Source of the DNA: a virus
Reading direction: 5' to 3' (one strand)
IMG/VR virus record: IMGVR_UViG_3300032736_000302
Location: 1 to 26,848 of that record
Length of the DNA: 26,848 nt
In this document: in pieces, positions 1 through 26,848 of the stretch
Layout of the letters: every line of letters starts with the position of its first letter
How positions within the stretch are numbered: the stretch's first letter is position 1
Program-made: the position numbers and the translations under genes
Notes under the pieces: generated by a model
Databases searched by the model: none
Told to the model about the DNA's origin: nothing
The model's input: only the letters and a program-made list of their open reading frames with translations

Positions 1-294
1 GACGAATTCCAGCACCATGATATAGGTGACGATCGGGCGCACGGACCCGCGCAGGGCATCAACCCATGTGACGCCGGTCGGCCCGTCATTTTTATGCAGG
101 CTTTCCGTCTCGCGGATATCGGCCTCGATGTTGATTTCCTCCAAGCGCATTTTATGGCCGCGTTCCTGCATGGCCATCTGCTTGTCCATGACCTGCAATT
201 CGTGCGCCTTATCCTGGCGGTCCTGAAAATATTCCATCACTTTTGGTAGGAACGACGTGCCGAAACCTAACAACGAACCAAATAGCGAAAGCAT
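1..294 (-). CDS. Holin-like small phage protein, partial (3' end outside window)
   Basis: The open frame starts at an ATG preceded by a GAGGTGA ribosome site 4 bases away and runs off the left edge after 98 codons. The N-terminus (MLSLFGSLLGFGTSFLPKV) is hydrophobic or amphipathic. It is followed by a charged helix rich in Met, Gln, Lys and Glu, and then a second hydrophobic stretch (VRPIVTYIMVLEF) at the cut end. This layout resembles the small three-segment holin-like proteins found near the end of late operons in alphaproteobacterial phages and gene transfer agents (GTA_holin_3TM type). Its position after the tail genes fits a lysis or virion-release role. The assignment rests on architecture and position. 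A structural role is also possible, since relatives are often left unnamed. Confidence 0.6.
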   Translation of the reverse strand, partial: MLSLFGSLLGFGTSFLPKVMEYFQDRQDKAHELQVMDKQMAMQERGHKMRLEEINIEADIRETESLHKNDGPTGVTWVDALRGSVRPIVTYIMVLEFV

Positions 295-311
295 TACGTC
301 ACCTCATTTCG

Positions 312-626
312 TCAACGTCGATGTCCCGGAAAGAGATAGTCAAAAAGTATGACCGCCCCCAATATCGCTGCAGCGCCAACCACCGTTAAAAAAGCCTTGC
401 GACCGGCCGCCTCAATCAATTTTCGCCAACGGCGCGCGTGGTCCAGGTTTGCGCGGAAATCATTGACGTGTTCCACGTTTTCAATATCCACCCCCAACAA
501 CTGGAAAGTGACTTTCAACGCGGACTTTGCTCCCGCTTCGCCGGCTTCCTGGGCGATGGCTTTGATCTCTTCCCGACTCATGGTCACGGCGTTACTCCCG
601 TTTGTTTTTGGTTCGTGACTGGACAC
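312..626 (-). CDS. Small membrane-anchored phage protein, unknown function
   Basis: The protein is 104 aa or less, with a charged helical N-terminal part (EEIKAIAQEAGEAGAKSAL) and one clear C-terminal membrane segment (about residues 79-97) followed by a short basic tail. It resembles the small single-span proteins beside holins in phage lysis regions, but no named family is recognised. The start is uncertain. GTG at 626 has a GAGG site 8 bases upstream and lies close behind the previous gene. GTG at 587 has a better GGGAG site 7 bases upstream and would give a 91-aa product. It precedes the holin-like gene by 17 bases, so a membrane or lysis-accessory role is a reasonable inference. Confidence 0.6.
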   Translation of the reverse strand: MSSHEPKTNGSNAVTMSREEIKAIAQEAGEAGAKSALKVTFQLLGVDIENVEHVNDFRANLDHARRWRKLIEAAGRKAFLTVVGAAAILGAVILFDYLFPGHRR

Positions 627-640
627 AATCTGAGCCTCGT

Positions 641-1009
641 CTATAGCTGTGCCCTAAGCGCCTTTTTAGCATTGAGTTTATCTAAGGTCGGCTGCGCCAC
701 CACACCCCCGTTACCGATCAGGCCATCTAAAAAATCTTCATCCAGACGAGATATTATGGCATCCATGGCAGCAAGCTGCTGGGCGATGGTTGGCGGCACT
801 ACAACAGCCGCCTCGGCGTCACGTTCTGCGCGTGTTTTATACGCGGGCTTGGCCTTCTCGGCGTCATATTTAGGCTTAATCCTAGCCACTTTGTTTTTCA
901 GCATAGCCGTGGCGTCATCACCAAAAGTCTCGACGGCGTGGGCCAGCCATGCGTCGGGGTCTACTACCTCATGCGCTAGAATAACTCGTTGTTCTGATGT
1001 CAATGCCAT
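641..1009 (-). CDS. Conserved-type hypothetical phage protein after the tail fibre
   Basis: The protein is 122 aa and starts with ATG, 6 bases after a GGAG site. The first half holds a short motif of the type VDPDAWLAHAVETFG, followed by a Lys- and Arg-rich helix; the second half is predicted helical (IAQQLAAMDAIISRLD). Small proteins with this DPxAWxxHAxxxFG pattern occur downstream of tail fibres in many alphaproteobacterial phages, but I know of no experimentally assigned role. It lies 9 bases downstream of the C1q-like fibre gene. A role in fibre assembly or attachment is possible from position alone. Confidence 0.6.
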   Translation of the reverse strand: MALTSEQRVILAHEVVDPDAWLAHAVETFGDDATAMLKNKVARIKPKYDAEKAKPAYKTRAERDAEAAVVVPPTIAQQLAAMDAIISRLDEDFLDGLIGNGGVVAQPTLDKLNAKKALRAQL

Positions 1010-1018
1010 TTCAATCTC

Positions 1019-1747
1019 CTACGTAAGTAAAATGCCGCCAAATTCAGTGTACCCGCGACCGCCGTTTAAGTCGTGAACGTCACCTGCCTCGCCCGTTCCT
1101 CGATAGGTAACGTAAGCGGTGTCGGCGGCGTCCATATCAACCATCATTGTCGCACCAAAAACAGCCACGGTGAAAGCTGTTGAACCAGATGCATGACGGC
1201 CAAAGGGCATGAATGCGTTGGATGTAACTAGCCTGACTTCAATATATGTACACGCAGTCGTTATTCCCGAAACATCCACCTTGGCATATAGTAAGTATCG
1301 GCCAGTCACCGGAGCCGTAAAGGTACTTGACGCAAAATCAGCGTTCTGATCGAATACCTCTGTGCCAAACAAGACTGTAGTAGCCGTCCCACCATTGCTT
1401 TCCACATTGGTCTGATCGCCAGTTGCGTGGGCCAAAAAGCAAGGCTGCGTGGCGTTAAGAGCGATGCCGTTGGCATCAACGACGATGCTGTCGTGGTTAT
1501 CTAAGCCATTAGCGGTAAAAACATTGGTAGTAGCATTGAACTGACCAATAATTATCCAGTCCGTTCCGTCATATAACTTGAGTACCCAGGGTGTGGCGGC
1601 AGTATCAAGCCAAAATTGGTGGGTTGTTGGTGACGCTGGCTCGGTCGTCCCGGAACTATTTGAGGCGAGAGCCAGCAGCCCAAGGTTCAAATCAGCACGC
1701 AAAGCGGCATAGCCTTGGTTTGCTACGTCCATATCGTGTTGGCTCAT
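1019..1747 (-). CDS. Tail fibre protein with C-terminal C1q/TNF-like jelly-roll domain
   Basis: This 242-aa protein begins with a short helical segment, followed by a motif typical of phage fibre N-termini (TTHQFWLDTAATPWVLKLYD, then GTDWIIIG). Residues of about 100-242 match the pattern of bacterial and phage C1q-like domains: QPCFLAHATGDQ, then VLFGTEVFDQNADF, then FTAPVTGRYLLYA. C1q-like domains are trimeric beta-jelly-rolls. At the end of phage fibres they are thought to bind host surface glycans or proteins. The start ATG overlaps the gpJ stop (ATGA), so it is translationally coupled to the tail-tip gene. This is the most likely receptor-binding protein in the window. Confidence 0.85.
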   Translation of the reverse strand: MSQHDMDVANQGYAALRADLNLGLLALASNSSGTTEPASPTTHQFWLDTAATPWVLKLYDGTDWIIIGQFNATTNVFTANGLDNHDSIVVDANGIALNATQPCFLAHATGDQTNVESNGGTATTVLFGTEVFDQNADFASSTFTAPVTGRYLLYAKVDVSGITTACTYIEVRLVTSNAFMPFGRHASGSTAFTVAVFGATMMVDMDAADTAYVTYRGTGEAGDVHDLNGGRGYTEFGGILLT

Positions 1748-4557
1748 GATGCTACTCCATATCCCTTGGCTAGATAGTCGAAAGTTCGTGACACACCGGC
1801 ACCGGCCGCATTTTTGAATTGAATAGTAAAGCCTGCAGCCGTCTTGGAGGTGATAACAAAATAATCGCCAGTCGCCAAATCTTGCGCGGCTATGCTGATT
1901 CCTTCAAGAACTCTATACGACGGCGAGAATGTTACAACCTCGCCGCCCGCGGCGGCGCTGATATCATCGGCGGCGACCACCCGATCCGGCATGTCGATCG
2001 TAATCGATAATTCCTCGACGACCGGCGTAACGCCGGCATTTAGTGTTGACAGTATGGCCTGGAACTGTAGGCCCCGCGCCCGATAATCACCAAGAACAAA
2101 ATCACGCCAGGCGCTCCATACCGGCGAACTGGCCGGATCATCAGTTGTTGTGCGGATTTGCAATTTGACGTTTACTTGCGACGGCGTTTCGCCATCGAAC
2201 AATCCGACACCATCATCAAAATTACCGACGCCGGCATCAAACAGATTCGCGTAGTCTAGGGCGGTGATTTTTATTGATGCCGTGATTTGGCTGGTATAGG
2301 ACGCGCCAAGGTCAACGGTATTTGCAAAGCTATACGTCCCGGTCGCCGCGACGGTGCCACCGCCGCCATCAAACAACCCAACTCCATCATCGAAATTTCC
2401 AACTCCATCATCGAAAAGTGTGGAAGTGTCGAGTTTCAATATATTGTCGACCGCCACGACATTCGATTTTGCCCCTGAAAATGCTGTATCTTCCGTTTCC
2501 GTCTGGATAACATTGAGCCCGGCTAGACTGCCTATTGTGGAACTTATCAGCGTGGCATTTGTGCTTTCGTTTCCTTTCATATCAACCGCCTTGATCAGAT
2601 AGGTTCCTATCAATGAGGGCGTGTCGATGCTGGTCGCCGGCCGCCCCACCCTCGGCACAAGATCAATTGATTCGCCCCATGACGCGCCCGTTACTTTTTT
2701 TGACCACCGAAGCCTGTAATGGCTAAGATCAATATCCGTCACCGCCGCCCAAGTGAGATGCGCGGTAGACGCAACAAAATTAACGGCAAAGTTTGTGACA
2801 TCTTCCGGTGGGGTCAACTGGCCGGCCGGCGTATAGCTAATTTGCCGCCAGCTTGCAGAGCGCACCCCAATGCGGTTAATTCCGCTTGCTCTAATATCAT
2901 AGGTGATTTCGTCTTCGACCCCCTGTATTTCAAAGCGAGTCCCGTCGTGGCGTCCAGCGCCGATCCACAGGGTTTCGGTCGATTTTTTGTACTGCAATTC
3001 GTATTCGCCGACAAAAATATCCGGGATCGCGGTGACGTCCGCGGTCAGACGAGTGGAAACCCCGCCCGAAGCGGAAACCACCAAAGCTTCGGTAATTGTT
3101 ATGCCGCCAGGCGTTGCAACCGAAAACGGATCCGGCAGATTGGTATTCGGCGCCGGATCCAGAATGGTTTCCTCGGCCGACCATGACCACATGGCATCCG
3201 CTTCCTCACGAAGCGTTAGGTTGACGCCCATATCTTCACGAAGCTGCCAGCCGACGATCCGGAATTTCTTTGCCGACCAGCCGAAATTGGTGTTGGTGAC
3301 GTTAATGGTATCCCAGATCTTGAGCGCCAGGGCCGAAGGCTTTGCCGGATATGAAGCCGACATTTGCTGCCGGGCCCTCTCCAATTCGATTTTGGCTAGG
3401 CGCTGTGCCATGGGATTGGACGGCGTAAATGGAAGATCCACCTGCTTGACGATTTGATAGCCGCCATCAGCCGTTTCATAGGTGGCGTTGGTGATCGGCG
3501 CCGCCGTTGTCGCTTGATATTCTTCGCTGGGATCCACATAGACCGCCTTCACCGCATTGAATATCTCGCTTCTGGACAACCGCGTTTGAACACTGATTCC
3601 ACCTGACAGATCGTCTTCCGTCAAGGTGACCGTGGCCGTGGTCGCTGCGCCGGCGTGAATTTCGAACAGGCCGCCCGTATAGGTCATCGTGCCGGCAAAG
3701 CTTGAGAGCATCGCCTCTATCACCTGCGATGGACGTTGATCAAGGTCCACGGTGCCGGACATTACATAACGGCTTTCGCTGCCGCCAGCCGCCAGGGAAA
3801 CGCTTTCATCGCAGACGTTGGCGGCCGCGCTGACAGTCGTGTCGTTGATGTCGGCCGCGGCCACTTCCAGATAGGTGACTTTGTAGTCACGCAAGCACAA
3901 TGGCGGATTGTCCGAATACGCCGTCGACAGATCTCGGGGATCGTAGACTTTTTTTCCTCGAACCAACGCCCGCACCTTGGGGATGCCGTCTGGCCAAACG
4001 TCAGCGTTATACAAAAAACGGCAATGCAGATAGGTAATCCCGTCCAGCCTATGTAGTGACGTCCAGCGGCCGCCCGAATTAGCCACCAAAACCGCATCGG
4101 CCGCTTGACCGGCGGCGCCCAAATGCTCATAGACCCAGGCGTGGGGATTGCCGTCGCTCTGATATTTCGTATTTGTGACCACATTAGAGGCTATAGTCAG
4201 AAGCGTATCGTTGAAATAGACCGCCTGGATGGACGAACACTCACAACCCGCCAGCGCAATGACCAGCGACAGGAATTCATTTTCCGTGCCCGACGAGTCC
4301 GCAAATACGATATTGCCGGAAACCATCGTTTCCCCGTAAATGATTCGCCGGGCCTGGGTGGGCTCGCGAATCATTTCGGTCCGGCCGCGCGCATCCTCCA
4401 CCGTGCCGATCGAGCGTTGCTTTGGCTTCGGCATGATAGCGGACATGAGTTGCGAAATGGCAAGGCTGACCAGAACCTTAGTTAAGATTGTCCCGATGGT
4501 CATCGTGGCAAATGTTGACGCCGCATAAGCGGCGATTGCTGCACCTATTGGGGGCAT
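1744..4557 (-). CDS. Tail tip attachment protein (lambda gpJ-like)
   Basis: This 937-aa central tail-tip protein starts with ATG 5 bases after GGAGG. It has a hydrophobic N-terminal segment (residues 1-45), then a region typical of gpJ-like proteins (residues about 55-460, including QARRIIYGETMVSG). The part with RLSRSEIFNAVKAVYVDPSE matches the Phage-tail_3/TipJ domain. A fibronectin type III-like domain follows at about 579-665, with beta-sandwich repeats behind it. Two copies of a Gly/Asp/Phe motif (LFDDGVGNFDDGVGLFDG and a close relative) lie near residues 713-731 and 771-789. In lambda, gpJ forms the tail tip and contacts the receptor; here the downstream C1q fibre probably shares that role. 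The first base after its stop overlap starts the fibre gene. Confidence 0.9.
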   Translation of the reverse strand: MPPIGAAIAAYAASTFATMTIGTILTKVLVSLAISQLMSAIMPKPKQRSIGTVEDARGRTEMIREPTQARRIIYGETMVSGNIVFADSSGTENEFLSLVIALAGCECSSIQAVYFNDTLLTIASNVVTNTKYQSDGNPHAWVYEHLGAAGQAADAVLVANSGGRWTSLHRLDGITYLHCRFLYNADVWPDGIPKVRALVRGKKVYDPRDLSTAYSDNPPLCLRDYKVTYLEVAAADINDTTVSAAANVCDESVSLAAGGSESRYVMSGTVDLDQRPSQVIEAMLSSFAGTMTYTGGLFEIHAGAATTATVTLTEDDLSGGISVQTRLSRSEIFNAVKAVYVDPSEEYQATTAAPITNATYETADGGYQIVKQVDLPFTPSNPMAQRLAKIELERARQQMSASYPAKPSALALKIWDTINVTNTNFGWSAKKFRIVGWQLREDMGVNLTLREEADAMWSWSAEETILDPAPNTNLPDPFSVATPGGITITEALVVSASGGVSTRLTADVTAIPDIFVGEYELQYKKSTETLWIGAGRHDGTRFEIQGVEDEITYDIRASGINRIGVRSASWRQISYTPAGQLTPPEDVTNFAVNFVASTAHLTWAAVTDIDLSHYRLRWSKKVTGASWGESIDLVPRVGRPATSIDTPSLIGTYLIKAVDMKGNESTNATLISSTIGSLAGLNVIQTETEDTAFSGAKSNVVAVDNILKLDTSTLFDDGVGNFDDGVGLFDGGGGTVAATGTYSFANTVDLGASYTSQITASIKITALDYANLFDAGVGNFDDGVGLFDGETPSQVNVKLQIRTTTDDPASSPVWSAWRDFVLGDYRARGLQFQAILSTLNAGVTPVVEELSITIDMPDRVVAADDISAAAGGEVVTFSPSYRVLEGISIAAQDLATGDYFVITSKTAAGFTIQFKNAAGAGVSRTFDYLAKGYGVAS
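2190..2245 (-). repeat. Second copy of the Gly/Asp/Phe motif in gpJ
   Basis: This segment encodes LFDAGVGNFDDGVGLFDG. It is a diverged copy of the segment at 2365-2417, about 175 bases away. Each copy follows the same periodic pattern of FD-x-GVG units and precedes similar beta-strand sequence (SFANTVDLGASYTSQITASI on one side). It probably reflects internal duplication of a gpJ beta-sandwich module. Confidence 0.55.
2365..2417 (-). repeat. First copy of the Gly/Asp/Phe motif in gpJ, with an internal 21-base tandem unit
   Basis: Within this copy, the plus-strand sequence AACTCCATCATCGAAA occurs twice, 21 bases apart, encoding two successive FDDGVG units. The segment pairs with the diverged copy at 2190-2245. 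Confidence 0.55.
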
Positions 4558-4558
4558 G

Positions 4559-4990
4559 TCATCCTCCGATGCGCCAGGCGCGGCGGCATTCCAGCAAGGG
4601 CCTTCGGGTCAATCCAGACGCCAGACTTACAAAAGTGGCATCCTGGCCGAGTACAATTCCGAGGGCCGGCCCAACGCTTTCAATATCTATCAGGACCACA
4701 TCGCCACGGCGCGCAAAGGCCACCGGCGTTTCCTTAATGTCGTGCATTTCCGCCATCTTGTCCGCCATCTCTTCGACCCCACCGCCGGCGAACCTAATCA
4801 TCTGGCCGGCCGCGCCGCGCGCCGTGCGGTATTTACCTCTAAACGATATTGCGAGATCTTCGCCGGTCAAGGCAAATACAACATTCATCGCGAACAGGGC
4901 GCAATCGTGGCTGCCCCATTCGAAGCGTTTGTCCTGGGCCTCGGCGACCACTTCCTGCAGCCGCTCGGGCCAATCATTAAACCGGATCAT
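4559..4990 (-). CDS. Tail-tip NlpC/P60-like protein (DUF6950 type)
   Basis: The 143-aa protein has the short motif FEWGSHDCALFAMN near residues 23-36. It resembles the active-site Cys region of NlpC/P60-type tail peptidases (here Trp-Gly-x-x-Asp-Cys). A second conserved block, RRGDVVLID, lies near residue 94. In lambda-like phages the equivalent K-like protein sits next to gpJ and cuts peptidoglycan during DNA entry. In this compact family the catalytic His is hard to place (GPALGIV replaces the usual GHVGI-type segment), so activity is uncertain. The ATG overlaps the stop of the upstream gene (ATGA), and gpJ starts 1 base after its end. Confidence 0.75.
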   Translation of the reverse strand: MIRFNDWPERLQEVVAEAQDKRFEWGSHDCALFAMNVVFALTGEDLAISFRGKYRTARGAAGQMIRFAGGGVEEMADKMAEMHDIKETPVAFARRGDVVLIDIESVGPALGIVLGQDATFVSLASGLTRRPLLECRRAWRIGG

Positions 4991-5700
4991 ACGCCGAATC
5001 CATCCAACGGGCCGGTTCCGCCTTGGTTACGACCGCCATAAGGGTCTTCTGATCCGCCAAATTCGGGCGGAACGCCAACAATGCCACCGCTGGCTGGCGC
5101 TGCGCCGGCGCCGCCTTGTCCGCCGCCAGGGGGGAGCGTCGAGCGGCCCCAAACAATCACGGCCTCTTGCATGGCGGGAACATACTCCAATCCGCGATCC
5201 CCCGGATAGAGCGCCTGTTGATCGTTATTCGTCATATACAGGACGTTGTTGGGTCGGTCCAAGTCAACCAGCCGGTTTTCCGCGGCGACGACGATTGTGG
5301 CATTCTCGCCATCATCGGAAAGCGCCATGGTATCCATGCGCCCGGAAAAGACCTGGACCGGATCTGTTATCAGCGCCCAGTTCGAATCGAAGAAGGCAAT
5401 CCAGCAAGTGCACGCGCGGCCCTGGTAATCTTCGTCTAGCGCAATGGTGATCAGCGACGACGGAATGCCCGACAACGTGAACGTCAGCCCGGTTGCCTTG
5501 ATCTCCGTCGTTTCCTCGATCGCACCAATGCCGCCCAAACTGCCGGCCCCGGTGAAGGTATCGCCGGACCAAACCAGGGGCCCGATGCCGGTCCAAAAGC
5601 GAATAACGCCGCTATCGAAGTTGAAATACGTCAGCACCGCGGCGCGGATATTGTCGTCGGCTACGGCGGTCGCTACGGCGGCGGCAAGGGTACGGCTCAT
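4987..5700 (-). CDS. Tail-tip/baseplate hub protein (DUF2163-like)
   Basis: This 237-aa protein contains strings typical of the DUF2163-like tail-tip family: FDSGVIRFWTGIGPLVWSGD, EETTEIKATGLTFTLSGIP, and EDYQGRACTCWIAFFDSN. The family is found in siphoviral tail tips and gene transfer agents, where it helps build the hub ring between the distal tail protein and gpJ. The C-terminal 45 residues are Gly- and Pro-rich (PPGGGQGGAGAAPASGG) and look disordered, which may be a linker. The gene is coupled by ATGA overlaps to both its upstream and downstream neighbours. Confidence 0.8.
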   Translation of the reverse strand: MSRTLAAAVATAVADDNIRAAVLTYFNFDSGVIRFWTGIGPLVWSGDTFTGAGSLGGIGAIEETTEIKATGLTFTLSGIPSSLITIALDEDYQGRACTCWIAFFDSNWALITDPVQVFSGRMDTMALSDDGENATIVVAAENRLVDLDRPNNVLYMTNNDQQALYPGDRGLEYVPAMQEAVIVWGRSTLPPGGGQGGAGAAPASGGIVGVPPEFGGSEDPYGGRNQGGTGPLDGFGV

Positions 5701-6305
5701 AATGATTCCACCGCTTGAAAGTTAAATCCGTAGATCTTGCCCTCGGAGACATCCCAGCCCACGTCGTCGCTGGCCAGGCGCATGATGACCTTGGGCGCCG
5801 TCGTGGTGATCGCGGCGCTATCAGAGGGGCTTTCACGAAGGGGCGGCTCGATCGCCAGGGTAGATAGCCCCGCGCCATCGGAATTTGCATCCTCAACAAC
5901 CATGTGAAACCGGCTGTTGACGCCAAAATAATCACCGGCCAACAAGATGCCGGTCTGGTTGATCGTCCATCCTTTTGTCAGCAGGGCATAGCCGGTCTGC
6001 GAGGCGCCATTGACCAGCGGCGTTCCAGGCGCGGTGCCCCGCGGCGCTGTTTTGGCCATGTCATATCCGTTGAATGTCCCGCGCCTTCCTCGCAAGCTTA
6101 GAAAGAAGGCCTGCCACGCGGACGCCTCGGCCTCGGCCATGGGCGGCAAATCGAATTCGCCCATCCATAACCGGCCCGGCCGTTCCAATACCTGCTCAGT
6201 CTTGGTCAGCGGCGAGGAAAAGACGGTGGTATTAGACATCAGGCCGAATCGAACCCGTTTCGCTACGGGCGTCGTCGGCAATGCCAGAGGATAGGAAACA
6301 GCCAT
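5697..6305 (-). CDS. Distal tail-like minor tail protein
   Basis: The 202-aa protein starts with ATG 5 bases after GAGG. It lies directly downstream of the tape measure gene and upstream of the DUF2163-like gene, the usual place of distal tail (Dit-like) proteins. Its beta-rich sequence includes ERPGRLWMGEFDLPPM and AWQAFFLSLRGRRGTFNGYD. These resemble the phage tail family that joins the tail tube end to the hub. The role is inferred from position and this resemblance; no catalytic motif is seen. Confidence 0.75.
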   Translation of the reverse strand: MAVSYPLALPTTPVAKRVRFGLMSNTTVFSSPLTKTEQVLERPGRLWMGEFDLPPMAEAEASAWQAFFLSLRGRRGTFNGYDMAKTAPRGTAPGTPLVNGASQTGYALLTKGWTINQTGILLAGDYFGVNSRFHMVVEDANSDGAGLSTLAIEPPLRESPSDSAAITTTAPKVIMRLASDDVGWDVSEGKIYGFNFQAVESL

Positions 6306-6376
6306 CTTGTCCTCGTTTATCGTTCGGTTTGCGTTATGCCCATCTGGTTTACATCATTCCAGGCACAACAACCAGA

Positions 6377-8920
6377 TTAACGGCCAAACGCCTTTGAAGC
6401 CGCTCCACCCCGGCTGGCCGCGCGCATGGTCGCACTGACTGCGCGGCGCTCGACCACGTTAGGGCCGGCCAGGCCCATGATCAGACTTTCCAGGCGAGCA
6501 AGGCCGGCCTGATCAGCGCCGCGCGCATCAATATTGAAGACGTTGCCACCGCCATCTCCGCCGCCGTTGGGAATGATAGTCCCCGATTTTCCTGGCGTGA
6601 ATAATTCCGGGCCGCGCTCCCCGACCATATAACTCGTATTCGCCGACACTGGCCCGCCGCCGGCCCGGGCGCCGCCAAAGCTTCCGGCATCAATGGCCAG
6701 CGGAACTTCCAGAACGCTATCAAGCCCGCCGCCGAAACCATCGAACGCCGCTCCGAGGCCCGACTTGAAAATGCCACTCAAGAAATCCGCCCCGGGCTCG
6801 GTAACGGCTTTCCGGAGAAACAAACGCGCAACGTCTTGTGCTAATCCACGCAGAACATCCGACAATTTTTTACCGCTGACCACGGCATCTTCAAAGGCGC
6901 TGCTAAACGTCAGGCCCAGTTCTCTGGCTGAGTCCTCGTTTTTCTTCGCCTGATCATCGACCTTTTCGAGTTCACGGCCAAACATTTGCACATCGCCGCG
7001 CGCCTCTTTCCATCTCCGACCCTCTTCCGTCAAAAGATTGATGCTGTCCCGGCGGGCATCGTTGATAAGTTCGAATCTATCCTGCAGATTTTCATATTCC
7101 AGCCTCGATCGGCCCAACGCCTCTGCCAAGGCTTTGGTTTGCAGCGCCTCGATTCTCAATTCCTTTGTGGCTTTTTCTACATCCGACGTCATATTTGTGG
7201 CCGCGGCGGAAACGCCGGTCATTCCACCAAAACCGCCGCCACCAATAATCAATGACATCGCCCGGGCCGACTCCTCTGCGGCAGTCCGCAATTTGGCCAG
7301 GGCCGTCTTGGATTCAGCTATCCGCGTTCGCAAGGCGGCTATTTCTTGGCCCTGTCCAGAAGTCGCCGTATCGTTTCCCATCATGCCGACGCCTTGGGAC
7401 GCCACTAGGGCATCGATCAGGTTTAGCCGCGCTTCCGCCGCTGCAATATCAGCTTCGGCCAACGTCCTGGCTGACGTTGATGCTTGCTGGAAAGCCGGGC
7501 CAGACAGGCCCAGGGCTTCGTCAACGGCGGTGATAGCATCAACATGAAGCCTCGCCGCCGCCTCGGCTTTACCGATGCCGCCCGCCAGCAAGACCGCGGC
7601 GCCAGCCGCCAGGCCGAAGGCAATAGCGATAGGATTGAGTTTCATCACCGTCGACAGCAATGCACCGGCGGCCGCGGCAGCCCTTAGACTGGCAGCGAGT
7701 TTGTAGGTGGCGACCGCTATGCCGCCAAATATCGCAGCCGTCTTGAAGGCAATAAACGACGCGATCGCCGCCGAGATCTCATTTATATTTCTCACTACAA
7801 ATTCGAGCGCCGTGGCCAATGCAGGAACAACCGTATCGCCCAGAATAATTGCACTGGCCTCCATACTGGCCATGGCCGCATTGAACCGAAATCCAGACCT
7901 GCCCGCCACCGCATCAAACGCTTTGTCCAAGGCGCCCGTCGTGTCGGCCATGCGCCGGAAAATACCTTCGACGCCTGCAGCATTCGCGCCGGTCAAGGCG
8001 AGGACCGCATTAACCGCCTCGACCCTTCCGAAGATCTTAACCAGGGCCGTTTCGTTGGTGCCGATGACGTTGCGGAGTTCGGTCAACGTGGCCAGAAGGC
8101 CCTTCTCTTTGATATTTTGCCGAATGATCGCATAGCTAAGGCCGTAATCCTTTAAGACCTTCTTGCCCGTTTCCGCCTCCTTCGCCAGCGCAACCAAGAC
8201 CCCACGCAAGGACGTCACCGCCTCGCTGGTTGATATACCAATTCTGGTCAGCGATGCGACCGAGGCGCCAACCTCGTAGAATTTAACGCCGGCGTTTTCC
8301 GCGACGGACATCACCTGGCCGATCGAGCCAGCAAGTTCGCTGGCTTCCAGCTTGCCTTCACGAACGGTTGCCACCAAGACATCGGTTGATTGTGCCGCCG
8401 TAAGATTGGCCGATTTGTAGGCATTCATGGCGGACGTCACGGCATCCGCCACGTCCTTGGTTTCCCCCAATCCGGCGGTCGCGGCCTTAGCCGATACCGT
8501 AAGCGTGTCGACGGCTTCCTGCCCCTGGATACCGGCGGACGTTATGAAGAAAAGTGCATCGGCCAATTCGCCCGGGCCCTTGCCAACGGCCGGCCCCATC
8601 TCAAGGATAGACTTATTGAAAGAGTCCACCTCAGACTGGGCCACGCCAACAAGGCCGACAATCTGTTGCAATGACGTCTCGTACCCAGAAAAGGTTGTTC
8701 GCAATTTATCGAGGGCCAGGACGCCAACCAACGAACCGGCGCCGGCGCGCAGCCGGGAGAATTGCCGGGATACATTCTGCGAAGACCGCTCGACTGCCTG
8801 CATGGAACGCCGCATCTTGGCGGTAGACGAAGAAATATCCCTTTGGGCCCGCTTCAAATCTCGCGTGAAGGCCGCGCTTTGCAACCGCATGTCGGCAACG
8901 AGCGATCCGATCCTGGCCAT
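6377..8920 (-). CDS. Tail tape measure protein (TP901 type)
   Basis: This 847-aa protein is the longest tail gene after gpJ and follows the tail chaperone genes, as expected for a tape measure. Residues 1-60 are charged and helical. Residues of about 70-300 match the TP901 tape-measure core (ETSLQQIVGLVGV, ITSAGIQGQEAVDTLTVSAK, GLGETKDVADAVTSAMNAYK). A hydrophobic helical region lies at about 370-455 and could span the membrane during DNA entry. The far C-terminus carries a tail-protein motif (NTSYMVGERGPELFTPGKSG) and a Gly-rich stretch. In the family, length sets tail length; 847 aa would predict a tail of roughly 125 nm if the usual 0.15 nm per residue applies. Confidence 0.92.
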   Translation of the reverse strand: MARIGSLVADMRLQSAAFTRDLKRAQRDISSSTAKMRRSMQAVERSSQNVSRQFSRLRAGAGSLVGVLALDKLRTTFSGYETSLQQIVGLVGVAQSEVDSFNKSILEMGPAVGKGPGELADALFFITSAGIQGQEAVDTLTVSAKAATAGLGETKDVADAVTSAMNAYKSANLTAAQSTDVLVATVREGKLEASELAGSIGQVMSVAENAGVKFYEVGASVASLTRIGISTSEAVTSLRGVLVALAKEAETGKKVLKDYGLSYAIIRQNIKEKGLLATLTELRNVIGTNETALVKIFGRVEAVNAVLALTGANAAGVEGIFRRMADTTGALDKAFDAVAGRSGFRFNAAMASMEASAIILGDTVVPALATALEFVVRNINEISAAIASFIAFKTAAIFGGIAVATYKLAASLRAAAAAGALLSTVMKLNPIAIAFGLAAGAAVLLAGGIGKAEAAARLHVDAITAVDEALGLSGPAFQQASTSARTLAEADIAAAEARLNLIDALVASQGVGMMGNDTATSGQGQEIAALRTRIAESKTALAKLRTAAEESARAMSLIIGGGGFGGMTGVSAAATNMTSDVEKATKELRIEALQTKALAEALGRSRLEYENLQDRFELINDARRDSINLLTEEGRRWKEARGDVQMFGRELEKVDDQAKKNEDSARELGLTFSSAFEDAVVSGKKLSDVLRGLAQDVARLFLRKAVTEPGADFLSGIFKSGLGAAFDGFGGGLDSVLEVPLAIDAGSFGGARAGGGPVSANTSYMVGERGPELFTPGKSGTIIPNGGGDGGGNVFNIDARGADQAGLARLESLIMGLAGPNVVERRAVSATMRAASRGGAASKAFGR

Positions 8921-8927
8921 GGCCCAC

Positions 8928-9344
8928 CTATTTCTTTGCTAATTTCCTGGCTTCCCGCGTCAGGCCTTGCGCCATGACCCGACCCATTTCATTTAACGCC
9001 TCGCCGGCCTTGTTGTCCATCGCCGGGCGCATGAACGGCTTCGCCGCTGCATTCTTGGTACCAAACTCGGTCAAATGAGCCCGGCCACTGGTTGGCTGCT
9101 TGAAGCCAATCAAAACCACGCGCTCGTTATCGTCTTTGTTTTTTCGTTCCGTCTCCGTGACAATAGAGTCACGCAAATCACCAGAATCCTTCGGCACCAA
9201 TCGCTTGGCTTCCGCAACGATGACCTTGGCGCCGGCGCGCAACGACTGATCACCAACCCTAGACGCAACATTCGGGCCCAGCGCCTTCAAGACGCGCTCC
9301 ATGTCGGCAGCGCCTTTGATGTCAAAGTCAATGATGCCGGCCAT
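8928..9344 (-). CDS. HK97 gp10-like tail completion protein
   Basis: The 138-aa sequence matches the HK97-gp10-like family: SLRAGAKVIVAEAKRLVPKD, SGDLRDSIVTE, AHLTEFGTKNAAAKPFMRPA. These proteins take part in tail completion or head-tail joining. Usually the gene lies between the head-tail adaptor and the DUF3168 gene. Here it sits after the gpGT reading frame and before the tape measure. Its ATG overlaps the gpT-frame stop (TAATG), so it is likely coupled to the frameshift product. Confidence 0.82.
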   Translation of the reverse strand: MAGIIDFDIKGAADMERVLKALGPNVASRVGDQSLRAGAKVIVAEAKRLVPKDSGDLRDSIVTETERKNKDDNERVVLIGFKQPTSGRAHLTEFGTKNAAAKPFMRPAMDNKAGEALNEMGRVMAQGLTREARKLAKK

Positions 9345-9697
9345 TAGGGCTTTACTTTCTCCGCCGTTTTTATGCGCCCGGCAAACATACCTCGAAATTC
9401 GGCGCGTAGTGGTTTCGTGTTTATTTTAACGGATTTGGTTACGGCTTCATAATCCGGGATGAAATCTCTGGCGAGAATGGGCTTGCCGCTCTTCTTCCGC
9501 ATGGGCGAGGAATTGACGACGGCCGAGGCGATCGTTCCGGCCCTGTGCCAATCGACGTCATTGCCCCACGGCTCGACATCGTAGAACGCCGCCCATTCTT
9601 GAAGTTGCCAATCAGTCAGGGAACTTTCAAGAAGATCGACATCCAATAAGCCGAGAGCCAGCGCCAGCCGATATAAGAACCGGCGCCGGCGACTCAG
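9344..9697 (-). CDS. gpT-like extension of tail assembly chaperone gpGT, reached by -1 frameshift
   Basis: The frame has no good start of its own; the only candidate is a TTG at 9646 without a clear ribosome site. Read from the slippery site it continues gpG in the -1 frame as LSRRRRFLYRLALALGLLDV, then DLLESSLTDWQLQEWAAFYD and VEPWG. This is the pattern of lambda gpT and related chaperone extensions (Arg-rich linker, then EWxAFYxxEPxG). Joined to gpG codons 1-124 it gives a 241-aa gpGT. In lambda, the gpG to gpGT ratio controls coating of the tape measure before tube assembly. The next gene overlaps its stop. Confidence 0.85.
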   Translation of the reverse strand: MSRRRRFLYRLALALGLLDVDLLESSLTDWQLQEWAAFYDVEPWGNDVDWHRAGTIASAVVNSSPMRKKSGKPILARDFIPDYEAVTKSVKINTKPLRAEFRGMFAGRIKTAEKVKP

Positions 9698-9703
9698 TTT
9701 CCC
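9657..9703 (-). promoter_or_regulatory. Programmed -1 ribosomal frameshift signal of gpG/gpGT
   Basis: On the minus strand the end of gpG reads CGG GGA AAC TGA. The heptamer G GGA AAC (9697-9703) is a canonical X XXY YYZ slippery site in the gpG frame, directly followed by the gpG stop. After a 6-base spacer (TGAGTC), bases 9690-9680 (GCCGGCGCCGG) can pair with 9667-9657 (CTGGCGCTGGC). This forms an 11-bp stem with two G-U pairs around a 12-base loop. Heptamer, spacer and stem together match known dsDNA-phage tail chaperone frameshift signals. Bases 9658-9709 recur exactly at 14780-14831. Confidence 0.88.
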
Positions 9704-9709
9704 CGTGGT
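9658..9709 (-). repeat. 52-bp direct repeat, copy 1 (gpG/gpGT frameshift element)
   Basis: Bases 9658-9709 are identical to 14780-14831, in the same orientation and 5122 bases apart. The repeat covers the last four codons of gpG, the slippery heptamer, the spacer and all but the final base of the stem-loop. It is functional sequence here, so this is probably the donor copy. Confidence 0.95.
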
Positions 9710-10068
9710 TCCGCCATCCCGTTAACCCGCAGCGCCGCAGTTTGTAGCGGGTTATATACGAACGCGGGCCGAGCCCTCAATTCCTGCTCAGACCCAGGCG
9801 GCACCAAACGCTGGCCGGCCGCATCGACGACGGATGCCGCGGTGACATGCAAAACCAAGGCATCTTCGTCAAAGGCATCTTCGTCGGTTGCCTTCTTGCC
9901 TTCGTGAAGGCAGCTTTGCGTTATCGCCTGCAGGGCCGCCGCCGATAGGGGCTTAACGAAAACATCCATATCAAGGCCATCGATCTTGACCAGCACCGAC
10001 TTACCAAGGGCGAGAGTCTTGGTCAGGAAATCGGCCTTTTTAGCCTTGTCGATTTTCTTCGAAGTCAT
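9694..10068 (-). CDS. Tail assembly chaperone gpG-like
   Basis: This 124-aa protein starts with ATG 6 bases after AGGA. It lies between the tail tube gene and the tape measure, where tail chaperones are found. Its sequence resembles the gpG/TAC family (KIDGLDMDVFVKPLSAAALQ, then an acidic stretch and LRARPAFVYNPLQTAALRVN). A fraction of ribosomes should slip at the last codons to make gpGT. In lambda, both forms bind the tape measure protein and recruit tail tube subunits; neither remains in the virion. Confidence 0.82.
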   Translation of the reverse strand: MTSKKIDKAKKADFLTKTLALGKSVLVKIDGLDMDVFVKPLSAAALQAITQSCLHEGKKATDEDAFDEDALVLHVTAASVVDAAGQRLVPPGSEQELRARPAFVYNPLQTAALRVNGMAEPRGN

Positions 10069-10082
10069 CGTAGATCCTTTTT

Positions 10083-10499
10083 TTAGGCGAAGGTCAGATC
10101 GCCGGTTGGTTTCAGCGTCACGGACAACATCAAGACGCTATCAATCTCAATTTCGTTAACTTCCCATCTGGTCACCAGGGCCGAGAAAGTCACCGTCTGG
10201 GCCGGCGAGTCCGTGAAGGTGACCCGATAGGTCCGAGAAGTTTCCGCGTTGATGTCGGTGCGGAGCGCCGCATGGCCGGCGTTGTCGGGATCATATTGCA
10301 TGATCAGTTCAATTTCCGAGCCGTCCTTGATCGCCTTTTTATATTCGCGCGCGGCCGAAGCCAGATTGGTGACGTCGATCAAGCCGCGAGATTGGCCAAC
10401 CGCGCCGATTGTCTTAATCTGGGCGATCGCCGTATAGGTCAAAGGAGAGTCGGCATTGTCCCGCGCAAAGACCGTGCCGTCTGCTACATAGGTGGTCAT
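10083..10499 (-). CDS. Major tail tube protein
   Basis: The 138-aa protein has an ATG 7 bases after GGAG. Its beta-rich sequence includes IKTIGAVGQSRGLIDVTNLA, AIKDGSEIELIMQYDPDNAG and TVTFSALVTRWEVNEIEIDS. These match the pattern of short lambda gpV-type and HK97-type tail tube proteins. It lies directly before the gpG/gpGT pair, the normal place for a tube gene. It is short for the family and lacks the extra Ig-like domain of lambda gpV. The spacer upstream (10500-10591) holds only a short GC hairpin. Confidence 0.85.
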   Translation of the reverse strand: MTTYVADGTVFARDNADSPLTYTAIAQIKTIGAVGQSRGLIDVTNLASAAREYKKAIKDGSEIELIMQYDPDNAGHAALRTDINAETSRTYRVTFTDSPAQTVTFSALVTRWEVNEIEIDSVLMLSVTLKPTGDLTFA

Positions 10500-10591
10500 G
10501 TGTGAACTCCGTCCATGGATTAGGCGCCATTACGACGCTGCCGCGCGGCTGCCCAAACCGCAAAAAGGGCCACCGCCGTAGGGCGGAGTTG

Positions 10592-10858
10592 TTATTTCTC
10601 TTCCGTCCGAATCTTGCCGCTTTTCTTGTTCTTAAACTTTCGCACATTCCTGTCACTCAATTGAGTAACCTCCACTTCGTCATCGGCATCGGGTGCGTCG
10701 TCCGGTTCTGGCGCGACCGTATCGGGATCCCTTATGAAGCCATGTTCGCCCTCTTCCGTCACGCGGAAAATGTTCGCATCGCCAAGCCCGGATATTTCAA
10801 GTGCGTGGTGCCCGTCCCTGGCGCGGATCAAATGCTGGCCGACAACGTAAATAGCCAT
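10592..10858 (-). CDS. Small acidic phage protein, unknown
   Basis: The 88-aa frame starts with ATG 3 bases after AGGTGA. The first 40 residues look folded (MAIYVVGQHLIRARDGHHAL, then FRVTEEGEHGFIRDPD). The middle is strongly acidic and probably disordered (PEPDDAPDADDEVEV), and the end is basic and Lys-rich (RKFKNKKSGKIRTEEK). It lies between the DUF3168 tail terminator and the tail tube gene. No family is recognised. A head-tail or tube-related role is possible only from position. Confidence 0.55.
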   Translation of the reverse strand: MAIYVVGQHLIRARDGHHALEISGLGDANIFRVTEEGEHGFIRDPDTVAPEPDDAPDADDEVEVTQLSDRNVRKFKNKKSGKIRTEEK

Positions 10859-10865
10859 ATCTCAC

Positions 10866-11255
10866 CTATTCAGTGTGATTGATAATATAATCCTGGATGA
10901 CGCGATAGGCGAGAATTCCGTCTTCGTAGTCATCCCGTTCGTTGTCCAGTTTGATGGAAGCCTTGATTGCGGTCAAGGTTCCCGTAAATCCGCCCAGGGA
11001 AGATCGGACCGCATCTGCCAAATTCTTCGCCGCCAAGGGGGTTGCCGCCCAGCTATCGATTTGAAACCTGGCGTGCGCCCGGCCGGATGCTCCGCCCAAA
11101 TGATGTAACCGCGGGCCCGATACTTTGAAATAGACAATTGCCGGCAAAACAACATCTTGCGGAAGCTGGACCGGATAAACCTTGGCCGAAACCAGGGCCG
11201 ATATTCCGGCATCATTGGTCAGCCGTGTGTAAAGTTCGGAGTCAATCGACATCAT
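10866..11255 (-). CDS. Tail terminator/completion protein (DUF3168)
   Basis: The 129-aa protein follows the DUF3168 pattern: an N-terminal SELYTRLTNDAGISALVSAK, then VYPVQLPQDVVLPAIVYFKV, RFQIDSWAATPLAAKNLADA, and a C-terminal YRVIQDYIINH strand. DUF3168 proteins are structurally related to lambda gpU-type tail terminators, which cap the tube and join it to the head. It overlaps the head-tail adaptor stop by ATGA. There is a second in-frame ATG one codon later. Confidence 0.85.
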   Translation of the reverse strand: MMSIDSELYTRLTNDAGISALVSAKVYPVQLPQDVVLPAIVYFKVSGPRLHHLGGASGRAHARFQIDSWAATPLAAKNLADAVRSSLGGFTGTLTAIKASIKLDNERDDYEDGILAYRVIQDYIINHTE

Positions 11256-11569
11256 GTCACCTGCGCCGTGCCGAGGATTTTCAATCCTTCCCGCCGGCCG
11301 ATTTCGCTTATTCGGGAAATATCATACAAATCCCCGTCTACGTCGACTTTCATTCGACGGGTTACATCGGTCCGATGCCAGATGCTAATTTCCTTTGTGT
11401 CCTTGGCAACGGTTCCGGGGATCCCGGTGTATTCGGTTCCCGCGGCCGGCCTCACCTTTGCCCAAACGATCGCGAGATCGGACCAGGTTTCTACTTCACC
11501 GCCAACCGCATCCCGGGCAACGGTCACTTGCCGAATGGTAACCAGCCTGTCCATCTCGCCGGCGCGCAT
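11252..11569 (-). CDS. Head-tail adaptor (SPP1 gp16 / Phage_H_T_join family)
   Basis: The start is taken as the ATG at 11569, which overlaps the upstream stop as TGATG and gives 105 aa. The N-terminus MRAGEMDRLVTIRQVTVARD is the characteristic beginning of this family. EVETWSDLAIVWAKVRPAAG and the C-terminal LYDISRISEIGRREGLKILG also fit. These small beta-barrel proteins form the stopper ring below the head-tail connector. A start upstream of 11569 would overlap the connector gene and adds no family-like residues. Confidence 0.85.
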   Translation of the reverse strand: MRAGEMDRLVTIRQVTVARDAVGGEVETWSDLAIVWAKVRPAAGTEYTGIPGTVAKDTKEISIWHRTDVTRRMKVDVDGDLYDISRISEIGRREGLKILGTAQVT

Positions 11570-12147
11570 CAGCCCATGTCCCAATTACGGTAGGGGAAGA
11601 TCAACGCCTTGGTGCCATTCGGCACGGATACGATCGTCGAGCCAATGACGGTATCCTCGCGGCGGCTATACATATCACCGATCAGGATCAACATGCCCTG
11701 GCGTATTTCATCCGGCACATCGTTCCAACTGCCCCCGAATCCGGCGATAAAGCGAACGGTCACCGCATTCATTTCGGCGCGCGTGCTGGGCCATGATTGG
11801 CCGTAGGCCGGGCGGATCCGGCCTGGCCAATCCCCCGTAGCGTCCACTTGATAAAGGCTGCTCAATAGGGTCTGGCTGACGCCGGCGGTGTCGGTATAGG
11901 TGATTGACGTCACGGATTGGAGTTTTGACATCGGCACGCGGATCTCAGCCGGAAAATAATCCATCACCAAATCCCACGTCTGGGTAATCAGCGCGCGGCC
12001 GGTAAAGGTTTCCACCCATCCGGTTGCAAGCGATATGAGTTGATCCAGATAGGCCAGTTCGCTATCTGCCGTGATATGCAAATGATCTTTGACTTGCTCC
12101 AATAGCAGGGGCCGGACGGTGGGCTTGGTGACTATGGCCAAACTCAT
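11569..12147 (-). CDS. Head-tail connector (HK97 gp6-like)
   Basis: The 192-aa protein shows the gp6-like pattern: VRPLLLEQVKDHLHITADSE, LDQLISLATGWVETFTGRAL, then a tryptophan-containing strand and a C-terminal helix, DEIRQGMLILIGDMYSRRED. In HK97 this protein forms a ring beneath the portal. The gene is longer than the shortest family members because of a beta-rich insert typical of the variant with the phrase VTVRFIAGFG. It overlaps the adaptor gene by one base and the fibre-like gene upstream by one base. Confidence 0.88.
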   Translation of the reverse strand: MSLAIVTKPTVRPLLLEQVKDHLHITADSELAYLDQLISLATGWVETFTGRALITQTWDLVMDYFPAEIRVPMSKLQSVTSITYTDTAGVSQTLLSSLYQVDATGDWPGRIRPAYGQSWPSTRAEMNAVTVRFIAGFGGSWNDVPDEIRQGMLILIGDMYSRREDTVIGSTIVSVPNGTKALIFPYRNWDMG

Positions 12148-12446
12148 TATCTATGCCCCCCTCGAATATAAATTGATCGATCGGCCGGCTGCCCGGTACT
12201 GGGTGTCATGGTGCATGTCAGCCGGTGATTGTCGCCCGCGGTCACGCCAGAAACCTTAATCGTCGCCAGAAGCGTTGTTTCCGAGGCGCCGGACAATAAT
12301 GGGGCGGACGGCGAGGCGCCATCGTTCGGCGTAATTGCCCACGCTACGGAACTGATTGTGACCCCCGACCCGATCGCTGCAAGATAGGTGGTCCAATCGA
12401 TGGTGTAATCCAGAGTATTGTCCGGATCGTGCAAGAGAACGGTCAT
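12147..12446 (-). CDS. Small Ig-like fibre-type phage protein
   Basis: The 99-aa protein reads as an all-beta domain: LHDPDNTLDYTIDWTTYLAA, then ISSVAWAITPNDG, TTLLATIKVSGVTAGDNHRL and a closing TMTPSTGQPADRSIYIR. This pattern (DYxxDWxxYL, xxSxxWxI, GxxxxDRSIxIR) is common in phages as a small protein near head-tail connector genes, usually named fibre or hypothetical. It ends where the connector starts (TAATG-type overlap) and its start overlaps the capsule-synthesis-like gene. It may be a surface decoration at the neck, but that is inference. Confidence 0.65.
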   Translation of the reverse strand: MTVLLHDPDNTLDYTIDWTTYLAAIGSGVTISSVAWAITPNDGASPSAPLLSGASETTLLATIKVSGVTAGDNHRLTCTMTPSTGQPADRSIYIRGGHR

Positions 12447-13246
12447 TTTAGAAACCTTCCCAGATGTTCCCAGGCCACGCCTGTCTGGACGTCATAAAGA
12501 TTCCACTGAGCATATGCCAGATTGCTTGCCCATTGCGAGCGGTCCGGCCGTATAGGATCTTGGGTTACGTCGTGCCGGGCAACATCCCACGCCATGGAGC
12601 CTTCGTCGAGAGCATACACCGGGACGCCAGCTAATGCAGCATCAACGCCAGAATTTGAATTGCAGGTGATGACGGCCGCGGCGCCGGCCAGGGCAGAGGA
12701 CAATTCACCAGATAGGCCAATGGCGCCATCCGGCGTTGGCGTGGAGCCGGCCATTGGATGGGCGCGAAACATGACCGGCATATCCAAGGCGCTGCAGGCC
12801 TCGATCGCAGCTTGATACCATCCCCGAATATCCAAATGCGCCACGGATTGATCACCGGGAACCTGGCCCATGAGCAATATATAATCTCCGCCATCTTTCC
12901 AGGGTTGCATCAAATCCGCAAAATTATCGGCGAATCGATCAGGCGGGGAGTTCTCATTGACAAAATCCGCGCGGCCATTTAGTCCGTTCCAGCCACAGCC
13001 GGACCACGATCGCCGATTGCCAATATATCCGCGCTCCATCACCAGCACATTGGCGACAGGGTTTGGGCGAAAGAGTTCCAGGCCAATCCGCCATCCCCAA
13101 CAAACCGCCACATCGCCGGCAAGATGTATCTCCATCTCGGTCAACCGTTCTACGTTGATGCCGTGACGCTTGATGCCTTGCGCCATTGCATCGAGCCAAA
13201 ATACTTGGTGTGGGTGCTGCCGTTGCGTCACGATCGAGATCATCAC
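12443..13246 (-). CDS. Capsule polysaccharide synthesis/GT-B-like protein
   Basis: This protein of about 267 aa begins with a Rossmann-like strand (ISIVTQRQHPHQVFWLDAMA). It contains AGDVAVCWGWRIGLELFRPN, then YILLMGQVPGDQSV and MFRAHPMAG. A GT-B-style nucleotide-sugar loop follows: VITCNSNSGVDAALAGVPVY. The last two blocks resemble capsule-synthesis (KpsC/KpsS) and CDP-glycerol-transferase-like enzymes, where the conserved His and the Ser-rich loop bind the donor. The donor here is unknown. The start may be GTG 13246 (AAGG 9 bases upstream) or the next codon, ATG 13243. It is the last enzyme of the accessory cassette before the structural genes resume. Confidence 0.7.
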   Translation of the reverse strand: MMISIVTQRQHPHQVFWLDAMAQGIKRHGINVERLTEMEIHLAGDVAVCWGWRIGLELFRPNPVANVLVMERGYIGNRRSWSGCGWNGLNGRADFVNENSPPDRFADNFADLMQPWKDGGDYILLMGQVPGDQSVAHLDIRGWYQAAIEACSALDMPVMFRAHPMAGSTPTPDGAIGLSGELSSALAGAAAVITCNSNSGVDAALAGVPVYALDEGSMAWDVARHDVTQDPIRPDRSQWASNLAYAQWNLYDVQTGVAWEHLGRFLK

Positions 13247-13281
13247 TATGCCGGGCCTTCCGTGTTTATCGCCACAAGGCG

Positions 13282-13341
13282 TTATAAGCGGTTCTCAGGG
13301 GGATTTCCATAGAGGCACGCGACCGTGCCCCGGATCATCAT
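13282..13341 (-). other. Short untranslated spacer with a 19-codon open frame
   Basis: The 134 bases between the methyltransferase and the capsule-synthesis-like gene contain only a 19-codon frame with an in-frame double ATG (MMIRGTVACLYGNPPENRL), ended by TAA. No good ribosome site is seen. The peptide has a folded-protein look, and the adjacent frame is open into the next gene apart from one TGA, so it may be a remnant of an older, longer N-terminus. Confidence 0.2.
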
Positions 13342-13380
13342 TTGGCCGGCCGTGCGCGCCAGCGGCAAGTCTGGGGCTAC

Positions 13381-13965
13381 CTATCGGCATTCGACCACGA
13401 TTGTCCTGCCGTTCACGTCGGGTTCAACCGGCGAACTTCCGCCTACCTGGCCATACCATTGCTCTGGGGTCCAGCCGCAGCGGAGCAAAAGGGCGCGAAA
13501 ATCATCCTTGGTGTAATGCCGGTGATGGACCGGCGCCAGGCGCGGTTGCCACGCCCAGACATCTTCGTTGGGCACGCTGGCCAGCAACGTATGGGCAAAG
13601 GTACGGGCCTGCCTTAGAAACAACTCGGGATTGGCCAAATGCTCGATGACCTCGAAGGCAACGACGGTATGGGAATAAAGTGGCACCGCGCCAAGATCTC
13701 TTAAGTCACCCAAAGTGTATTTGATGTTCGGGCGGTCATAGTGTTCCGATGCCCATTCCAGGCCCTCGCGCCAGCAATCGATGCCCTCCACCATAAATCC
13801 TGCATCGGCCAAAATAGCGGTGCCGTAGCCGCTATTGCAGCCAGCATCCAAGACAAGGCCCTTGGCCCGCGTGGCTGCCCACTGGTACCGGCCAACATGA
13901 TCCCCGCGCACGTCTTTAACCGTGCCGTCTGGGCTCAATCTCGCGTTTATCCAAGGATCGATCAT
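13381..13965 (-). CDS. Class I SAM-dependent methyltransferase
   Basis: The start is the ATG at 13965, which overlaps the upstream stop (ATGA) and has AAGGA 7 bases before it, giving 194 aa. Motif I is clear at residues 38-48 (VLDAGCNSGYG). It is followed by an acidic residue at the end of strand 2 (VEGID, 59-63), a motif II-like GDLRDL near 87-92 and the EVIEHL motif at 105-110. These are hallmarks of Methyltransf_11/23-type small-molecule methylases, which often modify sugars or lipids. In this cassette a glycan substrate is the likely one, but nothing in the sequence fixes it. The 17-residue extension to 14001 is probably not used. Confidence 0.88.
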   Translation of the reverse strand: MIDPWINARLSPDGTVKDVRGDHVGRYQWAATRAKGLVLDAGCNSGYGTAILADAGFMVEGIDCWREGLEWASEHYDRPNIKYTLGDLRDLGAVPLYSHTVVAFEVIEHLANPELFLRQARTFAHTLLASVPNEDVWAWQPRLAPVHHRHYTKDDFRALLLRCGWTPEQWYGQVGGSSPVEPDVNGRTIVVECR

Positions 13966-14660
13966 CGCCAGTTCCTTTTTACCCAGTCGACCGCCTGGCA
14001 CTTCGCCATGGCGGGACTACTGCGCCCATTGAAAAATACGACCCTGGCGCTTTCCGGAAGGCCTGTATGCTGGATCGGCGTGAAGCTTTCGATGCCGGCG
14101 TTAAATTTAGGCCAGGACGCGCCCTCATTGTCGAGGATATACGAAACCCAGCCCTGATCGCCGCGCTCGAATCCGGCATCCTCGGCTTCTTGTGGCCCGG
14201 TGTTCGGATCAAATCGGTTCCACACCTCTGGAAAGGCGCCGCCATCCATCAAGACAAATGAGGTGTTAAACCGGGCTTTCCTATCGGCGGGAATCTTGTT
14301 CGTTTCCCATGCCGTAAATGGCGCGTCGGTATCGAGAAGCGGCGCGATGTCGTCGACGATAACAACGTCTAGGTCCATCATCAAAATCCGCTCGCCAAAC
14401 CTTTTCCCGGCTTCTGGTTGAAACGCGAAAAGTTTCGGATAATAGGTGCCCATTTCTTTCACCGATCCAGGCATTGTCACCACCCGAACGGCGGGGATTA
14501 TGCCTTGCGGATTGTCCGTCACGCAGACCAGTTCGTGCGGGATGCTCAAATGACGCTTCAACATGCTATGGAGATTGTTGACGTAGTGGTGATCATATCG
14601 ATAGTAGGGGTTGTTCCGGAAATCCGGATTCCACCATTTGAAGCATAAAACGGTGAGCAT
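13962..14660 (-). CDS. DXD-type glycosyltransferase (GT-A fold, GT8-like)
   Basis: Starting at ATG 14660 gives 232 aa. A metal-binding DLD motif lies at residues 96-98 inside RILMMDLDVVIVDDIAPLLD, followed by FNTSFVLMDGGAF and, late in the sequence, VVFFNGRSSP. The last motif stands where GT8-like enzymes have a conserved HFxGxxKP. The enzyme should move a sugar from a nucleotide donor to an unknown acceptor. The start at 14660 overlaps the stop of the disrupted small gene (TGATG) and has GGAGG 10 bases upstream, so it is preferred over the ATG at 14696. Confidence 0.82.
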   Translation of the reverse strand: MLTVLCFKWWNPDFRNNPYYRYDHHYVNNLHSMLKRHLSIPHELVCVTDNPQGIIPAVRVVTMPGSVKEMGTYYPKLFAFQPEAGKRFGERILMMDLDVVIVDDIAPLLDTDAPFTAWETNKIPADRKARFNTSFVLMDGGAFPEVWNRFDPNTGPQEAEDAGFERGDQGWVSYILDNEGASWPKFNAGIESFTPIQHTGLPESARVVFFNGRSSPAMAKCQAVDWVKRNWR

Positions 14661-14933
14661 CAGAGAAGCACCTCCGCCCTTGGAATTCGCCAGCATTGGT
14701 GGCCATGCCTTTCCCAGCCCGGCAGCATTTCATCGATCACCGTAGCCACCGACGGATATTGCCAATCATGGCCGCAGATCCAGCGCCAGCCGATATAAGA
14801 ACCGGCGCCGGCGACTCAGTTTCCCCGTGGTCCAGCCAAATTCCTTAACCCAGCTTTCTAGCAGTTTCCAATGTGCGGTCTTGCGGCCTTCCTTAGTCGG
14901 CTCGTTGCGGCTGCGTGAATGATTTTCCATCAT
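14660..14933 (-). pseudogene. Small cassette gene split by a 52-bp duplication
   Basis: The gene begins at an ATG that overlaps the upstream stop (TGATG at 14933). It reads MMENHSRSRNEPTKEGRKTA, then HWKLLESWVKEFGW, then enters the repeat at 14831. The repeat contributes TTGKLSRRRRFLYRLAL, and the frame stops at 14766 after 55 codons. In a different frame, the bases after the repeat encode ICGHDWQYPSVATVIDEMLP, then GWERHGHQCWRIPRAEVLL, ending in a TGA that overlaps the next gene's ATG. Removing exactly 52 bases puts both halves in one 73-codon frame. The second half faintly resembles the C-terminal end of small methyltransferases. Function is unknown. It is probably inactive here, unless the 55-aa form has a role. 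Confidence 0.6.
14780..14831 (-). repeat. 52-bp direct repeat, copy 2 (ectopic frameshift element)
   Basis: This copy is identical to 9658-9709, in the same orientation. It contains GGGAAAC (14819-14825) and the stem-loop, with one terminal pair lost. Here the reading frame crosses it as GGG AAA CTG, so the heptamer is not in the phase needed for canonical slippage. The flanks differ from those of copy 1 except for short GC-rich matches. It splits the small gene at 14660-14933. Confidence 0.95.
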
Positions 14934-15490
14934 CAAATGACCTCCTTCTTTTTGCCGGCATCATAAATCTGCGTTGCAGGCTCATAGTCCCGCAAATCCT
15001 CGATATGGCGGTCTTTCCGGGCGGCCAGCCAGATCAACTCGCCGGGAACCCGCGTTGTCGACCATTGTTCGAGGATCGTGAATCCGTTTTTCGACACGAA
15101 AGCGCACATCGCCGGGGCGCTGGTAATGTGCAGCCCGTGGTTCTTGAAGCCGCTGACTGGCGAATGGGTCAGAAAACACCCGCCGACCTCGACAGCCCGG
15201 AGCGCGTTGGCCCAGGCATTGTGAGCATTCCAGACGTGCTCGATGGTTCCCATGTTGAACACCGTCCGGTGGGTTTGTGACAGCCCTATATCGGTATTGA
15301 GGTCAAGTTCCAGATCGCCGCCGTCGAGGTCCAGATCCTCGTATCCGTCTCCGACCCACTGGCCGAAATATTCATGCGCCGTTGGAAACGCCGGCAGGAC
15401 GCTGCCCGTCGCCCCCAGCATCAGCATGGCGGGTTTGTAATATTTAGCGAACCGCTCAAGAGGCGTCGTGTGCTCTGGGTGGATCGTCAT
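14933..15490 (-). CDS. Methyltransferase-like protein (class I SAM fold, degenerate motif I)
   Basis: The 185-aa protein has the middle and end of a Methyltransf_11-like fold: LDLDGGDLELDLNTDIGLSQ, then FNMGTIEHVWNAHNAWANAL and ALRAVEVGGCFLTHSPVSGF. The usual glycine-rich SAM loop near the N-terminus is weak (MLMLGATGSVLP replaces the ExGxGxG pattern). It may bind SAM poorly or act as a partner of the active methylase at 13381-13965. Its ATG overlaps the stop of the GT2-like gene (ATGA) and its stop overlaps the split small gene (TGATG), so it is embedded in a coupled cassette. Confidence 0.68.
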   Translation of the reverse strand: MTIHPEHTTPLERFAKYYKPAMLMLGATGSVLPAFPTAHEYFGQWVGDGYEDLDLDGGDLELDLNTDIGLSQTHRTVFNMGTIEHVWNAHNAWANALRAVEVGGCFLTHSPVSGFKNHGLHITSAPAMCAFVSKNGFTILEQWSTTRVPGELIWLAARKDRHIEDLRDYEPATQIYDAGKKKEVI

Positions 15491-16206
15491 AATAGATGCC
15501 TCACAGATGTTGGATATTCGCCGTCATAAAGCGCCAGAGGATGCCGGCGATCCGCGATGTTCTGGAAGTGTGGATGCTCTTTCCAGTCTTTCGGCCATTG
15601 GATTGTCGCGGCCTCGAAACTCTTCCTGGACCATTTTAAATGAACGAAGGCCGGCCGGTCTATCGTCGCCGTCGGATCCCCCGCATTCCTCAGGCTTTGC
15701 GTCATCGGGCCTTGCGCGTAGTGGGTCTGGCCGGCCAGGTAGACGCCATTGGTGGGGCACTTGGGGTGGCTGCCTATATGGGTCAAAGCATCGCCGACAA
15801 TATCGGTTCCCTCGAATTTGATCCTGTCGTGGCCAGCGGCCATCAGCTTCCGTATTTCAGCGCCGGCCCAGTCCATCATAACCATATCGCCGTCCAGCTT
15901 GACCAGATGCTTCCGCGTGGCCTTCGATTGGGTGAAGTTGTATAGCGCCGCGCTGGATCTCTTGTCCGTCGCCGGGATGTCGTCATGGCCCGGGCCCATC
16001 GGCCAGATATCATGCGGATAATCGAAGACCTTAACCTTCTCGCGGTGCACCATTTGGAAATTCAAGGCAATGTCCATGGTGGCATCCGTCGAAGCGTTGA
16101 CCACCACGATCAATTCATCACACCAGTCAACGAAGGATTCCAGGGCCAGGCGGCACCAAACTTCCTCGTTGCGGATCCGGACCAAGCCGGACAGGCCCTC
16201 ACGCAT
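15487..16206 (-). CDS. GT2-like glycosyltransferase
   Basis: The 239-aa protein begins with the GT2-like phrase LVRIRNEEVWCRLALESFVD. It continues with DELIVVVNASTDATMDIALN, the usual nucleotide-binding Asp region, and has the DXD-like motif DGD at residues 105-107 (HLVKLDGDMVMMDW). The C-terminal half is rich in His, Trp and Lys, and the acceptor cannot be read from it. It overlaps the pyruvyl-transferase-like gene by 8 bases and the methyltransferase-like gene by 4. A sugar transfer to glycan or protein is likely. Confidence 0.8.
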   Translation of the reverse strand: MREGLSGLVRIRNEEVWCRLALESFVDWCDELIVVVNASTDATMDIALNFQMVHREKVKVFDYPHDIWPMGPGHDDIPATDKRSSAALYNFTQSKATRKHLVKLDGDMVMMDWAGAEIRKLMAAGHDRIKFEGTDIVGDALTHIGSHPKCPTNGVYLAGQTHYAQGPMTQSLRNAGDPTATIDRPAFVHLKWSRKSFEAATIQWPKDWKEHPHFQNIADRRHPLALYDGEYPTSVRHLL

Positions 16207-16939
16207 TGATCAACTCCATAACCCGCTCATAAAACGACCAATTCTGGGCCCGGCAATCGGCAAGCGCATTGGGGTGTTGCTTCACCCAGCCCGCAACGCC
16301 CCGCCAATCGTTCGCGTTCGCGATCATGGCGGCCGGGAATTTCTGACGCCAGAACTTCGAACTATAGGGCTGGAATATAACCCGCTTGCCCAGCAATGTT
16401 GCCCAGTACATCCCGTGAAAAGAATTGGTGACTACCGTTTCGGCCGAACCAAGAAACATTATAGTGTCTTCGAATGATTCGGTGTTCTCCATCGTCGGCA
16501 GATCATTCGCTCCCAACGGATACCGGCTTTTGATCTGGGGAGATGCGTTCATAAACCGCACGGCCTCATGCTTCACATAATATTTCAAATTAAACAAAGG
16601 CGACATGCAGGACGCGCAGGGCACATATTTTCCCGTTACTTCCCGGTCGAACGTCCATTCCCTGGTACCGATCATATCGAAACCCTCGGGATCCGGTGAC
16701 GGCTCCGTCTCGCCGTGGTTTGTCGATCCGGTCCCCCACAGGATAGCCTTGGCTCCCTTCGGCGCCCGGCCCTCGGCCCAGGACGTCAACGTCCCGCCGC
16801 CAAATATAACCGCATCGCAGGGCGGTATGGCTTCCTCGTAGTTTCCAACATGATGTTCCGGCCAGTCAAAATAGGCCGCCGGCGAACTGGCTAAATCACC
16901 GATGTTTCCGGTGTTGCGTATATTTCTGAATTGGATCAT
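16199..16939 (-). CDS. Polysaccharide pyruvyl transferase-like protein
   Basis: The 246-aa sequence shows the features of the polysaccharide pyruvyl transferase family: GNIGD at 11-15, FGGGTL at 46-51, GTRE at 91-94, a Cys pair (CASC) near 108-111, and TNSFHGMYWATLLGKR at 171-186. In well-studied members (CsaB, ExoV and relatives) the enzyme adds a pyruvate ketal from PEP to a sugar, changing its charge; some relatives act on other glycans. It is shorter than most bacterial members. The ATG follows GGAG by 6 bases. Its neighbours are sugar transferases, supporting a role in glycan tailoring. Confidence 0.82.
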   Translation of the reverse strand: MIQFRNIRNTGNIGDLASSPAAYFDWPEHHVGNYEEAIPPCDAVIFGGGTLTSWAEGRAPKGAKAILWGTGSTNHGETEPSPDPEGFDMIGTREWTFDREVTGKYVPCASCMSPLFNLKYYVKHEAVRFMNASPQIKSRYPLGANDLPTMENTESFEDTIMFLGSAETVVTNSFHGMYWATLLGKRVIFQPYSSKFWRQKFPAAMIANANDWRGVAGWVKQHPNALADCRAQNWSFYERVMELINA

Positions 16940-16988
16940 TTGTCGCTCCGTAGGGCAGGGGTTGAATTTACGTCCAGGTGGACGCGGT

Positions 16989-17611
16989 TCAAATATTGCT
17001 TGTCATTAACTCCGCCAATGTAGCGGCCACATATCTCTGTTTTTCGAAGCTGTAATCGGCGAGAAGGTCGACCGCGGAATGAATGTTTTTTTCTCGGTAT
17101 CGATGCGCGCGATGCCCTGATTGAGATCGTTGATCTTGGATGCGAGAATATTTTCGAGAATATTTGGCTTACCTTCGACGACGGTAAATCGCCCCAGAAG
17201 CTTTGCCAGTACGTCCCGCGTCCCCTCCAATAAGGGAACTTGGGAATCACAATGCTGCAGGCGACCGGACAAGGCCTGGCACATAATCAAAATCATGTCC
17301 TGGCGGATCGGTTCGGCGCACTTGTCGAGAACTTGTCCCATCGCGTTGTCAAAAGCCCAGTCGACCATCGCCAATATCTTGGCGTCGGTATTGTCCGGAT
17401 CGGTGGTGCCGGCGTTACCGGTCTGGTCATACTGGGCGCGGCGTTCCGGATCCATCAAAACCTTATAGGCAAAGTGGATGCGCTCAAATTTATCGGCATC
17501 GCCGTCGTGGTCGGGATGGTGTTCTTGGGCCAGTCGATAGAAAGCTTTTTTGATGGTGGCGGCATCTGCCGAGATATCGACGTCTAGGACATCATAGAGA
17601 TTAGGGATCAC
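16989..17611 (-). CDS. J-domain cochaperone (DnaJ-like) with a frameshift near the 3' end
   Basis: The preferred start is GTG at 17611, 6 bases after GAGG, rather than GTG at 17623. The J domain fills residues 5-65, with the diagnostic HPD at 32-34 (EHHPDHDGDADKFERIHFAY). This should stimulate the host DnaK ATPase. The rest is a helical region with CAEPIRQDMILIMCQ and VEGKPNILENILASKIND. After a run of seven A residues at 17092-17086, the zero frame turns to low-complexity residues and stops at 17006. The -1 frame instead gives NIHSAVDLLADYSFEKQRYV, then AATLAELMTSNI, ending at 16989. That frame looks like the genuine C-terminus. The annotated span assumes one extra base; the product would be about 207 aa. 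Confidence 0.82.
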
Positions 17612-17674
17612 CGAAAACCTCACTCAAATTCATGGTAGGGAAGCAATCAATAGCACTTTGTGGTATGCTTCTCT

Positions 17675-18520
17675 ATGCCAAAAAAATTAAATCTCGTTGG
17701 TCTTCGTGTTGGACGCATAACTGTTGTCGAGCGTATAGGAAGCGTGCGCCACAATGGGCGGTCAAATGTTACTTGGCAGTGCATCTGTGATTGTGGCATG
17801 GCAGTTATCCTTACCAGCAATACGCTAAGACATGGCGGCACGCGGAGTTGTGGATGCCTTAAGCGCGAAAACGCTGCACATTTAGCAAAAATGCACCCGC
17901 TACAGTCCACGGCCCGTGATTTGACGGGGCAAAAATTCGGACTTTTAACGGCGCAATCGCCCACAAAGGAACGGCGTCGAAAAAGTGTTGTCTGGGACTG
18001 CCTGTGCTCCTGCGGCAACCGTCATTTGGTCGCCGCCACCGGCCTGTTGACGGGTGATACCAAAAGCTGCGGCTGCACCAAAGGCGTGGCATCAATTACT
18101 CACGGAGCGACACGGCATGGCGAATGGACGCGCGAATACACAGTTTGGGCGGCAATGTTGCAGCGGTGTTCTAACCCAAATAACACCGCCTTCGATCGAT
18201 ACGGCGGGCGTGGAATAACCGTCTGTGATCGATGGAAGTCTTTTGAGAATTTCTTTTCAGACATGGGGCCACGGCCGGCGAATATGAGCATTGATCGAAT
18301 CGACAACAACAAGGGGTATGAGCCCAACAACTGTCGATGGGCTACCGAAACTGAGCAACAGCGCAATAAAACAAGCAGTAGACTGCTGACGTGGGATGGC
18401 CAGACGCTCTGTGTCTCCGAATGGGCAGAATTATTAGGTGTCCCCAGCCGACGAATAATCAGTCGGCTGGCCCGAGGCTGGGATGTGGAACGCGCCCTAA
18501 CATTTCCGTTACAGAATTGA
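17675..18520 (+). CDS. HNH/homing-endonuclease-like protein with two zinc-ribbon units
   Basis: This is the only plus-strand gene recognised. The start is the ATG at 17675 (281 aa), preferred because family members begin near LVGLRVGRITVVER; a GTG at 17660 is also open and neither has a strong ribosome site. It has two zinc-ribbon units, each a CxCxCG and a later SCGC (WQCICDCG...SCGC and WDCLCSCG...SCGC). A nuclease-like domain follows: YGGRGITVCDRW, SIDRIDNNKGYEPNNCRWAT, ETEQQRNK. The C-terminal block SEWAELLGVPSRRIISRLAR with GWDVERAL resembles a DNA-binding repeat. Such genes occur as free-standing elements in phages. Its 3' end overlaps the convergent DUF115-like gene by 12 bases. Confidence 0.8.
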   Translation: MPKKLNLVGLRVGRITVVERIGSVRHNGRSNVTWQCICDCGMAVILTSNTLRHGGTRSCGCLKRENAAHLAKMHPLQSTARDLTGQKFGLLTAQSPTKERRRKSVVWDCLCSCGNRHLVAATGLLTGDTKSCGCTKGVASITHGATRHGEWTREYTVWAAMLQRCSNPNNTAFDRYGGRGITVCDRWKSFENFFSDMGPRPANMSIDRIDNNKGYEPNNCRWATETEQQRNKTSSRLLTWDGQTLCVSEWAELLGVPSRRIISRLARGWDVERALTFPLQN

Positions 18521-19165
18521 GGGCAATGGCGCCCAAGGAAAGCATTTCAGCACAGAGTTTGGCGTCGCGTTAAAAATTTCAACTCCCCGTTCCGCCAACG
18601 GTTCAATCAATGTTGGAAAATATGGCAGCATCGTTCCGGAGTAATCCGACCGAATTCTGTCAGGGTGATCGCCAAACCAATGGGCGCGTCCAGGCTCGTC
18701 TTCGTGGGTGATGTCGTGCATATCAAACCCAACCAGGACCACGCGCCTGGCGCCCGCCTTCACGGCAATCTGGATGGCCTGATAGCCGCCGTTTCCGCCA
18801 CCGGCGACGGTATCCGGTTCCTCTGGAAAACCGCCGCTATACCCGGATTGCTTATCCAGCTGGACCCGAAGAAACTTTGCCCAGGCTTCCGGTACCGTCT
18901 CCGTGCACGTCGTTCGAATGCCGGGAAATTTCGTTACCGTCTCGCGATGCCACATCCACCATTTAATATCGCAGCCGTGCAGCCAGTCGGCCCACCACGC
19001 TCCATAAATCGCATCGTTGACCGCAATCACTCGGCATTTATTTTCCAGCGTCGCCCGGGCAATTAACCGGTTTTGCGCCAGATCAAAAGACGGACCTCCG
19101 CCAATGATTACGGCCGTGGGCCCATCCGGCCACAAGAGCGGGACGGGCCAGGAATCGCGACTCAT
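18509..19165 (-). CDS. MptE/DUF115-like protein (possible glycosyltransferase-type)
   Basis: The 218-aa protein begins with a glycine-rich nucleotide loop (AVIIGGGPSFDLA, residues 19-31), then RVIAVNDAIYGAWWADWLHG. Later it has GGNGGYQAIQIAVKAGARRV and VLVGFDMHD. These match the phage branch of the DUF115/MptE-like family. Bacterial relatives include Maf proteins that attach nonulosonic acids to flagellin and enzymes of pterin synthesis; the substrate of the phage branch is not established. The start overlaps the stop of the upstream gene (ATGA). Its 3' end overlaps the plus-strand endonuclease-like gene. Confidence 0.72.
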   Translation of the reverse strand: MSRDSWPVPLLWPDGPTAVIIGGGPSFDLAQNRLIARATLENKCRVIAVNDAIYGAWWADWLHGCDIKWWMWHRETVTKFPGIRTTCTETVPEAWAKFLRVQLDKQSGYSGGFPEEPDTVAGGGNGGYQAIQIAVKAGARRVVLVGFDMHDITHEDEPGRAHWFGDHPDRIRSDYSGTMLPYFPTLIEPLAERGVEIFNATPNSVLKCFPWAPLPSIL

Positions 19166-19482
19166 TCAGTTTCCAGATGCTTTCGAATAGCCTCGTCGGC
19201 CTCGGCAACGTGATCGTATTCCACGCCGGTAATGTTGGTGGCGAGTTCTTTGCGGCGGGTATAGTGAAAGTCTTCCCAGTCTTCCGGCACCACTACCGCG
19301 GCCGTGCCATCTTCCGACGCTTCGGCCTCTTCCGGCTCGGCAGGGTCCAGAACCATACCGCGAATTTTAGGCTCTTCGCCCACGCGGCACATGGTTCCTT
19401 GCTCCACACACCGCTGGAAAACGTCAAACGGAACTTCCAGAATTTTGCCTGCATCGTTGCCGATTAACTGTCTCGCTCTCAT
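19162..19482 (-). CDS. Small phage protein after the terminator, unknown
   Basis: The ATG at 19482 with GGAGG 5 bases upstream is preferred over the TTG at 19494, giving 106 aa. The N-terminal half (RARQLIGNDAGKILEVPFDV) resembles small head-region phage proteins. The middle is acidic (PAEPEEAEASEDG), and the end is helical (EDWEDFHYTRRKELATNITG). No family is assigned. It is the first gene after the strong terminator and is coupled by ATGA overlap to the DUF115-like gene. Expression probably needs read-through or an unseen promoter. Confidence 0.6.
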   Translation of the reverse strand: MRARQLIGNDAGKILEVPFDVFQRCVEQGTMCRVGEEPKIRGMVLDPAEPEEAEASEDGTAAVVVPEDWEDFHYTRRKELATNITGVEYDHVAEADEAIRKHLETE

Positions 19483-19492
19483 GGTAACCTCC

Positions 19493-19525
19493 AAAAAAAA
19501 GGGGCGGCCCGCTCGGAGCCGCCCC
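19493..19525 (-). terminator. Intrinsic (Rho-independent) terminator after the structural gene
   Basis: On the minus strand GGGGCGGC (19525-19518) and GCCGCCCC (19508-19501) form an 8-bp perfect stem around a 9-base loop, followed by eight T residues (19500-19493). This is a textbook intrinsic terminator. It lies 20 bases after the 157-aa structural gene. The ribosome site of the next gene starts immediately after the T-run. Confidence 0.93.
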
Positions 19526-19545
19526 AGTTCAAGACGAAAGATCGT

Positions 19546-20019
19546 CTATGCGATCGCGGTCGGGCTCAGAGTGCCAGCGTACCGAGAACCGCTCAAAATG
19601 ACAACAGCACTTGCGATGACGCTGTTTGCCGACGCATTCGTCAGGTTCAATTGAACGAAATGCGACAGATCCGACAATTCGGCGGCATCCAACTCGATCA
19701 CATACATGATCGTGTCGTTGGCCGACGGCGTAACGCCGGTGGCCGCCACCTCTGTTCGGGCGCCCAGAGTATCGCCGGCCGCCGTCTCTTCCTTATAGAC
19801 GGCGAAAGCAATAGCCGTGGCCCCAGCGGCCGCAAGCGACGTGCATTCTTTCAACGTGATTTTCGTGAAGGCTGCCGCCGAGACGCCGACCTGCACAATG
19901 ATGGTAGCGTGCGCGTAGTTCTCCATCGAGAAAACGTCGCCATCCACGCCGCCGGTGATATCAATCGGGGGAATGCAATTAACCACATGCCCTTGTTCCG
20001 CTACGTTAAACCCGTTCAT
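19546..20019 (-). CDS. Head-associated structural protein, putative capsid decoration
   Basis: The 157-aa protein lies directly after the major capsid gene, where decoration proteins are common. Its sequence includes VVNCIPPIDITGGVDGDVFS, MENYAHATIIVQVGVSAAAF, AVYKEETAAGDTLGARTEVA and TIMYVIELDAAELSDLSHFV. This is a recognisable, beta-rich phage family that is widespread but usually unnamed. Two GC hairpins flank the gene, and the second is a strong terminator, as expected for an abundantly made virion protein. The role is inferred; it could also be a tail or internal head protein. Confidence 0.72.
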   Translation of the reverse strand: MNGFNVAEQGHVVNCIPPIDITGGVDGDVFSMENYAHATIIVQVGVSAAAFTKITLKECTSLAAAGATAIAFAVYKEETAAGDTLGARTEVAATGVTPSANDTIMYVIELDAAELSDLSHFVQLNLTNASANSVIASAVVILSGSRYAGTLSPTAIA

Positions 20020-20046
20020 GGGCTTTCTCCTTTACCAAGAAATATT

Positions 20047-20070
20047 GGGGCGACCCGATCGAGCCGCCCC
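20047..20070 (-). terminator. GC hairpin between capsid and structural genes, weak terminator or mRNA-stabilising
   Basis: On the minus strand GGGGCGGC (20070-20063) pairs with GTCGCCCC (20054-20047), with one G-U pair, around an 8-base loop. It closely resembles the terminator at 19493-19525 but lacks the long T-run (AATATTTCTT follows). It may slow polymerase, protect the capsid mRNA 3' end or adjust the ratio of capsid and structural protein. Confidence 0.6.
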
Positions 20071-20080
20071 ATAACGATGA

Positions 20081-21412
20081 CTACGCCCGCGTATCCAGCG
20101 TCAAAAACGGCGATTGCGTATTTGACCCCTTGAACGGGGTAACCGGCACATTCCAGGCCGGTTGCCCATCAAGACGATAGATCCAACGGAAGGTCATTTC
20201 GTCGTTGAGGAAGCGGACGTGCATGGAAGCAGCCTGCGCGATGCCGCCCTTGTCGATCATCAGATATTGGCTCAGATCGCAAAGGAAGATGTCGCCCTTC
20301 GTGCCCAGCGTGGAGCAATACTCGACCGGAAAGACCGGACGGCCAAGCAAGGTGCCATACGGAGCATTTTGGGCCGAAGTGCCCTGGCCCGGAGGTGCGT
20401 ACAAGAGCGTCACCGCCGTGCCCGAACCCAGGGTCAACTGCCACAACTGCGGCAAGATATCCTGGTTAATCAGCCAGATCGCATTCCGCGCCGAACGACG
20501 CGGCAGCCGAGCCAACATATTCAGGACGTTGGCCGTGACAACCGTTGACCCCGCCTGCCCGGATTCCTTGGCGATGCTAACCAGGGCGCCGCTGTTGATA
20601 ATGCCCAACGGCTGACCAGCACCCGTGCCATTGACGATGGCGTTTTCGGCTTTGAAAGCGATCTCTTCCGTGAACGCCTGGGTCATAACGCTTGCCAACG
20701 CGGTGCTATCGGCCAGCAATTCTTCCGTGACATAGCCAAGGCCGAACAGCTTTTTCAGCGACATTTCGATTTCACGGAATTTTGGCTTCGTGCCCGTTGC
20801 CGCATCCGCTTCATTCGCCCAATAGGCCTGGACACCGCCCCAACGAGAGCCATCCACGCGGCTGGATTCGTCGATAGCCGGCAACTTGATGCCATTGGAA
20901 TTAGCCGAAATCGGAATGCGCCGAGTCCGGCTCATAATGTCGCCGGCGTCATGCACCAACTCCAGCAATGCCGTTGAATGATCCGCCTGGACCAAAAAAC
21001 CGCCATCGCTCGGCACAGCTTCACCCGCACCGGTCGGCGCCGCATAGATCAGGCGATTGTCGCGAGAGCCGTTGGGGTTCATTGCGGTGTACGATACCGC
21101 TTGCAGGAACTCGCCGAGATCCGGGAATTTATCGGGATCCTTTTTGACCTGGGCCGGAAGCTTATCCGCCGCCTCGGCCGGCGTGTCGGCGTTGATGTCG
21201 GCGGAAGCTTCCATCGAGCGGCGCTCTTCCATCAAGCGTTCCTCGCGCTTGATTTCGACATTAACCTTGTCCAGTTCACCGTCGTCGTCGGTCAAGGCAG
21301 ACAGCCGAGTTGTTTCTTCCGGCGAGATGGTGCCGTCGTCATACTTGGCCGTCAAGGCGCTGGCTTCCGTCAGAAGCCCGGCCTTTTTATCGCGTAGCAT
21401 TTTGATTCGCAT
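20081..21412 (-). CDS. Major capsid protein, HK97 fold
   Basis: The 443-aa protein starts with ATG 7 bases after AGGAG. Residues of about 1-80 form a charged helical delta-type scaffold region that is probably cut off by the S49 protease during maturation. The body has standard HK97-fold features: APTGAGEAVPSDGGFLVQAD, LKKLFGLGYVTEELLADSTA, AENAIVNGTGAGQPLGIINS and SQYLMIDKGGIAQAASMHVR. No separate scaffold gene is seen, consistent with the delta domain doing that job. The upstream 131-bp spacer holds a hairpin and a promoter-like sequence. Confidence 0.95.
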   Translation of the reverse strand: MRIKMLRDKKAGLLTEASALTAKYDDGTISPEETTRLSALTDDDGELDKVNVEIKREERLMEERRSMEASADINADTPAEAADKLPAQVKKDPDKFPDLGEFLQAVSYTAMNPNGSRDNRLIYAAPTGAGEAVPSDGGFLVQADHSTALLELVHDAGDIMSRTRRIPISANSNGIKLPAIDESSRVDGSRWGGVQAYWANEADAATGTKPKFREIEMSLKKLFGLGYVTEELLADSTALASVMTQAFTEEIAFKAENAIVNGTGAGQPLGIINSGALVSIAKESGQAGSTVVTANVLNMLARLPRRSARNAIWLINQDILPQLWQLTLGSGTAVTLLYAPPGQGTSAQNAPYGTLLGRPVFPVEYCSTLGTKGDIFLCDLSQYLMIDKGGIAQAASMHVRFLNDEMTFRWIYRLDGQPAWNVPVTPFKGSNTQSPFLTLDTRA

Positions 21413-21482
21413 AGCAAATCTCCTAAAAAATCATCCGGCTTTCGCCAAAATTTGCACCGGTATTTCCGGCACGTTGCGCGAT

Positions 21483-21511
21483 CTGTTAGACCGCTATCGT
21501 CCAGGGGTCAA
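21483..21511 (-). promoter_or_regulatory. Possible sigma70-type promoter before the capsid gene
   Basis: On the minus strand, TTGACC (21511-21506) and TAACAG (21488-21483) are separated by 17 bases. The -35 matches 5 of 6 consensus bases; the -10 matches only 3 of 6. It lies about 70 bases before the capsid ATG. The evidence is weak and no transcript data exist here. Confidence 0.25.
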
Positions 21512-21533
21512 GGGCTCGACGGAGCCTTTACCC
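21505..21533 (-). other. Imperfect stem-loop in the protease-capsid spacer
   Basis: On the minus strand GGGTAAAGGCTC and GAGCCCTTGACCC can pair around a CGTC loop, with one mismatch and one bulge. No T-run follows, so it is not an obvious terminator. It could mark an RNA processing point or shield the capsid mRNA 5' end. Confidence 0.5.
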
Positions 21534-21543
21534 TGCAAAATTA

Positions 21544-23007
21544 TTATCCATGCCGAAGCATGGCCAGGCGCCGGGCGCGTTTGTCGATGGCTTTTTTATG
21601 CTCTTCGTCATCAACCGATTCGCCGGCGTCCAATACTACGAGAGTTTCGTCAGGATCCACAACAGCGGCGATCGGATCCGCTTCATCCGCATTCTCTTCG
21701 GGCCGGGCCTGCCATGTGGATTCAACGAGCGAGCAGTCAAGATGTAAAGCTGTCTCGGCCTCTATTCGATAAACGGCATCGCCGTTAGCACACGCGATAA
21801 TCACTTTCCCGTCTGTCATCGAGAAATGCGGATCTCGATCGGCAAACATACTCTCGACAGCAAATCGCGCCTTGTGCGGCCAATTGTTCTCGGCATAAAT
21901 CTTTTCGCCGCCATCGTTTGCGAAGACGCTAAATAGCATCATCGGCAGGCCAGAAAATTCGGACGGTTCCTCTTCGCCTTCATGCGTTTCGGTTGCCGCC
22001 AGGGCTTCCCCAAGGTCATTGGCATTAGACCCCACAATATAGGTATCCAAATTTTCAGCCACTCCGCCATGGGCGAGATCTTCGCTGCGCCGCTGGTCGT
22101 CAGACCCAGTGGCCGGCCTCACACCAAGGCGGGCCATTGCAACGTCCAGCGTGGCGATACGATCAATCATGCCGGCGGCAAAGGCCTCCCTTGCCAGAAA
22201 CGACCTGCCCTGGCCGAAGTCTGATTTTACCTTCGATACAGGGACGCCGCGGCCGCGCGCCACGTCCTTCAAAAAACCGTCATAGATTGTGTCAACCTGG
22301 CCCTGCAGGAACTCCTTCGCGGCATCGCCGAGTGGTTCATAGCCGTTGAATTCAACCTTGTGCGCTCCCGCGTAAACGAAAGTCGGCTTGATCCCGGCTT
22401 GTTCCAGGGCCCCGGAAAAATCCATGTGCATCGCAAAGACGCCGATCGATCCGACGTCCGCCGACGGCACGGCAATGATTTCCTCGGCCTGCGATGCGAC
22501 ATGATAGGCCGCGCTGGCCGCCAAGGGATTAACCAGGGCAATAACTTTCTTCGTGGCCCGGGCAGCATAAACGGCATCGGCGGCTTCTTTCGTTCCCGTT
22601 GTCTGTCCGCCAGGGCTGTTGATGTCGAGAACAATCGTGCCGATTTCCGGATCGTTGGCCAGCGCCTTGATGGTCTGCGCCAGGAGCAGGGACGAATAGG
22701 CATATGGTTGCCATTCGAAATCGTACAGAGCAATGCCGTGAACCGAAACGATGGCCGTGGCCTTACCGCCCTTTCCAGGGATAAGCGTCGGCGCCGAACG
22801 GCGAGCCGCGACGATCGCCCGGGCTTCGTTATCCAGGGCCCCATCATCGTAAGCCTCGAAGATCTCAGCATCGCGAGCGCCTTGGTGCCGGATGACGCGC
22901 TCCAAGGTCGGGAACAAACTGGCGCCCCAGCCATCGTGCACCTGATAGGCAAGCGGCCGACCCGCGCATGAGCGAAGGGCTCTCCGGTATTGGCTCAATC
23001 GTCCCAT
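21544..23007 (-). CDS. S49 family prohead protease with extended C-terminal domain
   Basis: The 487-aa protein has an S49 (SppA/SohB-like) domain at about 84-300. Visible are DINSPGGQ (128-135), the serine nucleophile block PLAASAAYHVASQA with Ser165, DVGSIGV (184-190), and GAHKVEFNGYEPLG with Lys217. The Ser-Lys spacing of 52 residues equals that of Bacillus SppA. It should mature the capsid protein. The C-terminal part (about 300-487) is unusual: an acidic linker, an alpha/beta-like region (MMLFSVFANDGGEKIYAENN, then HFSMTDGKVIIACANGDAVY), another acidic region and a basic end. It may act as an internal scaffold. The gene ends with two stops in a row. Confidence 0.9.
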   Translation of the reverse strand: MGRLSQYRRALRSCAGRPLAYQVHDGWGASLFPTLERVIRHQGARDAEIFEAYDDGALDNEARAIVAARRSAPTLIPGKGGKATAIVSVHGIALYDFEWQPYAYSSLLLAQTIKALANDPEIGTIVLDINSPGGQTTGTKEAADAVYAARATKKVIALVNPLAASAAYHVASQAEEIIAVPSADVGSIGVFAMHMDFSGALEQAGIKPTFVYAGAHKVEFNGYEPLGDAAKEFLQGQVDTIYDGFLKDVARGRGVPVSKVKSDFGQGRSFLAREAFAAGMIDRIATLDVAMARLGVRPATGSDDQRRSEDLAHGGVAENLDTYIVGSNANDLGEALAATETHEGEEEPSEFSGLPMMLFSVFANDGGEKIYAENNWPHKARFAVESMFADRDPHFSMTDGKVIIACANGDAVYRIEAETALHLDCSLVESTWQARPEENADEADPIAAVVDPDETLVVLDAGESVDDEEHKKAIDKRARRLAMLRHG

Positions 23008-23010
23008 GAC

Positions 23011-24570
23011 CTATCTCCCAGATAAATACGGTTCAAGCATCGCTATAATTTCGTCGGCGCGGCCATCATCCCACCGATCAAGCATCCCTGGCAAATCGTT
23101 CGCCGCCAGGACTTCGGCCTTGGCATGATCGCAATATTGTTTGGCCACGTCTTTTGTGACAGACAGCAAGCTTGTCACCGTTGAGACATGACCGCCAAAG
23201 AAAACCGCCACCCACTCCCGAAAGGCGTCGGCATCACCGGCGAGGCGCAAGGCGCTCTTTCGCATGGCCGCGGCCTCTTTGGCAACCAGCTTCTTGACTT
23301 GCGCCGCCTGGCTGTCATCCGTCAATCCTGAATTATTTGGCGCCGCATTCGTCGGCATCACCAACTTGTCCCCGCCGGCGATCGGATTCATGCCTTCGAT
23401 TACGCGCACTTCGTTCGACGTCATCCACGGCGGGTGCCCACCGGACCCCAAAGCCTTCGCAAAGTATTCGGCTCGGGATAGACTATCGCCGCGCATAAGC
23501 GCGTCCATGTTAAACTTTGCGCTATAAATTCCGGTCGCAACGATCAGATCCCGCCGAATCGCCTGCTCAATTCTCCTGGCCCAAGGGCGCAAGGTGTACT
23601 TCACAAAGTCGATGGCCTGGGCTTCCACGGTCGCCCGGTTTGTCTGGTCATCAATTCCGAGCATATGGAGCGGGACGCGAAACCGCTGGGCAACCAAAGT
23701 GACTTGCCATTTCCGCGCTTCCAGCAATTGTGCATCCTTGGCCGTATCGCTGCCTCGCTCGAACTTCATGCCTTCCTGCAAAACGATTGGGCGATGCGCG
23801 TTCTCAATCCCCGCGGCTGTCCGCATCAAACTATTGATCAAATTTTTCTGGGCGTCCGACGTCAACGTCGCTGGATGGATCAGAAATCCGCCAATATTCA
23901 ATTTGTTAGAGAATACCCGCGAAGCATAGGCATCCGCCGCCATGCCCAAGCCAATGTCTTCCGCCGCAAGGTCGACCACGCGCAGACCGGTTATTCCGTC
24001 GCCGGAAAGCCCTGGGAACCGAAACATCTCTTCTTGCAATAGGACGCGCGTGGTCCCGTTCGGCTCACTGATTTTGAATCGCAATGTCCCGTCCGACAAT
24101 CGTTCGGCTTTTACTCTGGACGTCCGGATAGGCAGCAATTGGTCGACGGCGCCACGGCGGCCGGGCACTATCTCCGCATAACCCGTTCCTTCGAGAACGG
24201 CGTTGAGCATCATAAATTCCCAGAACTCGACGGCCGTTTGTGATTGGTTTGGCTGATACCGAATCAATTCATCGAGCGGATGATTTGGCGCCGGCTCGCG
24301 GCCGGCAGCGCCCATGTCTCGGTACATTTGCAGGGGCATGGTGGCCATGGTTTCGGCGAGAACTTTGACCACCGCATAAACGGCGGAGGCTTTAAGCGCA
24401 ATTTGCGGAGAGACGACCATGCCAGATTGGGTTTCTCTTCCGCCGAAGCCTTCATACCAGAAATCATCCGCGGCGCCAGGGCGAGGCGTCTTCTCAGAAA
24501 ACCACGGCAAGGCAGATGCAAATTGACCAGCACGCCAGGCAACCGCTACGCTTTTATTAATCCAGCCCAT
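23011..24570 (-). CDS. Portal protein (HK97 type)
   Basis: The ATG at 24570 with GAGG 5 bases upstream gives 519 aa; a longer frame from 24642 overlaps the terminase gene and is not needed. The body matches HK97-type portals: KASAVYAVVKVLAETMATMP, LQMYRDMGAAG, EFWEFMMLNAVLEGTGYAEI, and the characteristic RVPLHMLGIDDQTNRATVEA. The portal forms the dodecameric DNA channel at one capsid vertex. The last 120 residues are Ala-rich and helical (KKLVAKEAAAMRKSALRLAG), likely the crown region. It lies between terminase and protease, as usual. Confidence 0.93.
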   Translation of the reverse strand: MGWINKSVAVAWRAGQFASALPWFSEKTPRPGAADDFWYEGFGGRETQSGMVVSPQIALKASAVYAVVKVLAETMATMPLQMYRDMGAAGREPAPNHPLDELIRYQPNQSQTAVEFWEFMMLNAVLEGTGYAEIVPGRRGAVDQLLPIRTSRVKAERLSDGTLRFKISEPNGTTRVLLQEEMFRFPGLSGDGITGLRVVDLAAEDIGLGMAADAYASRVFSNKLNIGGFLIHPATLTSDAQKNLINSLMRTAAGIENAHRPIVLQEGMKFERGSDTAKDAQLLEARKWQVTLVAQRFRVPLHMLGIDDQTNRATVEAQAIDFVKYTLRPWARRIEQAIRRDLIVATGIYSAKFNMDALMRGDSLSRAEYFAKALGSGGHPPWMTSNEVRVIEGMNPIAGGDKLVMPTNAAPNNSGLTDDSQAAQVKKLVAKEAAAMRKSALRLAGDADAFREWVAVFFGGHVSTVTSLLSVTKDVAKQYCDHAKAEVLAANDLPGMLDRWDDGRADEIIAMLEPYLSGR

Positions 24571-24577
24571 ATCAGCC

Positions 24578-26281
24578 TCACATAAAAACGTCTTCGGATT
24601 CGTAAATTGACGGCTTGTGTTCGTCGGCCAACCAGCGTGCAAGAGCCATCAAAATCGCAATCACGCCGTCAATCTTGTTTTCCGGTCGTTCTTTTCTGGG
24701 ATAGATATTGTCTTTGTTATCCAAATGGCAGACGACATTCGATACCATCCAAGCCAGCACAGGACAACCGTCGTGATGAAAGCGGCCCGAGATGACCAGC
24801 GCCTCAAGTTCTTTCATGGGCTCCGAAAAACTCAAAACGGTTGGGCGCACCTCGACCATTTCAAAACCCTCGTCACTCATTCGGGTTGAAAATTGCGTGG
24901 CCTGGAAGGGATCGTATGCAACCTCTCGGATCGTATATTTGCCGATTGAATCTTTTAGGTCGTCCTCGATTCGAGAGTAGTCAATGATATTGCCGGGCGT
25001 AGCAATCAAGCGCCCCTCAATTTCCCAGCCTTCGTATTGGCTATTGGTTCCATTTTGGATTGTCTCTTCCGGGAGATAGTATTGCCCGAAGGCATAGTAA
25101 TGATCGACGCCATCGATCTTTCGGCGAAACAAACTAGCCCGGGCCGCAATGTCAATTTTACTGGCCAGGTCGAGCCCGCCGATGCACTCTTCGCCGGCGA
25201 AGTCTGCAATGTCCAAGGTTGGATCGCCCGCACGGTCCCAAGCCCTCATATCCATCCAGGCGGTGTCGGCGTTGGCCCAGACGTTCATTCGCTTTGTCAC
25301 GAAATTGTTCTGGGCCGAAGGCATCTCCATAGCCTTGCGACATTGCCGCGCGATATCTTCCACATAGACGCTGACGCCAAGATTGGGATTTGCCTTTGCC
25401 CAAACCTTCGGATCGGTCCAATCGTCGCCATCATCGATGCTGTAAATTATTCCGAAAAAAGTATCGTCTTCTGTTAGCCCCTGCAGGATCTTCGTGAGAT
25501 AGGTTCGCAGTTCGTAACAGATCCCGGCGCGATTGGATCCGGCGGTAGTGATTATCCACATCATCGATTGAAGTCTGGCGCCGGTGCCCGTCTCGATCAC
25601 GTCATAAACGGCGCGCGTCTTATGGGCGTGCAGTTCATCGATGATGGCAATGTGCGGGTTTTTCCCTTCGAGCGATCCACTCTCCGAATGCAATGGCACG
25701 AAAGACGAGCCGGTGGACTGGACGTTGATGTTGTGGGCCAAAACCTCGACGCCGAATTTCTCGCGCAACTCGGGAGATCTCTGGACCATTTGCTTGGCTA
25801 CATCGAAAACGATCTTCGCCTGATCGCGATTGACCGCCGCCGCGTAAATCTCCGCGCCCTCTTCCCCATCGTCGGTAAGACCATAAAGGCCGACGCCGGC
25901 CGCCTTTGTTGACTTGGCATTTTTCCGGGCCACCTCTTCGTAGGACGTTCGAAAGCGCCGCGTTTTGTCAATTCGGTGTTCCCATCCAAATGCCACCGCA
26001 AGGCCGAAACATTGCCAGGGCTCCAATCGAATGCGCTCTCGCCGTTTGGCCCAGGCGCCTTTGACGTGGTGCATATGCTCAATGAAATCGCAGATGGCTT
26101 CGGCGCGATCCACGTTGAATTCATAGGGCCAGGACTCGTCTTCGTCGGATCGAACCATGTCCTTGCTTTGGCGCTCGCAGGCTAAAATGGTCCACTTCCC
26201 AGCCACAATATTGCCGCCGATAACATCGTCCGCATACTGCATGGCCGAGGTGACATATGGCCCGATGTCGTCCGTCGTCAT
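24578..26281 (-). CDS. terL: Terminase large subunit (packaging ATPase/nuclease)
   Basis: The 567-aa protein has an ATPase domain with the Walker A-like RKNAKST at 119-125, Walker B IAIIDE at 211-216, and a coupling motif ITTAGSN at 244-250. The C-terminal nuclease has the acidic positions D371 and D377 (GGLDLASKID), D457 (AYDPFQA) and D538 (NKIDGVIA). This is the HK97/P27-type Terminase_1 pattern. It powers DNA packaging and cuts the concatemer. The ATG overlaps the small subunit stop (ATGA). Confidence 0.96.
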   Translation of the reverse strand: MTTDDIGPYVTSAMQYADDVIGGNIVAGKWTILACERQSKDMVRSDEDESWPYEFNVDRAEAICDFIEHMHHVKGAWAKRRERIRLEPWQCFGLAVAFGWEHRIDKTRRFRTSYEEVARKNAKSTKAAGVGLYGLTDDGEEGAEIYAAAVNRDQAKIVFDVAKQMVQRSPELREKFGVEVLAHNINVQSTGSSFVPLHSESGSLEGKNPHIAIIDELHAHKTRAVYDVIETGTGARLQSMMWIITTAGSNRAGICYELRTYLTKILQGLTEDDTFFGIIYSIDDGDDWTDPKVWAKANPNLGVSVYVEDIARQCRKAMEMPSAQNNFVTKRMNVWANADTAWMDMRAWDRAGDPTLDIADFAGEECIGGLDLASKIDIAARASLFRRKIDGVDHYYAFGQYYLPEETIQNGTNSQYEGWEIEGRLIATPGNIIDYSRIEDDLKDSIGKYTIREVAYDPFQATQFSTRMSDEGFEMVEVRPTVLSFSEPMKELEALVISGRFHHDGCPVLAWMVSNVVCHLDNKDNIYPRKERPENKIDGVIAILMALARWLADEHKPSIYESEDVFM

Positions 26282-26736
26282 GCTCTGCCCTGCTTATCCC
26301 AAGCCGACGCGGTTTCTTTCTTGGTGGCGGTGACGCCGCTCATGGACGATGGCGTCATCCCGAATTCCCGCGCGGCTCGCAACATTTGATCCATGGCTTT
26401 GTCAGAAATGGTCAAGGCTGCGGACTTCATGGGAAAGCCGTTGGGAGACATGACCAGCGCCCCGTATTTTTGAATGTTTTTCTCGGCATCAATCCAGCGA
26501 CCGTAGGCCACGCAATACGCCATCAAGGCGGATCGATAAATGTCACTCAGAAGGCCAAGTTTGAAAAGCATCGGCGCCACGCGCAACCACTCTTCGCGCG
26601 CATCATCGCCGAGCATGTCGGGACATTCCGGAATGGACAACTCGGGCTTGGGTTCATCCTTGTTCGGCGGACGCTTGCCGGGATTGCCCCTGACCATACT
26701 GAGTACCGTTGGCTTTTTGGGTCGGCCTGCCGCCAT
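26278..26736 (-). CDS. terS: Terminase small subunit (P27 family)
   Basis: The ATG at 26736 (152 aa) is preferred because the protein then begins MAAGRPKKPTVLSMVRGNPG, the typical P27 start, although its ribosome site is weak (AAGGGG about 11 bases upstream). An in-frame ATG at 26799 would add 21 non-family residues. The rest shows DAREEWLRVAPMLFKLGLLS, then ALMAYCVAYGRWIDAEKNIQ, also typical. It recognises phage DNA at the pac or cos site. It is translationally coupled to the large subunit. Confidence 0.88.
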   Translation of the reverse strand: MAAGRPKKPTVLSMVRGNPGKRPPNKDEPKPELSIPECPDMLGDDAREEWLRVAPMLFKLGLLSDIYRSALMAYCVAYGRWIDAEKNIQKYGALVMSPNGFPMKSAALTISDKAMDQMLRAAREFGMTPSSMSGVTATKKETASAWDKQGRA

Positions 26737-26799
26737 CGAAATTACTGCCCCTTCGGTCGGAACCCCCCCTTCGGAATTTCGCGACCATAAAATATTCAT

Positions 26800-26848
26800 T
26801 ACCCCACCGGTCTAGTCGGATCGACCCACTAAAAATGGACCCCCCCAC
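26800..26848. other. Short leader before the terminase genes, no gene seen
   Basis: These 49 bases hold a seven-C tract near the window edge (26840-26846); a second lies inside the terS upstream frame (26763-26769). The stretch between holds AAAAATGGA and TCGGATCGACCC. No promoter can be called. It may be part of a packaging region, but the window ends here. Confidence 0.3.

Follow-up and report, generated by a model that had tools for sequence, protein, structure and literature searches.

Introduction

Programmed −1 frameshifting in the expression of the tail assembly chaperones gpG and gpGT is widespread; for the haloarchaeal virus HCTV-1, the heptamer listed for g-t expression is G_GGA_AAC (PMC5009743). 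Illegitimate recombination contributes to phage mosaicism; RecET is able to join sequences sharing only 5–13 bp, and phage annealing proteins accept short or diverged homology (PMC2327257). Among bacterial processes, the closest description is SPDIR (Harms et al., 2016, as cited in PMC7192050).

Here, we describe a locus at which a segment of a gpG/gpGT frameshift site recurs in a broken methyltransferase gene. The stretch analyzed (the window) is a metagenomic viral contig of 26,848 bases (IMGVR_UViG_3300032736_000302) that contains no N. Its genome type is siphophage-like, with terminase, portal, HK97-type head, and lambda-type tail genes, and nearly all genes are carried on the minus strand. 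Where the segment recurs, it is very likely a templated-insertion scar that arose while phage DNA was being replicated or a break repaired, either through a template switch guided by microhomology or through the capture of a short single strand.

Results

Self-comparison of the window revealed two segments identical over 52 bp (copies 1 and 2), which lie in the same orientation ~5.1 kb apart and are both read on the minus strand (Table 1). The runner-up among exact repeats elsewhere in the window was 18 bp long, and the longest repeat in 30 first-order Markov simulations averaged 14.5 bp and reached at most 17 bp. The exact direct repeat of the original prediction is thus real, and its length is far above chance expectation.

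Table 1. Coordinates of the repeat copies, the genes that carry them, and their neighbors in the window
Feature	Coordinates	Strand	Remarks
Repeat copy 1 (donor)	9658..9709	−	Predicted −1 frameshift site G_GGA_AAC, spacer, and nearly the whole gpG/gpGT hairpin
gpG-like tail assembly chaperone ORF	9694..10068	−	phrog_344
gpT extension in the −1 frame	9344..9697	−	Phage_tail_T (Pfam), phrog_337
Repeat copy 2 (patch in the broken methyltransferase gene)	14780..14831	−	Up to 9 and 3 nt fit both genes
Nucleotides necessarily derived from gpGT (40 nt)	14783..14822	−	Occupy the place of 342 nt in L004
Methyltransferase N-terminal remnant	14823..14930	−	36 residues; 74% identity to L004 over 34 residues
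Methyltransferase C-terminal remnant	14663..14782	−	40 codons; 64% identity to L004 over 36 residues; frame differs from that of the N-terminal remnant
56-aa ORF (small gene of the original prediction)	14766..14936	−	N-terminal remnant running through the patch to a stop
Upstream neighbor MT1	14933..15490	−	Position same in L004 and L007
Downstream neighbor glycosyltransferase	13962..14696	−	phrog_1962; position same in L004 and L007

Copy 1 lies where the gpG-family ORF overlaps the gpT-family ORF in the −1 frame, with the slippery heptamer at the 3′ end of gpG. The gpG frame ends in CGG GGA AAC TGA, which places G_GGA_AAC in the slippery phase. On its 3′ side, the heptamer is followed by the 6-nt spacer TGAGTC and then by a stem-loop of 13 bp (−25.2 kcal/mol, z = −5.1), of which the repeat holds all but the last base. 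Both the frames and the folding bear out the anatomy given in the original prediction, namely heptamer, 6-nt spacer, and stem-loop. A distant relative (L007) retained GGGAAAC and RRRFLFRLALALG at the same position in gpG/gpGT, indicating that the repeat belongs to gpGT by descent; the RRRFLxRLALALG segment of gpT was likewise conserved in L007. On these alignments, copy 1 is the original and a predicted −1 frameshift site of gpG/gpGT, and the direction of transfer was from gpGT to the methyltransferase gene. The reverse transfer, from copy 2 to copy 1, was rejected because L007 conserves the gpT residues spanning copy 1 and because the flanks of copy 2 are part of a different gene. A sibling contig (L003), 99.76% identical to the window over 10,155 bp, contains copy 1 and ends before copy 2; its possession of gpGT, like the membership of the gpGT coding sequence in known tail families, speaks for gpGT as the donor.

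The surroundings of copy 2 were compared with those in L004, a contig from another sample that carries the same cassette in the order of the window: glycosyltransferase, polysaccharide pyruvyl transferase, glycosyltransferase, MT1, glycosyltransferase, methyltransferase, and glycosyltransferase. This glycosyltransferase/methyltransferase/polysaccharide pyruvyl transferase cassette (window 12443–16939 and 18509–19165) is collinear in at least three phage lineages, those of the window, L004, and L007, flanked by the major capsid gene on one side and the head–tail connector genes on the other. Close relatives of the cassette were not found in bacterial genomes, GenBank phages, or plasmids, and searches with both neighboring proteins returned no sibling spanning copy 2. 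As a separate observation, window 16940–18520 holds a plus-strand HNH endonuclease gene (phrog_374, E = 7e-86) and a minus-strand gene for a DnaJ-domain protein between two cassette genes. Neither had a match in L004 or L007; because these contigs carry the flanking cassette genes without the pair, the segment looks like an insertion, possibly of a homing-type endonuclease.

Between MT1 and the next glycosyltransferase, L004 encodes an intact methyltransferase of ~190 aa, with the Pfam domain Methyltransf_24 (PF13578) at residues 37–155 (61.9 bits; cut-off, 26.3). Residues 2–35 of this protein matched the window just upstream of the patch and residues 150–185 just downstream of it (E = 4e-13 and 1e-13, respectively). 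The middle 114 residues, which make up most of the Methyltransf_24 domain, matched nowhere in the window. The balance at the target was thus an exchange of 342 nt for 40 nt, and the repeat measures 52 rather than 40 bp because a further 9 and 3 nt are common to donor and target (9 + 40 + 3). As in templated insertions, the patch is identical to a segment located elsewhere in the same genome, and the donor is intact. A clean insertion would have kept or duplicated the target; here, 342 nt are missing relative to L004.

The original prediction placed copy 2 in a functional cassette gene. The ORF concerned, which contains SRRRRFLYRLALDLRP, does exist, but comparison with L004 identified it as the remnant of a methyltransferase gene that has lost 342 nt. 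The 56-aa remnant, from which most of the Methyltransf_24 domain is absent, gave no match against Pfam. A genuine gene family was considered for this ORF and rejected, since the viral contigs contained no relatives, PHROG and Pfam gave no match, and the methyltransferase remnant explains the ORF. The methyltransferase gene carrying copy 2 appears to be a pseudogene. The stop codon of its C-terminal remnant overlaps an ATG able to start the downstream glycosyltransferase, and given this overlap, the scar may affect translation of the latter. The repeat had also been proposed as a site at which the sequence between the copies could be lost. Such a deletion would indeed fuse the 56-aa reading frame in frame to gpT, as had been stated; it would also cost ~5.1 kb, with gpG, the connectors, and the tail tube protein among the losses, and would probably be lethal.

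The reading frames also bear on the function of the transferred segment. In copy 2, the heptamer is read as ACG GGG AAA CTG, that is, already in the −1 phase, and a stop codon follows 17 codons after AAA. No upstream ORF reads it in the zero frame and then carries on in a −1 ORF. With the slippery site in the post-shift frame, no frameshift function was transferred. Copy 2, as its frames read, is not a frameshift element, and the proposal that such an element had been duplicated into a gene fails on the phase of the heptamer. The phase of the C-terminal remnant corresponds to the original gpG frame, which carries TGA. Rescue of the broken methyltransferase by frameshifting was accordingly rejected: a −1 shift enters the wrong frame, since the C-terminal remnant is in phase +1, and the core of the domain has been lost in any case.

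Among the relatives, the methyltransferase slot occurs in three states: intact, scarred, and absent. It is empty in L007 (8001–9290) and L008 (455–1744), where MT1 is directly followed by the glycosyltransferase; with no gene in the slot of these two contigs, the methyltransferase appears dispensable. The complete absence of the gene from L007 and L008, together with the stepwise decay of phage accessory genes, would suit a history of two events, in which a simple deletion in the methyltransferase gene was followed by insertion of gpGT sequence at the scar by non-reciprocal recombination. We consider such a history unlikely, since the patch lies exactly at the deletion breakpoints, both remnants are otherwise undamaged, and one event is simpler.

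The junctions were examined for sequence shared by donor and target. At one edge, 9 nt (ACCACGGGG) fit both genes, coding T-T-G versus T-A-G in L004; at the other, 3 nt (TGG) fit both, coding W versus F in L004. Judged from a single intact relative at ~60–75% identity, the shared sequence at the joints may amount to 3–9 nt and 0–3 nt. The segment had been taken for a precisely moved module, but its edges fall where donor and target share few bases, and this apparent precision is what two short pairing sites would give. In the outer flanks, the similarity between donor and target exceeded that of random pairs (P = 0.009 and 0.022, in a post hoc test devised after the alignment). The long upstream similarity between gpG and the flank of copy 2 was considered as an older, longer duplication. 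This reading was rejected because the L004 methyltransferase aligns with that flank; the similarity may represent homeology that aided pairing.

The same edges bear on structure-driven mobility, in which the frameshift hairpin would move to a new site as a unit after excision or copying. The patch stops one base short of the base of the hairpin, which is predicted to be stable as RNA and as single-stranded DNA. Against this mechanism, the other end of the patch lies outside the hairpin, at the shared 9-mer, 342 nt were lost at the target, and no further copies were present in the window, its relatives, or the viral contigs searched, where the sequence occurred only as copy 1 of the sibling, which leaves the mobile element originally suggested unsupported. 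We regard such mobility as exceedingly unlikely. A broader notion is extremely doubtful, namely that template switching preferentially draws on, or stalls at, the frameshift hairpins of phage genes, with repeated copying of these signals into further phage genes and, now and then, the origin of a new recoding site.

Copy 2 might also be absent from the phage DNA and reflect an assembly or library artifact, given that the contig is metagenomic and that copy 2 was seen in this contig alone. In addition, a single base within the repeat separates window copy 1 from that of L003, and there the window has the base of copy 2: position 9705 is C in the window and A in L003 (1548), a synonymous change in an Arg codon. 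This is one of 24 differences between the window and L003 and the sole one in the gpG/gpT coding region, with a chance expectation inside the repeat of ~0.12; as a sign of later exchange between the copies, it is no more than a hint. To create copy 2 falsely, however, an assembler would have to make two joins over no more than 9 and 3 shared bases, numbers far below the usual word sizes. The intact relative L004 contains none of the 16-mers of the patch, and the contig is free of N. A de Bruijn assembly join is an unlikely source of copy 2, and an artifact of any kind seems quite improbable.

Discussion

In the templated-insertion reading that we favor, an ancestor would have carried an intact class-I methyltransferase gene in the slot. 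As phage DNA was replicated or a break repaired, a strand with its end in this gene at ...TGGACCACGGGG would have annealed to gpG/gpGT at ACCACGGGG, 5.1 kb away, and would have been extended by ~40 nt through the frameshift hairpin before going back to the methyltransferase gene 342 nt further along, near TGGATCTGCGGC. Capture of a short gpGT single strand between the same two points would be an equivalent route. The outcome would be an intact donor and a target deprived of its catalytic core and reading frame. We infer these polymerase and annealing steps, as well as the coupling of loss and insertion in one event. Template switching, which headed the explanations listed in the original prediction, is among the leading options and is supported by the comparison with L004. 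Replication or recombination genes were not recognized in the window.

Copy 2 is another instance of a known DNA-copying error, ordinary in kind and unusually readable: a single phage genome, set beside its relatives, reveals the donor, the target, the direction, the lost segment, and the frames alike. It provides a concrete case in which phage accessory genes can die via microhomology-driven copying errors. It also illustrates that a perfect copy of a recoding signal at a new site need not act as a recoding signal there.

Comparison with known systems

SPDIR was reportedly described in naturally transformable bacteria. The locus resembles SPDIR in that a short intragenomic piece has taken the place of sequence at a site unrelated to it, the two joints share little sequence, and the donor locus is unchanged. 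It differs in that the genome is that of a phage and the 342 nt replaced far exceed the 40-nt patch. Because of this long replaced stretch, and because SPDIR is defined also by the replication, annealing, and nuclease genes on which it depends and the present case by its sequence, we do not file the patch under SPDIR.

Phage mosaicism by Red/RecT-like annealing (PMC2327257, PMC3945230) shares the tolerance of short or diverged homology and offers a plausible agent, although no recombinase gene was recognized on the contig; mosaicism usually involves larger segments exchanged between phages, whereas here a 40-nt patch moved within one genome. Templated insertions by MMBIR or polymerase theta (e.g., PMC8421209) are similar in that a short filler, copied from another site via microhomology, bridges a deletion; these pathways are eukaryotic, whereas copy 2 is known from a phage sequence. 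Finally, copy 1 corresponds to the lambda-type gpG/gpGT −1 programmed frameshift (PMC5009743) in its gpG, its gpT in the −1 frame, and its heptamer G_GGA_AAC, whereas copy 2 shares these letters but lacks an upstream gpG, is read in the post-shift frame, and leads to a stop codon.

Follow-up and report, generated by a model that had tools for sequence, protein, structure and literature searches.

The window analysed here, a 26,848-nucleotide stretch of a viral record, raises the question of why a phage would carry seven enzyme-like genes and a gene for a J-domain protein in the middle of its virion genes. These genes form a cassette at positions 12443-19165, encoded on the minus strand except for an HNH gene, with all reading frames open at the coordinates in Table 1. 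By PHROGs assignments, capsid, protease, portal and TerL genes lie on one flank, and genes for head-tail adaptor Ad1, head closure Hc1, tail terminator and major tail protein on the other. This confirms the initial annotation, which had placed the eight genes between head and connector genes; their embedding in a late virion operon is real and is general across related loci. The genes it listed are all present, and it missed the HNH gene. Its description of most genes as joined by start-stop overlaps holds for five of the nine same-strand junctions from d1 to the gp77-like gene (d1/c1 4, c3/c4 8, c4/c5 4, c6/c7 40 and c8/gp77 4 nt); the other four are gaps of 885 (containing the HNH gene), 66, 236 and 134 nt.

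Table 1. Features of the cassette and its border gene, with positions in the window
Feature	Coordinates	Strand	Remarks
gp77-like fibre-tail adaptor domain protein	12147..12446	-	Pfam Gp77 E 5.6e-15; adjoins c8
c8, KpsC/WbbB/KrkA-fold putative retaining CMP-ulosonate transferase	12443..13246	-	267 aa, single module
c7, class I SAM methyltransferase	13381..14001	-	Methyltransf_23 E 7.9e-10, above cut-off
c6, glycosyltransferase	13962..14696	-	phrog_1962 glycosyltransferase E 1.4e-13
c5, conserved protein	14933..15490	-	59% identity in L003 and L090
c4, GT2-type glycosyltransferase	15487..16206	-	nearest solved protein GmaR
c3, PS_pyruv_trans-superfamily enzyme (pyruvyl or glycosyl transfer)	16199..16939	-	Pfam PF04230 26.0 bits
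c2, J-domain protein	17006..17623	-	Pfam DnaJ E 5.9e-18; beside HNH gene
HNH endonuclease, not a cassette member	17660..18520	+	phrog_374 E 6.6e-86
c1, DUF115/MptE-like, Maf/GT42-fold putative CMP-ulosonate transferase	18509..19165	-	overlaps d1 by 4 nt

Two of these genes are local insertions. At this site, the opposite-strand HNH gene is confined to the window and the contig nearly identical to it. The J-domain gene c2 is likewise present only in the window and that 99.96%-identical contig and absent from all other loci compared; in the related locus L003, c1 and c3 overlap directly with no c2 between them. Because of this confinement we place the J-domain gene outside the system, contrary to its earlier listing as a cassette member, and a role as chaperone of the system was rejected on the same ground.

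The bookends of the cassette, c1 and c8, are its conserved core. The first, c1, matches the PHROG named 'alpha-2,3-sialyltransferase' (phrog_4603, E 2.4e-29), and its profile retrieved nothing beyond chance-level matches from PDB sequences. With a second structure aligner, the top match of its predicted model (pLDDT 87.5) was the DUF115 flagellin glycosyltransferase Maf (5mu5, Z 15.1, 186 residues, 3.7 A), in which c1 aligns to residues 253-510 of the 632-residue chain, the central domain alone. The GT42 sialyltransferases Cst-I (Z 12.2) and Cst-II (Z 11.4) were also matched; here it is the fold that agrees, sialyl transfer being suggested by the PHROG name, and the conserved residues of c1 presumably resemble the Cst-II active site. 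Foldseek by itself puts an archaeal HPPK first, which counts against the Maf/GT42 assignment. Since its score against Pfam MptE-like (28.0 bits) falls below the curated cut-off of 34.6 bits, c1 is not classified as Maf, from which it also differs in being linked to virion rather than flagellar genes; judging by the predicted fold, it may nevertheless act like Maf.

The predicted model of c8 (pLDDT 82.9) resembles retaining Kdo transferases. These enzymes (KpsC, WbbB and KrkA) fill structure rows 1-15 with Z 15.1-11.9, the next row dropping to 10.1; the best match, 6mgd, covers nearly the whole chain (Z 15.1, 231 residues, 3.5 A), and Foldseek recovers the fold at E 1.6e-6. According to passages of PMC10148158 and PMC12887879, the nucleophile motif QXXXD is invariant among beta-Kdo transferases, which also share an HP motif with CMP-sialic-acid enzymes. 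Both are invariant in all 14 rows of the c8 alignment A8 (Q128 and D132; H163-P164), and Asp132 aligns with the WbbB nucleophile D232, for which the wild-type record reads VEDDSN and the D232N record VEDNSN. Among 69 distinct c8 sequences, a count biased by the use of GQ.GD as one of two patterns in the viral scan, GQxxxD is kept in 63 and QxxxD and RxHP in 67 each. Overall, c8 shares a predicted near-full-length fold and both motifs with GT99 (WbbB), GT107 (KpsC) and GT140 (KrkA), but it is a single-module phage protein of weak sequence similarity to the solved enzymes (profile E 0.012 for KpsC, 0.064 for WbbB) and falls outside the filing of all three families. Bacterial matches were rare, with 4/385 genomes in the class of the Bauldia genome and 3/369 in that of the Endozoicomonas genome, both counts including these centre genomes themselves; c8 is therefore mostly a phage gene. 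Taken together, the models predict a CMP-ulosonate transferase at each end of the cassette, a point that the initial annotation had missed; enzymes of both folds use CMP-activated ulosonic acids. We regard these enzyme classes as well supported.

Alternatively, c1 and c8 might use their glycosyltransferase folds in a non-enzymatic role, as proteins of the neck or head. Both c1 and c8 sit among connector genes, and the relative of c1 in phage PAJU2 was deposited as a 'structural protein', a label that could signal such a role. We consider this improbable: the catalytic motifs of c8 are retained in the pattern-biased set above, and methyltransferases, a CMP-sugar synthetase and a sulfotransferase accompany the core. 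Moreover, according to a table in PMC10695390, P1 forms plaques without its c1 relatives, pmgO and pmgP, and a passage on mass spectrometry of P1 virions does not name PmgO or PmgP.

Between the bookends lie the remaining enzyme-like genes. The description of c3 as pyruvyl transferase-like stands at the level of the superfamily, where its score barely exceeds the cut-off (26.0 vs 25.3 bits), and its family profile is nearest to WbbZ (E 5.7e-4). The profile of c4 (alignment A9) matches GmaR (22ao, E 2e-6), a flagellin sugar transferase of Listeria, and its relative in locus L093 exceeds the Pfam CgtA cut-off; scanning the genome contigs with the c4 alignment gave no relatives. Two methyltransferase-like genes had been proposed. 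One of them, c7, is borne out, whereas a methyltransferase role of c5 is not supported, with no Pfam, PHROG or structure match, a best PDB match of E 0.69 and an hhalign probability of 0.9%. Other phages have a sulfotransferase, different methyltransferases or a CMP-sugar synthetase in their versions of the cassette; in L093, this synthetase is fused to an aldolase-like domain (CTP_transf_3 57.5 bits, cut-off 22.6), its best named relative being PseF, at a score below the PseF cut-off. A Maf fold, a GmaR-like GT2 enzyme, a CMP-sugar synthetase and an adjoining methyltransferase also characterise flagellin glycosylation islands of the Maf/GmaR type. Those islands include nonulosonate synthesis, while the phage sets lie among neck genes and a full nonulosonate pathway was not seen in them.

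The cassette is no local oddity: it is found again in a similar position in many unrelated phages, well-known laboratory ones among them. All seven enzyme genes have relatives of ~40-68% identity in the equivalent position of independent viral contigs, more than chance would give. Among 45 distinct c8 loci whose flanks extend at least 3 kb each way, c1 lies within 6 kb of c8 in 36, and virion genes border the locus on both sides in 28; of the nine with no c1 in that range, several lie in bacterial genomes where no virion genes were recognised. With the major tail protein as sole query, 12 of 15 loci carry c8, the other three ending before the c8 site is reached. The isolates D3 and PAJU2 have compact sets of c1, a GT-B enzyme and a methyltransferase among their neck genes. 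In D3 these are orf7, orf12 and orf13, respectively, and in PAJU2 gp10, gp11 and gp12; gp162-gp167 of Caulobacter phage C1 are further candidates.

Could these genes be unrelated cargo, morons collecting in a permissive gap behind the capsid gene? None of the cassette genes is present in the 36 capsid relatives whose gp6 connector was recognised (near-duplicates counted), where this place measures only 0.5-3.2 kb, so the set is dispensable, and homing endonucleases as well as the J-domain gene have inserted in the cassette. Even so, such an origin seems to us quite unlikely. In gene order c1 comes first and c8 last, phages of only 28% portal identity have the same core, and it recurs between other neck genes. 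Cassette genes are also under purifying selection, with dN/dS of 0.05-0.21 in most comparisons (0.43 at dS 0.08 for c4 of one pair; the c1 row of L093/L094, which paired two different c1 copies, is excluded).

Because of the late virion-operon embedding and the Maf fold match, the best reading, to which we assign a probability of roughly 55%, is that a protein of the phage's own virion is glycosylated late and in the cytoplasm, the sugar being of Kdo or nonulosonate type. Protein glycosylation had already been suggested from the link between DUF115 and flagellin; these two observations strengthen it, and the target protein is what we infer. As to donor, acceptor, order of steps and purpose, c1 would take a CMP-activated ulosonic acid, supplied as CMP-Kdo of the host or as a nonulosonic acid (pseudaminic or legionaminic acid, for example), and link it, in the cytoplasm and no later than assembly, to Ser/Thr of a virion protein, most likely one of the neck, head surface or tail. 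The gp77-like protein is a possible neck acceptor. Next, c8 would append a further beta-linked ulosonic acid by a two-step covalent mechanism via Asp132, after which c4, c6 and c3 would lengthen or cap the chain and c7 would methylate it. Other phages would substitute their sulfotransferase, methyltransferases or CMP-sugar synthetase, and such swapping would let phages alter their surface glycan to counter re-adsorption, antibodies or adsorption traps. In two phages with flanks of 99-100% identity, the cassette stretch in between is only 79-97% identical, in keeping with this reading. CMP-Kdo is generally present in diderm bacteria, and nonulosonates are not known from E. coli K-12. The abstract of PMC11339370 reports a Maf enzyme that can use Neu5Ac and Kdo donors. 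Several findings weigh against the glycosylation reading: the sub-threshold Pfam score of c1, the weak sequence matches of c8, the nine c8 loci with no c1 nearby, the dispensability of pmgO and pmgP in P1, and the 'structural protein' label of the PAJU2 relative.

The same enzymes could act late on the host surface (LPS core, capsule lipid or O-chain), keeping new particles from sticking to debris or excluding rivals. In favour of this, D3-type phages also carry seroconversion genes elsewhere. Seroconversion cassettes of the gtrABC type likewise consist of phage-encoded glycan enzymes, and they include a membrane flippase and a membrane glycosyltransferase. Here, by contrast, the location is late and structural, and the proteins look soluble, with no 19-residue hydropathy window above 1.5 (a crude measure). 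Also at odds with host-surface modification, the cassette follows the tail module and c8 loci commonly have virion genes on both sides, as counted above. On the other hand, PMC12887879 gives capsule glycolipid and O-antigen as the targets of KpsC and WbbB, and glycosyltransferase clusters of jumbo phages are interpreted as modifying capsular polysaccharide in PMC7824862. On balance we judge host-surface modification unlikely. Hypermodification of DNA, with the sugar on a modified base, is very improbable: phage glycosyltransferases can glycosylate DNA, as the title of Pyle 2024 indicates, but the cassette has a late structural placement, and a gene of the thymidylate synthase/hydroxymethylase family (PF00303) turned up in just one of 28 viral records, of which 25 carry a c8 locus and some may be fragments (the other 3 lack c8), compared to 9 of 14 control genomes.

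Glycosylation of phage particles as such is already known. Passages of PMC12363180 and PMC12619734 describe mycobacteriophages Che8, Corndog and Myrna, whose capsid and tail-tube proteins are glycosylated by phage glycosyltransferases. The present cassette likewise places phage-encoded glycosyltransferases with virion genes, but in phages of other hosts, with Maf/GT42 and retaining Kdo-transferase folds, and the modification is here a prediction. The c1/c8 enzyme pair and its position appear to be new; a search of titles and abstract openings, covering few subscription papers and no preprints, brought up none on phage KpsC-like or Maf-like enzymes. The pair offers concrete enzymes and a predicted sugar class for particle glycosylation outside actinobacteriophages, and links what phage databases vaguely call an 'alpha-2,3-sialyltransferase' to a conserved set of genes. 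Its recurrence in many phages suggests unusual acidic sugars on their own particles. More tentatively, with the odds somewhat against it, a widespread and so far unrecognised phage system may decorate neck and head proteins with Kdo or nonulosonates through a Maf-like starter and new retaining ulosonosyl transferases; host CMP-Kdo alone would suffice, and P1 and D3 virions may carry a Kdo-type sugar. The glycosylation reading is directly testable in classical phages. If true, the surfaces of many phages would be glycoprotein coats that vary, which would bear on how phages adsorb, how the immune system recognises therapeutic phages and how phages are classified, and c8 would represent a new family of retaining ulosonate transferases.

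Regarding possible acceptors, we compared Ser+Thr content between phages with and without c1/c8. Enrichment in the major tail protein was rejected, as the fractions did not differ (0.194 with, n=42; 0.201 without, n=11; p=0.55). The capsid fraction was higher with c1/c8 (0.141 vs 0.125), as was that of the connector, kinship being uncontrolled in both. A specific tie to the window's type of major tail protein was suggestive, but as the sole target this protein was rejected, since c1 and c8 also accompany tail proteins of 30-31% identity (L006, L096). As for the gp77-like protein as a candidate acceptor, a LamG-type structural gene adjoins the counterpart of its gene in locus L105.

On the minus strand (5' to 3'), the window, a virus record of 26,848 bases, encodes TerS, TerL, portal, protease, major capsid protein, two small genes and then the cassette, which is followed by a gp77-like gene, head-tail adaptor, head closure, tail terminator, major tail protein (MTP), neck/tail completion protein and more tail genes. 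These assignments come from PHROGs, except that TerS and the tail-tip end of the operon were assigned by sequence inspection only. Within the cassette, c1 is followed by c2 (J-domain), c3, c4, c5, c6, c7 and c8, with direct Pfam and PHROGs support for c1, c2, c3, c6 and c7. Neighbouring genes overlap at five of the nine same-strand junctions, roughly half.

Coordinates of cassette features in the window and in the compared loci
Feature	Location	Strand	Remark
c1	window 18509-19165	-	Pfam/PHROGs support
HNH homing-type endonuclease	window 17660-18520	+	inside cassette, opposite to operon strand
Gap between c5 and c6	window 14697-14932		236 nt
c8	window 12443-13246	-	last cassette gene
Cytidylyltransferase + RraA-like aldolase fusion	L093 13098-14468		between second c1 copy and c8; Pfam
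ORF in cassette	L093 9402-9938		weak Pfam DUF match only
LamG-like structural gene	L105 3-1478		immediately before gp77-like adaptor
D3 orf7	L212 1859-2383		c1 relative, behind capsid gene
Mulvp2 c1	L215 6508-6987		no annotation
P1 pmgO, pmgP	L197 3995-4974		tandem

The same cassette in the same place was recovered by a c1 search in two loci with capsids ~62% identical to that of the window, in the order c1 c3 c4 c5 c6 c7 c8 (L003) and c1 c3 c4 c7 c6 c8 (L005). Searches with c4 and with MTP added further cassettes, and the smallest gene sets observed were c1+c4+c8 (L096) and c1+c8 (L110). Among loci found by MTP alone, c8 was present in 12 of 15, the other three ending before its place. Cassette genes were absent from all 36 records found by capsid alone with a recognised gp6-like connector (near-duplicates included), in which capsid and connector are 0.5-3.2 kb apart. 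Compared with the window, L090, L091 and L093 have portals of only 28-29% and capsids of 37-45% identity but c4 of 57-65% and, in L091 and L093, MTP of 60-65%. These identities indicate that cassette and tail genes move against the head genes. Large genes also occur in L091, L107 and L006 at the position of the LamG-like gene of L105.

Scanning with a c8 profile yielded 207 relatives from viruses, 80 of which were retained, and nine loci in named genomes whose titles all point to diderm lineages. Across all loci collected, clustering at 90% identity left 69 distinct c8 genes, 45 of which have 3 kb or more of sequence to either side. In 36 of these 45, c1 lies within 6 kb of c8 on the same strand (upstream in 35), often with a methyltransferase in between and with gp6-like, HK97-gp10-like and MTP genes as neighbours. 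Recognised virion genes were found within 8 kb on both sides in 28/45 and on at least one side in 35/45, and on the strand opposite to c8 at none of the 69 loci. The nine with no c1 inside that 6-kb range include some from bacterial genomes where no virion gene was recognised. Two tandem c8 genes follow c1 in L207 and L208, which recalls two-module KpsC, and in L207 this set is flanked by portal, capsid and connector.

The predicted c8 model (pLDDT 82.9) matched KpsC, WbbB and KrkA in its top 15 structure rows (Z 15.1-11.9; next row 10.1). KpsC-type enzymes are reported to have in common an HP motif and an invariant QXXXD motif whose Asp is the nucleophile (PMC10148158, PMC12887879). Consistent with this, Q128, D132, R161, H163 and P164 occur in 14/14 rows of an alignment gathered ahead of any c8 scan, and D132 is aligned by profile to the WbbB residue altered in the D232N record. 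Of the 69 distinct c8 genes, 63 have GQxxxD and 67 have RxHP, a count partly biased because one scan pattern held GQ.GD. c8 is likely a new family with a retaining Kdo-transferase fold. For the c1 model (pLDDT 87.5), the best structure by a second aligner was Maf of Magnetospirillum (Z 15.1, 186 residues, 3.7 A), followed by Cst-I (12.2), Cst-II (11.4), archaeal HPPK (11.3) and human sialyltransferases (8.2 down); the Maf/GT42 ranking rests on this aligner, since Foldseek alone puts archaeal HPPK on top (E 5.8e-4). Kept in 88-100% of 68 distinct near-full c1 rows are a G-P-S loop (24-26), Asp 66 and 148, and His 162 and 167 (window numbering; that analysis counts from residue 6).

The contigs L093 and L173, from different samples, are 99-100% identical at 8988-10587 and from 15388 on, and only 79-97% identical in 10588-15387, which covers most of the cassette. 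L172 and L169 share ~84-96% in most windows, falling to 54-70% over the c3 end and c4 start; other low windows are 8200-8599 (66%), 14200-14599 (75%) and one unaligned. In the pair L091/L107, dN/dS was 0.07 for c8, 0.15 for c6, 0.17 for c4 and 0.14 for MTP. Low dN/dS together with locally lowered identity suggests that cassette genes stay functional while segments swap, as expected of a variable surface glycan; neutral recombination may also explain the exchange.

CMP-activated ulosonic acids are the donor class of both the c1-type and c8-type folds. The L093 fusion scores 57.5 bits for cytidylyltransferase (cut-off 22.6) and 84 bits for the RraA-like aldolase domain (cut-off 24.5); among named families, its first half comes closest to PseF (59.7 bits, below the cut-off of 205.7) and KdsB. 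This protein may both synthesise a keto-deoxy sugar acid and activate it. Minimal cassettes have no CMP-sugar synthetase-type gene, and CMP-Kdo from the host would suffice for them; a Maf enzyme is reported to accept Kdo as donor (PMC11339370). Accessory enzymes differ by locus (GT8 and sulfotransferase in L109, Methyltransf_24 in L154), and GmaR is nearest to the c4 profile (E 2e-6).

Relatives also occur in isolated phages. The frame of Pseudomonas phage D3 orf7 is intact from L212 position 1859, so the annotated start is probably too late; before its HK97-gp10 gene, D3 encodes a 275-aa protein (phrog_6804, with relatives named GT9/GTB-type in their records) and a methyltransferase. In PAJU2, a c1 relative, a phrog_6804-type protein and a methyltransferase adjoin between head closure and tail terminator; the c1 relative and MTP are both deposited under the label 'structural protein'. 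Public annotation probably misses the c1 gene of Enterobacter phage Mulvp2, which adjoins relatives of the GT9/GTB-type and methyltransferase pair. Behind its tail-fibre genes, Caulobacter jumbo phage C1 carries c1 (gp162), two members of the c8 family (gp163, gp164), a methyltransferase and a GT9 protein. P1 pmgO (E 4.8e-34) and pmgP (E 9.7e-14) are c1-family and Maf/GT42-like.

Taken together, we favour glycosylation of a virion protein, late and in the cytoplasm, with a probability of roughly 0.55. The analysis shows where the genes lie, that they are conserved and, through motifs and predicted folds, what class of enzyme is encoded; donor, acceptor and purpose are those that we infer. In such a pathway, c1 would act first on the virion protein, and c8 and the other enzymes afterwards. 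Counted against it are an MTP not enriched in Ser/Thr and the dispensability of c1-family genes in P1, where pmgO and pmgP were each scored nonessential (PMC10695390). Modification of the host surface is a distinctly weaker candidate beside the linkage to virion genes. A non-enzymatic reuse of the enzyme folds and an accumulation of unrelated cargo are both unlikely, and DNA modification is very improbable. Virion glycosylation by phage enzymes as such is already known from mycobacteriophages (PMC12363180, PMC12619734); what appears new here is the c1/c8 enzyme pair, on which literature searches found no publication.

The J-domain gene, with HNH at its window position, was found only in the window and a 99.96%-identical contig, and the 3' end of the HNH gene overlaps the c1 end by 12 nt. 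As c1 and c3 abut or overlap in L003, the J-domain and HNH pair looks like one insertion between them. By sequence inspection only, homing-type genes lie at other cassette positions in L005 and L091, and the L093 ORF is reminiscent of an Ntn-hydrolase/proteasome-type protein. In L003, c5 and c6 abut with no gap.
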